From Halomonas chromatireducens (GTDB lineage: Bacteria; Pseudomonadota; Gammaproteobacteria; Pseudomonadales; Halomonadaceae), in assembly GCF_001545155.1 (NCBI RefSeq), contig NZ_CP014226.1, positions 3,609,306 through 3,673,305 of the forward strand: a stretch of 64,000 nt of DNA, read 5' to 3'. The notes under the pieces were generated by a model, which saw only the letters and a program-made list of their open reading frames with translations, was not told the origin of the DNA and searched no databases. Shown piece after piece: positions 1 to 64,000 of this stretch; positions within the stretch are counted from its first letter, which is position 1, and every line of letters begins with the position of its first letter. A program made the position numbers and the translations under genes.

Positions 1-54
1 GGGTGATTTTGCCGCGAAGCGCCGCTCTTGCCGGCTGCCTTCAGCGTGGCGTGC

Positions 55-82
55 ATTCTACCGTCTCCGGCGCTTCTGTCAA
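55..82 (-). promoter_or_regulatory. Strong sigma-70 promoter reading left (rRNA-type)
   Basis: On the minus strand TTGACA (82-77) is followed by a 16-bp spacer and TAGAAT (60-55), then a GC-rich discriminator (GCACGCC). A perfect -35 with a 16-bp spacer and GC-rich discriminator is typical of rRNA promoters. The sequence upstream is T-rich on the minus strand, as expected for an UP element. The transcript would start near position 48 and leave the window. Confidence 0.65.
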
Positions 83-183
83 TCGCGAATCTCATCAGCC
101 GATCCGGAAAAACCAAACAGAAACAAGCACTTTCTCCACTTCCACCGCCGGTAACGTTTGCCCGTTGCCGGCAGCGGATGCGT

Positions 184-212
184 ACTTTACGGCTTTCCCT
201 TGGCCCCTGCAA
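184..212 (-). promoter_or_regulatory. Second candidate leftward promoter upstream of the rRNA-type promoter
   Basis: On the minus strand TTGCAG (212-207), a 17-bp spacer and TAAAGT (189-184). It lies about 130 bp upstream of the stronger promoter and in the same direction, which would give a tandem pair like rrn P1/P2. Match to consensus is moderate. Confidence 0.35.
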
Positions 213-380
213 GGGGCCTTGTAAAAAAATTTCAGGAAGATGACCGGCCAATGACAGAACGATGGACAGCCAAACTACCCACAGGCGCTTTTTACAAGCG
301 CTTTCCACAGGCCGTTGGGCCAATCGCCTGTGGATGGAATGCCCGCCCAGAGACGACAACGCCCGCACATGGCGGGCGCT

Positions 381-411
381 GGTAGAGCCACTGACTTGTA
401 ATCAGTCGCTC
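381..411 (+). pseudogene. tRNA-Thr(UGU)-like fragment (D-arm end plus anticodon arm)
   Basis: GGTAGAGC, then a CTGAC/CAG anticodon arm with loop TTGTAAT, match the middle of bacterial tRNA-Thr(UGU) with only a few changes. No acceptor stem, T-arm or CCA can be built around it: the upstream side is an unrelated GCCCGC/GCGGGC hairpin. It is therefore a relic and not a working tRNA. In many gammaproteobacteria a thrU-like gene lies just beyond the rRNA operon that adjoins tyrS, so a past rearrangement near rrn could have left it. Confidence 0.55.
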
Positions 412-430
412 CAGGGAAAGGATAAGCTCC

Positions 431-1630
431 TTAGCAGAGCGTTACCCGCGCATAGCGCTTCTTGCCTGCCTGGATGACGTAACTCTTGCCGGTATCGAGC
501 ATATGGTCCTTGGCGACCACCTCGCCATCGACCTTGACCCGACCGTTGCCCAGCATGTCTTTGGCCTGGGCACTGTTGTTGGCCAGACCCGAGCGATTGA
601 GCACGGCGGCGATGGGCGCCTGGGCACTGCCTTCGAAGTCGACCTCGATCTCGGGCAGGTCCTCGGGCAGCTCTCCCTCGGCCAACTGGTTGCCGGCAGA
701 CCGGTGGGCATTGGCCGCGGCCTCTTCGCCGTGATAGCGAGCAATCAGCTCCCGGGCCAGGATCATCTTGATATCGCGCGGATTGGCACCCTGCTCGGCA
801 TCGCGCTTGAGGCTTTCGATCTCTTCGTTGCTCTTCAGCGAGAGCAGCTCGAAGTAACGCCACATCAGGCTGTCGGGCAGGGAAACCAGCTTGTTGAACA
901 TGGACCCGGGCGCTTCATCCACGCCGACATAGTTGCCCAGCGACTTGGACATCTTCTGCACGCCGTCGAGGCCCTCGAGCAGCGGCATGGTGATGACGAC
1001 CTGGGGCTCCATGCCGAAGTGCTTCTGAATCTCTCGCCCCATCAGCAGGTTGAACGTCTGGTCGGTGCCACCCATTTCCACATCGGCCTTCAGCGCCACG
1101 GAGTCGTAGCCCTGCACCAGCGGATAGAGAAACTCGTGAATGGAGATCGGCTGGCTGGACTTGTAGCGCTTGTTGAAGTCGTCTCGCTCGAGCATGCGTG
1201 CCACGGTGCTCTGGCCGGCCAGCTCGATCATGTCGGCCGCGGTCATGGCGGAGAACCACTCCGAGTTGAAGCGCACCTCGGTCTTCTCGGGGTCGAGGAT
1301 CTTGAACACCTGCTCCTTGTAGGTCTGAGCGTTGGCGCGGACCTCCTCCTCGGTAAGCGGCTTGCGCGTGACATTCTTGCCGGTGGGATCGCCGATGCGC
1401 CCGGTGAAGTCGCCGATGAGGAAGATGACCTCGTGGCCGAGCTCCTGAAACAAGCGCATCTTGGTCAACAGCACGCTATGGCCGAGGTGCAGGTCAGGGG
1501 CGGTTGGATCGAAACCCGCCTTGATACGCAGCTTGCGCCCGGACTCGAGCTTCTTTACCAGCTCGTCCTCGATCAGGATCTCGTGGGTGCCACGCTTCAG
1601 AAGCGCCAGCGCGCTCGCGACATCGGTCAT
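431..1630 (-). CDS. tyrS: Tyrosine--tRNA ligase
   Basis: Charges tRNA-Tyr with tyrosine using ATP, in the cytoplasm. The 399-residue product has the class I signatures HLGH (48-51) and KMSKS (226-230), the tyrosine pocket GGTDQ (187-191), and a C-terminal S4 RNA-binding domain (about 335-399). The start is placed at the ATG giving [10 protein letters not shown]; the frame stays open further upstream into anmK, but that extension has no family match. It diverges from anmK and ends 20 bp from the tRNA-Thr relic. The length fits the long bacterial TyrS form found in Pseudomonas. Confidence 0.97.
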
Positions 1631-1748
1631 CGTCTCCGACTCCACACAATACGGTTGCCAGGCCCTGCCCGCAGGGTCCATTGAATGGGGCAGAATGTTA
1701 GCATGACTTGGCGCCTCGCGGAGGGGGCTCAGCAACTGGAGTAGAGGA

Positions 1749-2891
1749 ATGACACTGTTCATCGGCCTGATGTCCGGCACCAGCCTCGACGGCGTCGATG
1801 CCGCCCTGGTCGAAATCGACGACCACGGCAAGGCGCACCTGCTCGCCACCCACGCCGAGCCCATGCCAAACAGCCTGCGCGAATCGTTGCTGGCACTCTG
1901 CCAGGCCGAGCGCGTCGAGTTTGCCGAACTGGCTTCGGCCGAGCACGCGTTCTGCCACCTGCAAGCGACAGCCGTCAAACGGCTGCTGGCTGCCAACGAC
2001 ACGCCGCCCGAGGCTATCGCCGCCATCGGCAGCCACGGCCAGACCATCGAGCATGCCCCCTGGGGGCATGGCAGGGGGCATGAGGAGGCACCCGCCTATA
2101 CCCTGCAGCTGGACAACCCCAGCCTGCTGGCCGAACTGAGCGGATGCACGGTAGTGGCGGACTTCCGCCGCCGCGACCTGGCCGCCGGCGGGCAGGCGGC
2201 ACCGCTGGCACCCGCCTTTCATGATGCTGTATTTCGTCGGCAGGATGAGTGGCTCATGGTGCTCAACCTCGGCGGCTTCGCCAACCTGACGCTGCTGCCG
2301 CCGGCCGAAAGCGATGCAGAGATCATCGGCTTCGACACCGGCCCCGCCAACGCCCTGATGGATGGCTGGCATGCGCGACATCGCGGTGGCCGCTTCGACT
2401 CGGATGGCGCCTGGGCCGCCTCGGGACGCGTCGACGAAGCCCTGCTGGAACGCTTGCTGGCCGAGCCCTTCTTCCATCGACCGCCGCCGCGCAGTACCGG
2501 CCGCGAAGTCTTTCATCTCGACTGGCTGGCGCGTCATCTGACGGGAAGGGAAGCACCTGAAGACGTGCAGGCCACGCTATCGGAGCTCACCGCCACCAGC
2601 GTCGCCCTGGGTATCGCAATGGCGCGAGAGCGGCTCCAGGCACCGCCGGCAGCGGCGCTGATTCCCTGCGGCGGCGGTGCCCACAACCCGGACCTGCTGA
2701 CCCGCCTGGCCCGGCATATACCGGAGACCCCCCTGGTGCCCAGCAGTGACTGGGGCTGGCCGGCCGACTGGCTGGAAGCGGGCGCCTTCGCCTGGCTCGC
2801 CTGGCGACGCCTGGAGGGCCTGCCCGGGAACCTGCCCAGCGTCACCGGCGCCGCCGGCCCACGGGTGCTCGGCGGCATCTATGCTTCCTGA
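1749..2891 (+). CDS. anmK: Anhydro-N-acetylmuramic acid kinase
   Basis: Phosphorylates and opens 1,6-anhydroMurNAc to MurNAc-6-phosphate during peptidoglycan recycling in the cytoplasm. The 380-residue protein begins with the ATP-binding signature [12 protein letters not shown] (6-17) and carries family motifs such as SHGQT and [13 protein letters not shown] Shine-Dalgarno precedes the ATG. It diverges from tyrS, as in Pseudomonas, and converges on pilU with a 25-bp gap. Length is normal for AnmK. Confidence 0.96.
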
Positions 2892-2916
2892 AACAGGAAC
2901 CGAGGAAGCGCGCAGC

Positions 2917-4059
2917 CTAGAAGTCGTCCTCGTCGCGGAGTGACAGCCGTTGCGCCGAATCCTGCGCCTTGGCCAGCACATCGCTGCCTTCATCCTCGTA
3001 CTTGATCATCATGCGCAGGTTATTCGCCGAGTCGGCATGCACCAGCGCCACTTCCTCGGTGATCTGCCCGGCCATGTAGAGCTCGAAAAGCGCCTGGTCG
3101 AAGGTCTGCATGCCGAGATCCCGGGAGCGGGCCATGACATTCTTGATTTCGCCGACGTCGCCCTTGCGAATCAGGTCGGCAATCAGTGGCGTGCGCAGCA
3201 GAATCTCGATAGCCGGGCAGCGCCCGCCATCACGGGTCGGCAGCAGCTGCTGGGCAACGATCGCATGCAGGTTGAGCGACAGGTCGAGCCATATCTGCTC
3301 GTGTCGCTCGTGGGGGAAGAAGTGAAGGATGCGATCCAGCGCCTGGTTGGCGTTGTTGGCGTGCAGCGTGGCCAGGCACAGGTGCCCGGTCTCGGCGAAG
3401 GTCAGTGCATGCTCCATCGTTTCGCGGGTGCGCACCTCGCCGATCAGAATCACATCCGGCGCCTGGCGCAACGTGTTCTTGAGTGCCACCTCGAAGGACT
3501 CGGTGTCGATCCCCACCTCACGCTGGTTAATGATCGCCTTCTTGTGGGGGTGTACGTACTCAATGGGATCCTCGACGCTGATGATATGGCCGCCCACCGT
3601 CTCGTTGCGCTGCTGGATCATCGACGCCAGGGTGGTCGACTTGCCGGTGCCGGTGCCGCCTACCACGAACACCAGTCCACGCTTGAGGTTGGCCAGTTCA
3701 CCCAGCTGTGGCGGTAGCGACAGCTCTTCGAGATGAGGGATGTCGAAGGCAATACGGCGGATCACCATGGCCAATTGACTACGCTGCTGAAAGGCGCTGA
3801 CTCGAAAGCGGCCCAAGCCGGAGAGGCTCAGAGCGAAGTTGGCCTCACGGTCGATCAGGAAGCGCTCCCGCAGACCCTCGGGAACCGCCGTATTGACCAG
3901 TTCCCGCACCTCAGCCAGCGAGAGCTTCTGGTCACCCAGCGCGATCAACTTGCCGGCGATCTTGATGGTGGGGGGAGCCTGAACCGAGATCAACAGGTCC
4001 GATGCTTCCTTCTGGGCCATGATGCCCAGCAGCTGCTCCAACCATTCTTGTGCTGTCAT
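2917..4059 (-). CDS. pilU: Type IV pilus retraction ATPase PilU
   Basis: Hexameric inner-membrane-associated ATPase that works with PilT to depolymerise type IV pili for twitching. In its 380 residues are the PAS-like N-terminal domain (1-100), Walker A GGTGTGKST (134-142), an Asp box/Walker B near LIGEVR and His-box segments ETGHL and TLHANNA. The PilU rather than PilT assignment rests on the longer C-terminus with an acidic tail (DEDDF end) and on its position after pilT. It lies 78 bp downstream of pilT on the same strand, presumably one transcript. Confidence 0.93.
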   Translation of the reverse strand: MTAQEWLEQLLGIMAQKEASDLLISVQAPPTIKIAGKLIALGDQKLSLAEVRELVNTAVPEGLRERFLIDREANFALSLSGLGRFRVSAFQQRSQLAMVIRRIAFDIPHLEELSLPPQLGELANLKRGLVFVVGGTGTGKSTTLASMIQQRNETVGGHIISVEDPIEYVHPHKKAIINQREVGIDTESFEVALKNTLRQAPDVILIGEVRTRETMEHALTFAETGHLCLATLHANNANQALDRILHFFPHERHEQIWLDLSLNLHAIVAQQLLPTRDGGRCPAIEILLRTPLIADLIRKGDVGEIKNVMARSRDLGMQTFDQALFELYMAGQITEEVALVHADSANNLRMMIKYEDEGSDVLAKAQDSAQRLSLRDEDDF

Positions 4060-4137
4060 GTCCCTGCTCCCTTACCTGTTTATTTTTGGCACTTTCAATC
4101 AATGGCCCTGAGCCAGCAAGCCCCGCGCCAGCGGATC

Positions 4138-5169
<1,032 letters not shown>

Positions 5170-5236
5170 GCGGTTCCCCTGCTTCCAGGTAAGGTTCTCT
5201 TCAGTATGCCAGACCTTTTGACATGAAGGACTTCAG

Positions 5237-5953
5237 GTGAGTAATACCACGAATCTCGTCATCAGTGAGTCCCTGGCTGCCGCTCGAGGGCGGCTGACCG
5301 ATGCCCTGGCGGCAGCCGGACGCCCGGCCGAAGATGCGCGCCTGCTCGCGGTCAGCAAGACCAAGCCGGCTGGCATGATCCGGGAAGCCTGGCTGCAGGG
5401 GCAGCGAGACTTCGGCGAGAACTACGTTCAGGAAGCACTCGCCAAGCAGACCGAACTCAGGGATCTGGAGGATATCGTCTGGCATTTCATTGGCCCGCTG
5501 CAGTCCAACAAGACACGGGAAGTGGCCGAGCACTTTACCTGGGTACACAGCGTCGACCGTGAGAAGATTGCCCGGCGGCTGAACGATCAGCGGCCCGACG
5601 GGCTCGGGCCGCTGAATATCTGCCTGCAGGTCAATATCAGTGCCGAGCCGAGCAAATCCGGGGTCATGCTCGAGGAGCTGCCGGGACTGGCCGAAGCCGT
5701 GCTGTCGATGCCGGCACTCAGGTTGCGGGGCCTGATGGCCATTCCCGCCCCGGCCAGGGAGGCCTCAGCACAGCGGGAACCCTTCGCCCGACTGCGCCAG
5801 GCACTGGGTACATTGCGCGAGACATTTCCCGAGGCGCCGCTGGACACCCTGTCGATGGGGATGAGCGCCGACCTGGAAGCTGCTGTCGCAGAAGGCGCCA
5901 CACTGGTCAGGTTGGGTACCGCCATCTTTGGCGAGCGGGACCGCACCACCTGA
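5237..5953 (+). CDS. YggS/PROSC-family PLP homeostasis protein
   Basis: Single-domain, fold-type III pyridoxal-phosphate binding protein (238 residues) of the YggS/PLPBP family, involved in PLP balance with knock-on effects on amino-acid metabolism; no enzymatic reaction is established. The PLP lysine is K41 in AVSKTKP; GENYVQE and the HFIGPLQSNK segment are family signatures, and the C-terminal LSMGMSAD and VRLGTAIFG bind phosphate. The start is GTG, chosen because AAGGA lies 6 bp upstream. It precedes proC and yggT, the usual arrangement. Confidence 0.93.
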   Translation: MSNTTNLVISESLAAARGRLTDALAAAGRPAEDARLLAVSKTKPAGMIREAWLQGQRDFGENYVQEALAKQTELRDLEDIVWHFIGPLQSNKTREVAEHFTWVHSVDREKIARRLNDQRPDGLGPLNICLQVNISAEPSKSGVMLEELPGLAEAVLSMPALRLRGLMAIPAPAREASAQREPFARLRQALGTLRETFPEAPLDTLSMGMSADLEAAVAEGATLVRLGTAIFGERDRTT

Positions 5954-6024
5954 GCCCGAGAAAGTCGGCAGGAAAGGCGATTTGGTCAGCTCCGCTGCTC
6001 GAAGAGCGAGTGATATCGTAGCTG

Positions 6025-6087
6025 CGAGTCAAAAGGTGAAGCTTGCGCGTGTAAATGCGTACTTTTGATCGGACTCGCGCACAAGCC
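6025..6087. other. Inverted-repeat region between the yggS-type gene and proC
   Basis: The 235-bp gap before proC contains CGAGTC-AAAAG (6025-6035) facing CTTTT-GATCG-GACTCG (6062-6077), and an overlapping imperfect pair GCTTGCGCG (6041-6049)/CGCGCACAAGC (6076-6086). The two foldings exclude each other. There is no U-run, so it is not an obvious terminator. It could be a leader structure or a protein site. Confidence 0.3.
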
Positions 6088-6188
6088 GATGTTTAACGCA
6101 ATATGGTCGAGCGCAGGCAGTTTCAGACAAAGCGTAGTGCGTACCGGCCTTGACCCGGTCGCTTCATGACGAAAAAGGATAGATCGCA

Positions 6189-7013
6189 ATGGCCAGCAGA
6201 GTCACCTTCATCGGCGCCGGCAACATGGCCAGCGCCATCATTGGCGGGATGATCGACAGTGGGCACCCGGCCACCGGGATTACCGCCACCTCACCCAGCG
6301 ATGCCTTCCTGGCGCCGATCCATGAGCGCTACGGCATTCGTACCAATACGGATAATGCCGCAGCGGTACGCGACGCTGATGTGGTAGTGCTGGCCGTCAA
6401 GCCCCAGGTCATGCGGAACGTCTGTGAAGGGTTGCGTGACACCCTGCAGCGGCAGCGCCCGCTGATCGTCTCGGTGGCCGCAGGAATCGACGCCGCCACC
6501 CTGCAGGCCTGGATGGGCGGCGGCACGGCGCTGGTCCGCTGCATGCCCAACACGCCTTCTCTGGTCGGCGCCGGTGCCGCCGGGCTATACGCCACGCCCG
6601 AAGTCACCGACGAACAGCGTAACCAGGCCAGCGAGCTGCTCGGCGCTGTGGGGCTGGTCGAGTGGGTCGAAGAAGAGTCCCTGCTGGATGCGGTCACAGC
6701 CGTTTCCGGCAGTGGCCCCGCCTATTTCTTCCTGATGTTCGAGGCCATGGAGGAGGCCGGTGTGAAACTGGGGCTGCCCGCCGAGACGGCTCGCCGGCTG
6801 GCGATCCAGACCGCTCTCGGCGCAGCGCGCATGGCCCAGGAAAGCGAGCTCACCCCGGCACGTCTCAAGCGTGACGTCATGTCGCCCGGCGGAACCACCG
6901 AACGTGCCGTTGAACATCTGGAGCAGGCCGGCCTTCGCGGCACGATGATCGACGCCATGGAAGCCTGCGCCAAGCGCGCCCGCGAAATGGGCGACGAATT
7001 CGCACAGCGCTAG
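6189..7013 (+). CDS. proC: Pyrroline-5-carboxylate reductase
   Basis: Last step of proline synthesis: reduces pyrroline-5-carboxylate with NAD(P)H. The 274-residue protein has an N-terminal Rossmann motif GAGNMASAI (7-15), the VLAVKPQ segment, the MPNTPS motif and the C-terminal signature around VSGSGPAYFF and SPGGTTE. AAGGATAG upstream supports the ATG. Between the yggS-type gene and yggT, the normal context. In halophiles proline can act as an osmolyte, but no osmotic control is visible here. Confidence 0.96.
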   Translation: MASRVTFIGAGNMASAIIGGMIDSGHPATGITATSPSDAFLAPIHERYGIRTNTDNAAAVRDADVVVLAVKPQVMRNVCEGLRDTLQRQRPLIVSVAAGIDAATLQAWMGGGTALVRCMPNTPSLVGAGAAGLYATPEVTDEQRNQASELLGAVGLVEWVEEESLLDAVTAVSGSGPAYFFLMFEAMEEAGVKLGLPAETARRLAIQTALGAARMAQESELTPARLKRDVMSPGGTTERAVEHLEQAGLRGTMIDAMEACAKRAREMGDEFAQR

Positions 7014-7074
7014 CACCTAGAGGGCGCCCGCAGCTCGCGGCGACCTCCCCCGACATGAGAGAAAGGAGCCGAAC

Positions 7075-7656
7075 ATGGGAAATGCTGGCCTGTTGCTGGT
7101 CAACACCCTGATCAATATCTATCTGTTTCTGATGATGCTGCGCTTTCTGCTGCAGGCATCACAGGCCGATTACTACAACCCCATCAGCCAGTCGGTGGTG
7201 AAGATCACCCAGCCGGTGGTGCGCCCCTTCCAGAGCTTTCTGGGTCCGGTAATGGGCCGCTTCGATCTGGCAACCCTGGCCGCGGCCTTCGTGCTCAAGG
7301 CGATCAGCATTGTGGTGATCCTGCAAATCGCCGGGTTCGGGATGCCACCGATTGGCAACGTGGCCATCGGCGCGGTGGCCGCCATTGCCAATGCAATCCT
7401 CAAGATCTATTTCTTCGCCCTGATCGTGATGATCATACTCAGCTGGGTAGCCCCCAACGCCAGCCACCCGGGTGCGCTGCTGGTCATGCAGCTGGTGGAG
7501 CCGATCATGGCGCCGGTGCGCAAGGTCATTCCGCCGCTGGGCATGATCGACCTGTCACCCATCGTGGTATTCATCGCCATCAGCATTATCGACGGTATCG
7601 TGGTTGGCGCCCTGACCCGTGCCGCCGGTATCGCCGGAGCCCTGGTCGGACTATAA
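7075..7656 (+). CDS. YggT family integral membrane protein
   Basis: A 193-residue hydrophobic protein with two YGGT repeats, one over about 1-90 and one over about 100-185, each with paired membrane helices. Family members are inner-membrane proteins of uncertain role, linked to osmotic or potassium stress in some bacteria. Start ATG follows GAAAGGAG. It sits between proC and metX, and its frame ends 50 bp before the chosen metX start, so the genes are probably co-transcribed. Confidence 0.9.
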
Positions 7657-7705
7657 GCCCGTGTCGACCTTTACCGGACCCCAACGACAGGACGCCGAAC
7701 CACCA

Positions 7706-8863
7706 ATGCCCGAGATTCCCGCCGACTCGGTCGGCCTGGTGACGCCACAGACGGCGCACTTCGAAGACCCTCTGGAACTGGCCTGCGGCAAGACGCTGCC
7801 AGCCTATGATCTCGTCTATGAAACCTACGGCACGCTCAACGCCGAGCGAACCAATGCCGTGCTGATCTGCCATGCCCTTTCGGGTCACCATCATGCCGCG
7901 GGTTTCCACGCTGCCGATGAGCGCAAGCCGGGCTGGTGGGACGCCCATATCGGACCCGGTAAATCCATCGATACCGACCGCTTCTTCGTCGTGTCGCTGA
8001 ACAATCTGGGGGGCTGCCACGGCAGCACCGGCCCCGTCAGCATCAATCCGCAGACCGGCCGCCAGTGGGGGCCGGACTTCCCGATGATGACGGTGGGCGA
8101 CTGGGTCCACAGCCAGGCTCGCCTGGCCGATCGCCTGGGTATCGAGCGCTTTGCCGCCGTAATCGGCGGTAGCCTGGGCGGGATGCAGGTGCTGCAATGG
8201 AGCCTGGCCTACCCCGAACGCATCGCCAATGCCGCCGTCATCGCTGCGACTCCAAAATTATCGGCACAGAACATCGCCTTCAATGAAGTGGCACGACAGG
8301 CCATTCGTTCCGACCCCGACTTCCACGACGGCTGGTACAACGAGCACGGCAAGGTCCCGCGCCGTGGCCTCAAGTTGGCACGAATGGTGGGGCATATCAC
8401 CTATCTGTCGGAAGATGCGATGGGCAGCAAGTTCGGTCGTGACCTGCGCAGTGAAGACCTCAATTTCGGCTACGGCGTGGAGTTTCAGGTGGAGTCTTAC
8501 CTGCGACATCAGGGCGATACCTTCTCGGGCTCCTTCGATGCCAACACCTATCTGCTGATGACCAAGGCGCTGGACTATTTCGACCCGGCCGCGGTACACG
8601 GCGGCGTCCTGGCCAAGGCGGTGAAGCCGGCGCAGTGCCCCTTCCTGGTGGTCAGCTTCACCAGCGACTGGCGCTTCCCTCCCTCCCGCTCCCGAGAGCT
8701 GGCCAACGCCCTGACCCGGGCCGGCAAGTCGGTAAGCTACGTGAACATCGACTCCCCCCACGGTCATGACGCCTTCCTCTTGCCGGAGCCACGCTACCAG
8801 GCCGTCTTTACCGCCTTCATGTCCCGTGCGGCCCGTGACCTGGGCCTGGAGGAGCGCTCATGA
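7706..8863 (+). CDS. metX: Homoserine O-acyltransferase MetX (probably succinyl-transferring)
   Basis: Acylates homoserine, the entry step of methionine synthesis. The 385-residue alpha/beta-hydrolase has its catalytic Ser156 in GGSLGGMQ, Asp321 in FTSDWRF and His354 in PHGHDAF. The closest remembered relatives are the Pseudomonas MetX enzymes, which use succinyl-CoA, so succinyl transfer is inferred; acetyl transfer cannot be excluded from the sequence. The ATG giving [10 protein letters not shown] aligns with family N-termini; its Shine-Dalgarno is weak and a GTG 45 bp upstream is possible. Stop overlaps the metW start (ATGA). Confidence 0.9.
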
Positions 8864-9462
8864 TGCGAGCCGATCTGGAACTGATTCATCGCTGGATTCC
8901 CCAGGGCGCGCATATCCTCGACCTGGCCTGCGGCGACGGCACCCTGCTCGAGGCGCTGGCCCGGGACAAGGGGGTGAGCGGCTATGGCCTGGAGATCGAC
9001 CCGGCGGGCATCACCGCCTGCATCGAAAAGGGCGTCAACGTCATCGAGCAGAACCTCGACGAGGGCCTGGTGAACTTCGAGGATGACACCTACGATCTGG
9101 TGGTCATGACCCAGGCGCTGCAGGCGCTGCGCCGCCCCGACCGGATGCTCGACGAAATGCTGCGGGTCGCCGACGAGTGCATCATTACCTTCCCCAACTT
9201 CGCCTACTGGCGGCACCGTGTACACCTCGGTATTCGCGGCTACATGCCGGTCTCCAAGACGCTGCCCCATGCCTGGTACGATACCCCCAACATTCACCTG
9301 TCGACCTTCAACGACTTCGAGCACCTGTGTCGTGAGAAGGGCCTGACGATCACCGACCGGGCCGTGGGGATACGCGATCATGAAGGTCACTGGGCCTCGC
9401 GGCTCTGGCCCAACCTGTTCGGCGAAATCGCCATCTTCCGCATCAGCCGGCAGCGGAAATAA
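8860..9462 (+). CDS. metW: Methionine biosynthesis protein MetW
   Basis: A 200-residue class I SAM-binding methyltransferase fold protein with motif [17 protein letters not shown] (18-33). MetW is the usual partner of MetX in proteobacteria and is needed for full homoserine acyltransferase activity in some species; its own reaction is unproven. The start overlaps the metX stop by four bases, implying translational coupling. Confidence 0.95.
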
Positions 9463-9515
9463 GCCCCGGCGCGGGGACCTCCATGGCAGACCGGCTGCGA
9501 CAAGAGGGAGCCACA

Positions 9516-9971
9516 ATGCAATATCCAACCAGCCTGGCCAACATCGCTTGCCTGCTGCTCCTCTGCCTGGCACTGCCCCTGCAGGCCCAGCAGTACGAAC
9601 AGGTGGGCGACTACCAGGTACACTACAGCGCCGTCAGCACCAGCTTTCTCAGCGCGGACGTGGCCGCCGAGCATGGCATTCAGCGCAGCCCTGCCATGGC
9701 GCTGGTCAATGTCAGCGTGCTCGAAGCGCTTGAGGATGGCACCATGCGGGCGGTAAACGCCCCCGTCAGCGGTAAGGTCGGCACGGTCGGCGATGGCTCC
9801 CCCTCCCCCCTCTCCTTCCGCTCGCTGCGCACCGGCGACAGCGTGTCTCAGGTAGCGGTCTTCCGTATCATTGAGGACGAACCCATGCGCTTCGACCTCG
9901 AGGTCCGCCACGACCGCAATCAGGCACCCGCCAAGGTCGGCTTCATCCAGCGATTCACCATCGACCGATGA
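9516..9971 (+). CDS. DUF4426 exported protein
   Basis: A 151-residue protein with a signal peptide (hydrophobic core LLLLCLAL at about 13-20, likely cleavage after LQA near residue 24) and a DUF4426 body. Function unknown; the family often lies near metW in Pseudomonas and Halomonas. The start at 9516 is preferred over 9483 because GAGGGAG precedes it and the signal peptide then begins at the N-terminus. It overlaps the following Rieske gene by four bases. Confidence 0.8.
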   Translation: MQYPTSLANIACLLLLCLALPLQAQQYEQVGDYQVHYSAVSTSFLSADVAAEHGIQRSPAMALVNVSVLEALEDGTMRAVNAPVSGKVGTVGDGSPSPLSFRSLRTGDSVSQVAVFRIIEDEPMRFDLEVRHDRNQAPAKVGFIQRFTIDR

Positions 9972-10309
9972 GCCCTGTGCCTGCCACCATCATCGCCCGA
10001 CGCGCTCAGCTCGACGCCACCTCGGCATTGGGTCTGCATCTGCCCGACGGGCGCGACGTCCTTCTGGTAACGGTGCATGGGAAAATCAGCGCCTTCGTCA
10101 ATCGCTGCCCTCATCAGGGGGTTGCGCTGCAGGCGGAACCGAACGTCTTTCTCGAAGCCGGCGGGGAGCTGATCCAGTGCGCCATGCACGGCGCCCTGTT
10201 CCTGCCCGACACCGGCGAATGCGTCTTCGGTCCCTGCCAGGGGCGCCACCTGGAGCCGGTAGCGGTTTCAGTCGACGCCGAGGGCAATATCCAGCTGGCG
10301 GGTGAGTGA
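9968..10309 (+). CDS. Small Rieske [2Fe-2S] protein
   Basis: A 113-residue stand-alone Rieske domain with both cluster-binding motifs, C47-P-H49 and C71-x2-H74. Such proteins carry electrons for oxygenases or redox enzymes, but no partner enzyme is adjacent, so the role is unknown. It overlaps the upstream DUF4426 gene (ATGA), and its last 42 bp overlap the convergent sfsA gene. Confidence 0.88.
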   Translation: MSPVPATIIARRAQLDATSALGLHLPDGRDVLLVTVHGKISAFVNRCPHQGVALQAEPNVFLEAGGELIQCAMHGALFLPDTGECVFGPCQGRHLEPVAVSVDAEGNIQLAGE

Positions 10310-11044
10310 AACGGGCAGCGCCCCGGTCAGTCGAATCACCTGCGGCACCCCCTCGCGGCAGTCCACCCGGCAACCATGAGCCAGTATCTCGACCCCGCGC
10401 TCCGACGCCTCGCCCAGTGCCATCGCATAGGCGGGGTCGAGGTGTGCGGCGGCAGCCACATCCCCGATGCCGGTATGGGCCACGCAGAATAGCAGCACCG
10501 CCCTATGGCCCTGCGCCGCCAGGTCGCCCAGCACGCCCAGATGGCGCCGCCCCCGCTCGCTCACCGCATCGGGGAAATAGCCATGGCCATCGCTCTCCTT
10601 GAGGGTGACCTGCTTGACCTCGACATAGGCGGTTCCCCGCAGCGGATCGTCCAGGCGAAAATCGAGCCGACTCGATGCTGCTCCCCCCTCCGTTGCCACC
10701 TTCGCCTCGCGCTTCAACGTCGCATAGCCCGCCAGGGGCGCCACCTGCCCTGCGCGCAGCGCCTCTTCGACGATACGGTTGGTCCGTCCGGTATGCACCG
10801 ACGCGAATGCCAGGCTACCGTCAGACTGGGGCAACTCGATCAGCTCCCAGGTCCAGGCGAGCTTGCGCGACGGGTTATCGCTGGGTGCCAGCCAGACGCG
10901 GCAGCCCGGCACGTTCACCGCCCGCATGGAGCCGGTATTGGGACAGTGGGCAGTTACCTCACGCCCGTCGGCGAGGCGCACGTCGGCCAGGAAGCGCTTA
11001 TAGCGGCGCAGCAGGGTGCCGGGCACCAGCCGAGGATACTCCAT
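10268..11044 (-). CDS. sfsA: Sugar fermentation stimulation protein homolog SfsA
   Basis: A 258-residue SfsA family protein: MEYPRLVPGTLLRRYKRF start, HCPNTGSM motif, the VEVKQVTL segment and SERGRRHL. SfsA proteins have an OB-fold plus a nuclease-like domain; in E. coli sfsA affects maltose gene expression, but the molecular activity is not settled. Its 3' end overlaps the convergent Rieske gene by 42 bp. The aminotransferase gene lies 30 bp upstream on the same strand. Confidence 0.93.
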   Translation of the reverse strand: MEYPRLVPGTLLRRYKRFLADVRLADGREVTAHCPNTGSMRAVNVPGCRVWLAPSDNPSRKLAWTWELIELPQSDGSLAFASVHTGRTNRIVEEALRAGQVAPLAGYATLKREAKVATEGGAASSRLDFRLDDPLRGTAYVEVKQVTLKESDGHGYFPDAVSERGRRHLGVLGDLAAQGHRAVLLFCVAHTGIGDVAAAAHLDPAYAMALGEASERGVEILAHGCRVDCREGVPQVIRLTGALPVSLTRQLDIALGVD

Positions 11045-11074
11045 GGAAAAACCTCCGATTCATTGCTGCGCCCG

Positions 11075-12238
11075 CTACGGTTGGCGCGCCAGGAAGCGCT
11101 CGAGCCGGGCCACGGCCTCCTCGAGCCGTGCAATACCGGTGGTAAAGGCGATACGCACGTGATGCTCCCCTCCCGTCAGCGCGAAATCGATGCCCGGCGT
11201 GATCGCCACGTTCTCCTCCTCGAGCAGCTGCCGGCAGAAGGCCTGGCTGTCGCGACTATAGCGGGAGATATCCAGCCACAGGTAGAAGGCCCCCTGGGGC
11301 GGCAGCGAGGGCGCCAACCCCAGCCGGGCAAGCCCTGCCAGGAGCGCATCGCGGCGCTGCCCCAGCTCGGCACGGCGCGTCTCGAGGATATCGCGACACT
11401 CAGGCGTGAAGGCGGCCAGTGCCGCGTGCTGGGCCGGGGTGGAGGCCGCCAGGAACACGTTCTGGGCCAGCCGGGTGAGCGGCTCCACTGCCGCCTCGGG
11501 TGCCAGCAGCCAGCCCAGGCGCCAGCCGGTCATGCCGAAGTACTTGGAGAAGCTGTTGACCACGAAGGCATCGGGGGTGATCGCGGCCACCGACAGCGGC
11601 GCGATGTCGTAGCAGAGCCCCTGGTATATCTCGTCCACCAGCAGTTCGCCGCCCCGGGCCGCCACGCTGTCGGCAACCGCGGCAAGCTGCGCCCCATCGA
11701 GCATATGGCCGGTGGGGTTGGAGGGCGTGGCCAGCATCGCCAGGCGGGTGTCCTTCCGCCAGTGTTGCTCGATCAGTGCCGCATCCAGCTGCCAGCCGCT
11801 CTCTGGGCCCACCGGTACGGCATCGACTTCGGCGCCGGCCAGGGCCATGAAGTGGCGATTGCAGGGATAGTTGGGGTCGGCCATCAGCACCCGGTCGCCG
11901 GGGCCAGCCAGCAGCTGGCTGGCCAGCAGGAGCGCTCCTGATGCCCCCGGGGTGACCAGAATCCGTGACGGGTCCACCACGGCACCGAAGTGCTCGGCGT
12001 AGTGCCCGGCGCTCGCCTCGCGCAGCGCCGGTAGCCCCGCTGCCGGCGTATAGCGGGTCTGCCCCGACGCCAGCGCCTGCTGCCCGGCGGCGAGCACCGG
12101 CGCCGGCGTGGTAAAGTCGGGCTCGCCCACCTCCAGGTGTATGACATCGTGCCCGGCTGCCTCACGGGCCTGTGCGATCTCCAGCAGGCTCATCACACGG
12201 AAAGGGGCTACACGATCGACCCGCGCGTTCCACGACAT
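11075..12238 (-). CDS. Class I/II pyridoxal-phosphate aminotransferase
   Basis: A 387-residue fold-type I aminotransferase. The PLP lysine is K232 in NSFSKYFGMTGWR; the TPSNPTG motif (171-177) and VDEIYQ (201-206) are class I hallmarks, and the last arginine region (VRIAFTTG) binds the substrate carboxylate. Substrate is not readable; relatives are annotated as aspartate- or alanine-type aminotransferases. It probably shares a transcript with sfsA and diverges from dksA with a 240-bp gap. Confidence 0.88.
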   Translation of the reverse strand: MSWNARVDRVAPFRVMSLLEIAQAREAAGHDVIHLEVGEPDFTTPAPVLAAGQQALASGQTRYTPAAGLPALREASAGHYAEHFGAVVDPSRILVTPGASGALLLASQLLAGPGDRVLMADPNYPCNRHFMALAGAEVDAVPVGPESGWQLDAALIEQHWRKDTRLAMLATPSNPTGHMLDGAQLAAVADSVAARGGELLVDEIYQGLCYDIAPLSVAAITPDAFVVNSFSKYFGMTGWRLGWLLAPEAAVEPLTRLAQNVFLAASTPAQHAALAAFTPECRDILETRRAELGQRRDALLAGLARLGLAPSLPPQGAFYLWLDISRYSRDSQAFCRQLLEEENVAITPGIDFALTGGEHHVRIAFTTGIARLEEAVARLERFLARQP

Positions 12239-12367
12239 GACTGACTCCCGATTAAAATTTCCGGGCCTGACGGGAACCTTTCACCGCCGGGCTTTCCAAG
12301 GTAGATTCTATCTTTTTTCAAGACCGTCGCGCAGGCCGCTCCCTCGCCAGTATTGCCAAGGTAGCTA

Positions 12368-12396
12368 TTGCAAAGGCGGCGTTTTTCCGCTAAACA
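12368..12396 (+). promoter_or_regulatory. Candidate dksA promoter
   Basis: TTGCAA, 17-bp spacer, TAAACA, located 83 bp upstream of the dksA ATG. Reasonable sigma-70 match, but not the only AT-rich site in the gap. Confidence 0.35.
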
Positions 12397-12478
12397 AGCA
12401 TGCCTTTGGCGTGAGATACCGTGCAGAGTATCGGAGCGGGTATTGATCAGCAGTCACTAAAGTTAAAGAGGCAGTCCC

Positions 12479-12916
12479 ATGCCAGTAGCAGACCAAAAAA
12501 CGGAAGCGCCCAAGAAATTCACCCCGTACGAGCCAGCATCGGGTGAAGAGTACATGAACGAGCAACAGCTGGAGCACTTCCGACAGATCCTGCTGGGCTG
12601 GAAACAGGAGCTCATGGAAGAGGTGGATCGCACCGTGCGCCATCTGCAGGAAGAGGCGAACAACTACGCCGACCCAGCCGATCGTGCCACTCAGGAAGAG
12701 GGCTTCAGCCTCGAACTGCGCACACGGGATCGTGAACGCAAGCTGCTCAAGAAGATCAACGAGACCCTCGATAAGATCGACGAGGACGACTATGGCTTTT
12801 GCGAGGCATGCGGCGTCGAAATCGGCATCCGCCGGCTTGAAGCCCGCCCCACAGCGACACTGTGCGTGGACTGCAAGACCCTGGCCGAGCTCAAGGAGAA
12901 GCAGCTCGGCGGCTGA
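12479..12916 (+). CDS. dksA: RNA polymerase-binding transcription factor DksA
   Basis: Binds the RNA polymerase secondary channel and, with ppGpp, adjusts rRNA and amino-acid promoters. The 145-residue product has the coiled-coil tip DPADRA (65-70) with its two aspartates, and a four-cysteine zinc finger (C108, C111, C129, C132). The preceding AAAGAGGCAGTCCC supports the start. It is followed by a strong terminator and then gluQ, the common gammaproteobacterial order. Confidence 0.97.
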   Translation: MPVADQKTEAPKKFTPYEPASGEEYMNEQQLEHFRQILLGWKQELMEEVDRTVRHLQEEANNYADPADRATQEEGFSLELRTRDRERKLLKKINETLDKIDEDDYGFCEACGVEIGIRRLEARPTATLCVDCKTLAELKEKQLGG

Positions 12917-12941
12917 GCCGCAAACCATTGCTGCTGTCGCA

Positions 12942-12966
12942 ACGGGCACCCCAGGGTGCCCGTTTG
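12942..12966 (+). terminator. Rho-independent terminator after dksA
   Basis: ACGGGCACCC (12942-12951) and GGGTGCCCGT (12954-12963) form a near-perfect stem followed by a short TTT tract. It lies 25 bp after the dksA stop. Confidence 0.75.
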
Positions 12967-12996
12967 CGTGACGACCGCCAACATCGGGAGTCATCC

Positions 12997-13908
12997 ATGC
13001 CCCCTTATCGCGGCCGCTTCGCCCCCACCCCATCCGGCGCACTTCACTTCGGCTCACTGATCGCCGCCCTGGCCAGCTTCCTCGATGCCCGCCAGGCGGA
13101 CGGCCAGTGGTTGCTGCGCATCGAAGACATCGATCCGCCACGCTGCCCCCCCGGGGCCGCCGATACCATCCTGCGTCAGCTCGAGGCCTTCGGGCTGCAC
13201 TGGGACGGCCCGATCCACTGGCAGAGCGACCGCAACGAGGCCTACGCCGCCGCCCTGGAGAACCTGACGTCACAGAGCCTCGCCTACCCCTGCAGCTGTT
13301 CACGCAAGCAGTGGCGCGACTTTCCGATCTACCCCGGCTGGTGTCGCCACGGCGTGCGGGAGCCCGAAAAGCCATGGGCATGGCGACTGCGCAGCGACAA
13401 GGGGCTGCGTCCGATCATGTGGCAGGATAGGCTGTTCGGTATCCAGCGCTTCGATCCGGCCGAGCTGGGCGACGTGGTACTCAAGCGCAAGGATGGTCTC
13501 TGGGCCTACCAGCTGGCCGTGGTGGTCGATGATGCCGACCAGGGCATCACCGATGTGGTGCGTGGCTTCGACCTGCTCGACAATACGCCCTGGCAGCGCC
13601 AGCTGCAGCATGCCCTGGGCCTGCCTGAACCGCGCTACCTGCATCTACCCCTGATCATGAGCCGCGACGGCCAGAAGCTCTCCAAGCAGAACCTGGCACC
13701 AGCGCTCCCCGTGAGAGAGAAGGAGGTGCGCCCACTGCTGCATCGCGCCCTGGCAGCACTGGATCAAGCGCCGCCCGATTCACTGGCCTCCGCACCCGCT
13801 ACCGAGCAGCTCGAATGGGCCATTACCCACTGGGAAGTGGGTCGCATTCGCCCCGAGGCCACCCGGCAGGCTGCTGCTGCCGACATGGCTGCCACTGATC
13901 CACCCTGA
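12997..13908 (+). CDS. gluQ: Glutamyl-Q tRNA(Asp) synthetase
   Basis: Truncated glutamyl-tRNA synthetase paralogue (303 residues) that attaches glutamate to queuosine in tRNA-Asp. It has the HIGH-type motif PTPSGALHFGS near residue 10, the zinc ligands CSCS plus a later Tyr/Cys (GWCRHG), and the KMSKS-type GQKLSKQ; the anticodon-binding domain of full GluRS is absent, as expected. Start ATG has GGGAG seven bases upstream; upstream in-frame sequence belongs to the dksA terminator region. It precedes the cbr genes. Confidence 0.95.
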   Translation: MPPYRGRFAPTPSGALHFGSLIAALASFLDARQADGQWLLRIEDIDPPRCPPGAADTILRQLEAFGLHWDGPIHWQSDRNEAYAAALENLTSQSLAYPCSCSRKQWRDFPIYPGWCRHGVREPEKPWAWRLRSDKGLRPIMWQDRLFGIQRFDPAELGDVVLKRKDGLWAYQLAVVVDDADQGITDVVRGFDLLDNTPWQRQLQHALGLPEPRYLHLPLIMSRDGQKLSKQNLAPALPVREKEVRPLLHRALAALDQAPPDSLASAPATEQLEWAITHWEVGRIRPEATRQAAAADMAATDPP

Positions 13909-13922
13909 CCGAGGAGCACGCC

Positions 13923-14099
13923 GTGTACGTCTATCGCATCATGCTGCTGCTGGTATTCGGGGGCTACCTGCTCTCGCCGCTGCTGATGAGCGGCTGGTCC
14001 AGCCCGGGGGTGGCCTGGTACCGCCCCTTCGTCATATGGGGAATACTTATTGCGCTGACGTTATGGCTGGAGCAGAAGAGGAAGCTGGATGAACAATAG
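13923..14099 (+). CDS. cbrX: Small membrane protein overlapping cbrA (CbrX-like)
   Basis: A 58-codon ORF starting at GTG, with a GAGGAGC Shine-Dalgarno in GACCGAGGAGCACGCC. The product has two hydrophobic stretches (LLLVFGGYLLSPLL near 8-21 and FVIWGILIALTLWL near 36-49) and a charged C-terminus, so a small inner-membrane protein. Its last 11 bases overlap the cbrA start, implying translational coupling. In Pseudomonas a short ORF called cbrX sits at exactly this place; the name is given on position and shape, not on sequence comparison. Confidence 0.7.
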   Translation: MYVYRIMLLLVFGGYLLSPLLMSGWSSPGVAWYRPFVIWGILIALTLWLEQKRKLDEQ

Positions 14100-17040
14100 C
14101 CTGGCCAGCGTCTTCGCCCTGGGCACCAGCTATCTGCTGCTGATGTTCCTGTGCGCCCTGGCGGTGGAGCGCGGCTGGATCGGCCGCCGCATTACCCGCC
14201 ACCCCGCCGTCTATACCCTGGCATTAGGGGTGTATGCCAGCGCCTGGGCCATCTACGGCAGCCTGGAGCTTGCCGCCAGCGAAGGGTACGGCTATCTCGC
14301 CTACTACCTGGGCGTGGCCGGCGCTTTCCTGCTGGCGCCGGTCCTGCTGGTCCCCATTCAGCGCATGACCCATACCTACCAGCTCTCCTCGCTGGCCGAT
14401 CTCTTTGCCTTTCGCTTTCGCTCACGCTGGGTCGGCACCCTGGTAACGATCATCAGTCTGCTGGCTGTGCTTCCCCTGCTCGCTCTACAGGTGCAGACCC
14501 TGGGTGATGCCATCTACCTGATGACAGGCGCGGCCTCACCTGCCCTCCTGGCACTGGTCTTCAGCGCTCTTATAGCCCTGTTCGCCATGCTTTTCGGTAC
14601 CCGGCACAGGCACCAGTACGCTCGGCATGACACGCTGCTGACGGTCATCGCCTTGACCTCGCTCATCAAGCTCGGCGCCATGCTGGCGCTGGGAGGAATT
14701 GCCCTGTTCGTGGTCTTCGATGGTCCAGCCGACCTGCAGCTCTGGCTGGATGGCCCCGGCCAGGCCTATCAGGCGGGAGTGACACAGCCCGATGCGGCCC
14801 ACTGGCGCACCCTCTTGCTGCTGTTTTTCGCCGCGGCCTTGCTGATGCCGCACATCTTCCATATTACCTTTGCCGAGACGCTCTCACGGCACACCCTGCT
14901 TCAAGCCAGCTGGTCCCTGCCACTGTTTCTGCTGCTGATGGCAATACCTGTGCCGCTGATCCTGTGGGCCGGCCAGCGACTGGGAAGCGATCAACTGATC
15001 GGTTCCGCCTATCTGGCCTTCGGGCTATCGGAATCATTCTGGGTCCAGGCGCTCGCCTTCATCGCCGGCCTGGCCGCCACAAGCGCGACCATGGTGATCA
15101 TCGCCCTGGCCCTGTCGGGGATGATCCTCAATCATGTGCTGCTGGTCGCGCACCCCCCGGAAGCCCAACCCAACCTCTATCGCTGGCTGCGCTGGCTTCG
15201 TCGCGGGCTGATCGCCGCGGTAATCCTGGGTGGGTGGCTCTTCTACCGTACTGTCGGGGTCAATCATGACCTGACCACCCTCGGGCTCGCCGCCTTTGTA
15301 GGCATGGCGCAGTGCCTGCCGGGCCTGCTTGCGCTGCTCTACTGGCCCGGAGCCAATCGCAAGGGCATGGTATCGGGCCTGGTCATCGGGACCCTGGTCT
15401 GGCTTGTCGGCCTGTGGCTACCCCTGCTCACAGCCCTCCCCGCCCTGGTGCTGATACCACCCGGGCTGGAGATGCTCACCGGCGAGCCGAACTGGTATGT
15501 CGTAACCCTAGTGTCGCTGGCCGCAAACAGCCTGACTTTCATCATCGTGTCGCTGGCCACCCGTACCTCTCCCGGCGAGCGTGCCGCTGCCGAGGCCTGC
15601 TCGGTGGACGCCGTGATCCGCCCCAAGCGCCTGCCCCTGCAGGCAGCCACCGGTGAAGAGTTCAAGCAACCCCTGGCCAGGGCGCTCGGTGACGAAGTCG
15701 CCGAACGGGAAGTGGAGCGAGCCCTGACCGACCTGGGCCTTTCCCCCCTGGACGGCCGCCCCTATGCGTTGCGCCGCCTGCGCGACCGGATCCAGGCCAA
15801 CCTTTCCGGCCTCATGGGGCCTTCGGTGGCCCAGGATATCGTCGACCGCTACCTGCCCTACCGGCGTGGTGGCCAGGAACCCACCGACGACATCCACTTC
15901 GTCGAGAGCCGCCTGGAAGCCTATCGCTCACGCCTGACCGGACTGGCCCGGGAGCTGGATGGGCTACGTCGCTACCATCGTCGCATCCTGACACGGCTAC
16001 CCGTGGGGCTGTGCGCCTTCGGTGTCGACGACGAACTGCTGATGTGGAACGACGCCCTGGCCGAGCTCTCCGGCATCGATGGCAATAGCGTGATCGGCGC
16101 CCGCCGCGACGGCCTCCCCGCCCCCTGGGGAGATCTGTTGAGTCGAGCCGAGCAGGAGGATCACCTCTACAAGCAGGCGGTGACACTGGAGGACGGCACC
16201 CGCTACCTGACCCTGCACCGGGCCGAACTCAAGGCCGACGACGACGTCCGCGGCGGCACCGTGATACTGATCGAGGACCATAGCGAAATGAAGTGGCTGG
16301 AAGACGAGCTGGTCCATGCGGCTCGTCTTGCCTCCATCGGCCAGCTTGCCGCCGGGGTCGCCCATGAGATCGGCAACCCCATCACCGGCATCTCGTCGCT
16401 GGCCCAGAACCTGCGCTATGACACCAGTGATCCCGAAGTCCTGGAAACTGCTGCCCAGATACAGCAGTTGACCGACCGTGTCTCCCGTATCGTGAGCTCA
16501 CTGGTGGGCTTCGCCCACGGCGGCCGCCACATCGGCGGCACCAGCTTCGCCCCGGTCGCAGTCGCGGCCGTTACCGACGAGGCCTTGCACTTGTTACAGC
16601 TGGCACGCTCAGGCGAGGATGTGAGGTACCATAATCTCTGCCCTGCCGAACTGGAGGTGATCGGCGATGCCCAGCGGCTCCAGCAGGTGATGATCAATCT
16701 GCTGAGCAATGCCCGCGACGCCAGCCAGCCGGGTGGCAACATAGTGATAGCCGCGGAGCCGGAAGGCCGCATGGTGAGAGTGACCGTCACCGACGAAGGC
16801 GAGGGGCTCGACGCCAGAGTCCGCGATCACCTGTTCGAGCCCTTCACTACTACCAAGCCACCGGGTGAGGGAACCGGCCTGGGGCTGCCGCTGGTCTACA
16901 GCATCATTGCCGAGCATCATGGAAGAATCGAAATCGAGTCACCGCCCCCCGGGCATGAATGCGGCACCCGCATCTGCCTGTGGCTGCCCACCGAACGACA
17001 GGATGGTGAAGAGACGAATGAGCAGGATTCTGATCGTTGA
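14089..17040 (+). CDS. cbrA: Sensor histidine kinase CbrA with transporter-like N-terminus
   Basis: Controls CbrB and through it carbon/nitrogen source choice. The 983-residue product begins with an SLC5-like (solute:sodium symporter) membrane domain of about 13 helices (1-500), followed by a linker, a PAS domain (about 620-740), the dimerisation/phosphoacceptor site with His759 in VAHEIGNP, and a GHKL ATPase domain (N box LLSNARDA, G boxes DEGEGL and GTGLGLPL). Length and domain order match Pseudomonas CbrA. The substrate sensed or transported is unknown; histidine transport has been reported for a Pseudomonas homolog. It overlaps the small ORF upstream by 11 bp and cbrB by 23 bp. Confidence 0.95.
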
Positions 17041-18412
17041 AGACGAGGCTATCATTCGCACCGCCCTTCGGCGGCTGCTGGAACGCCATGACTATCGCGT
17101 CAGTGAAGCCGGCTCGGTCGATGAGGCGCTCGCCCTGGATCCCAAGAACTTCGATTTGGTGATCAGCGACCTACGCCTGCCCGGCGAGCCGGGAACCGCC
17201 CTTATCGCCAGCGTGGCGCCGGTTCCGGTGCTGATCATGACCAGCTACGCCAGCATGCGCTCGGCGGTCGATGCCCTGAAGGAAGGCGCCGTCGACTATG
17301 TGGCCAAGCCATTCGACCATGACGAGCTGCTCGAAACGGTGTCCAGGGTACTGCACCAGCACTCCTCCCAGCGCTCGCCGCCGCCGGACATCACCGATGC
17401 GGGTGGCTCGCGCCAGCAGATGATCGGCGAGTGTCACGCCATGCAGGCTGTCTACACACGCATCCGCAAGACGGCACCGGCAGACGTCACGGTGCTGATC
17501 CAGGGCGAGTCGGGAACCGGCAAGGAGCTGGTGGCCCGGGCCATTCATCAGCAGAGCAAGCGCGCCGCGGCAGCGCTGATCAGCGTCAACTGCGCCGCCA
17601 TTCCCGAGACGCTGATCGAATCCGAGCTCTTCGGCCATGAAAAAGGGGCTTTCACCGGCGCCAGTGCCGCTCGCACCGGACTGGTGGAGGCAGCCGACGG
17701 CGGCACCCTGTTTCTTGACGAAATCGGGGAACTGCCCCTGGATGCACAGGCACGCCTGCTGCGGGTCCTGCAGGAGGGTGAGATCCGCCGTATCGGCTCG
17801 GTGGAGACCCGTCATGTCAATGTTCGCCTCATCGCCGCCACCCACCGCGACCTGCGGGCCCTGTCGAAGACCGGCGAGTTCCGGCTCGATCTCTACTATC
17901 GCCTCAACGTGATGCAGATCGACCTGCCACCGCTGCGCGACCGCGAGGAGGATGTCCTGACCATCGCCGATGTTTTGCTGGAAAAGGCGTGCCGGCGTCA
18001 CGAGCGCAACGGCCTGCGTCTCTCACGTGCCGCACGCCAGGAAATCAGGGACTACCCTTGGCCGGGCAACGTCCGCGAACTGGAGAATGCTCTGGAGCGC
18101 GGCGTGATACTCGCGGAAGGTCACCTGATCCACCCCGATGACCTGGGCCTCCACCCCGCTCGGCCGGCCTCATCCCGGCTGCCCCTCGAACCGATGCCGA
18201 GAACGGTCGATCCGGTCGAGAGCGAACAGGACGAGAATGGTGACGACCTTTCCCTGGAGGATTATTTCCAGCATTTCGTCCTGGAGCATCAGGATCAGAT
18301 GAGCGAGACGGAGCTTGCCCAGAAGCTGGGCATCAGTCGCAAGTGCCTGTGGGAGCGGCGCCAGCGCCTGGGCATTCCGCGCAAGAAGCAGGCCCGACGC
18401 AGCAGTGCCTAA
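17018..18412 (+). CDS. cbrB: NtrC-type sigma-54 response regulator CbrB
   Basis: Activates sigma-54 promoters, chiefly that of the decoy RNA crcZ in Pseudomonas. The 464-residue protein has a receiver domain with Asp51 (VISDLRLPG), an AAA+ domain with Walker A GESGTGKE, the sigma-54 contact loop GAFTGA, DEIGELP, and a C-terminal Fis-type helix-turn-helix ([20 protein letters not shown]). The ATG at 17018 begins [10 protein letters not shown], the standard receiver N-terminus; it overlaps cbrA by 23 bp. The gene is followed by a strong terminator and then by the CrcZ-like RNA region, exactly its expected target. Confidence 0.95.
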
Positions 18413-18455
18413 CCCATCAGCGATGGGGTGCGAGGGCCGACTACGACTATTGTCC

Positions 18456-18489
18456 AAGCGCCGCTGGCATATGCCAGCGGCGCTTTTTT
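18456..18489 (+). terminator. Strong rho-independent terminator after cbrB
   Basis: A perfect 15-bp stem, AAGCGCCGCTGGCAT facing ATGCCAGCGGCGCTT, followed by TTTT and G. It isolates cbrA-cbrB transcription from the sRNA region downstream. Confidence 0.9.
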
Positions 18490-18515
18490 GCTGATTCGCC
18501 GGGGGTTTTGCACCA

Positions 18516-18570
18516 GGTGTTACCTTACCACCCAGAATTTGCCCCGCGATGGCTCAAGCCGGGTAACACC
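18516..18570. promoter_or_regulatory. Probable CbrB binding sites upstream of the CrcZ-like RNA
   Basis: GGTGTTACC (18516-18524) and GGTAACACC (18562-18570) are perfect 9-bp inverted copies 46 bp apart, 74-128 bp upstream of the sigma-54 -24 element, the normal distance for enhancer sites. TGTTAC/GTAACA half-sites are the recalled Pseudomonas CbrB pattern. A near-identical box recurs before panB. Confidence 0.65.
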
Positions 18571-18642
18571 CGATGGGGGACCGCATCGGCTTTACCACGC
18601 ACCAAAACGTAACCCACTGTTTTGCAATGCCGATAACCGTCA

Positions 18643-18658
18643 TGGCATGTGGCGTGCA
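18643..18658 (+). promoter_or_regulatory. Sigma-54 promoter of the CrcZ-like RNA
   Basis: TGGCATGTGGCGTGCA carries GG and GC separated by exactly 10 bases, matching the -24/-12 consensus TGGCAC-N5-TTGCA well. Transcription would begin about 12 bases after the GC, near 18669. It lies downstream of cbrB, which encodes a sigma-54 activator. Confidence 0.75.
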
Positions 18659-18668
18659 ATATTTACGG

Positions 18669-19170
18669 GTAAGAAAAACAACATCCGACTGTCACCCGCG
18701 CCAACAACAACAACAAGGCGGTCAGGCGAGACAGAGCCCGCACCAACAACAACAAGGCGGGTTGTGAACGATGCGGACGCGGGAGCAATAACAACAAGCT
18801 CATCCCGACATGCTCCGCCCTTCGAAGCCTTGAACAACAGCAACAATATGCGCTCGAAGCACCGGATCCCAGGACGCGACGCGCTCACAATGGCTACCAA
18901 CAAGAACAAGGGCCAGAGAAGCGCGCCTTCGGCAACAATAGCAACAAGCCGAAGGTAGGCATATTCACGATGCCGTCGTGGTTGGATTATTGTTTTGAAT
19001 ACGAGGCGGTCGCAACCAGGAACGTCAACAATCACAACAACATTGCTTGCCTGTGAAATCTTGGTGACTGTGGTGCGTATTCAAGGCGATGTGCCATCAC
19101 GAAGAAGAAACAGCCGCATGGACGCAGCATTTTCAGCTTGTCAGAGGAGGCCAATCGGCCTCCTCTTTTG
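18669..19170 (+). ncRNA. crcZ: CrcZ-like Hfq/Crc-sequestering small RNA
   Basis: A ~500-nt intergenic transcript unit between cbrB and pcnB, the position of crcZ in Pseudomonas, bounded by a sigma-54 promoter and a strong terminator. It contains at least eight A-rich AAN-type repeats: 18671-18683, 18703-18716, 18743-18755, 18787-18797, 18832-18848, 18898-18909, 18934-18947 and 19026-19043. At least six fall in loops of short hairpins, for example CCTTCGGC (18926-18933)/GCCGAAGG (18948-18955) around AACAATAGCAACAA. In Pseudomonas such repeats bind Hfq with Crc and titrate them from catabolic mRNAs. No plausible protein is encoded. Exact ends are inferred. Confidence 0.8.
19143..19170 (+). terminator. 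Terminator of the CrcZ-like RNA
   Basis: AGAGGAGGCC (19143-19152), loop AATC, GGCCTCCTCT (19157-19166), then TTT. A 10-bp perfect stem; it closes the sRNA and lies 99 bp before pcnB. Confidence 0.85.
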
Positions 19171-19268
19171 CTGTTTGGGCTGTACAGCGATTCGGCGCAG
19201 CGCTTTGCAAGGTGTCGCTGGTCGACTACCCTCAACAACTTTCGCAAACTGCGAGTCGATATCGCCGC

Positions 19269-20672
19269 ATGTTCAAAGGATTTACCCGCTTTCTGCAGAG
19301 CCCTGGCGAACATCTCAGGTCACTCTTCGGCCCCGATGATGCCGCCGCCGCTGAACTAGCCGGCCCGCGGATCATTCCCCGTAACGAGCACCCCGTATCG
19401 CGCCAGCACTTGAGTGAGTCGGCGCTCAAGGTACTCTATCGCCTGCACAATGCAGGATATGAGGCCTATCTGGTTGGCGGCTGCATTCGTGACTCATTCC
19501 TGGGCCGAATGCCCAAGGATTTCGACGTCGCCACCGATGCCACGCCGGAGCAGGTACGCGAGCTGTTTCGCAACTCGCGGATCATCGGTCGACGCTTTCG
19601 CATCGTGCATGTGCGCTTCGGTCGCGAAGTCATTGAGGTCACTACCTTTCGTGGCAGACCCAACGACGACCATGGCGACCACATCGCCCAGCAGTCCGAG
19701 CAAGGCCTGCTGCTGCGTGACAATGTCTGGGGCAATATCCAGGAAGATGCCGTGCGCCGCGATTTCACCATCAATGCGCTCTACTACAGCATCGCCGACT
19801 TCTCGATTCATGATTTCGCCAACGGCGCTCGCGACATCGAGTCCCGCACCCTGCGCATGATCGGCGACCCGACGACACGCTACCGCGAAGACCCCGTGCG
19901 CATGCTGCGCGCCATCCGCTTCGCCGCCAAGCTCGACTTCCAAATTGCGCCTGGCTCCGAGGCGCCGATCCATGAGCAGGCCCATCTGCTGCTGCAGATC
20001 CCGCCCGCACGGCTGTTCGACGAGATACTCAAGCTGTTCATGGCCGGCCATGGTGTCGAAACCTTCCGCATGCTGCGCCACTATGGCCTGTTTCCCATGC
20101 TCTTCCCCGAAACGGAAGAAGCCATGGCCACGCTGCCCTGGACCGAAGGCCTGATCGAGGCGGCCCTGGCCAGCACCGACAAGCGTATCCGTGAGGAGCG
20201 TCCGGTAACGCCGGCCTTCCTGTTCGCAGCACTGCTGTGGGGGCCCGTACAGCTCCGCCAGGCGACGCTGGAGGAAGATGGGATGCCGCCCATCCCCGCA
20301 CTTCAGCTGGCGTCTCAGCAGGTGCTCTCGCGCCAGCTGAAGCACATCTCGATCCCCAAGCGCTTCAGCATGCCGATGCGCGACATCTGGGACCTACAGC
20401 AGCGACTACCCCTGCGTCGCGGCAAACGCGCACTGCAGACCCGGGAACATCCGCGCTTTCGCGCCGCCTACGACTTCCTGCTGCTGCGGGAAGAGGCTGG
20501 CGAGGTCGAACCCGGACTTGGCGACTGGTGGACCGCCTTTCAGGAAGGCGACGAACACGAGCAGATGCGCCTGCTGGAGAAAGCCGGCGCCAACGCCACG
20601 CCCGGTGATCGCCCCAAGCGCCGCCGGCCCCGCAAGCGCCGCCGACGCAGTGCGCCCCCCGATAACCCGTGA
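19269..20672 (+). CDS. pcnB: Poly(A) polymerase I
   Basis: Adds poly(A) tails to RNA 3' ends, which promotes decay. The 467-residue class II nucleotidyltransferase has the GG/DFD catalytic region LVGGCIRD (68-75) and DFDVATDA (84-91), the RRDFTINALYY motif, RFAAKLDF, and a basic C-terminal tail rich in RKRRRR as in PcnB rather than tRNA nucleotidyltransferase. The ATG giving MFKGFTRFLQ is preferred; upstream in-frame codons run into the sRNA terminator. Its Shine-Dalgarno is weak. It overlaps folK by four bases. Confidence 0.94.
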   Translation: MFKGFTRFLQSPGEHLRSLFGPDDAAAAELAGPRIIPRNEHPVSRQHLSESALKVLYRLHNAGYEAYLVGGCIRDSFLGRMPKDFDVATDATPEQVRELFRNSRIIGRRFRIVHVRFGREVIEVTTFRGRPNDDHGDHIAQQSEQGLLLRDNVWGNIQEDAVRRDFTINALYYSIADFSIHDFANGARDIESRTLRMIGDPTTRYREDPVRMLRAIRFAAKLDFQIAPGSEAPIHEQAHLLLQIPPARLFDEILKLFMAGHGVETFRMLRHYGLFPMLFPETEEAMATLPWTEGLIEAALASTDKRIREERPVTPAFLFAALLWGPVQLRQATLEEDGMPPIPALQLASQQVLSRQLKHISIPKRFSMPMRDIWDLQQRLPLRRGKRALQTREHPRFRAAYDFLLLREEAGEVEPGLGDWWTAFQEGDEHEQMRLLEKAGANATPGDRPKRRRPRKRRRRSAPPDNP

Positions 20673-21172
20673 TCCCCCTGGTTGACGTCTATGTGGGGCT
20701 TGGCAGCAACCTCGACGAGCCCGCAACCCAGGTGACCCTGGCACTCGAGGCGCTCGGCGAGCTGCCGTTGACGCAGCGGGTAGGCGTGTCGAGCCTGTAT
20801 GCCAGCCGTCCCGTCGGGCCGCAGGACCAGCCCGACTTCATCAATGCCGTGGCCCATCTGGCGACGCGGCTCTCCCCACTGGCGCTGCTCGATCAACTGC
20901 AGGCACTGGAACAGCGCCATCGCCGCGTTCGCCAGCGCCACTGGGGTCCCCGCACCCTGGATCTGGACCTGCTATTGTTTGGGAAACAGGTCATCGCAAC
21001 ACCACGACTACAGGTGCCCCACCCAGAGATGAAGGCACGCGCCTTTGTCTTGGTCCCTCTCGCCGAGCTGGCGCCAACGCTGATCCTTCCCGGTGGCCAA
21101 AGTGTCACCGCGCTGGCCGAGCAGCAGAGATCACCGGACCTGATCAGAGTGTTACCTTATAACCCAGGATAA
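20669..21172 (+). CDS. folK: 2-amino-4-hydroxy-6-hydroxymethyldihydropteridine pyrophosphokinase
   Basis: Transfers pyrophosphate to 6-hydroxymethyl-dihydropterin in folate synthesis, feeding FolP (also in this window). The 167-residue protein has GLGSNL near the N-terminus, the RHWGPRTLDLDLLL signature with the metal-binding aspartates, and PHPEMKARAFVLVPL. The start is GTG overlapping the pcnB stop (GTGA). The last codons coincide with a GTGTTACC box shared with the CrcZ-like promoter. panB follows after 100 bp. Confidence 0.93.
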   Translation: MIPLVDVYVGLGSNLDEPATQVTLALEALGELPLTQRVGVSSLYASRPVGPQDQPDFINAVAHLATRLSPLALLDQLQALEQRHRRVRQRHWGPRTLDLDLLLFGKQVIATPRLQVPHPEMKARAFVLVPLAELAPTLILPGGQSVTALAEQQRSPDLIRVLPYNPG

Positions 21173-21210
21173 GTGTTACCTATCGACACCACGCCCGCAT
21201 TCTGGTAACA
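21149..21210. promoter_or_regulatory. Cluster of GTGTTACC/GGTAACA boxes before panB
   Basis: GTGTTACC occurs at 21149-21156 and 21173-21180 (24 bp apart), and GGTAACA at 21204-21210. The first copy extends to GTGTTACCTTANNACCCAG, shared with 18517-18535 upstream of the CrcZ-like RNA. This suggests a common regulator, plausibly CbrB. No convincing sigma-54 promoter follows. Confidence 0.45.
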
Positions 21211-21272
21211 ATCACGCGCAAGGGCAGCGCGGAGAACACCGCGCCGACCCGAGGACAACATGAGAGCACGCC

Positions 21273-22064
21273 ATGAAAACCGTCACCCTAAGCACGCTGA
21301 AGGCCCATAAGCGCGCAGGCGAAACCTTCAGTTGCCTGACGGCCTATGACGCCTCCTTTGCTCGGAGCGCGTCCGAGGCCGGCATCGAAGTGCTGCTGGT
21401 CGGTGATTCCCTGGGCATGGTCCTGCAAGGCCACGCCAGCACCCTCCCGGTCACCCTGGACGACATCTGCTACCACACCCGCTGCGTGGCCCGTGGCAAG
21501 GATCAAAGCCTGCTGATGGTCGACCTCCCTTTCATGAGCAACTCCAGCCAGGAGCGCCTGCTGCAGGACGCCGGTGCGCTGATGCGTGCCGGTGCCGAGC
21601 TGGTCAAGGTGGAAGGCGAGGCGTGGATGGCCGACGGCATTCGCGAGCTGACACGGCGGGGGGTGCCCGTCTGCGCCCACCTGGGCCTGACGCCGCAGAC
21701 CGTCTACCAGCTAGGCGGCTACAAGGTGCAGGGTCGCGATGCCGAGCGCGCCACCCAGATTCTCGAGGATGCACGCACCCTGGTGGCAGCCGGCGCCTCG
21801 GTAATACTGCTGGAGTGCGTGCCGGCCAGCCTCGGCCGCGCCATCACAGAGGCACTTGACGTGCCGGTGATCGGTATCGGCGCCGGCCCCGACACCGATG
21901 GCCAGATACTGGTGATGCATGACGTGCTGGGAGTGACCCACGGCCGCATGCCGCGTTTCGTCAAGAACTTCATGGCAGAGGCCGACGACATTCCAGGCGC
22001 CTTCCGCCGCTATCACGAGGACGTCAAGGCGCGCCGCTTCCCGGCCGAGGAACACAGTTTCTAG
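21273..22064 (+). CDS. panB: 3-methyl-2-oxobutanoate hydroxymethyltransferase
   Basis: First committed step of pantothenate synthesis: adds a hydroxymethyl group from methylene-THF to ketoisovalerate. The 263-residue TIM-barrel has LLVGDSLGMVLQGH (about 44-57) with the metal-binding aspartate, VKVEGE, and GIGAGPDTDGQILV. It stands at the head of panB-panC-panD; THF need links it loosely to folK upstream. The ATG is preceded by a weak Shine-Dalgarno (GAGAGCAC). Confidence 0.96.
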   Translation: MKTVTLSTLKAHKRAGETFSCLTAYDASFARSASEAGIEVLLVGDSLGMVLQGHASTLPVTLDDICYHTRCVARGKDQSLLMVDLPFMSNSSQERLLQDAGALMRAGAELVKVEGEAWMADGIRELTRRGVPVCAHLGLTPQTVYQLGGYKVQGRDAERATQILEDARTLVAAGASVILLECVPASLGRAITEALDVPVIGIGAGPDTDGQILVMHDVLGVTHGRMPRFVKNFMAEADDIPGAFRRYHEDVKARRFPAEEHSF

Positions 22065-22072
22065 GATATGTT

Positions 22073-22102
22073 CGAAAAGGCGGCGAGCGAAGGCACTTTT
22101 CG
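22073..22102. repeat. Inverted repeat between panB and panC
   Basis: CGAAAAG (22073-22079) and CTTTTCG (22096-22102) are a perfect 7-bp inverted pair 9 bp after the panB stop, with a purine-rich spacer. There is no clear U-run. It may be a decayed REP-like element or a weak intra-operon attenuator. Confidence 0.3.
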
Positions 22103-22141
22103 TGCAAGGCCTGGCTCCCTCGTGACACCCTGGAGTTCTAG

Positions 22142-22990
22142 ATGCGTACCCTGAGAGACATCCCTGAGCTGCGAGAGACCCTCGGTGCGTACCGCCGCCG
22201 CGGCCAGCGTATCGCCCTGGTGCCGACCATGGGCAACCTGCACGCCGGTCATCTCGCCCTGGTGGAGGCAGCGCGCCGCCATGGCGACGTGGTGGTGGCG
22301 ACCATCTTCGTCAACCCGCTCCAGTTCGGCCCCAATGAGGATCTGGACGCCTACCCACGCACCATGGTCGATGACCAGGCCAAGCTCGAAGAGGCAGGCT
22401 GTGACCTGCTGTTTGCCCCTGATACGGCCATGCTCTATCCCCGCGGCATGGACGAACAGACTCGTGTCTGCGTGCCTGCCGTCAGCGAGGGGCTCTGTGG
22501 TGGCGCAAGACCCGGCCACTTCGACGGCGTATCTACCGTGGTGAGCATTCTGTTCAACCTGGTGCAGCCCGACACGGCCTGCTTCGGTGAAAAGGATTAC
22601 CAGCAGCTGGCGGTGATTCGCAAGCTGGTGGAAGACCTCCACTTCCCCGTCGAGATCGTCGGCGTACCCATCGTACGGGCCGAGGATGGCCTGGCGCTCT
22701 CCTCGCGCAACGGCTACCTGGCCCCCGACCAGCGCGCCATCGCTCCCCTGCTGTACCAGACGCTCTGCGAGTTGCGCGACGCCCTCGAGGCCGGCGAGCC
22801 AGTCACCGCCAGCCTGGGAGCAGGCCTGGCAAGGCTACGGGAAAATGGCTTCGAGCCAGACTACCTGGAGCTGCGTGGCCTCGACCTGGCACCGGTCGAC
22901 GAGTCCACCCGTGATGCCGTGCTCCTCGCCGCCGCCCGCCTGGGGCCAACCCGCCTGATCGACAACCTGACCCTGACCCTGCCGCGCTGA
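22142..22990 (+). CDS. panC: Pantothenate synthetase
   Basis: Condenses pantoate and beta-alanine using ATP. The 282-residue protein has the nucleotidyl-transferase HxGH-type motif in [14 protein letters not shown] (about 29-42), FVNPLQF, the GEKDYQQL segment and ALSSRNGYL (KMSKS-like region). It lies 77 bp after panB and 52 bp before panD, so the three form one operon supplying coenzyme A precursors. Confidence 0.96.
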
Positions 22991-23042
22991 CGCGGCATTC
23001 AATGTGCACCCTGTGCATCGTATTCCGGAGGAAGCTGCTCCC

Positions 23043-23423
23043 ATGTACACCATCATGCTCAAGGCCAAGCTCCACATGGCCCGCGTTACCCATGCCGTAC
23101 TCAACTATGAGGGCTCCTGTGCCATCGACGGTGACCTGCTGGACCTCTCCGGCATCCGCGAAAACGAGCAGATCCAGATCTATAACGTCGAGAACGGCCT
23201 GCGCTTCACTACCTACGCCATCCGCGCCGAAGAGGGCTCTCAGGTCATCTCCATCAATGGCGCCGCCGCCCACCTGGCCGGCCCCGGCGACCGGGTGATC
23301 ATCTGCAGCTACGCCCACTACAGCGATGCCGAGCTGGACAATCATCAGCCGGCACTGGTCTATCTGAAGGAAGGTAACGACATCAGCCACACCAGCAACG
23401 CCATCCCCGTTCAGCTCGCTTGA
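23043..23423 (+). CDS. panD: Aspartate 1-decarboxylase
   Basis: Makes beta-alanine from aspartate for PanC. The 126-residue proenzyme carries the self-cleavage site Gly24-Ser25 (YEGSC), which yields the pyruvoyl cofactor, plus catalytic-site residues K9, R54-type LRF and Y58 region. The ATG is chosen because GGAGGAA lies upstream and the length equals E. coli PanD. It completes the panB-panC-panD cluster, which is often split in other species. Confidence 0.95.
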
Positions 23424-23594
23424 CGAGTAGCCGCACCCTCCGCGGGCTGTTCGCCGGCCACGATGCCATGGGCTGCGGCATGGCCCGGGGACGCTGACTG
23501 ACGAATTTCACCCCATTGGGGCATTGCCGCAGCGCACAAGCGTCGCCTATGCTGACAGGGCTACCGTCTGCGACCGATTTCAGGAGTGTTTCTT

Positions 23595-24770
<1,176 letters not shown>

Positions 24771-24782
24771 AGGCACCGCTCG

Positions 24783-24851
24783 GGACAGGCCTCAGCGGAG
24801 GTCTTTTGCCAGGGAAGGCAAAAGTAGCGCCCAGGGAAGGGTTTACAGCGC
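24783..24851 (+). repeat. Two-hairpin 3'-UTR element, copy A
   Basis: Begins GGACAGGCC and contains hairpin 1, TTTTGCC (24804-24810)-AGGGAA-GGCAAAA (24817-24823), then hairpin 2, CCC-AGGGAA-GGG (24830-24841), ending TTTACAGCGC. A second copy lies at 46678-46610 on the minus strand. Both follow a stop codon in sense orientation. The exposed AGGGA loops resemble CsrA/RsmA targets. Weak U-run after the first GGCCTC/GAGGTC pair (CTTTT) could also terminate transcription. Confidence 0.65.
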
Positions 24852-24905
24852 CTCCGTGATGGTCCGACACTTGGGGCCTGTCGCCGGATCAGCCGCGATG
24901 CTAAA

Positions 24906-24942
24906 AAAACCGCCCCCATGGCCAGGCCATGGGGGCGGTTTT
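24906..24942. terminator. Bidirectional terminator between the thiolase gene and pnp
   Basis: A long perfect palindrome, AAAACCGCCCCCATGGCC facing GGCCATGGGGGCGGTTTT, with A- and T-runs on both sides. It serves the thiolase transcript on the plus strand and pnp on the minus strand. Confidence 0.9.
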
Positions 24943-24961
24943 CGTTGGAGCCCTGGCTGTC

Positions 24962-27094
24962 TTAGACGACAGGTTCGGCTTCCGCCGCTTCGAAGGCGGC
25001 CTTCTCTTCCGGAGTGATCTCCTTGATCGAGAGCTTCACCCGGTTGCGATTGTCGATATCGAGCACCTTGACGATGACTTCGTCGCCCTCATTGAGGAAG
25101 TCGCGCACGTCGTTGACCCGCTCGGGCACGATCTGCGAGATATGCACCAGCCCGTCGGTTCCCGGCATGATGTTGATGAAGGCGCCAAAGTCGGCAATGC
25201 GTACCACCTTGCCGCGGTAGAGCTTGCCGATTTCTGCCTCGGCGGTGATCGCCAGCACGGTATCGATGGCCTTCTTGGCCGCCGCCTTGTCCTCGGCGTA
25301 GATACGCACGGTGCCGTCGTCGTCGAGATCGATGGAGGCGCCGGTGTCTTCGCAGATCTTGCGAATGGTGGCGCCGCCCTTGCCGATGACGTCGCGGATC
25401 TTGTCCGGGTCGATCTTGATGGTTGCCATGGAGGGGGCGTTTTCGGACACCTCCGCACGACTCTGGGCGATCACGTCGTTCATCTGCTGGAGGATATGCA
25501 GGCGAGCCTCATTGGCCTGCTGAAGGGCAACCTCCATGATCTCCTCGTTGATCCCCTCGATCTTGATATCCATCTGCAGCGCAGTCACACCAGCAGACGA
25601 ACCAGCCACCTTGAAGTCCATATCGCCCAGGTGATCCTCGTCGCCCAGGATATCGGTCAATACGGCGAAGCCGTCGGCATCCTTGACCAGGCCCATGGCG
25701 ATACCCGCCACCGGTGCCTTCATCGGCACGCCGGCGTCCATCAGTGCCAGCGAGGAGCCGCACACGGATGCCATTGAGCTCGAGCCGTTGGACTCGGTGA
25801 TCTCCGATACCACACGGATGGTGTAGGGGAAGTCCTCGGACGTGGGCAGCATGGCCTCGATGCTGCGACGGGCCAGGCGGCCGTGGCCAATTTCGCGACG
25901 CTTGGGTCCACCCATGAAGCCAGCTTCACCCACGCAATAGGGAGGGAAGTTGTAGTGCAGCATGAAGCGGTCCTTGCGCTCACCCTCCAGCGACTCGATC
26001 AGCTGAGCATCGCGCAGGGTACCCAGGGTGGCGATGACGATGGCCTGGGTCTCGCCGCGGGTGAAGATCGACGAGCCATGGGTCTTGGGCAGGCTACCCA
26101 CTTCGATATTCAAAGGCCGCACTGTCTTCTGGTCACGGCCATCGATACGCGGCTCGCCCTTGACGACGCGGGAGCGAACCACACGCTTCTCCAGCGCGGC
26201 GAAGGCGCCCTTGACCTCATCGGCATCGAACTTGCCTTCCTCTTCACCGGCGAGCTGCTCGACGGCCTCGGCCTTGAGTGCTGACAGGGCGTCCTGCCGG
26301 GCCATCTTGTCGGTGACACGATAGGCCTCGCCCACCTTGGCCTCGAAGCCCTGGGCAATGGCGTCCTTGAGGGGCGTGTTCTCGGCGGGCGGCTGCCAGT
26401 CCCACTTCGGCTTGCCGGCCTCGGCGGTCAGCTCCTTGATGGCCTCGATGGCGACCTGCATCTCCTGGTGGCCATAGAGCACGGCGCCCAGCATTTCGTC
26501 CTCGAGCAGCTCCTTGGCCTCGGACTCCACCATCAGCACCGCTTTCTCGGTACCGGCAACGACCATGTTCAGCTCGGAGTTGGCAAGCTCTTCCACGGTG
26601 GGGTTGAGGAAGTAGCCCTTCTCCTCGTCGAAGCCCACCCGCGCGGCACCCAGGGGGCCGTTGAACGGCACGCCGGCGATGCACAGCGCCGCGGAGGTGC
26701 CGAGCATGGCGGCGATGTCCGGGTCATGGTTGCGGTCGGTAGAGAGGACGGTACAGATCACCTGCACCTCGTTCATGAACCCCTTGGGGAACAGCGGGCG
26801 AACCGGGCGATCGATCAGGCGAGACGTGAGGGTCTCCTTCTCTGTAGGCCGCCCCTCGCGCTTGAAGAAGCCGCCGGGGATCTTGCCGACCGCGTAGGTT
26901 TTTTCCTGATAGAACACCGCCAGGGGGAAGAAGTCCTGCCCTGGCTTGAGCTCTTTCTTGGCGACGACGGTGCACAGCACCACGGTATCGTCCATGGTGA
27001 CCAACACGGCACCGCTGGCCTGGCGGGCGATGCGCCCGGTTTCCAGGGTGACGGTGCTGCGACCGTACTGAAATGTTTTCTTGACCGGATTCAC
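24962..27094 (-). CDS. pnp: Polyribonucleotide nucleotidyltransferase (PNPase)
   Basis: 3'-5' phosphorolytic exoribonuclease, a degradosome component. The 710-residue protein has two RNase PH domains (about 10-220 and 320-550; FTRGETQ and the [16 protein letters not shown] region), an alpha-helical linker, a KH domain with the [11 protein letters not shown] signature (about 560-620) and an S1 domain (about 625-690). GTG is chosen as start because GAAGGAAG lies 5 bases upstream and it yields (M)[10 protein letters not shown], the normal N-terminus; an ATG five codons earlier overlaps that ribosome site. It follows rpsO, the standard order. Confidence 0.95.
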
Positions 27095-27228
27095 GGCGAC
27101 TTCCTTCAACGTTACTTTTCTGTGTTTGGGTCGTTTTGACTCGGCGACTATTTTAGGGGTTGACGCGCCTCAGGGCCACCGGTTAGCGACATTTCCACAA
27201 GGCAATCGCGTATCCGCCTCTCGGGGCT

Positions 27229-27267
27229 AAAAAAGCAAAACGGGTAGCCCCTGAGGGGCTACCCGTT
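27229..27267 (-). terminator. Rho-independent terminator downstream of rpsO
   Basis: On the minus strand AACGGGTAGCCCC, loop TCA, GGGGCTACCCGTT, then TTGCTTTTTT. It lies about 155 bp after the rpsO stop and before pnp, so pnp is reached only by read-through or from its own promoter. Confidence 0.88.
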
Positions 27268-27291
27268 CGAATGACCTGAAGAAAAGGAGGA

Positions 27292-27413
27292 TTTCGCGTT
27301 ACGAGCGACGAGAGGCTGGTTGCCGCCGGAGCGCAGGAACCGGAGTGTAGCTCGCTACATGAGGATTCCGAGTACCGCCGGCAACCAGGATATCGAGCGC
27401 AGTAGCGAAATAC
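27292..27413. repeat. Long imperfect inverted repeat between rpsO and its terminator
   Basis: The ends ATTTCGC (about 27293) and GCGAAAT (about 27410) are inverted, and inside them GGTTGCCG (27317 region) faces CGGCAACC (27388 region) with a further partly paired centre around GTAGC-TCG-CTAC. The whole 120-bp block can fold into one long hairpin, like a MITE or REP-type unit. It encodes no protein. In the rpsO mRNA it would form the 3' UTR. Confidence 0.5.
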
Positions 27414-27420
27414 CCTTTTC

Positions 27421-27690
27421 TTAGCGACGCAGGCCCAGACGCTGGATCAGTGCCTGATAACGCTCGAAGTCCTTGCGCTTCAGGTAGTCAAGCAGCTTGC
27501 GGCGCTGGTTGACCATGCGGATCAGGCCACGACGTGAGTGGTGATCCTGCTTGTTGGTCTTGAAGTGATCCTGCAGGCCGTCGATGTTGGCGCTGAGCAG
27601 GGCTACCTGCACTTCGGGGGAACCGGTATCGTTGTCACCACGACCAAATTCATTGACGATTTCGGCCTTCTTTTCGGCGGTAAGTGCCAT
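27421..27690 (-). CDS. rpsO: 30S ribosomal protein S15
   Basis: Binds 16S rRNA early in small-subunit assembly. The 89-residue product has the classic S15 signature ([37 protein letters not shown]). An AGAGAT-type site lies before the ATG. The 91-bp gap from truB holds two hairpins that could be the S15 autoregulatory leader. The downstream side holds a long inverted repeat and a terminator. Confidence 0.98.
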
Positions 27691-27730
27691 CTATCTCTCC
27701 AGTAAGCAATATGCCTGAGTAATGAATGTC

Positions 27731-27776
27731 GGAGACCACGCATATTTGCAGTCTCCACGCCTGCGCCCGAAGGCGC
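27731..27776 (-). promoter_or_regulatory. Structured rpsO leader, candidate S15 autoregulation site
   Basis: On the minus strand GCGCC-TTCG-GGCGC (27776-27763) is followed by GGAGAC (27756-27751) and GTCTCC (27736-27731), about 40 bp before the rpsO start codon. S15 represses its own mRNA in several bacteria through leader structures; the fold here is inferred, not matched to a known class. Confidence 0.4.
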
Positions 27777-27781
27777 TGGTC

Positions 27782-28708
27782 TCACACCGAGTCCGCCGGA
27801 GCGGTACTCAGCAGGCGGCGGGGGGCAATCTCCCCTGCCACCCTGACCACGCCGAGACCCAAGAAGATCCCGTCGTGATAGAGTCTTGTCGTCTCGCCTG
27901 GCGCCATGGCGCCGGGCGAAACAAAGGCCGACTGCCCATGCCGCAGCCGTGACACTGCCTCGGCATCCAGCTCGAGCGACGGCAGATGCGCAACAAGAAC
28001 ATCCACCGGCAAGAGTCTTGCCTCGAGCTCGGCCTGGCCTGGCTGCGCATCAAGCCCCTCGAAGGCAACCATCTCGCTGGCGTCGAAGGGCCCGGTCTTG
28101 AGCCGCCGCAGCGCAGTGATATGAGCGCCACACCCCAGAGCCCGCCCGATGTCTTCGGCCAGGGTGCGGATATAGGTGCCCTTGCTGCAGCGCACTTCCA
28201 GCGTGAAGGCATCGCCATCATGGGCCAGAAGGCGCGCATCATACACTGTCACGCGGCGGGCTGCACGCTCTACCGTCTTGCCCTCGCGGGCCAGCTCGTA
28301 GAGCTTGCGCCCCTGATGCTTGAGCGCCGAGTACATGGGCGGAACCTGCTCGATCTCGCCGCGGAACCGCGTCAGGACCGCTTCAATGTCCGCCTCCTTC
28401 AGCACCGGTACCGCCTGGCGCTCGACCACCTCGCCTTCGGCATCGCCGGTGTCGGTCACAACACCCAGTTGGATGCGAGTGCGGTAGACCTTGTCGGCCT
28501 CCAGCAGGTACGAGGAGAACTTGGTCGCCTCGCCAAAGCAGACCGGAAGCAATCCGGTGGCCATGGGGTCGAGCGTCCCGGTGTGACCTGCCTTCTGCGC
28601 CTGGAACAGGCGCCGGGCACGCTGCAGGGCATGGTTACTCGACGCTCCCTGGGGCTTGTCGAGCAGCAGCACCCCGTTCACCGGCAGACCGCGACGCCGA
28701 CGCGCCAT
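27782..28708 (-). CDS. truB: tRNA pseudouridine(55) synthase
   Basis: Converts U55 of tRNAs to pseudouridine. The 308-residue product has the catalytic aspartate in HTGTLDPMATGLLP (about 41-54), the KVYRT segment and the CSKGTYIRTLAEDIG motif, plus a C-terminal PUA-like region. The ATG shares one base with the rbfA stop (TGATG), so translation is coupled. Conserved position between rbfA and rpsO. Confidence 0.97.
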   Translation of the reverse strand: MARRRRGLPVNGVLLLDKPQGASSNHALQRARRLFQAQKAGHTGTLDPMATGLLPVCFGEATKFSSYLLEADKVYRTRIQLGVVTDTGDAEGEVVERQAVPVLKEADIEAVLTRFRGEIEQVPPMYSALKHQGRKLYELAREGKTVERAARRVTVYDARLLAHDGDAFTLEVRCSKGTYIRTLAEDIGRALGCGAHITALRRLKTGPFDASEMVAFEGLDAQPGQAELEARLLPVDVLVAHLPSLELDAEAVSRLRHGQSAFVSPGAMAPGETTRLYHDGIFLGLGVVRVAGEIAPRRLLSTAPADSV

Positions 28709-29163
28709 CAGTCCTTCTCGTCCTCGTTGCCGCTACGCGCCTGGCCGTCAGCGACGTCGCCGTCTTGATTGCCAGAAGCCTCGCCGTCCTCCGCCTCGTT
28801 ACGGGCACGATCCCGGGAGACCGCCTCGTCGATCAGCGACGACAGTCGCTGGCCACGCACCACGCTCTCATCGTAATGAAAGCGCAGCTCCGGCACGTGG
28901 CGAAGCTTGATCCGCCGGGCGACCTGGCTGCGCAGGAAGCCAGCAGCCTGCTTGAGCACCTTGAGGTTCTCCCGGATACGTTCGGGATCCTCTTCGCCCA
29001 GCAGGGTCACATGCACATCGGCGTAGCCGAGGTCACGACTGACCTCGACGCCGCTGACCGTGACCATCCCCAGGCGCGGGTCCTTGACCTCGCGCTGGAT
29101 CAGTACTGCCAGCTCCTTCTGCAGCTGGTCGCCGACACGGTCGGTACGCTTGAATTCGCGCAT
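28708..29163 (-). CDS. rbfA: 30S ribosome-binding factor RbfA
   Basis: Cold-shock associated factor that matures the 16S rRNA 5' end region of the 30S subunit. The 151-residue protein has a KH-type fold (RVGDQLQKELAVLI, then DVHVTLLG and LRHVPELRFHYDES) and an unusually acidic, low-complexity C-terminal tail after about residue 125 (EDGEASGNQDGDV). Shine-Dalgarno AAGGAG precedes the ATG. It lies 18 bp after infB. Confidence 0.96.
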   Translation of the reverse strand: MREFKRTDRVGDQLQKELAVLIQREVKDPRLGMVTVSGVEVSRDLGYADVHVTLLGEEDPERIRENLKVLKQAAGFLRSQVARRIKLRHVPELRFHYDESVVRGQRLSSLIDEAVSRDRARNEAEDGEASGNQDGDVADGQARSGNEDEKD

Positions 29164-29181
29164 GCTCGACTCCTTGGCCGG

Positions 29182-31722
29182 TTAGAGCGTCCGCTCGACC
29201 TTGACCTGATCGAAGACTTCGATCTTGTCGCCAACCTGAACGTCATTGTAGTTCTTCACGCCGATGCCACACTCCATGCCGTTACGCACTTCGTTGACGT
29301 CGTCCTTGAAGCGACGCAGGGACTCGAGCTCGCCTTCGTAGATGACCACGTTGTCGCGCAATACGCGGATCTTCTTGTTGCGATGCACGCTGCCCTCGAC
29401 CACCATGCAGCCCGCCACGGCGCCGATCTTCGGTGCGCGGAAGACATCACGAACCTCGGCCACGCCGACGATCTCTTCCTTCCACTCCGGTGCCAGCATG
29501 CCGCTCATGGCCTGCTTCACCTCGTCGATCAGCTGATAGATCACGCTGTAGTAGCGCAGATCCAGGCCTTCACGCTCGATGATCTCACGGGCGGCCGCAT
29601 CGGCACGGACGTTGAAGCCGACCACGATGGCCTCGGAGGCCAGCGCCAGGTTGGCATCGGTACCGGTGATGCCGCCCACGCCGGAGGAGACCACGGCCAC
29701 TTCGACTTCGCCGGTGGAGAGCTCTTCCAGGGCGCCCTTGATGGCTTCCAGCGAGCCCTGCACATCGGCCTTCAGCACGATGTTGACCTTGGCCACCTCG
29801 TCCTGGCCCATCTGGCTGAACATGTTCTCCAGCTTGGCCTTCTGCTGGCGTGCGAGACGCACTTCGCGGTACTTGCCCTGGCGGAAGTTGGCGACCTCGC
29901 GGGCCTTCTTCTCGTCGGCCACGACCATGAAGTCGTCACCGGCATCCGGGGTACCGTCGAGGCCCTGGATCTCTACCGGCATCGCCGGCCCCACGGCGTC
30001 GACCTGCTGGCCGAGCTCGTTGGTCAGCGCCCGTACGCGGCCGTAGTGCAGCCCGGCCAGGACGATGTCACCCTTGCGCAGGGTACCGTTCTGGACCAGT
30101 ACGGTGGCCACCGGTCCACGGCCCCTGTCGAGACGCGACTCGACCACGACACCCTTGCCGGGAGCCTCGGGCACCGCCTTGAGCTCGAGGACTTCGGAAA
30201 CCAGCTGAATCGCCTCCAGCAGCTCCTCGATACCCTCACCGGTCTTGGCCGAAACGTGAACGAACTGCGTATCGCCACCCCAGTCCTCGGAAATGACCCC
30301 GTGCTGGGAAAGCTCGTTGCGGATACGGTCGAAGTCCGCGCCTTCCTTGTCGATCTTGTTGACCGCCACCACCATCGGCACTTCGGCTGCCTTGGAGTGC
30401 TCGATCGCCTCGATCGTCTGGGGCATGACGCCATCGTCGGCCGCCACCACCAGGATGACCACGTCGGTGGCCTTGGCACCACGCGCACGCATGGCGGTAA
30501 ACGCCGCGTGACCCGGGGTATCGAGGAAGGTCACGCCACCGTGCTCGTCTTCCACGTGGTAGGCGCCGATGTGCTGGGTGATACCGCCAGCCTCGCCGGT
30601 CGCCACCTTGGCCTTGCGAATATAGTCGAGCAGCGAGGTCTTGCCGTGGTCGACGTGACCCATGACCGTGACCACCGGCGAGCGAGTGATCTCGTCGCCC
30701 TCGTAGGAGATGCCGGACAGCACTTCGGTTTCCAGCGCATCGTCCTTGACCAGCTTGGGCTTGTGGCCCATCTCCTCGACCACGATGGCCGCGGTGTCCT
30801 GATCGATGGTCTGGTTGATGGTCACCGCCGCACCCATGGTGAACATCGCCTTGATGACCTCGTTGGCCTTGATCGACATCTTGTCGGCCAATTCCGCAAC
30901 ACTGATCGACTCAGGGATGGACACTTCGCGCACGATCGGCTGTGTCGGCTTCTGGAAGCCGTGCTGGCCGCCGCCCTGGGAGCCACCGCGGCGGCTGCCA
31001 CGGCGCTCGGAACGCTTGGCCTTCTTGGCGGCACCACCGCGACGACGCTCCTCGCGATCACCGCGATCCTCATCGTCACGACCACGCCCTTTCTTGGCAG
31101 CCGTCTTCTTCGGCGGCGCGGTGCGACGATCGCTGCGACCCTCCTTGGGCGGTGCCGGCGGCTCTGCCGAAGGCTCCGACTGATCCAACTCAGGGACCGG
31201 AATCTGCGGTACCTCGGCGAGCTTGGCTGGGGCTGGCTCCTCGGCGGGTGCCGGTGCGGCAGCCTCGGCCTTCGCAGCCTCCTCACGTGCCTGGCGCTCG
31301 GCGGCACGATCCTTGGCGTCCTCGGCATCCTGCGCTTCGCGCTTGGCCCGAGAATCCGCCATGTCGCCTACCAGCTGGCGCGGACCGGCGTCCTCCACCG
31401 GCTCGGGAGCCGGCGCCTCGTCCTCGGCGCGCTTGACGTAGGTACGCTTCTTGCGCACCTGCACCTCGATGGTCTTGCCCCGCTCACCGGTCTTGATGCG
31501 GCTCCTTGTCTTGCGGGTCAGGGTAATCCGATTCTTGGCCCCTGCACCGTCGCCGCCGCCATGGCTCTTGGTGAGATAGTCGAGCAGCTGACGCTTGTCC
31601 TCCTCGGACACCGCATCAGTCTCGGCTTTGTGCTCGAGCCCGGCTTCTTTCATCTGTTCCAGCAGGCGAGGGACGTCGCGCCCCACCTTCGCTGCAAAAT
31701 CTTTAACGGTCATTTCTGACAT
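29182..31722 (-). CDS. infB: Translation initiation factor IF-2
   Basis: GTPase that delivers initiator fMet-tRNA to the 30S subunit and promotes subunit joining. The 846-residue protein has an IF2 N-terminal domain ([11 protein letters not shown] start), a long Glu/Ala/Lys/Arg-rich linker (about 70-280), the G domain with GHVDHGKT (near 354), DTPGHAAF and NKID, and C-terminal domains II-IV. GGAGGG lies before the ATG. It sits after nusA and before rbfA in the usual operon; the initiator tRNA gene lies at the head of the same cluster. Confidence 0.97.
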
Positions 31723-31749
31723 GTTGACCCTCCTCAGCCCGTGACCCGT

Positions 31750-33243
31750 TTACTGTTCGTCCGCGAACCAGGGCGCACGGGCAGTCATGATCAGTGATGC
31801 AGCGCGCTCCTCGTCCATGCCCTCGATGTCCATCAGATCGTCGACGGACTGCTCGGCGAGGTCCTCCATGGTGACAATGCCGCGACTCGCCAGAATGAAG
31901 GCCAGATGACGCTCCATGCCCTCCATTTCCAGCAGGTCATCGGCCGGCTGAGCACCGTCCAGCGCCTCCTCGGAGGCAATGGCCAGGTTCAGCAGTTCAT
32001 CCTTGGCACGCGCACGCAGCTCTTCCACCAGTTCCTCATCGAGCTCCTCGATCTCGAGAATTTCCTCGAGGGGCACGTAGGCGATCTCTTCCAGGGTGGT
32101 GAAACCCTCCTCCACCAGCAGCCGGGCGAGGTCATCCTCGATATCCAGATGCTGAATGAAATGCTCGACCAGGCTGTCGATCTCCTGCTCTCGCTTGTCT
32201 TCGGCCTCGCCCTCGGTCATGACGTTGATTCGCCATCCGGTGAGCTCCGAGGCCAGGCGCACGTTCTGGCCGCTACGACCGATGGCCTGGGCCAGATTGT
32301 CCTCGGCAACCGCCACGTCCATGGCATGCGCGTCCTCGTCAACGAGGATGGAACCGACATCCGCCGGCGCCATGGCGTTGATCACCAGCTGGGCGGGGTT
32401 GTCGTCCCACAGGATGATATCGACCCGCTCGTTCTGCAGCTCGCTGGACACCGCCTGCACCCTCGAACCCCGCATGCCGACACAGGCACCCACCGGATCG
32501 ATGCGCCGGTCGTTGGTCTTGACCGCGATCTTGGCCCGGGAGCCGGGATCCCGCGCAGCTCCCTTGATCTCGATGAGCTGCTCGGCAATCTCCGGCACCT
32601 CGATCTTGAACAGTTCGATGATCAGCTCGGGGCAGGTACGCGACAGGATCAGCTGGGCGCCACGCGCATCGGCATCGACCTTTGTCAGCAGCGCCCGGAC
32701 CCGATCGTTCATGCGGTAGCGCTCGCCGGGGATCATCTCGCCACGCGGCAGGAACGCCTCGGCGTTGTCGCCCAGGTCGATGATCAGGCCGTCGCGGGTG
32801 GTCTTCTTGACGATACCGGCGACCAGTTCGCCCTCGCGCTCGGCGTACTGACGCACCACCTCGGCACGCTCGGCTTCGCGCACCTTCTGCACGATGACCT
32901 GCTTGGCGGTCTGGGCGGCGATACGACCGAAGGCGGCATTCTCGATCTGCTCCTCGACCACGTCGCCCCGTTTGAGCGGCGGATCGCGACGCTCGGCGAA
33001 GGACTCCTTGATCTCGGCATCGGGGTTCTCGAACTCGTCGTCTTCCACCACTTCCCAGCGACGAAAGGTTTCGTATTCGCCGGTGTAACGGTCGATGTGA
33101 ACACGCACGCTCACTTCCCGACCCTCGAAGCGCTTGCGTGATGCGCTGGCCAGGGCCGCCTCGACGGCCTCGAAGATCACATCGCGGGGCACGCCTTTTT
33201 CATTGGAGATCGCATCGACGACCGTCAGAATTTCTTTACTCAT
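31750..33243 (-). CDS. nusA: Transcription termination/antitermination factor NusA
   Basis: RNA polymerase-associated elongation factor. The 497-residue product has the N-terminal polymerase-binding domain, an S1 domain (about 135-200), two KH domains ([14 protein letters not shown] and the [22 protein letters not shown] region, split here), and two C-terminal acidic helix-hairpin repeats (about 360-490). The ATG giving [10 protein letters not shown] is the family start; the frame is open further upstream without homology. It lies between rimP and infB. Confidence 0.97.
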
Positions 33244-33296
33244 GCCTTTGCCTCGCCAGAAAACCTGTCCATATGCACCGATCTCGGCCTTCAACC

Positions 33297-33758
33297 TCAG
33301 TCTTCGAACCGTGGCACCACACGTGCCTGATCGATGCTTTCGATGGGAAAGCAATACTCTTCGCCGTCCTGCTGCAACAGCACCTCGTCGTCCTCGATGC
33401 CGGCCAGCAGTCCCTGGAACTTGCGCCGCCCATCGAAGGGTACCCGCAGCTTCAGCGCCACCTGATGTCCCGCAAAGCGAGAGAACTGGTCGAGGGTGAA
33501 GAGCGGCCGGTCCATGCCCGGCGACGACACCTCCAGGCGATACTCACCCGGAATGGGATCTTCCACGTCGAGTACGGCGCTGACCTGGCGACTGATATCA
33601 GCGCAATGGTCCACGCTCACACCCTCGGCATGATCAATGTAGATCACAACACGGGAATGCTTGCCCTGGGGGCGATAGTCGATGCCCCAGAGCTCGAAAC
33701 CCATGGCGGTGACCACCGGCTCGATTAGCGCATACAGCGCAGCGTCCTTGAGTGCCAC
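33297..33758 (-). CDS. rimP: Ribosome maturation factor RimP
   Basis: Assists 30S subunit maturation. The 153-residue protein has the two-domain RimP form: [11 protein letters not shown] and VVIYID in the N-terminal domain, the family motif [11 protein letters not shown] (about 93-103), and a C-terminal SH3-like domain. GTG is chosen as start since TAGGAGC lies 8 bases upstream and homologues begin here; the frame continues further upstream into a terminator, which argues against a longer protein. It heads the rimP-nusA-infB operon. Confidence 0.94.
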
Positions 33759-33875
33759 AGAGAAAGCTCCTACAGCCGTTGCATCAGGCACCTGGCCGGG
33801 AGTAAACAGGAAAGCTAGGTGGCTGATTGGCGTTGCCCGGATAAGCGCTGCCGGCCTGGGCCAACAGTAAGCTGC

Positions 33876-33904
33876 TAACAAAAAGCCCCTTCGCAGGAAG
33901 GGGC
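33876..33904 (-). terminator. Terminator between the initiator tRNA and rimP
   Basis: On the minus strand CCCCTTC, loop CTGC, GAAGGGGC, followed by TTTTTGTT. It separates the tRNA gene(s) from rimP or acts as a partial attenuator. Confidence 0.75.
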
Positions 33905-33972
33905 CTTTCACAAGAAACCTGTAGTACCACTTCAGCGCTCATGACTGCCTCGCAAGACAGCTGACCGGAAGA

Positions 33973-34049
<77 letters not shown>

Positions 34050-34200
34050 ACATTCCAGGTCGGCGATTGTAGGTGCCTGATGCGCTTGAGTCAAGCCGCA
34101 TTGGCGCTTACAACCCTTCTTCTTACAACCTTCCTGGTGCCAATCCTGCTTCTGTCGTCTCGTGATCTCCTGACAAGCCAGCGGATCACGTCGTTTCAGA

Positions 34201-34287
34201 TGGTGCCGAAGGCGGGACTTGAACCCGCACGACCTTACGGTCACTACCCCCTCAAGATAGCGTGTCTACCAATTCCACCACTTCGGC
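34201..34287 (-). tRNA. tRNA-Leu (GAG)
   Basis: An 87-nt tRNA with a long variable arm (type II), acceptor GCCGAAG/CTTCGGC, encoded CCA, and anticodon loop TTGAGGG giving GAG. Directly downstream of secG, matching the secG-leuU order of E. coli. Confidence 0.95.
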
Positions 34288-34312
34288 TTTCTTGATGTCT
34301 GGAGCCTCAACC

Positions 34313-34669
34313 TTAGTCGTTGCTTTCTTCCAGCACTGGCGCGGTATTATCCACGTCACGGGCGTCGTCGTCAAGGGTCGGCACGCCGTTCTGCTGCTCG
34401 ATCAGGCGGGCATCGGGGATGCCGACTTCCGGCGCCTGGGCCTGCGTAGCAAACCAGGCCAGCGTCAACGACGTGGCGAAGAAGGTCACCGCCAGCACGG
34501 CCGTGGCGCGGGACATGAAACCGCCACTGCCTCGCGAGCCGAACACGGTCTGGGAGGCACCGCCACCGAAGGCGGCGCCGGCTTCGGCGCCCTTGCCCTG
34601 CTGCAGCAGGATGAGGACAACCAGGGCGATGGCGATCACCACATGGATCATGAGAATGGCAACTTGCAT
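34313..34669 (-). CDS. secG: Preprotein translocase subunit SecG
   Basis: Small SecYEG component that aids protein export across the inner membrane. The 118-residue protein has two membrane helices (about 3-22 and 52-72) joined by the GKGAEAGAAFGGG and QTVFGSRG cytoplasmic loop typical of SecG, and an acidic C-terminal tail. The ATG giving MQVAILMIHV is used; it begins 5 bp after the tpiA stop, so the two are likely co-transcribed. Confidence 0.95.
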   Translation of the reverse strand: MQVAILMIHVVIAIALVVLILLQQGKGAEAGAAFGGGASQTVFGSRGSGGFMSRATAVLAVTFFATSLTLAWFATQAQAPEVGIPDARLIEQQNGVPTLDDDARDVDNTAPVLEESND

Positions 34670-34674
34670 GGAAT

Positions 34675-35424
34675 TCAACCTGCTGACTGACAAATGGCTA
34701 GAAAATCGTCGACCTTGAGCGAAGCACCGCCCACGAGGCCGCCGTCGATGTCCGGCTGGGCCAGCAGCTCAGCCGCGTTATTTGCGTTCATGCTGCCGCC
34801 GTAAAGCAATCGCATCCCTGCCGCCAGCCCGCGATCGAAGCTGGCCTGATACTTTCGAATCCCGGCCATTACTTCCTGGGCCTGGCCGGGTGTCGCCGTG
34901 CGACCGGTGCCTATCGCCCAGACCGGCTCATAGGCGATAACCACCCGTGGACGCTGTTCGGGCTCGAGGCGCGCCATCACGTAGCCCACCTGGCCCAGCA
35001 CCACTTCCATGGTGTGACCCGCGTCCCGCTCCTCCAGGCTCTCTCCCACGCAGAGGATAGGCGTGATATCGACACTGAGCGCAGCCAGCAGCCGATCATG
35101 CACGGCCTCGTCGTTTTCGCGGTAGAGCTGGCGGCGTTCAGAGTGCCCCACCAGCGCATATCTCACGCCGAATTCCCGCAACATCTGGCCGCTCACCTCA
35201 CCCGTGCGGGCTCCGGAATGCAGCGGGTTGAGCGTCTGGGCACCCAGTTCGAGCGAGGTATCGGCAAAGGCCCGCTGCGCCATGTCCAGGTAAGGAAAGG
35301 GCGGGAGTATGACCACATCCAGCGACGCCGGGAGCACGGTACGGGGAAAGGCACGACCGAAATCCTCGACCAGAGAGGCCGAACCGTTCATCTTCCAGTT
35401 CCCGGCAATCAGCGGCGTTCGCAT
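34675..35424 (-). CDS. tpiA: Triose-phosphate isomerase
   Basis: Interconverts dihydroxyacetone phosphate and glyceraldehyde-3-phosphate. The 249-residue barrel has NWKMN (9-13) with the active-site lysine, the electrophilic histidine in VGHSERR, the catalytic glutamate in AYEPVWAIGTG, and LYGGSMN. It lies between glmM and secG, as in many gammaproteobacteria. Confidence 0.97.
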   Translation of the reverse strand: MRTPLIAGNWKMNGSASLVEDFGRAFPRTVLPASLDVVILPPFPYLDMAQRAFADTSLELGAQTLNPLHSGARTGEVSGQMLREFGVRYALVGHSERRQLYRENDEAVHDRLLAALSVDITPILCVGESLEERDAGHTMEVVLGQVGYVMARLEPEQRPRVVIAYEPVWAIGTGRTATPGQAQEVMAGIRKYQASFDRGLAAGMRLLYGGSMNANNAAELLAQPDIDGGLVGGASLKVDDFLAICQSAG

Positions 35425-35497
35425 ACGGCGTCCTCTTTCAAAGTGGTGCGAAATGGTATAGGAGGCGTCGTGTCAAGACAACCATTCGGCGCGGTCG

Positions 35498-36847
35498 TCA
35501 GCCCAACTGCTGCTGCACTTCGGCGGCCAGGCGTCGAGCCATGCCCTCCACATCGAGATGCGCCCGCCCCTCCACCATCACGCGAATCAGCGGTTCTGTG
35601 CCCGAAGGACGAAGCAGTACGCGACCCTCGTCGCCCAACTCCTCTTCCAAGGAAGCTACCGCATCCTTGACCGCCGAGCTCTCCATCAAGGACTTGGCAT
35701 CGCTGCCCGGCGTCAGGCGCACATTCACCAGCACCTGGGGTACCTTCTCCAGGCCCGACAACAGGCTCTTGAGCGACCTGTCTTCCGCGACCATGATCGC
35801 CAGCACCTGCAATGCCGACACGATACCGTCACCGGTGCTCTGCACGTCGGCACAGACGATGTGACCGGACGACTCGCCGCCCAGCTGCCACTCGTTGGCA
35901 ACCAGGCGCTCCACCACGTAGCGGTCCCCCACCTTGGCGCGCTCGAAGGGAACGCCCATCGCCTCCAGCGCCATGGCAAGCCCGAAGTTGGTCATCAGGG
36001 TACCCACCACGCCACCGTTGAGCTGCCCCCGCTCATGCCGGTCTCGGGCGATCAGGTAGAGGATGTCGTCGCCATCGATCTCGCGCCCGTCGGCATCGAC
36101 CATCAACACCCGATCGCCATCGCCATCGAAGGCAATGCCTAGATCGGCACTTTGCTGGATCACCGCGGCACGCAGCGTGGCCGGGTACGTGGAACCTACG
36201 TCGCGGTTGATATTGAGCCCGTCGGGGCTCGCCCCCACCAGGCTGATCTCGGCACCCAGCTCGCGGAAGACGCTGGGGGCTATGTGGTAGGTAGCCCCGT
36301 GGGCGCAGTCCAGCACGATCTTCAGCCCATGCAGGCTGACACGCTTGGGCACCGTGGACTTGCAGAACTCGATGTAGCGGCCGGCGGCATCGTCGATGCG
36401 CACCGCCTTGCCCAGCCGATCGGCGGCCACCGTGGTCAGCGGCTCGTCCAGCATCGCCTCGATGCGCTCCTCGATCTCGTCGGCCAGCTTGGTGCCTTCG
36501 GTGGAGAAAAACTTGATGCCGTTGTCGGCAAAGGGATTATGCGACGCCGAAATCACGATACCGGCATCGGCCCGGAAGGTCCGCGTCAGATAGGCGATCC
36601 CCGGCGTTGGCATCGGGCCGAGCAGGGCCACGTCGACCCCCGCCGCCGAGAGCCCCGCCTCCAGCGCCGACTCGAACATGTAGCCCGAGATACGGGTGTC
36701 CTTTCCGATCAGCACACGAGCGCGCCCGTTGTCCCGGGCCAGCACGCGACCCATGGCCCAGCCCAGCTTCAGCATGAAGTCGGCGGTGATCGGATATTCA
36801 CCCACCGTACCCCGAATCCCGTCGGTACCGAAATAGCGTCTAGTCAT
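35498..36847 (-). CDS. glmM: Phosphoglucosamine mutase
   Basis: Converts glucosamine-6-phosphate to glucosamine-1-phosphate for UDP-GlcNAc and cell-wall synthesis. The 449-residue protein has the phospho-serine S102 in ISASHNPF, the metal-binding DGDGDR loop and the sugar-binding GGESSGH. It begins 8 bp inside the folP 3' end, so the two are translationally coupled. Confidence 0.97.
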
Positions 36848-37706
36848 GCTCGCAGCCTTCCCTAAGCACGGCCCATGTCATGTTTACCGCATCCAGGACT
36901 GGGCCAACATCATGGACGCGCAGAATGCTTGCGCCGCGCTCGACGGCCAGTGACGCCAGCGCCAGGCCACCTGGCAGTCGCTCCTCGACCGGCCGCCCGA
37001 GCACCTTGCCGATCATGCTCTTGCGCGACATCCCCACCATCAGCGGAAGCCCCTGAGTGCTCAGATCACTCAAGCGATTGAGCAGCCTCAGATTGTGCTC
37101 GACGCTCTTGCCGAAGCCGAATCCCGGGTCGAGCAGCAGGCGCTCACGCCGCAGCCCGGCGGCTTCGCAGGCAGCGACTCGTGACTCGAGAAAATCGCTG
37201 ACCGAGGCCTCTACCGGCACATCATAGCGAGGGGCGTGCTGCATGTCCCGCGGCTCGCCCTGCATGTGCATCAGACAGACCGGCAGGCCGGTACCCAGCG
37301 CTGCTTCAAGCGCCCCCTCACGCTGCAGGGCACGAACATCATTGATCATCCCCGCGCCCATCGCGGCGACTTCCCGCATCACCACGGGACTGCTGGTATC
37401 CACCGACACCAGGGCGTCAAGCTCGCGCACCAGACGCTCGACCACCGGCATGACACGATCCAGCTCCTGCTGGGTGGAGACATCCCGGGAACCAGGCCGG
37501 GTGGATTCGCCCCCCACATCGATGATCGCCGCGCCCTCGGCAAGCATGCGCTCGGCATGCCGCACGGCATCGTCGATGACGGTGTGCTGGCCACCGTCAG
37601 AGAAGGAGTCGGGTGTGACGTTGAGAATCCCCATGATGCGGGGGTAAGAGAGATCGAGACGGTGACGCCCGCACGGCAGCCAGGTGGGTGTAGCGGTTTC
37701 CATCAT
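36840..37706 (-). CDS. folP: Dihydropteroate synthase
   Basis: Joins p-aminobenzoate to the pterin made by FolK; the sulfonamide target. The 288-residue barrel has [14 protein letters not shown], the GGESTRPG loop and the [11 protein letters not shown]-terminal motif. Two adjacent ATG codons (37706 and 37703) are possible starts; AGGA 8 bases upstream favours the first. It lies between ftsH and glmM, the E. coli order. Confidence 0.95.
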
Positions 37707-37754
37707 GCAATCGGTCCTGTTGCGGCATGCTGACAAAACGGTTGCCCCGCATGG

Positions 37755-37777
37755 CAAAGGCGCCCCAGAGGGGCGCC
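37755..37777 (-). terminator. Hairpin terminator between ftsH and folP
   Basis: On the minus strand GGCGCCCC, loop TCT, GGGGCGCC followed by TTTGCC. The U-run is short, so termination is likely partial; folP may still be reached from ftsH. Confidence 0.5.
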
Positions 37778-37796
37778 TGCCTGCGATGAGTCGATA

Positions 37797-39842
37797 TCAG
37801 GACCCGGCCGGACCACCCAGCGGGTCTGACGGGCGACGACGCGGCTCCTCGTCTTCATCCTCATCACCATTACCACTATCGCTACCATCGCTGCTGCTGT
37901 CTCCACCACTGCCGCCATCGGTGGGTCCGGCCGCCTCGGGCTCGGGTTCGGACTCTTCGCCGGTAGACGGCGTCTCGCCGGTTACCGGTGCGCCGGTGCC
38001 GGAATCGCCGTCCTCCCAGTCCTTGGGCGGCCGCGGCGCGCGGCCCTCCATGATATCGCGGAGCTGGTCGGCGTCGATGGTCTCGTAGAGCATCAGCGCA
38101 TCGGCCATGGCGTCAAGCTTGTCGCGATTCTCCTCGAGGATCTGCTGCGCCTTGGCGTAGCATTCATCGATGATCTTGCGCACCTCCTTGTCGAGGCGCG
38201 ATGTGGTCTCGCCGGACTTGAGCTTGCCGCCCTGGCCGGGACCGCCGAGGAACTGGTGGGACTCGTCCTCATCGTACATGATCGGACCCATCTCCTCGGA
38301 GAGGCCCCACTTGGCCACCATGTTGTGGGCCAGCTCGGTGGCGCGCTTGATGTCGTTCGACGCCCCGGTAGTGACACCGTTGGGACCCAGCGTCATCTCC
38401 TCGGCGATACGGCCGCCGAACAGCGAGCAGATCTGGCTGAGAATCTGCTGACGCGACAGGCTGTAACGGTCCTGCTCGGGCAGGAACATGGTCACGCCCA
38501 GCGCTCGGCCGCGGGGGATGATGGTCACCTTGTAGACCGGGTCGTGCTCCGGCATCACCAGACCGATGATGGCGTGGCCCGACTCGTGATAGGCGGTGTT
38601 GAGCTTCTCCTTGTCGGTCATGACCATGGACTTGCGCTCGGCGCCCATCATGATCTTGTCCTTGGCCAGCTCCAGCTCTTCCATGCTCACCAGACGCTTG
38701 TTGCGGCGTGCGGCGAAGAGCGCCGCCTCGTTGACCAGGTTGGCCAGATCGGCGCCGGAGAAACCGGGCGTGCCTCGGGCGATCAGCGACGGCTTGACGT
38801 CGTCGCCCAGCGGCACCTTGCGCAGGTGTACGTTGAGGATATGCTCGCGGCCCCGAATATCCGGCAGCCCCACCACTACCTGGCGGTCGAAGCGCCCCGG
38901 GCGCAGCAGCGCCGGATCGAGCACGTCAGGACGGTTGGTGGCGGCAATGACTATGACGCCCTCGTTGGCCTCGAAGCCATCCATTTCTACCAGCAGCTGG
39001 TTCAGGGTCTGCTCGCGCTCGTCGTTGCCACCGCCCATGCCGGCGCCGCGGGAGCGACCCACCGCATCGATCTCGTCGATGAAGATGATGCAGGGCGCCT
39101 GCTTCTTGGCCTGCTCGAACATGTCGCGCACACGGGACGCACCCACACCGACGAACATCTCGACGAAGTCTGAGCCGGAGATCGAGAAGAACGGTACCTT
39201 GGCCTCGCCGGCGATGGACTTGGCGAGCAGCGTCTTACCGGTACCCGGCGGGCCCACCATCAGCACGCCGCGGGGAATGGTGCCGCCCAGGCGCTGGAAC
39301 TTGGAGGGATCACGCAGGAAGTCGACCAGCTCCTCAACCTCCTCCTTGGCCTCGTCACACCCGGCCACGTCGGCGAAGGTGGTCTTGATCTGATCCTGGG
39401 AGAGCAGCTTGGCCTTGGACTTGCCGAAGCTCATCGGACCGCCCTTGCCGCCGGCTCCGCCCTGCATCTGACGCATGAAGAACATGAAGATGGCAAGAAT
39501 CAGTAGAATCGGGAAGCTGGCGATCAGCAGCCGCGTCCACAGGCTCTGCTGCTGCGGCTCCTTGCCCACCACGGTGACGTTGTTGGTCAGCAGATCATCC
39601 ATCAGCCGGGGGTCTTCCGCTGCGGGCCGGATGGTCTGGAATTCCGACCCGTCCTGACGCTCACCGGTGATGGTGTGGCCATCGATGGTCACGCTGCGGA
39701 TCTGTTGATTCTGCACCTGCTGGACGAACTGGGAGTAGTTCATCGTCTGCGGTGTGGTATCGACGGTAAAGTTGTTGAATACCGTGAGCAATACTGCGGC
39801 GATAACCAACCACAGAATCAGGTTCTTTGCCATATCGTTCAA
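37797..39842 (-). CDS. ftsH: ATP-dependent zinc metalloprotease FtsH
   Basis: Membrane-bound AAA protease that degrades misfolded membrane proteins and regulators such as RpoH and LpxC in E. coli. The 681-residue form has two membrane helices (8-24 and 103-122), Walker A GPPGTGKT (197-204), Walker [10 protein letters not shown], second region of homology, and the zinc site HESGH (419-423). The C-terminal 60 residues are an unusually long Asp/Glu/Gly/Ser tail (from about 620). The start is TTG after GAGGGTAGG; an ATG three codons later (MAKNLIL) is the alternative. Confidence 0.96.
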
Positions 39843-40021
39843 GGGCCTACCCTCGTTGCAAGCATCTGTCGGCCGAAACGCCTGTTTGTAAGACCACGCA
39901 CTGCGGGGCGTGTTCCGCCCAGCCGTGGGGGCTATGTCTGCCCATACTGTGACATAGTTGAGCAGCCCTGTCCGGCCATTGCGCCGTTAGTCTTTGACTA
40001 TCATTGTGGCCGAGCCGGAGC

Positions 40022-40729
40022 TCAGCCGCGAAATCCTTCCGCCAGCAGGTACACTTCACGCGAACGAGCACGCGAGGCCTCTGGCTTGCGGGTCACCACC
40101 CGGCTGAAACTGTCGCGCAGCTCCTTGAGGTAGGTATCGAAGCCTTCGCCCTGGAACACCTTGGCGAGGAAGCGACCCTGTGGCTTCAATGTCTGGCGAG
40201 CCAGGCCAAGCGCCAGCTCCACCAGGTACATGGCCTGGGGTTGATCGATGGCCGCCATACCACTCATATTGGGGGCCATGTCGGACATCACAAGGTCTAC
40301 CGGCCGATTGCCCAGGGTCTCGAGTATCGCATCGAGTACCGATTCCTCGGTGAAATCGCCCTGAATGAAGTCGACGCCGGCAAGGGCGTCCATCTCCAGG
40401 ATGTCGGAGGCGATCACCACGCCACTGGGGCCTACCTTCTCGGCGGCCACCTGGCTCCAGCCGCCCGGCGCCGCACCCAGGTCGATCACCGCCATGCCCG
40501 GCCGGAACAGCCGGTCCTTCTCGTCCAGCGCCAGCAGCTTGTAGCTGGCCCGGCTACGATAGCCATCCTGCCAGCTCTGCTGCACGAACCGGTCGTCGAA
40601 GTGCTCCTTCAGCCAGCCTTTGCTGGTCTTGCTTGCCCCGGCCTTGCCCGACGCACGCTTGTCGCCGGAACTGGACGCATCGCCACGCGAGGAGGGAGTG
40701 GAACGAGCCACGGCATCACCTTGAGACAT
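40022..40729 (-). CDS. rlmE: 23S rRNA 2'-O-methyltransferase RlmE
   Basis: Methylates U2552 of 23S rRNA, needed for 50S assembly. The 235-residue protein has the SAM site [11 protein letters not shown], the SDMAPNMSG loop, and [11 protein letters not shown] with a catalytic lysine. It has a 35-residue Ser/Gly/Lys-rich N-terminal extension before SKGWLKEHF not present in E. coli. It precedes ftsH with a 179-bp gap and diverges from yhbY. Confidence 0.95.
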
Positions 40730-40887
40730 CGTTTGAAATAGGGATCTGTAAAGCCATTAGACCAGCGCCAGAAGCGGCAAGGTGCGAAGCGAAACGGCAG
40801 CCGCCGAGAAGCGCTTGAATGCTTTCGTCGAGACGCGTTTCACCGTACCATGGTGCGCTGAGCGCAACCGGGAAGACGCAACATACC

Positions 40888-41214
40888 ATGAGCTTGTCAC
40901 AGGCACAAAAGAAAGCATTTCGCAGTATCGGCCACCACCTCACCCCGGTGGTAACGGTATCCGAAAACGGCGTATCCGAGGGGCTGCTGGCCGAACTCGA
41001 TCGCGCGCTCAACGACCACGAGCTGATCAAGGTCAAGCTGGCCCTGACGGAGCGTGATGACCGCGCCGCTGCGCTGGAGGCCCTGCTGACCGCGAGCCGG
41101 GCCGAGCGGGTACAGACCATCGGCAAGATGGCGCTGCTCTATCGAGCCAACCCCAAGGGCAACCCCAAGCTCTCCAACGTCAAGCGCTTCGAGGGCCACC
41201 ACGGCCGCCACTGA
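40888..41214 (+). CDS. yhbY: YhbY-type CRM-domain RNA-binding protein
   Basis: A 108-residue single CRM domain that associates with pre-50S particles in E. coli. It has the GLLAELDRALNDHELIKVK segment (split here) and the C-terminal GKMALLYRAN. The start ATG follows GGAAGACGCAACATACC, with GGAAG somewhat far upstream. Located between rlmE and greA but on the opposite strand, as in E. coli. Confidence 0.92.
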   Translation: MSLSQAQKKAFRSIGHHLTPVVTVSENGVSEGLLAELDRALNDHELIKVKLALTERDDRAAALEALLTASRAERVQTIGKMALLYRANPKGNPKLSNVKRFEGHHGRH

Positions 41215-41257
41215 AGCCGAGCCGCATGCAGGGCTGCATCAAGCAGCCCTTGACGAT

Positions 41258-41291
41258 ACAACCCCCGCCGACCCGCGTCGCCGGGGGTTGT
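41258..41291. terminator. Bidirectional hairpin between yhbY and greA
   Basis: ACAACCCCCG (41258-41267) faces CGGGGGTTGT (41282-41291) with a GC-rich loop; T on both flanks. A second hairpin, AGGGCTGC (41230-41237)/GCAGCCCT (41243-41250), lies just before it. The two genes converge here. Confidence 0.65.
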
Positions 41292-41306
41292 TCGCTTGGC
41301 GCCGGC

Positions 41307-41779
41307 TCAGCGGTGCTCGACGCCGGCAATCTCGTATTCCACTTCGCCGCCCGGGGTGTTCACCACCACCACGTCGCCCTCCTCCTTGCCGATCAGGGCG
41401 CGGGCGATGGGCGAGGTCACCGATATCTTGCCGGCCTTGATCTCGGCCTCGTCCTCGCCGACGATCTGGTAGGTCACCGTCTCGTCATTGTTGAGGTTGA
41501 TCAGCTCGACGGTGACGCCGAAGATCACCTTGCCCGTCTGCGGCAGCTTCATGACATCGATCACCTGGGCCGCCGAGAGCTTGCTCTCGATCTCCTTGAT
41601 GCGCCCTTCGATAAAGCCCTGCTGCTCGCGGGCGGCGTGGTACTCGGCGTTCTCCTTGAGATCACCGTGCTCACGCGCCTCGGCGATATCGGCGATCACC
41701 TTGGGGCGCGCCTCGCCTTTCAGATATTCCAGCTCCTTGCGCAGGCGTGCCTCGCCGGCAACGGTCATGGGGACCTTGT

Positions 41780-41783
<4 letters not shown>
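41307..41783 (-). CDS. greA: Transcription elongation factor GreA
   Basis: Rescues backtracked RNA polymerase by stimulating transcript cleavage. The 158-residue protein has the N-terminal coiled coil whose tip carries the acidic pair in EARxxGDLKEN, and a C-terminal FKBP-like domain ([12 protein letters not shown], ending in [10 protein letters not shown]). Its ATG overlaps the carB stop (ATGA), so translation is coupled to carB. Confidence 0.97.
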
Positions 41784-45025
<3,242 letters not shown>

Positions 45026-45130
45026 GACGGTTCCCGCGAAAATTGTTGGCTAACGAGTGAGGCGGCTCTCGCAGAGTCCGCTGAAGCGTTCGATGCCCGG
45101 CGGGGCCTGGGGCTGACCGGGCAGATTCAT

Positions 45131-46300
45131 TCAGCGCGTGGCGAGGCGCTCCTTCATCATGGCGACGAAACGGTCGAACAGCGGCGACACGTCCTTGGGT
45201 CCGGGGCTCGCCTCGGGGTGGCCCTGGAAGCTGAAGGCCGGGCGGTCGGTGCGCTCGATGCCCTGCAGCGAACCGTCAAACAGCGAACGGTGGGTGGCAC
45301 GGAGGTTGGCCGGCAGGGTCGACTCCTCGGCGGCGAAGCCGTGGTTCTGGCTGGTGATCATCACGTGGCCGGTGTCGAGGTCCTGCACGGGATGATTGGC
45401 GCCGTGGTGGCCGAGCCCCATCTTCACCGTCTTCGCTCCACTGGCCAGCGCCAGCAGCTGATGGCCCAGGCAGATGCCGAAGACCGGGATGTCGGTCTCG
45501 AGGATCTCGCCGATCGCCTTGATGGCGTAGTCGCAGGGTTCGGGGTCACCGGGGCCGTTGGCCAGGAAGACACCGTCCGGGTTCATGGCCAGCACCTCGG
45601 CGGCGGGGGTCTGGGCCGGCACCACGGTCAGGCGGCAGCCGCGGCTGGCCAGCATGCGCAGGATGTTGCGCTTCACCCCATAGTCGTAGGCGACCACGTG
45701 GAAGGGGCGCTCGCTCTGGCTGGTGTCGGCGTAGCCCTCACCCAGGGTCCATTCGCCCTCGGTCCACTCGTAGGGAGCCTGGCAGGAAACCACCTTGGCC
45801 AGGTCCATGCCCTTGAGGCCGGGAAACTCCCGCGCCGCCGCCAGTGCGCGCTCTACGGCGTCTTCGCCGGAGGCCAGGTCGCCGGCCAGGATCGCCCCGT
45901 TCTGGGCGCCCTTGTCGCGCAGGATGCGGGTCAGCCGCCGGGTATCGATATCGGCGATGCCGAGCACGTTCTGGCTCTTCAGGTAGTCGGAGAGCGACTG
46001 TTCGGAGCGGAAGTTGCTGGCGATCAGCGGCAGGTCGCGGATCACCAGGCCCGCGGCGGCGATGGCGCCGGACTCCACATCCTCGGCGTTGACGCCGGTA
46101 TTGCCGATGTGGGGGTAGGTGAGGGTGACGATCTGCCGGGTATAGGAGGGGTCGGTGAGGATTTCCTGATAGCCGGTCATGGCCGTATTGAACACCACCT
46201 CACCGCTGGTCTGTCCATCGGCACCGATGGCCGTGCCGTGAAAGAGACTGCCATCTTCCAGGGCCAGTATCGCGGGTTTGTTCAATGCGGGGCTGTTCAA
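45131..46300 (-). CDS. carA: Carbamoyl-phosphate synthase small subunit
   Basis: Glutamine amidotransferase subunit that supplies ammonia to CarB. The 389-residue product has an N-terminal CPSase domain ([23 protein letters not shown]) and a class I GATase domain with the nucleophile in GICLGHQ and His/Glu in GHPEASPG. The start is taken as the TTG at 46300 because a strong GGGAGGA lies 8 bases upstream; another TTG five codons later (giving the NKPAIL start seen in Pseudomonas) lacks one. The frame is open back to an ATG at 46432 at the start of the leader. Confidence 0.94.
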
Positions 46301-46376
46301 GACAAGGTCCTCCCATGCTGTGGGAGCCTGAGGGGCGCAGGCTCCGCGGCTATCGTCGCTGCGACAGATTCGGCTC

Positions 46377-46423
46377 GTAAAAAAGCGGGACGAAGCCGAT
46401 AAAAGAACCGGTTTCATCCCGCT
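46377..46423 (-). terminator. Terminator-like attenuator in the carA leader
   Basis: On the minus strand AGCGGGATGAA (46423-46413) pairs with TTCGTCCCGCT (46394-46384), 11 bp with one G:U, followed by six U (TTTTTT) and AC. It lies 77 bp before the carA start and just after the likely promoter, so it should end most leader transcripts unless relieved. A further 8-bp hairpin, GGAGCCTG/CAGGCTCC, lies at 46345-46323. Confidence 0.75.
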
Positions 46424-46430
46424 TGTTGTC

Positions 46431-46460
46431 ATATTCTTCGGGGGCTGGCAAACGCAACAA
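46431..46460 (-). promoter_or_regulatory. Candidate carA promoter
   Basis: On the minus strand TTGTTG (46460-46455), 18-bp spacer, GAATAT (46436-46431). The transcript would start at about the ATG of a leader frame in phase with carA. Consensus match is moderate. Confidence 0.35.
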
Positions 46461-46609
46461 GCGCGCAGTAATGACTGCTATTTTCAGGCGCCCGGCCAAA
46501 ATTTTGGGGATATTACAGGATCCGGCCTCACCTGGCTACCATCTTGCGCCCTGAACCTCATGTCCACGCTGACGATCCGGGGCTGATCCGAGCACAGGAC
46601 TCCGAGGAT

Positions 46610-46678
46610 GCGCTGTGAACCCATCCCTGGGCGCTACCGATTCCATCCCTGGAATCGGACCTCCTCTTCGGCCTGTCC
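46610..46678 (-). repeat. Two-hairpin 3'-UTR element, copy B
   Basis: On the minus strand it begins GGACAGGCC (46678-46670), then hairpin 1, CCGATTCC-AGGGAT-GGAATCGG (46658-46637), then hairpin 2, CCC-AGGGAT-GGG (46631-46620), and ends TTCACAGCGC. Compared with copy A, the hairpin 1 stem has changed on both sides while the loop is kept. It starts 35 bp after the dapB stop, sense to dapB. Confidence 0.65.
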
Positions 46679-46712
46679 TCGGCGCCCCTCGGTCGGCGGC
46701 CGCCCCACAGGT

Positions 46713-47871
<1,159 letters not shown>

Positions 47872-47896
47872 GATGGCAACTCCTGTTTGACAGAGG

Positions 47897-48178
47897 TCAG
47901 TGATAATCCACGATTTCGACATCGAAGGCGGCCCCGTTCTCGAAGCGAAAGCAGATTCTCCACTGATCGTTGATACGAATGCTGTACTGCCCCTGCCTGT
48001 CACCGCGTAGCGCCTCGAGACGGTTACCGGGTGGCGAGCGCAAGAAATCCAGCGTAGTCGCCGAATCCAGCAATTGGAGCTTGCGCTCGGCCTGGCGCCG
48101 GAAGGCACGAAATGAGTTGGAGCACCCCGCCCCCTCGAAAAGTCGCTGCGTTCGCTTGCAGGCAAAGGACTCGATCAT
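47897..48178 (-). CDS. higB: HigB-type toxin (RelE superfamily mRNA interferase)
   Basis: A 93-residue RelE/HigB-fold toxin expected to cut mRNA on the ribosome. Family features: the IESFACKRTQRLFEG start, RKLQLLDSA, and the C-terminal YSIRINDQWRICFRF with the catalytic Arg/Trp segment. It is complete. The best promoter places transcription within a base or two of the ATG, so the mRNA may be leaderless. Confidence 0.92.
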   Translation of the reverse strand: MIESFACKRTQRLFEGAGCSNSFRAFRRQAERKLQLLDSATTLDFLRSPPGNRLEALRGDRQGQYSIRINDQWRICFRFENGAAFDVEIVDYH

Positions 48179-48184
48179 GTCATC

Positions 48185-48213
48185 ATGCTATTACGCGCTG
48201 CGTTATACGTCAA
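48185..48213 (-). promoter_or_regulatory. higBA promoter
   Basis: On the minus strand TTGACG (48213-48208), 17-bp spacer, TAGCAT (48190-48185). The spacer contains TTACGC/GCGTTA, a near-palindrome that may be the HigA operator. Confidence 0.6.
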
Positions 48214-48288
48214 ACAGGATTATCCACCTGACCACCCGCGGCTGCCACCGACACTTGGCAGCGAACCAACGCGGCCTCGTCGGACGAC

Positions 48289-49200
48289 TCATGACGGCGC
48301 TTCGCTGCGCCCGTTGCGCAGCAGCAGCGCAATGGCGGTCAGCACCAGCAGGCTGCCCGGCAGCCAGTGCCAGCCGATCTGTTCCGGCGCGGTGACGAAC
48401 AGCAGCAGCATGGAGACGAAGGGCACCAGATAGCCGTAGGCGGTGACGGCACCGGGGGTCAACGCCGAGGTGGCCCGCTGCATCAGCCAGAAGGTCAGGG
48501 CACTGGAGAAGAGCCCCAGGTAGGTCACCAGCAGCAGGTCATGCCAGCGCATCGACATGAGCTCGGCGGCGGGCTCTATCGCCAACCCCAGCAGGCCAAT
48601 CCATACCCCGCCCATTCCCAGGCTCCAGAAGGTGCGCACCGAGGCCGCTTCCGGCAGCCAGCCATGGGCTAGCCCCCACTTGCTCAGCACCGGGTAGAGC
48701 GCCGAGGAGACACAGCCGAGGAAGAACACCGCCTCGCCGATGCCGAACTCGAGCCCTTCGCCATGCCCCATCGACTCGGCAACGGCCAGGCCCAGCGCCC
48801 CCAGGGCGCCCAGCGCAAGAATCGCCGGCAGTTGCCAGGTCAACCACTCGACGCGAAAGCCCAGCCCCAGCATAAAGGCCAGCAGCGGCACGGTGACGTA
48901 GAGCGTCGACATGGAGAGCGCCGTGGCGTGATGTGCCGCCCAGAACATGGCGCCGAAGAAACCGGCCAGGCAGAGGCCCATCAGGCTGTAGAGGGGCAGT
49001 AGCCGCCAGGAGGGCAGGAAATCGGCCGAGCGGCGCGCCAGCCACCAGAGCCCCGCGCAGGCGATGGCGAAGCGCAGCGCGGTCAGCGACAGCGGCGGCA
49101 GCTGGCTCATCAGCTCGACGGCGGGAAACGACAGCCCCACCAGTACCGCCCACAGCAGCATCCCCAGGTGGGCGGCGCGGGGCGACGCCGTGACGTTCAA
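48289..49200 (-). CDS. EamA/DMT superfamily transporter
   Basis: A 303-residue inner-membrane protein with about ten hydrophobic helices in two EamA repeats (about 12-140 and 155-290). Members export amino acids or other metabolites; substrate unknown. Its start is TTG overlapping the DUF2218 gene stop (TTGA), so the two are translationally coupled; an ATG 13 codons in is the alternative. It belongs to the accessory segment between dapB and dnaJ. Confidence 0.85.
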   Translation of the reverse strand: MNVTASPRAAHLGMLLWAVLVGLSFPAVELMSQLPPLSLTALRFAIACAGLWWLARRSADFLPSWRLLPLYSLMGLCLAGFFGAMFWAAHHATALSMSTLYVTVPLLAFMLGLGFRVEWLTWQLPAILALGALGALGLAVAESMGHGEGLEFGIGEAVFFLGCVSSALYPVLSKWGLAHGWLPEAASVRTFWSLGMGGVWIGLLGLAIEPAAELMSMRWHDLLLVTYLGLFSSALTFWLMQRATSALTPGAVTAYGYLVPFVSMLLLFVTAPEQIGWHWLPGSLLVLTAIALLLRNGRSEAPS

Positions 49201-49478
49201 TTTTCCCAGACGATATCCAGATCCTCGTCACCCGCCATGCGCTGAAGGTGGGCATCCAGCACGCCCTCCAGGCGGTCGAGGCCCTCCTCGTCCAGCGCCT
49301 CGAGGGCAACCACCAGCTTGTCCGGCTCGGCCTGCATCAGGCAGGAGCCCTCCTCGAAGACCACCCGGCTCTCGGTCTCGCCCTGCTCCACCTCCAGCTT
49401 GTGCGCCCAGTGCTTGCACAGCCGGTTCATCAGCTTCGCAGCTGACTCGGTAGCGATCTCCGTTCGCGACATCGGCAT
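49197..49478 (-). CDS. DUF2218 domain protein
   Basis: A 93-residue cytoplasmic protein of the DUF2218 family, with the recurring RLCKHWAHK segment and an acidic C-terminus (LDIVWEN). Function unknown; members are sometimes found beside metal or siderophore genes, which is not the case here. A strong AAGGGAGG precedes the ATG. Coupled to the DMT transporter downstream. Confidence 0.8.
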   Translation of the reverse strand: MPMSRTEIATESAAKLMNRLCKHWAHKLEVEQGETESRVVFEEGSCLMQAEPDKLVVALEALDEEGLDRLEGVLDAHLQRMAGDEDLDIVWEN

Positions 49479-49623
49479 GACGACCTCCCTTCGTATTCGA
49501 TTGAACTCAAGACTAAGACGAGCGGATGGCCAATGCCAGTCCGCAGCACCACTCTTCAGCGAATATTCGCCTCGTCGTGATAGGCTGAACGAAACGTTTA
49601 CAATACTGAAGCAGGGAGGCGGC

Positions 49624-50568
49624 ATGAACCCGGCACTCAAGAGCCTGACACGGCTACGAGTGGGCCAAAGCAAGGGCGCACCGGCCTCCAATAAACCGTG
49701 CCTGATTCTCGCTCTTATTTGTGAGATCCAGGCGGGTCATGTCGCCTCAAGCCGAATCCCTATCGATACCCGATTGGTAACGCGTTACTGCGAGCTATAC
49801 GAAATCGCAACCGGTGAGCGACAGAAGGCCAACCCCTGGTTACCGTTATGGCACCTGTCATCGGATGCAGGACCGAATGGCCGCCTCTGGGCACCAGTGT
49901 TTCATGACAAACTGGAAAAGATCGCCAAGCAGTTCGGCCAACCTAAGTCGATGAGTGATATCGAACACCGCTTTGTTGCCGCCGACCTGGATAGCGCTCT
50001 CTTTCGCGCAGCACAGGATAAGCCTTTGGCTTTTGAAGCTGCGGCCGTAGTAATAGGCCAATACTTTGGGCACTCCCCAGCCGCACAGCAGGCACTTCAC
50101 GACTACCTTGGCCTGGCTTTCTCAAGTGGCGAATACGAAAAGAACCCCGAGAGACTGGAAGAAGGAGTACATGAGGCCAGCCAGCTCCAAGCGCGCTCAG
50201 CCGCATTCCGCTCACTGGTACTGGAAGCCTACGATTATCGATGCGCGGCCAGCCGCCTACGCTACATTTCGCCAGATTACCGTTACCTGGTCGAGGCCGC
50301 TCACTTGGTGCCCTTCACCGAGAGTCAGGACGACCATCCCACCAACGGACTGGCACTCACTCCCAATCTGCACTGGGCCATGGACAATCACCTCATTGCA
50401 CCAGGGCCGGATCACAAGTGGCACGTCAGCCCCACCATCGATGCACTGGTGTCGGATAACCGTTGGCTCTGCGAGTTGGACGGCCACCCGCTGGCCTTGC
50501 CTCGTGATAGCCGCTGGCATCCGGCCCAGGGCGCTCTGACCTGGCGACTAGATCACCTGCAACGCTGA
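49624..50568 (+). CDS. HNH endonuclease, possible modification-dependent restriction enzyme
   Basis: A 314-residue two-domain protein. The C-terminal HNH domain (about 200-280) has EAAHLVPF, the NGLALTPNLHWAMDNHLI metal/catalytic segment and a final histidine. The N-terminal half (NKPCLILALICEIQAG and PWLPLWHL) resembles, from memory, the sulfur-binding domain of ScoMcrA-like enzymes that cut phosphorothioated DNA. A restriction role is inferred. GGGAGG precedes the ATG at 49624; the frame is open further upstream. Its base composition looks somewhat lower in GC than the flanking core genes. Confidence 0.8.
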   Translation: MNPALKSLTRLRVGQSKGAPASNKPCLILALICEIQAGHVASSRIPIDTRLVTRYCELYEIATGERQKANPWLPLWHLSSDAGPNGRLWAPVFHDKLEKIAKQFGQPKSMSDIEHRFVAADLDSALFRAAQDKPLAFEAAAVVIGQYFGHSPAAQQALHDYLGLAFSSGEYEKNPERLEEGVHEASQLQARSAAFRSLVLEAYDYRCAASRLRYISPDYRYLVEAAHLVPFTESQDDHPTNGLALTPNLHWAMDNHLIAPGPDHKWHVSPTIDALVSDNRWLCELDGHPLALPRDSRWHPAQGALTWRLDHLQR

Positions 50569-50581
50569 GTTGAAAACGACA

Positions 50582-50611
50582 CCGCCCCGGCATCGAGCGA
50601 TACCGGGGCGG
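50582..50611. terminator. Hairpin between the HNH gene and dnaJ
   Basis: CCGCCCCGG (50582-50590) faces CCGGGGCGG (50603-50611) with an inner ATC/GAT pair. On the minus strand it is followed by TGTCGTTTTC, so it most likely ends the dnaJ transcript; the two genes converge. Confidence 0.65.
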
Positions 50612-50637
50612 CGTCTCATGGTGCGCGACCACCTTTG

Positions 50638-51792
50638 CTACGGCTTCATATCCTCGAAGAACTTCTTCACGCCGTCGAAGAAGCCGCTCTTCTTGGGCGA
50701 GTGGTGGGCGCTGTTGGTGCCCCCCAGGCTCTCCTGAAGCTGGCGCAGCAGATCCTTCTGCTCGTCGTTGAGGTTAACCGGTGTCTCGACCACGACCTTG
50801 CACAGCAGGTCCCCGGGCGGGCCGCCGCGCACCGGCTTGACGCCCTTGCCGCGCAGGCGGAACAGACGGCCGGTCTGGGTCTCGGCGGGGATCTTGAGCT
50901 TGACCCGGCCATCCAGCGTCGGCACTTCCAGCTCGCCGCCGAGTGCGGCGTCGATGAAGTTGATCGGCACGTCGCAGTGCAGGTGCTTGCCGTCGCGCTG
51001 GAAGATGTGGTGCGGCTTGATCGCCACCTGCACGTAGAGATCGCCCGGGGGCCCGCCGTTGATGCCGGACTCGCCCTCGCCGTTGAGGCGAATGCGGTCG
51101 CCGGTGTCGACGCCGGCGGGGATCTTCACCGACAGGGTGCGGGTCTCGCGCACGCGGCCTTCGCCGTGGCACTTGTGGCAGGGCACCTTGATATGCACAC
51201 CGTTGCCGTGGCAGGTGGGGCAGGTCTGCTGCACGGCGAAGAAGCCCTGCTGCATGCGCACCTGGCCGTGGCCGTTACAGGTGGGGCAGGTCTCCTTGCT
51301 GGAGCCCGGCTCGGCACCCTGGCCGTCGCAGCGGTCGCACTCCACGTGGCGGGGCACGCGGATATCGACGGTGGTGCCGGAAACCGCACTCTCCAGATCG
51401 AGCTCCAGGTTGTAGCGCAGGTCGCTGCCCCGCTGCGGCGCATGGGGGCTGCGCCGGCCACCGCCACCGCCGAAGATGTCGCCGAACACGTCGCCGAAGA
51501 TGTCGCTGAAGCCGCCGGCTCCCGCACCACCGCCGAAGCCGCCGCCACCGAAGCCGCCCGCCTGGCCGTCGACGCCGGCATGGCCGAACTGGTCGTAGGC
51601 GGCACGCTTCTCGCTGTCGCTCAGGACCTCGTAGGCTTCCGAGACCTCTCGAAACCGCTCGGCCGAACTCTCGTCATCCGGATTACGGTCCGGATGGTAT
51701 TTCTGTGCCAGGCGCCGGTAGGCCTTCTTGATGTCTTTCGTATCGGCCCCGCGCTCGACGCCGAGCACTTCGTAATAATCGCGTTTGGACAT
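50638..51792 (-). CDS. dnaJ: Chaperone DnaJ
   Basis: Hsp40 co-chaperone that stimulates DnaK ATPase and delivers substrates. The 384-residue protein has the J domain with HPD (about 33-35), a Gly/Phe-rich linker (about 75-115), four CxxCxGxG-type zinc motifs (about 148-215) and the C-terminal substrate-binding domain. It lies 106 bp after dnaK. Confidence 0.98.
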
Positions 51793-51898
51793 GGGTCCAT
51801 GCGCCTCCTGGTCTAGGCAGTTATCGCCTGATCCGCGGAAACGGCAACGCGGGAGTCATCCCCCCGCGCTGCCGCCGGCCGTGGCATACCCTCGACGA

Positions 51899-53833
<1,935 letters not shown>

Positions 53834-53898
53834 AGGAAATCCTCGAAAAGTCGTTGCTTGAATTCGTCTCTGCGGCGCTTGCCGCGGGGTTGTCGTCT

Positions 53899-53927
53899 AT
53901 CTGGGGGGCAGAGTCTCTTATTTCAAG
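53899..53927 (-). promoter_or_regulatory. Heat-shock (RpoH) promoter of dnaK
   Basis: On the minus strand CTTGAAA (53927-53921), 14 bp, CCCCAGAT (53906-53899), close to CTTGAAA-N(11-16)-CCCCATNT. It lies in the 121-bp grpE-dnaK gap. Confidence 0.7.
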
Positions 53928-53954
53928 TCCTGCCCCCGATTCCGATGTGTAAAC

Positions 53955-54584
53955 TCAGCCGGCAGCCTTGCTGACCACCACCATCGCCGGACGCACCAGG
54001 CGCCCATTGAGCAGGTAGCCCTTCTGCATCACTTCCATCACGCTGTTGGGTTCGAGCTCGGGGTTGGGCACCATGGCCATGGCCTCGTGGTACTGGGGGT
54101 CGAAGGGCTCACCCTGCGGGTCAACCGACTCGACGCCAAACTTGCCCAGCACGTCGTGCTGCATCTTCAAGGTCATGGACACACCCTCGCGGTGGGCCTC
54201 GCTGGCATCATCACCCATGGCCTCCAGTGCCTTCTCCAGGCTGTCGACCACCGGGAGCAGCTCCTTCACGAATTTCTCGAGGGCAAACTTGCGCGCCTTC
54301 TCGGCCTCCTGCTCGGCGCGCCGGCGCACGTTCTGCGCCTCGGCAGCCGTGCGCAGCACCTGGTCCTTGGCCTCGGCCAGGCTCTCCTCGAGCTCCGCAA
54401 CCTGGGCGGCCAGCATCTCGGCCTCGGGGTTGTCGCCCACTTCGGCCTGCTCGCCCAGGGCCTCGGCTTCCTCGGCCGCCTCGATGGCTTCATCTTCCAG
54501 CGTGCCCTCTACAGGCTGCGGTTCGGCCTCCTCTTCGCGCCTTGCCAGCTCGTCGTCCAGCGGGGTCTGGGGTTCTTTAGCCAT
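53955..54584 (-). CDS. grpE: Nucleotide exchange factor GrpE
   Basis: Releases ADP from DnaK. The 209-residue protein has an acidic N-terminal region ([19 protein letters not shown]), a long coiled coil (about 60-120) and the C-terminal beta domain with the [12 protein letters not shown] and [11 protein letters not shown] family motifs. AGGAG six bases upstream selects the ATG giving MAKEPQ; another ATG two codons earlier overlaps that site. First gene of grpE-dnaK-dnaJ. Confidence 0.96.
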
Positions 54585-54662
54585 GAACATCTCCTGAAAC
54601 GGTGAATCGGCCCCGCGGGCCGAACAGCATTCGGGTTGGCGATAGCATCGCAATCTGCCGCC

Positions 54663-54691
54663 TATATGGGGGCCGTGGCCAGAAACTCAAG
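54663..54691 (-). promoter_or_regulatory. Heat-shock (RpoH) promoter of grpE
   Basis: On the minus strand CTTGAG (54691-54686) then, after 13 bp, CCCCCATATA (54672-54663). The -10 region matches CCCCATNT fully. It lies about 80 bp before grpE. Confidence 0.75.
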
Positions 54692-54721
54692 AATAAATGG
54701 CCAAGGAATTGACATGTGCAT

Positions 54722-54759
54722 TGAGAGAGAGACTGGTCTACTGTATAAAAACCCAATAA
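54722..54759 (+). promoter_or_regulatory. recN promoter with overlapping LexA-like box
   Basis: TTGAGA (54722-54727), 17-bp spacer, TATAAA (54745-54750). TACTGTATAAAAACCCAATA (54740-54759) overlaps the -10 and matches the gammaproteobacterial SOS box TACTGTATATNNAAACAGTA well in its left half and partly in its right half. recN is an SOS gene in E. coli. Confidence 0.65.
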
Positions 54760-54838
54760 AGGTGTATGAATATCCAGCCTGCCGCTCAGACCAGCTGTCG
54801 CAACGCGCTGGCGAGAGCCTAAGGTGCCGGGAGGAAAG

Positions 54839-56515
54839 ATGCTGACTCAGCTTGCCATTCGTGACTACGCCATCGTTGACCGCCTCGACTTTGAGCTTGC
54901 CGGTGGCATGACCGCCATTACCGGTGAGACCGGGGCCGGCAAGTCGATCCTGCTCGGCGCCCTGGGCCTGTGCCTGGGCGAGCGCGCCGACGCCGGCAGT
55001 ATTCGCCATGGCTGCGAGCGTGCCGACCTCAGCGCCCGCTTCGACATCGCTGCACTGCCAGCCGCCCGCGCCTGGCTCACGGAGCGCGAACTGCCCGCCG
55101 ACGATTGCCTGCTGCGCCGCGTGGTGACCGCTGCGGGCCGCTCCAAGGCATGGATCAACGGTCAGCCGGCAACCATCGCCGACCTCAAGGCGCTGGGTGA
55201 GCATCTGGTGGAAATTCACGGCCAGCACGCCCATCAGGCGCTGCTTCGCGAGGAGACCCACCTGCGCCTACTCGATGACTTCGCCGGCCAGCGCACGGCG
55301 GTGGCCGAACTGGCCGAAACCTTCCGCAGTTGGCAGGCCGCCCGCCGCCGGCTCAAGCGTCTGGCCGAAAGCGGCGACGAAGTGCAGGCGCGGCGACAGC
55401 TGCTGCGCTATCAGGTCGAGGAGCTGGACGCTCTGGCCCTGGGAGACGACGAGCTGGCGACCCTGGAGCAAGAACAGGAGCAGCTCGCCCATGCCGAGGA
55501 GACGATTCGCGAGGCCCAGTTCGCCGCCGATTGCTGCGACAGCGACGACGGCGGCGCACTTGCGCTGCTGCATCAGGCGACCAGCCGCCTTGGCGTACTG
55601 CCGGGCCATGCCCAGGGTGGGCTGGCCGAGGCGCTGAGCATGCTGGGCGAGGCTCGCATCCAGATCGAAGAGGCGGCACGGGAGCTGCACCGCTTCGTGG
55701 ATACCACCGAGCTGGACCCGGAGCAGCTGGCCTGGGTGGAGTCGCGGCTGAGCGAAGTCCATCGCATCGCTCGCAAGCATCACATCATGCCCGAAGAGCT
55801 GCCCAGCCTGCACCGGCGGCTGCAGGCGGAGCTGGAAGGCCTGGAGGGAGGAGAGCACGACCTGGAAGCGCTGCGTGCGGAGGTGGAGGCCCTGCGCGAT
55901 ACCTGGCGCCAGCAGGCCCGTAGCGTTAGCGAGGCGCGGCAGAAGGCGGCCACCCGGTTCGGCAAGGCGGTACAGGAGCAATTGGCCTTCCTGGCCATGG
56001 GCAAGGCGCGCTTCGAGGTTGAAGTGGAAGCCCGCGAGCTGCCGGCCGCCGATGGCCTGGAGGGCGTTCGCTTCCTGATCAGCGCCAACCCAGGCCAGCC
56101 GCCTCGCCCGCTCTCCAAGGTGGCTTCCGGCGGCGAGCTGTCGCGCATCAGCCTGGCAATCCAGGTGGTGGCGGCACGCCACTCGACCATTCCCAGCCTC
56201 GTCTTCGACGAGGTGGATGTCGGTGTCTCGGGCGCCACCGCAGAGATCGTCGGCCAGCTGTTGCGACGGCTCGGCACCGGCGGGCAGGTAATGACGGTGA
56301 CCCACCTGCCCCAGGTGGCAGCCCAGGCCCATCATCATCTGCATATCGAGAAGCAGGCGAAGCGCAACACCACCCAGACGCGCATGGCGCTACTCGACGA
56401 GGCCGGGCGGGTCACCGAACTGGCGCGCATGCTGGGCGGGGTCAACCTCTCCGACCGCACCCTGGCCCACGCCCGGGAGATGCTCGACGGCAGCCAGCAG
56501 AACGCACACCACTGA
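54839..56515 (+). CDS. recN: DNA repair protein RecN
   Basis: SMC-like ATPase that acts early in double-strand-break repair. The 558-residue protein has Walker A GETGAGKS (about 29-36), two coiled-coil arms (about 150-370), the ABC signature in ASGGELSR and Walker B LVFDEVDVGVSG. The ATG is chosen for its GGGAGGAAAG site. Probably SOS-induced through the box upstream. It diverges from grpE and ends at a strong hairpin. Confidence 0.96.
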   Translation: MLTQLAIRDYAIVDRLDFELAGGMTAITGETGAGKSILLGALGLCLGERADAGSIRHGCERADLSARFDIAALPAARAWLTERELPADDCLLRRVVTAAGRSKAWINGQPATIADLKALGEHLVEIHGQHAHQALLREETHLRLLDDFAGQRTAVAELAETFRSWQAARRRLKRLAESGDEVQARRQLLRYQVEELDALALGDDELATLEQEQEQLAHAEETIREAQFAADCCDSDDGGALALLHQATSRLGVLPGHAQGGLAEALSMLGEARIQIEEAARELHRFVDTTELDPEQLAWVESRLSEVHRIARKHHIMPEELPSLHRRLQAELEGLEGGEHDLEALRAEVEALRDTWRQQARSVSEARQKAATRFGKAVQEQLAFLAMGKARFEVEVEARELPAADGLEGVRFLISANPGQPPRPLSKVASGGELSRISLAIQVVAARHSTIPSLVFDEVDVGVSGATAEIVGQLLRRLGTGGQVMTVTHLPQVAAQAHHHLHIEKQAKRNTTQTRMALLDEAGRVTELARMLGGVNLSDRTLAHAREMLDGSQQNAHH

Positions 56516-56556
56516 GCGCCACCTTCCAGGCTCCCAGCACCATCCACCGCCTAGAC

Positions 56557-56594
56557 GACAGCGACCCCGCACCTTTCGGAGCGGGGTCGCTGTC
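56557..56594. terminator. Hairpin between recN and fur
   Basis: A perfect 14-bp stem, GACAGCGACCCCGC (56557-56570) and GCGGGGTCGCTGTC (56581-56594), with a 10-base loop. No long U-run, but it lies between two convergent genes and probably ends or protects both transcripts. Confidence 0.6.
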
Positions 56595-56649
56595 AAGCCT
56601 GCCAAATGGCCCGGCTATGTCTGGAGCACCACTGGTGCGCTACGACGGA

Positions 56650-57066
56650 TCAGACAGAGCCGCGGGGGCGCACGTAGAGCACCAGGGCGTGATCGACGAG
56701 CTCGAAGCCGTGCTCTTCGGCGATCTCTTTCTGGCGACGCTCGATGGTCTCGTCGAAGAACTCGATGATTTCACCGCTGTCCAGGCACACCATATGGTCA
56801 TGGTGCTCTTCCTGGGAAATCTCGAACACGGCATGGCCGCCGTCGAAATTGTGGCGAATCACCAAGCCGGCCGACTCGAACTGGGTCAGCACACGATAGA
56901 CGGTGGCGAGACCAACGTCTTCGCCAGCATCCAGCAGTGACTTGTACACATCCTCGGCACTCAGGTGGTGTTGGCCTGTGGCATTCTCGAGGATCTGCAG
57001 GATCTTCACGCGGGGCAAGGTGACCTTGAGGCCCGCCTTGCGCAGTTCATGGTTCTGGTCGGCCAT
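56650..57066 (-). CDS. fur: Ferric uptake regulator Fur
   Basis: Iron-dependent repressor. The 138-residue product has a winged helix (about 10-80; LPRVKILQILE, DVGLATVYRVLTQFE) and the C-terminal metal/dimer domain with HHDHMVCLDSGEIIEF (about 88-103) containing the histidine cluster and a single Cys of the usual zinc motif. The start ATG gives MADQNHELRK, the family N-terminus. It diverges from bamE with a 72-bp gap, the standard gammaproteobacterial arrangement. Confidence 0.97.
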   Translation of the reverse strand: MADQNHELRKAGLKVTLPRVKILQILENATGQHHLSAEDVYKSLLDAGEDVGLATVYRVLTQFESAGLVIRHNFDGGHAVFEISQEEHHDHMVCLDSGEIIEFFDETIERRQKEIAEEHGFELVDHALVLYVRPRGSV

Positions 57067-57138
57067 GTTCGCTCTTCGCAGTATCAGGTAGGGTCGGGTA
57101 TGATCGACCGAATCCACGATAGTGAAGAACGGACCCAA

Positions 57139-57624
57139 ATGCAAAAGCTGATCAAGACCGCCACTCTTATCCTCGCCCTGACCCTGGTCAGTGGCTGTGT
57201 GTACAAGCGCGACCTGGCCCAGGGTAATTACATTACCGAAGGCATGGTCGAACAGCTGCAACCCGGCATGAGCCGCAGCCAAGTCGTGGGTGTCATGGGA
57301 CGCCCACTGCTGGAAGCGCCTTTCGACGCCAGCCAGTGGGACTACATCTTCCGACTCGACAAGGCGTATGGCGGCGTCCAGCAGCGCCGTGTGACGCTGA
57401 CCTTTGATAATGACCGCCTGGTCGATATCAATCAGCGAGGCGACCTGTCCGAGGATATTCAGCTCCGCGCTCAGGATGACGTTGGCCCGGCTGTCGATGG
57501 CGCCAGCCCCATGGGAGAGCTGCCGGAGACCCAGCCAGAAGCCGCGCCTCGCTCCGCGCCGGATGCAGGCGGCACGCTGCCACGCGGTGGCGAACCGGCC
57601 ACGACAGAGCCGCTGGAGCTCTAG
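57139..57624 (+). CDS. bamE: Outer membrane assembly lipoprotein BamE
   Basis: Lipoprotein of the BAM complex that inserts beta-barrel proteins into the outer membrane. The 161-residue protein has a lipobox LVSGC with the modified Cys at about residue 20, then the SmpA/OmlA domain (QGNYITEGMVEQLQPGMS, QVVGVMGRPLL, DYIFR). The C-terminal 50 residues are a Pro/Ala/Glu-rich extension beyond the core. Diverges from fur. Confidence 0.95.
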   Translation: MQKLIKTATLILALTLVSGCVYKRDLAQGNYITEGMVEQLQPGMSRSQVVGVMGRPLLEAPFDASQWDYIFRLDKAYGGVQQRRVTLTFDNDRLVDINQRGDLSEDIQLRAQDDVGPAVDGASPMGELPETQPEAAPRSAPDAGGTLPRGGEPATTEPLEL

Positions 57625-57658
57625 TCGAAACCCGGCAAAAGGGCATACCCGTGAAGGG

Positions 57659-57985
57659 TCAGGTTGGCTGCCGAGCGCGCGCCGCGCGCTCGGCACGGGC
57701 CGCCTTGGGGTCGATCTCAAGGGAGCGGTAGACCTCGACCCGATCCCCTTCCCGCAGAAGCTGCGAGTCGGGGTCCCGTACCGGTTTGCCGAAGATGCCC
57801 AGGTCGGCACGTTCGAAGGTGTCGGCCGCCACTTCCGGGAAATGCCTGGCCAGCTCGGCCTGGGCCACGGCCTGGCGCACCGTGGTGCCCTCGGCCACGT
57901 CCAGCTCGACGATGCGCTGCTTTTCGGGCAGCGCAAAGGCCACCTCGACGTGAATACGCCCTTCGCTAACGGCCATAGACTTCAT
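57659..57985 (-). CDS. RnfH/RatB family ubiquitin-like protein
   Basis: A 108-residue beta-grasp protein of the UPF0125 (RnfH/RatB) family. Motifs: VEVAFALPEKQ, GIFGKPV and DRVEVYRSL. Its role is unknown; it almost always follows ratA. It starts inside the last 20 bp of ratA. ATG codons at 57985 and 57976 are both possible starts. Confidence 0.9.
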   Translation of the reverse strand: MKSMAVSEGRIHVEVAFALPEKQRIVELDVAEGTTVRQAVAQAELARHFPEVAADTFERADLGIFGKPVRDPDSQLLREGDRVEVYRSLEIDPKAARAERAARARQPT

Positions 57986-58400
57986 CGGCCCGGCGAGTGA
58001 AGGAGTCCACCAGCTGTCCGGCCACCTGCTGGAACAGCTTGCCGAAGGCCATCCCCAGCAGGCGATTGGCGAATTCGAACTCGAGCTCCAGGCTGACCTT
58101 GCAGGAATCCTCGCCCATGGGCAGGAACAACCAGCGGCCGCGAAGCCGCTTGAAGGGACCGCTCACCAGTGACATCTCGATGCGCTCAGGCTCGATGAGG
58201 TCGTTGCGGGTAGTAAAGCTCTGCTCTATGCCGGCCCGGCCCAGGGTCATTTCGCCGATCAGGTGCGATTCATCGCGTTCGAGCAGCCGTGCCCGACGGC
58301 AGCCCGGCAAAAACTCCGGGTAGCGCTCGAAGTCGTTGACCAGTTCGAACATGTTCCGAGGGGTGTGCCGCACCAGGGCGGAACGATTGACCGTTGGCAT
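57966..58400 (-). CDS. RatA-type SRPBCC family protein
   Basis: A 144-residue START/SRPBCC-fold protein: MPTVNRSALV start, MFELVNDFERYPEFLPGC, and FEFANRLLGMAFG near the end. In E. coli the homologue RatA blocks 70S formation when overproduced; in mitochondria the related Coq10 binds ubiquinone, so a lipid-binding role is also possible. GGAGAG precedes the ATG. Diverges from smpB, as usual. Confidence 0.92.
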   Translation of the reverse strand: MPTVNRSALVRHTPRNMFELVNDFERYPEFLPGCRRARLLERDESHLIGEMTLGRAGIEQSFTTRNDLIEPERIEMSLVSGPFKRLRGRWLFLPMGEDSCKVSLELEFEFANRLLGMAFGKLFQQVAGQLVDSFTRRADEVYGR

Positions 58401-58528
58401 GGAGCTCTCCGCTGACTTCACAGTGCCCAGGGCGTATCATGAGCGGTTATTTCATGCCTTGAATGGTATCACGCTTCCCCCCATATCGAAGGGGAGCTAG
58501 CCAAAGGCCGAACACGATACGAGGTACC

Positions 58529-59020
58529 ATGGCCAACAAGAAAGCCAAGGGCAAGGGCCCAGGCAGCAGCACCATCGCCCAGAACAAGAAGGCGCGCTTC
58601 GAGTATCACATCGACGAGACCTTCGAGGCCGGGCTGGTCCTGGCAGGCTGGGAAGTGAAGAGCCTGCGCGCCGGCAAGGCACAGCTCACCGACACCTACA
58701 TCCTGATCAAGGATGCGGAGGCGTGGCTGCTTGGCTGCCACATCATGCCGCTCAACACCGCCAGCACCCATGTGCTGGCCGATCCCACGCGCACCCGCAA
58801 GCTGCTGCTGCACCGCAAGGAGATCGCCAAGATCTTCTCGCGCACCCAGGAGAAGGGGCACACCTGCGTGCCGCTGAAGCTCTACTGGAAGGGCAACAAG
58901 GTCAAGTGCGAACTGGCTCTGGTGACCGGCAAGAAGCTCCACGACAAGCGCGCCACCGAGAAGGATCGGGACTGGCAGCGTCAGAAGGGCCGCATCATGC
59001 GGGAACAGACCAAGGCCTGA
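58529..59020 (+). CDS. smpB: SsrA-binding protein SmpB
   Basis: Binds tmRNA and mimics the tRNA anticodon arm during ribosome rescue. The 163-residue protein has [25 protein letters not shown] and the basic C-terminal tail [18 protein letters not shown] selects the ATG giving MANKKAKG. ssrA follows 98 bp downstream, so the rescue pair is adjacent. Confidence 0.97.
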
Positions 59021-59118
59021 CCGGCCGCAGGGGGGAATCGATCTATCGCGAAACGACGGAACCCACCCTGCAAACAGGTGTCACACAATTGCCCATGCTG
59101 ATATGATGGGCCTGCTAC

Positions 59119-59498
59119 GGGGGCGACATGGCTTCGACGCCGGTGACAACCTCCTAGGTGCATGCCGAGAGCGTGATGTATCTCGTAAATCCAACATCAC
59201 GACTAAATAGTCGCAAACGACGACAACTACGCTCAGGGCGCGCTGGCAGCTTAATAGCTGTTAGCTTCTAGCCCGGCCCCGAAGCGATGTGCCCATTCAT
59301 TGCGGACGGGATATGAGCTAAAAATGATGGGATCGCGGTTGGTGGTGTCCTCTCGCCAGTCGCTAAATCTTAGAGGAATCGCGTAGCTGGATCCTGCCCG
59401 TTGGAGCCAGATGCGTTAAATCAAAAAACGGACCTAAGCATGTAGAGCCGAAGAGCGAGTACCGGCGGACGCGGGTTCAATTCCCGCCGCCTCCACCA
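59119..59498 (+). ncRNA. ssrA: Transfer-messenger RNA (tmRNA)
   Basis: A 380-nt tmRNA that rescues stalled ribosomes and tags the unfinished protein. The ends pair as a tRNA-Ala-like acceptor, GGGGGCG (59119-59125) and CGCCTCC with ACCA, and the T-arm GCGGGTTCAATTCCCGC is intact. The tag frame starts at GCA 59213 and reads ANDDNYAQGALAA before TAA at 59252. Pseudoknot regions lie on either side. Its 3' end is also the attachment site of the downstream mobile element. Confidence 0.97.
59460..59498 (+). other. Attachment site (attL) of the integrated element, in the 3' end of ssrA
   Basis: A tyrosine integrase gene of the P4 type lies 540 bp beyond the intact tmRNA 3' end, pointing away from it. 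Such integrases commonly use the ssrA T-arm and acceptor end as target and restore it on insertion. The exact core cannot be set without the right junction, which is beyond the window. Confidence 0.6.
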
Positions 59499-59545
59499 AA
59501 CCAAGGTTTCAGGAGGTTCCACAACACTTCAGAAACCGCATGAAC

Positions 59546-59568
59546 AGGGGCCTCCGGGCCCCTTTCTC
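59546..59568 (+). terminator. Terminator after ssrA
   Basis: AGGGGCC (59546-59552), loop TCCG, GGCCCCT (59557-59563), then TTCT. It lies 48 bp after the tmRNA CCA end, possibly brought by the inserted element. Confidence 0.7.
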
Positions 59569-59599
59569 GTGTCTGGACATTTCACAACATTCCTTGACA

Positions 59600-59779
59600 T
59601 GCCCCCACCTGAGGGGGCATATCTGGGGGCACAGCGTCGAAGCCAACCACCTGATGCCCCCAACTCCGCCATACCCCGCGCCAACCGGGCCTGGCTGGCA
59701 AATCGCCTGCCCCCAGCCTTGGGGGCATCCGGCACAGCTGAAAGGGGGCATGAGGCTGTCACCATCGTGAGGTGCCCCC
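59600..59779. repeat. Cluster of eight TGCCCCC/GGGGGCA heptamers
   Basis: TGCCCCC occurs at 59600, 59655, 59708 and 59773; GGGGGCA at 59613, 59625, 59721 and 59744. Two of the inverted pairs (59600-59619 and 59708-59727) have the same 6-base spacer, giving 7-6-7 palindromes. Position between attL and int suggests arm-type sites for the integrase or its directionality factor. Confidence 0.8.
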
Positions 59780-59785
59780 ATGAGC

Positions 59786-59949
59786 GTAAGCGACCGGGCA
59801 TCACCGCTTGTCAGTGATCAGGCAGTATGCTGCCAGTGGTGAGGCAGGAGTTCGTGGATCTGGCTGGCCTTCTGGGTCGGCAGCCGTTCCAGCACGTCTC
59901 GGAGATAGGCGTGACGGCGAATCTCACCCTGAGTGCTTGGGGTAGTCAT
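59786..59949 (-). pseudogene. IS66-family transposase remnant with one terminal repeat
   Basis: The minus-strand frame 59949-59818 encodes 43 residues including HAYLRDVLERLP and IHELLPHHWQ, the C-terminal end of IS66 TnpC. Past its stop, GTAAGCGACC (59786 onward on the plus strand) looks like an IS66 terminal inverted repeat. The rest of the transposase is missing, so it is dead. It indicates an earlier insertion within the mobile element. Confidence 0.75.
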
Positions 59950-59952
59950 GAT

Positions 59953-59982
59953 AGGTGCCCATCTATTAATAAGTGGGCACCT
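59953..59982. promoter_or_regulatory. Perfect palindrome upstream of the integrase gene
   Basis: AGGTGCCCA (59953-59961) and TGGGCACCT (59974-59982) flank a 12-bp AT-rich spacer, 54 bp before the int start. It could be an operator controlling int, or a recombinase site. Confidence 0.5.
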
Positions 59983-60035
59983 AACGTCACAGAAGGCGAG
60001 CCTCTCCGGTAGATGGGTTCACCAGCCGGTTACCC

Positions 60036-61265
60036 ATGAGCCGCCAGACCAATAAGCTATCTGCCACCGCCGTGAAGATGGCCAAGCCCAGAGAGAAAAC
60101 GTTCAAGATGACTGATGGGGGCGGCCTCTACCTGGAGGTCTCCCCTACCGGCAGCAAGTACTGGCGCATGAAGTACCGCCACGCCGGCAAGGAGAAGCGT
60201 CTGGCCATCGGCGTCTACCCGGATGTCTCGCTGGTGAAAGCGCGAGAAGCCCGCGAGGACGCCAAGCGACAGCTTGCCCAGGGCATCGACCCCAGCACCG
60301 CCAAGCGCATCGCTCGCCAGCATGGCGAACAATCCGCCGCCAACACCTTCATGACCGTGGCTATCGAGTGGCTGGAGAAGGTTCACCAGCATGAGGTGGT
60401 GCCGGCCCACTACCAGCGCAACAAGCGTCGCCTAGAGCGAGACGCTTTCCCGATCATCGGCAAGCGCCCCATCGCCGAGATCACCCCACCCGAGCTGCTG
60501 GGCTGCCTGCGCCGTATCGAAGAGCGCGGCCACGTCGAGACTGCCCACCGGGTGAAGACGCTGTGCGGCCAAGTCTTCCGCTACGGCATCTCCACCGGGC
60601 GCGTCGAGCGTGACCCGACACCTGATCTGCGCGGAGCCCTGCGGCCCAGCAAGACCAAGCACTACCCTGCCCTGACACACCCCAAGGAGGTGGCCGAGCT
60701 CCTGCGCGCTATTGATGGCTATGGCGGCCAGCCCACCACCATCGCTGCACTAAAGCTGGCGCCCCTGGTTTTCACTCGCCCAGGCGAGCTGCGCCAGGCC
60801 CGCTGGGCCGACATCGACCTGGAGGCCGCCACCTGGACCTTTGAGGCCAGCAAGACCGGGCAGCCCTTGATTGTCCCCCTGCCCCACCAAGCAGTGACGA
60901 TCCTGTGCGATCTGCACGGCTTAACCGGGCGCACCGAGTTCGTTTTTCCCGGCATCCGCAGCAGCAAGCGCCCGATGAGCAACGCCACGATCAAAGCCGC
61001 GCTGGATCGCATGGGCTTCAAGGGTGAGATGACAGCACACGGATTCAGGGCCATGGCCCGCACGATCCTGGCCGAGCGACTGAACTATCCCGAGCACTAC
61101 ATCGAGCAGCAGCTGGCGCACGCGGTGAAGGACAGCAACGGCCGCGCCTATAACCGGACCTCGCACCTGGAGCAGCGCCGAGAGATGTTGCAGTCATGGG
61201 CCGATTACCTGGATGCCCTGAGAGGTAGAGCAGACAACGTGGTACCGATCCAAACCGGCACTTGA
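60036..61265 (+). CDS. int: P4-type tyrosine integrase
   Basis: Site-specific recombinase that inserts and excises the element at ssrA. The 409-residue protein has the DUF4102 arm-binding domain (about 1-95; TDGGGLYLEV, GVYPDVSL), a core-binding SAM-like domain (about 105-190) and the catalytic domain with Arg248, His335, Arg338, His362 and Tyr372. All catalytic residues are present, so it is probably active. Its transcript likely ends at a Y-shaped terminator 26 bp beyond the stop. Confidence 0.95.
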   Translation: MSRQTNKLSATAVKMAKPREKTFKMTDGGGLYLEVSPTGSKYWRMKYRHAGKEKRLAIGVYPDVSLVKAREAREDAKRQLAQGIDPSTAKRIARQHGEQSAANTFMTVAIEWLEKVHQHEVVPAHYQRNKRRLERDAFPIIGKRPIAEITPPELLGCLRRIEERGHVETAHRVKTLCGQVFRYGISTGRVERDPTPDLRGALRPSKTKHYPALTHPKEVAELLRAIDGYGGQPTTIAALKLAPLVFTRPGELRQARWADIDLEAATWTFEASKTGQPLIVPLPHQAVTILCDLHGLTGRTEFVFPGIRSSKRPMSNATIKAALDRMGFKGEMTAHGFRAMARTILAERLNYPEHYIEQQLAHAVKDSNGRAYNRTSHLEQRREMLQSWADYLDALRGRADNVVPIQTGT

Positions 61266-61290
61266 GACAAGCGGCAACAACGCCACCGTT

Positions 61291-61349
61291 GGCTGGCAAG
61301 GGCTAATAGCCCGAAAGCATGGCCACTCCACCATGCTCGCCAGCCTTTC
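61291..61349 (+). terminator. Y-shaped (three-way junction) terminator after int
   Basis: GGCTGGC (61291-61297) pairs with GCCAGCC (61339-61345). Inside are two hairpins, GGGCT-AAT-AGCCC (61300-61312) and AGCATGG/CCATGCT (61316-61337). TTTCCTT follows the closing stem. Confidence 0.6.
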
Positions 61350-61378
61350 CTTACCTGGAACGCATGAGGAGTAGCGCA

Positions 61379-62014
61379 ATGTCTGATGACGAGCAGCAAT
61401 TCGGGCTAGACATACCCGCCACTATCCAGCGCCGTGGCCAAGGTCTGATTGATGGTGCGATGAAGGGTCACTCCAAGAAGGTGACAGCCGAACACCTGGA
61501 GATGATCGACAAGGACGGCAGCCTTATCCATGGCAAGGAGATGCTGCTACAAATGGCCTATGAGCTTCGGCAGCTGCCTTCATCGGATGCAGATGAGTCC
61601 TCCTCCTCGGAGTATGCGGCCAGCATGTGCTTGGGGATGGTCCGCCAGCTATGGACACATATCCCTGACAAACAACTGGATCCGATGAGCAACGGTCAGT
61701 TTCTGCTGGTTCTAGGGTATCTCTACGGGACACTGACCATGCCCAGCCACGTCCGACATAGCAAGGCGGTTGAAGCTGAGATAAAGGTCCTTCAAGGCAA
61801 CTTGAAGCGCCAGGTTGGAGGGCTCCGCGGGGCAGAAACGAAGAAAGCCACCGCAGCCGAGCGGAAGGTCGTGGCCAAGCGGATATGGGACGAACTGGCA
61901 GCGACTAGGCCAACGCATGGCCTATCCGTGATCGTCGCCAAGCGCATGACCGCCATGGGTATGAAAGTAACAGCCAAGACAATCAGGAAGTGGCGTAAAG
62001 GAGGCTGGCAATAA
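61379..62014 (+). CDS. Hypothetical protein of the mobile element
   Basis: A 211-residue soluble protein I do not recognise. The C-terminal third is basic (ETKKATAAERKVVAKRIWDE then KTIRKWRKGGWQ) and the ending resembles a recognition-helix segment, so DNA binding is possible. GAGGAG precedes the ATG; an earlier in-frame ATG at 61319 lies inside the int terminator and is less likely. It sits between int and an AlpA-like gene. Confidence 0.7.
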   Translation: MSDDEQQFGLDIPATIQRRGQGLIDGAMKGHSKKVTAEHLEMIDKDGSLIHGKEMLLQMAYELRQLPSSDADESSSSEYAASMCLGMVRQLWTHIPDKQLDPMSNGQFLLVLGYLYGTLTMPSHVRHSKAVEAEIKVLQGNLKRQVGGLRGAETKKATAAERKVVAKRIWDELAATRPTHGLSVIVAKRMTAMGMKVTAKTIRKWRKGGWQ

Positions 62015-62122
62015 CGGAAACGAACAAGTACTAAGCACAACGGACATTTCGGCATTTAGAATTCGCCATGTCAGCACGTCCCGTGAGGGATATAGACACT
62101 CCATTCCGAGAGGAACCGAGAC

Positions 62123-62380
62123 ATGGCAAATATCATACGCGAGGCCATCGAGCGTAAGCAGCAGCGCCTCCTCCGCCGCCCCGATGTTCTACATCGCTGC
62201 GGCATATCCAACTCCACCCTCCATCGCCTGATCAATACAGGGGACTTTCCGGCGCCAGTCCCGCTGAGCCCCCGCGCCGTCGCATGGGTCGAAACTGAGA
62301 TCGATCACTGGATCGAGGAACGAATTTCACAGGCTCGACCCAACCGGAATGGCGCGAACTGCCTCGGAGGGACTCAATGA
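62123..62380 (+). CDS. AlpA-type helix-turn-helix regulator
   Basis: An 85-residue protein with the AlpA/MerR-like pattern: LLRRPDVLHRCGISNSTLHR, GDFPAPVPLSPRAVAW and an ending in VETEIDHWIEER. AlpA proteins activate or direct excision in P4-like elements, so it may be the directionality or regulatory factor. GAGAGGAAC precedes the ATG. It overlaps the following small ORF by four bases. Confidence 0.88.
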   Translation: MANIIREAIERKQQRLLRRPDVLHRCGISNSTLHRLINTGDFPAPVPLSPRAVAWVETEIDHWIEERISQARPNRNGANCLGGTQ

Positions 62381-62514
62381 TGAAATTTCATCCCTTTAAC
62401 TTTGATGCCCTGGTTAGCGACACCTTCGCACTCTGCCGATGGCTCGCCAAGCATGTTCGACGCTGGCATCAGGCGCACGCGAACAAGAACCACCGTCGAG
62501 ATGACCGGAGGTAA
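62377..62514 (+). CDS. Small hypothetical protein (45 aa)
   Basis: Starts ATGATG overlapping the AlpA-type gene stop, with GGAGGGA upstream. The product is basic and rich in His and Arg (KHVRRWHQAHANKNHRRDDRR end). No known family recognised. Its 3' end contains GGAGG, the ribosome site of the next gene, so it may act partly as a coupling ORF. Coding status is likely but unproven. Confidence 0.55.
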   Translation: MMKFHPFNFDALVSDTFALCRWLAKHVRRWHQAHANKNHRRDDRR

Positions 62515-62519
62515 TCACC

Positions 62520-64000
62520 ATGACGAGCATAAAAAAACCGGCCCCCTCGGGAGGGCCGGCACAAGCGCCTGTGAGCGCGATTTCTTCACGACATTCTACA
62601 CCTTCCAGCGAGCTGGCGCCCCTAATGGCGCCCGTCGCACGCGAGCTGCTGGGCGAACCAAACAAGGAGCTCTCACGGAAGGACGAGCTGCGTTTCGGTA
62701 CCCACGGTAGTCTGGCCATCGATCTCGATGCCGGTACTTGGTACAGCCACGAGGAGCAGCGTGGGGGAGGTGTGCTGGACCTGATTAGCCGGGAGACTGG
62801 ACGCGGCGAGCGCCACCTTCAATTGGCCTGGCTGGAGGAGAGCGGCTTTCGTGATAAGCAAGAGTCGGCACCTAAGCCCCAGCCACTCATTGAGGTAGAG
62901 CGGTACCGCTACAACGATGCCCAAGGTAGCCCGAGGTTCTTTGTCGTCAGGTTCGAGCCCAAGACCTTCCGCCAGGGAGATGTCAATGAGCATGGCCGTT
63001 TCGTCCCGGGGGTGAAGGGAATCGAGACGCGCATCCCGTACCACCTCGACAAACTCTACGCCCAGCCCGAGGCCGATGTGTTCTTGGTCGAAGGGGAGAA
63101 GGACGTTCATCGGCTAGAACAGCTTGGCATATTGGCCACCTGCAACGCGGGTGGTGCCGGGAAGTGGACCGACGAGCACAGTCGGCACCTGGCAGGTCGG
63201 CGTGTGGTGATCCTGCCGGACAATGACGAGCCAGGTATCGACCATGCGCGGAAGGTGAAGGCCTCGTTGGAGGCAGCTGAAGCCGAGGTGCTGGTGGTCC
63301 TGCTGCGCAACCTGCCGGAAAAGGGCGATGTGAGCGATTGGCTCGACGCTGGCGGCACGCTAGGGCAGCTTCAAGACCTTATCACTCAGGGTGGTCACGA
63401 GCTGCCCAAGGTGGAGCTCGAGCCTGAGCTGGAAAGCCAGGGGGAGGGCAACCGTGATAAGCAGTCCCAAACCGACCTGATCGTCGAGTTCGTACAGACC
63501 TGGAACGACCTGTTCCACGATGACAACGATGTTGCCTATGCCCGCCATCGAGGCACCGGCGAGGTCCGCGCCCTCGGTAGCCGAGCGTTTCGGCACTGGC
63601 TGACGGCAGAGTTCTATGACCAGCACGAGAAGGCGCTGCGAGACCAATCGCTCCGCGAAGCCCGGATGACCCTCGAGGGCATCGCGATGAAGGACCATCG
63701 CCCGGTTCATATCCGTGTGGCCGGCGGGAGCGGTCGCTACTGGCTCGACCTTGGCCTCCCAGGCAGTAGCCGCTGCGTTTTCCTCCGCGCTGACGCATGG
63801 AGCCTGGAGGAGCAGAGCGAGCTGATGTTTTGCCGGTCGGAGAGCGCTCAGGCCCTGCCGGAGCCGGTGGCTGGCGGCAGCCTTGAGCCGCTGTGGAAGG
63901 TGGCCAACGTCCCTGAGCAGGCCCGGCTGCTGGTGGTGGCGTGGCTGGTGGAGTGTCTGCGTCCCGATACGCCCTTCCCGGTGCTGGAGCTGCTGGGGGA
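62520..64000 (+). CDS. TOPRIM primase-like replication protein (partial, runs off the window)
   Basis: At least 493 codons open to the right edge with no stop. After a Pro/Ser/Ala-rich N-terminus, the RFGTHGSLAIDLDAGTWY segment and GGGVLDLI resemble the N-terminal part of phage/ICE primase-helicases. A TOPRIM domain follows: acidic FLVEGEKD near residue 190, VVILPDNDEPG near 233, then GDVSDWLDAGG near 280. It probably starts replication of the excised element. GGAGGTAA seven bases upstream fixes the start. A helicase domain would be expected beyond the edge. Confidence 0.8.
   Translation, partial: MTSIKKPAPSGGPAQAPVSAISSRHSTPSSELAPLMAPVARELLGEPNKELSRKDELRFGTHGSLAIDLDAGTWYSHEEQRGGGVLDLISRETGRGERHLQLAWLEESGFRDKQESAPKPQPLIEVERYRYNDAQGSPRFFVVRFEPKTFRQGDVNEHGRFVPGVKGIETRIPYHLDKLYAQPEADVFLVEGEKDVHRLEQLGILATCNAGGAGKWTDEHSRHLAGRRVVILPDNDEPGIDHARKVKASLEAAEAEVLVVLLRNLPEKGDVSDWLDAGGTLGQLQDLITQGGHELPKVELEPELESQGEGNRDKQSQTDLIVEFVQTWNDLFHDDNDVAYARHRGTGEVRALGSRAFRHWLTAEFYDQHEKALRDQSLREARMTLEGIAMKDHRPVHIRVAGGSGRYWLDLGLPGSSRCVFLRADAWSLEEQSELMFCRSESAQALPEPVAGGSLEPLWKVANVPEQARLLVVAWLVECLRPDTPFPVLELLG
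62531..62559 (-). terminator. Terminator-like hairpin antisense to the start of the primase-like gene
   Basis: On the minus strand CCGGCCC (62559-62553) and GGGCCGG (62544-62538) form a stem followed by seven U (62537-62531). It lies within the first 14 codons of the plus-strand gene, so it would stop antisense transcription or reflect an inserted terminator sequence. Confidence 0.55.

Follow-up and report, generated by a model that had tools for sequence, protein, structure and literature searches.

Predicted CrcZ-like RNA with hairpin-displayed A-rich blocks downstream of cbrB in Halomonadaceae

The closest described systems to the stretch reported here are the CrcZ RNA of Pseudomonas, with CrcY and CrcX, and the CrcZ and CrcY RNAs of Azotobacter vinelandii. 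In Pseudomonas the genes stand in the order cbrA-cbrB-crcZ, as given in part of PMC8871633, and TGTTAC and GTAACA are the CbrB subsites named for P. putida in a section of PMC6296734. The A. vinelandii RNAs likewise have CbrB sites and a sigma54 promoter according to an excerpt of PMC6292655, a likeness that we draw from their description, and this species is, unlike Halomonas, a member of the Pseudomonadaceae. Passages in PMC8871633 and PMC6296734 call CbrAB unique to the Pseudomonadaceae, crcZ being mentioned beside CbrAB in one of them; the halomonad sequences contradict this.

The window, that is, the whole stretch of 64,000 nucleotides that was analysed, belongs to a genome consisting of one contig of 3.97 Mb. 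It holds, in this order, a gluQRS-like gene, cbrA, cbrB, an 856-bp gap, pcnB and folK (Table 1). We take the first of these to be gluQRS and assume that the membrane part of CbrA is SLC5-like, and the encoded CbrB shows 61-63% identity to CbrB of Pseudomonas fildesensis and Serpens. A preliminary description had proposed that the gap harbours a CrcZ-like RNA in the position that crcZ occupies in Pseudomonas. The length of the gap, from the cbrB stop at 18412 to the pcnB ATG at 19269, and the cbrA-cbrB-RNA-pcnB synteny both agree with it. Like Pseudomonas CrcZ (with CrcY and CrcX), the predicted RNA lies between cbrB and pcnB and has a sigma54 promoter with TGTTAC and GTAACA, several A-rich blocks of the Hfq type and its own terminator, in a genome that encodes Hfq and Crc. 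It would be about 500 nt long with eight or nine blocks, compared with 407 nt and six blocks for P. aeruginosa CrcZ in the part of PMC4063720 that describes it. It further differs from Pseudomonas CrcZ in having its blocks in covarying hairpin loops, a 3' domain of its own, and NtrC-like sites, and in being kept without CbrAB.

Table 1. Positions of the genes, predicted signals and RNA elements within the window
Feature	Position	Strand	Remarks
gluQRS-like gene	12862..13908	+	upstream of cbrA; from ORF translations
cbrA	14089..17040	+	sensor histidine kinase with membrane part
cbrB	17018..18412	+	NtrC-family sigma54 response regulator
Strong terminator-like hairpin	18456..18489	+	between cbrB and the RNA promoter
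NtrC-like site 1	18509..18525		TGCACCAGGTGTTACCT; compared with the E. coli consensus; left half only; overlaps the first CbrB-type subsite
Putative CbrB-type subsite	18518..18523		TGTTAC; sequence match
NtrC-like site 2	18540..18556		TGCCCCGCGATGGCTCA; compared with the E. coli consensus; 10/14 matches; 31 bp from site 1
Putative CbrB-type subsite	18563..18568		GTAACA; sequence match
sigma54 -24/-12 box	18643..18658	+	TGGCATGTGGCGTGCA (GG-N10-GC)
Predicted CrcZ-like decoy RNA	18669..19169	+	length about 500 nt; the sigma54 box sets the predicted start
A-rich block 1	18671..18681	+	AAGAAAAACAA, nearly invariant; 5' end of the RNA
Long-range helix P1	18683-18687 with 18863-18867	+	ATCCG with CGGAT; encloses hairpins 2-5
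A-rich block 2	18703..18716	+	hairpin loop
A-rich block 3	18745..18755	+	hairpin loop
A-rich block 4	18784..18797	+	
A-rich block 5	18833..18846	+	partly paired in the minimum-energy fold
Hairpin 6	18881..18924	+	outer stem 18881-18885/18920-18924, inner stem TGGC/GCCA; covarying
Loop block of hairpin 6	18899-18909	+	
Hairpin 7	18926..18955	+	CCTTCGGC/GCCGAAGG; block 18934-18947 in the loop; covarying
3' domain	18983..19090	+	nearly invariant arm ATTGTTTTGAATACG (18989-19003) paired with CGTATTCAAGGCGAT (19076-19090)
Last A-rich block	19102..19109	+	AAGAAGAA
Terminator-like hairpin, then T run	19143..19169	+	
pcnB	19269..20672	+	poly(A) polymerase

The promoter and terminator that the preliminary description considered fitting are a sigma54 box and a terminator-like hairpin with a T run. 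Upstream of the box, the pattern TGTTAC-N28-48-GTAACA, which reads identically on both strands, occurs at a single place in the 3.97-Mb genome and nowhere in the reversed control, and a scan for sigma70-like promoters returned none on the + strand. Because cbrB and the promoter are separated by a further, strong terminator-like hairpin, read-through from cbrB should be limited, in contrast to the read-through from the cbrB promoter of Pseudomonas reported in part of PMC8871633. The gap was said to carry at least eight A-rich repeats, and eight (ARN)n or AAN blocks were indeed counted there (starts in Table 1). Strict AANAANAA clusters number six in the 505-nt stretch; the mean of 2000 dinucleotide shuffles is 0.43 +/- 0.63 and not one of them reaches six, and in the rest of the window, on both strands, 1248 overlapping 505-nt stretches hold at most two each. 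Ten AANAANAA clusters lie in the window outside the + strand of the RNA, none of them at a gene start by a crude ORF rule.

The Rfam CrcZ model (RF01675), suggested as a check at the outset, did not reach its curated score: the best value, both for the window and genome-wide, with gathering and relaxed thresholds, was 9.1 bits against a cut-off of 95, the positive controls scoring 349.6 (L006), 272.1 (L008) and 306.8 bits (L197). Homology to Pseudomonas CrcZ therefore rests on synteny and promoter. Considering synteny, CbrB-type sites and sigma54 box, A-rich array, Hfq and Crc genes and stem covariation together, which bear out the earlier idea of a CrcZ-like decoy outside Pseudomonas, we think it highly probable that the stretch makes a CrcZ-type Hfq/Crc decoy RNA of about 500 nt, driven by CbrB and sigma54, with its blocks displayed by hairpins. 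It would be a decoy of new architecture outside the Pseudomonadaceae and, going by the sequence tests, would work in a CrcZ-like manner, although it falls outside the Rfam CrcZ family. What is read from sequence is its position, its promoter elements, its conservation and covariation, as well as genes for Hfq and for a Crc lacking the nuclease residues; we infer its transcription, the binding of Hfq and Crc, their titration and the link to carbon supply. On poor carbon sources, active CbrB would be bound to TGTTAC/GTAACA, some 125 bp ahead of the -24 box, and sigma54 RNA polymerase would transcribe the RNA. Each of the eight or nine (ARN)n blocks could then engage the distal face of a single Hfq hexamer, Crc would join these complexes, and the titration of Hfq and Crc would free catabolic mRNAs from repression. 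The covarying short hairpins would keep the blocks single-stranded in a GC-rich transcript and space the hexamers, and the conserved 3' stem domain would have an additional role. This 3' domain goes beyond the preliminary description, as do the NtrC-like sites, the examples from Cellvibrionaceae and the fact that the RNA survives where CbrAB is absent.

Whether the genome encodes the two protein partners had been raised as a question, and it encodes both. Its Hfq has 83 aa. The first 80 residues can be aligned to the P. aeruginosa protein, and position 25 is F in place of the Y that belongs to the distal site there. One of its four exonuclease/phosphatase-type genes, lying beside a gene that looks pyrE-like by eye, has its best match in the solved P. 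aeruginosa Crc (E 3.3e-76), the match to the solved chain 2myi, labelled exodeoxyribonuclease III, being almost as good (3.5e-75). Compared with the genome's own ExoIII-like protein, this Crc carries VQNL in place of LQET, with loss of the catalytic E, GTWH in place of GDFN and SEF in place of SDH; we assume a catalytic role for the E of LQET and for the GDFN and SDH motifs. Among the 14 Crc residues named in part of a paper on the Hfq/Crc/RNA structure (PMC6422490), 11 are kept (K135, R138, K139, R140, R141, E142, W161, E193, R196, R229 and R230) and three are changed (K155, M156 and R233). These three changes, the F at position 25 of Hfq and the close score of 2myi weigh against the decoy. 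Crc is present in all 151 Halomonadaceae genomes.

CbrB (E <= 1e-130) was found in 114 of these 151 genomes, representing 17 of 24 genera. The comparison of CbrAB-bearing loci covered 112 of them, namely 110 of the 114 (all except loci G030, G053, G085 and G091) plus Litchfieldella anticariensis L002 and Halomonas maura L004, with L002 and G029 appearing to be one genome since they share the same Crc coordinates. Comparing the gap across the family, for which an alignment had been suggested, showed that cbrB is followed by the CbrB site pair together with an A-rich array in 111 of the 112 loci, with 6 to 10 A-rich blocks in each of the 111 RNAs. In the exception, G024 (L183, L265), cbrB is not followed by pcnB, which lies elsewhere in the genome, and no such RNA was found next to either gene. 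The sigma54 box was recovered with our first pattern in 103 of the 111 and as GG-N10-GC with a looser pattern in the other eight, and the site pair stands 122-126 bp from the box in 92 of the 103.

The preliminary description had also argued that different stems carry the same A-rich loop content. In the minimum-energy fold of the window's RNA, five of the eight blocks lie wholly in hairpin loops, compared with a mean of 1.0 and a maximum of three in 25 versions with the spacers shuffled and the blocks kept. Four of the six hairpins originally named, those with the stems CGCC/GGCG, CCCGC/GCGGG, TGGC/GCCA and CCTTCGGC/GCCGAAGG, are in this fold; the other two stood only in part, as the GAGC/GCTC hairpin displays its loop on a slightly different stem and the CTTCGA/TCGAAG hairpin forms with its block only partly in the loop. 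When 49 of the 111 halomonad RNAs are aligned (A1), conservation is seen in the A-rich blocks, in the 3' domain and, for most sequences, in a CAGGACGCGAC stretch, whereas the stems are variable; RNAalifold proposes 44 pairs on this alignment, 21 of them with two-sided changes. Hairpins 6 and 7 were followed in 31 sequences: 39 of the 49 RNAs gave a row, the other ten lacking the anchor, and eight rows of more than 105 nt, most of them so long because the anchor matched early, were set aside. Two-sided changes affect 15 of the 16 pairs, and 87.8% of cells are paired, compared with 74.0 +/- 1.0 after shuffling and 41-53% (52.5 at most) when slid. Helix P1, joining the segment after block 1 to the segment before hairpin 6, has a mean of -12.8 for own partners against -10.7 +/- 0.38 for permuted ones (0/2000; 47 of the 49 RNAs); in the window itself P1 is weak, beating only about 30% of swaps, and it is absent from the minimum-energy fold.

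The same tendency runs through single blocks. Over 760 blocks of the 111 RNAs, a block's own flanks pair at -9.54 kcal/mol against -5.89 when swapped, and the own right flank is within the best 5% of swaps in 270 of the 760, figures that, as with all our shuffles, swaps and permutations, ignore kinship among the RNAs. The corresponding values are -4.62 against -3.89 for three Pseudomonadaceae RNAs (13 blocks) and -0.61 against -0.48 for three Cellvibrionaceae RNAs (28 blocks). Similarly, with blocks kept and spacers shuffled as the expectation, 59 of 115 blocks are looped in 14 of the 111 halomonad RNAs (15.0 expected) and 25 of 47 in six RNAs from genomes that lack CbrAB (5.3 expected), compared with 3 of 16 (1.8 expected) and 2 of 31 (3.1 expected) in the three Pseudomonadaceae and three Cellvibrionaceae RNAs. 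Stem covariation and loop display above the shuffled expectation thus back the argument about stems and loops, and the proposal that this hairpin array is stricter than that of Pseudomonas receives support on these small sets.

The RNA is also found where CbrAB is not. The 37 Halomonadaceae genomes without CbrB are also without CbrA (E <= 1e-60; a search over 39 genomes matched only G000 and G024), and all 37 carry an A-rich array upstream of pcnB. The gene upstream of the RNA is gluQRS-like in L232, L239 and L256, where the ORFs were read, and by eye in several further CbrAB-less sequences; G018 has another gene there. A pcnB tree (FastTree) with all rows requires four changes of state for the CbrAB-less genomes, or three without the long-branched G134, and the well supported branches force two; CbrAB may have been lost two or three times, the pcnB trees leaving room for one gain, and one of the losses falls inside the window's own genus (G102). 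The pcnB product of G134 (L251) is strongly divergent, with 48% identity against about 70% in its kin, possibly through a frameshift or contamination. Since the RNA outlives CbrAB, it is not only a CbrAB output.

On our best reading the halomonad promoter has been rewired, perhaps to be driven by NtrC. A stronger form of this would be that nitrogen control, through NtrC and sigma54, is what chiefly drives the RNA, with CbrB as a second activator in species that have CbrAB, and that the RNA stays under NtrC once CbrAB is lost, for which we see very nearly an even chance. In its favour, all 37 CbrAB-less genomes keep the RNA and a GG-N10-GC box (33 by the strict pattern; G102, G016, G037 and G018 by eye), and the CbrB site pair is found in none of their promoters, one of which (G128) is truncated by a contig end; TGTTAC alone occurs in two and GTAACA alone in none. 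The E. coli NtrC box proposed in part of PMC8743547 is TGCACCAnnnTGGTGCA, of 17 bp. Compared with it, the highest-scoring pair of NtrC-like sites at a spacing of 29-35 bp exceeds z = 2 in 34 of the 37 CbrAB-less and 50 of the 111 CbrAB-bearing promoters, although this z is set against mononucleotide shuffles and related species are not independent. Some sites are near-perfect palindromes, such as TGCACTAAAATAGTGCA, and several genomes of genus g16 have one 32 bp from a TGCACC/T site. The two sites in the window are partial matches, with no more than 10/14. In three promoters each from Pseudomonadaceae and Cellvibrionaceae, no site exceeds 9/14 matches. However, individual sites score modestly, p <= 0.05 against dinucleotide shuffles being reached in 43% of the promoters without CbrAB and 21% of those with it, and other enhancer-binding proteins may use similar sites.

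A second addition to the decoy concerns the 3' domain, in which ATTGTTTTGAATACGAG pairs with CGTATTCARGGCGAT and whose apical part contains an imperfect A-rich block. The arm TTGAATACGA is present in all 111 RNAs beside cbrB. In 35 sequences, 98% of cells pair and ten of the 15 outer pairs are invariant; because these never vary and many pairs are G-U, the letters of the domain are constrained beyond pairing. A covariance model of it (R1) matches in 35 of the 37 CbrAB-less genomes, one of which also has a weak second match of 24.4 bits (G050:C26:973012-973107), and finds no match in the loci of Pseudomonas fildesensis (L006), Serpens (L008) and L197, nor in those of Gilvimarinus (L005, L007) and a Cellvibrionaceae MAG (L009). 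A pure decoy does not explain such a near-invariant domain. The RNA could therefore be of dual function, its A-rich array being the Hfq/Crc decoy and its 3' domain a separate unit, for example a protein site, a processing signal or a base-pairing seed, a reading to which we give slightly less than an even chance. Against it, G017 and G018 (L264, L263) keep an A-rich array and a sigma54-like box upstream of pcnB without the 3' domain, and are reduced versions of the RNA. Likewise, no antisense target of the conserved arm stands out in its own genome, where two sites with three mismatches (self excluded) compare with one in the reversed control. Pairing of the arm with the 5' block AAAACAA was considered and rejected, as genomes of g3, inspected by eye, keep the arm and change the block.

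Taking the decoy together with both additions, we could speculate, tentatively and with somewhat more doubt than belief, that a structured, multivalent Hfq/Crc sponge is the conserved core and its sensor is replaceable, that CbrAB was lost two or three times together with the CbrB sites while the RNA stayed, that NtrC drives the sponge through tandem sites which in CbrAB-bearing species overlap the CbrB sites already, and that the 3' domain supplies a second function absent from Pseudomonas CrcZ. If this were true, catabolite repression would be wired to carbon, nitrogen or both through promoter turnover. The Halomonadaceae are a natural experiment in which the sensor is lost and the predicted decoy RNA kept, and the covarying hairpin array makes it directly testable how an Hfq sponge should fold. 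Halomonas strains are used as industrial hosts, and the RNA would give a handle on their carbon preference.

Two readings without a decoy fare far worse. The region lies directly upstream of pcnB and might serve this gene as a 5' leader or a regulatory spacer, or be a spacer rich in repeats from which no separate RNA is made, but a terminator-like hairpin precedes pcnB, the region has its own sigma54 box and covarying stems, and the 3' arm and its model recur across the family in the numbers given above, all of which leaves this reading very improbable. That the stretch encodes a Thr/Asn-rich peptide (ORF 18428-18958) is rejected as next to impossible, for although a 176-aa frame is open on the + strand, it begins upstream of the promoter, sequence changes preserve the stems, and a stop-free + frame over the first 290 nt (and the 60 nt before) exists in just 16 of the 111 relatives.

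The CrcZ-type decoy also has possible relatives further afield. Gilvimarinus gilvus, Gilvimarinus agarilyticus and the Cellvibrionaceae MAG (L005, L007, L009) have cbrB, CbrB-type sites, a sigma54 box and pcnB, and likewise a dense AANAANAA array between cbrB and pcnB; their stretches differ from the halomonad RNA in being AT-rich and without hairpin display or 3' domain. Each of the two Gilvimarinus genomes has a Crc-like protein that carries the RKRRE motif and in which the catalytic residues have degenerated. The Cellvibrionaceae MAG (L274, G524) encodes two Crc/ExoIII-type proteins, and the better match to halomonad Crc keeps the nuclease residues. Among 370 genomes of the class, CbrB was found in 31, two of which (G000, G010) are Halomonadaceae. 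One further CbrB locus was left out, and the 28 examined (L197-L224, two of which end at contig ends) all have a CbrA-like gene upstream of CbrB. Of these, L197 alone combines an A-rich array with a pcnB no more than about 1.5 kb away; it matches Rfam CrcZ (307 bits) and thus looks like Pseudomonadaceae. Downstream of the CbrA-CbrB-like pairs of L198-L224, from other gammaproteobacterial groups, neither pcnB nor an A-rich array was found. A scan of genome contigs with the CbrB protein gave at least 80 loci, and as only eight of the 80 listed have CbrB with at least 60% identity, named coverage outside the Halomonadaceae is thin. Locus L003 belongs to a MAG that carries the label Pseudomonadaceae; its CbrB shares 64% identity with that of the window, and neither an A-rich array nor pcnB adjoins it.

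Literature on CrcZ, Hfq, CbrB, Crc and small RNAs in Halomonas and Gammaproteobacteria, a body in which subscription journals are thinly covered, did not yield the halomonad RNA. In the available part of PMC9049629, Halomonas appears in the references only; in that of PMC13086519, the mentions of CrcZ and Halomonas are unrelated; and that of PMC13414033 has no CrcZ. An excerpt of PMC5073097 reports transcripts of both cbrA and cbrB from an ocean metatranscriptome and does not link them to Halomonas. Elsewhere in the window, a tmRNA gene lies at 59119-59498, and a large ORF 3 kb further (62520-63998) resembles by eye a mobile-element primase of the Toprim type; an element is possibly integrated near the tmRNA gene.
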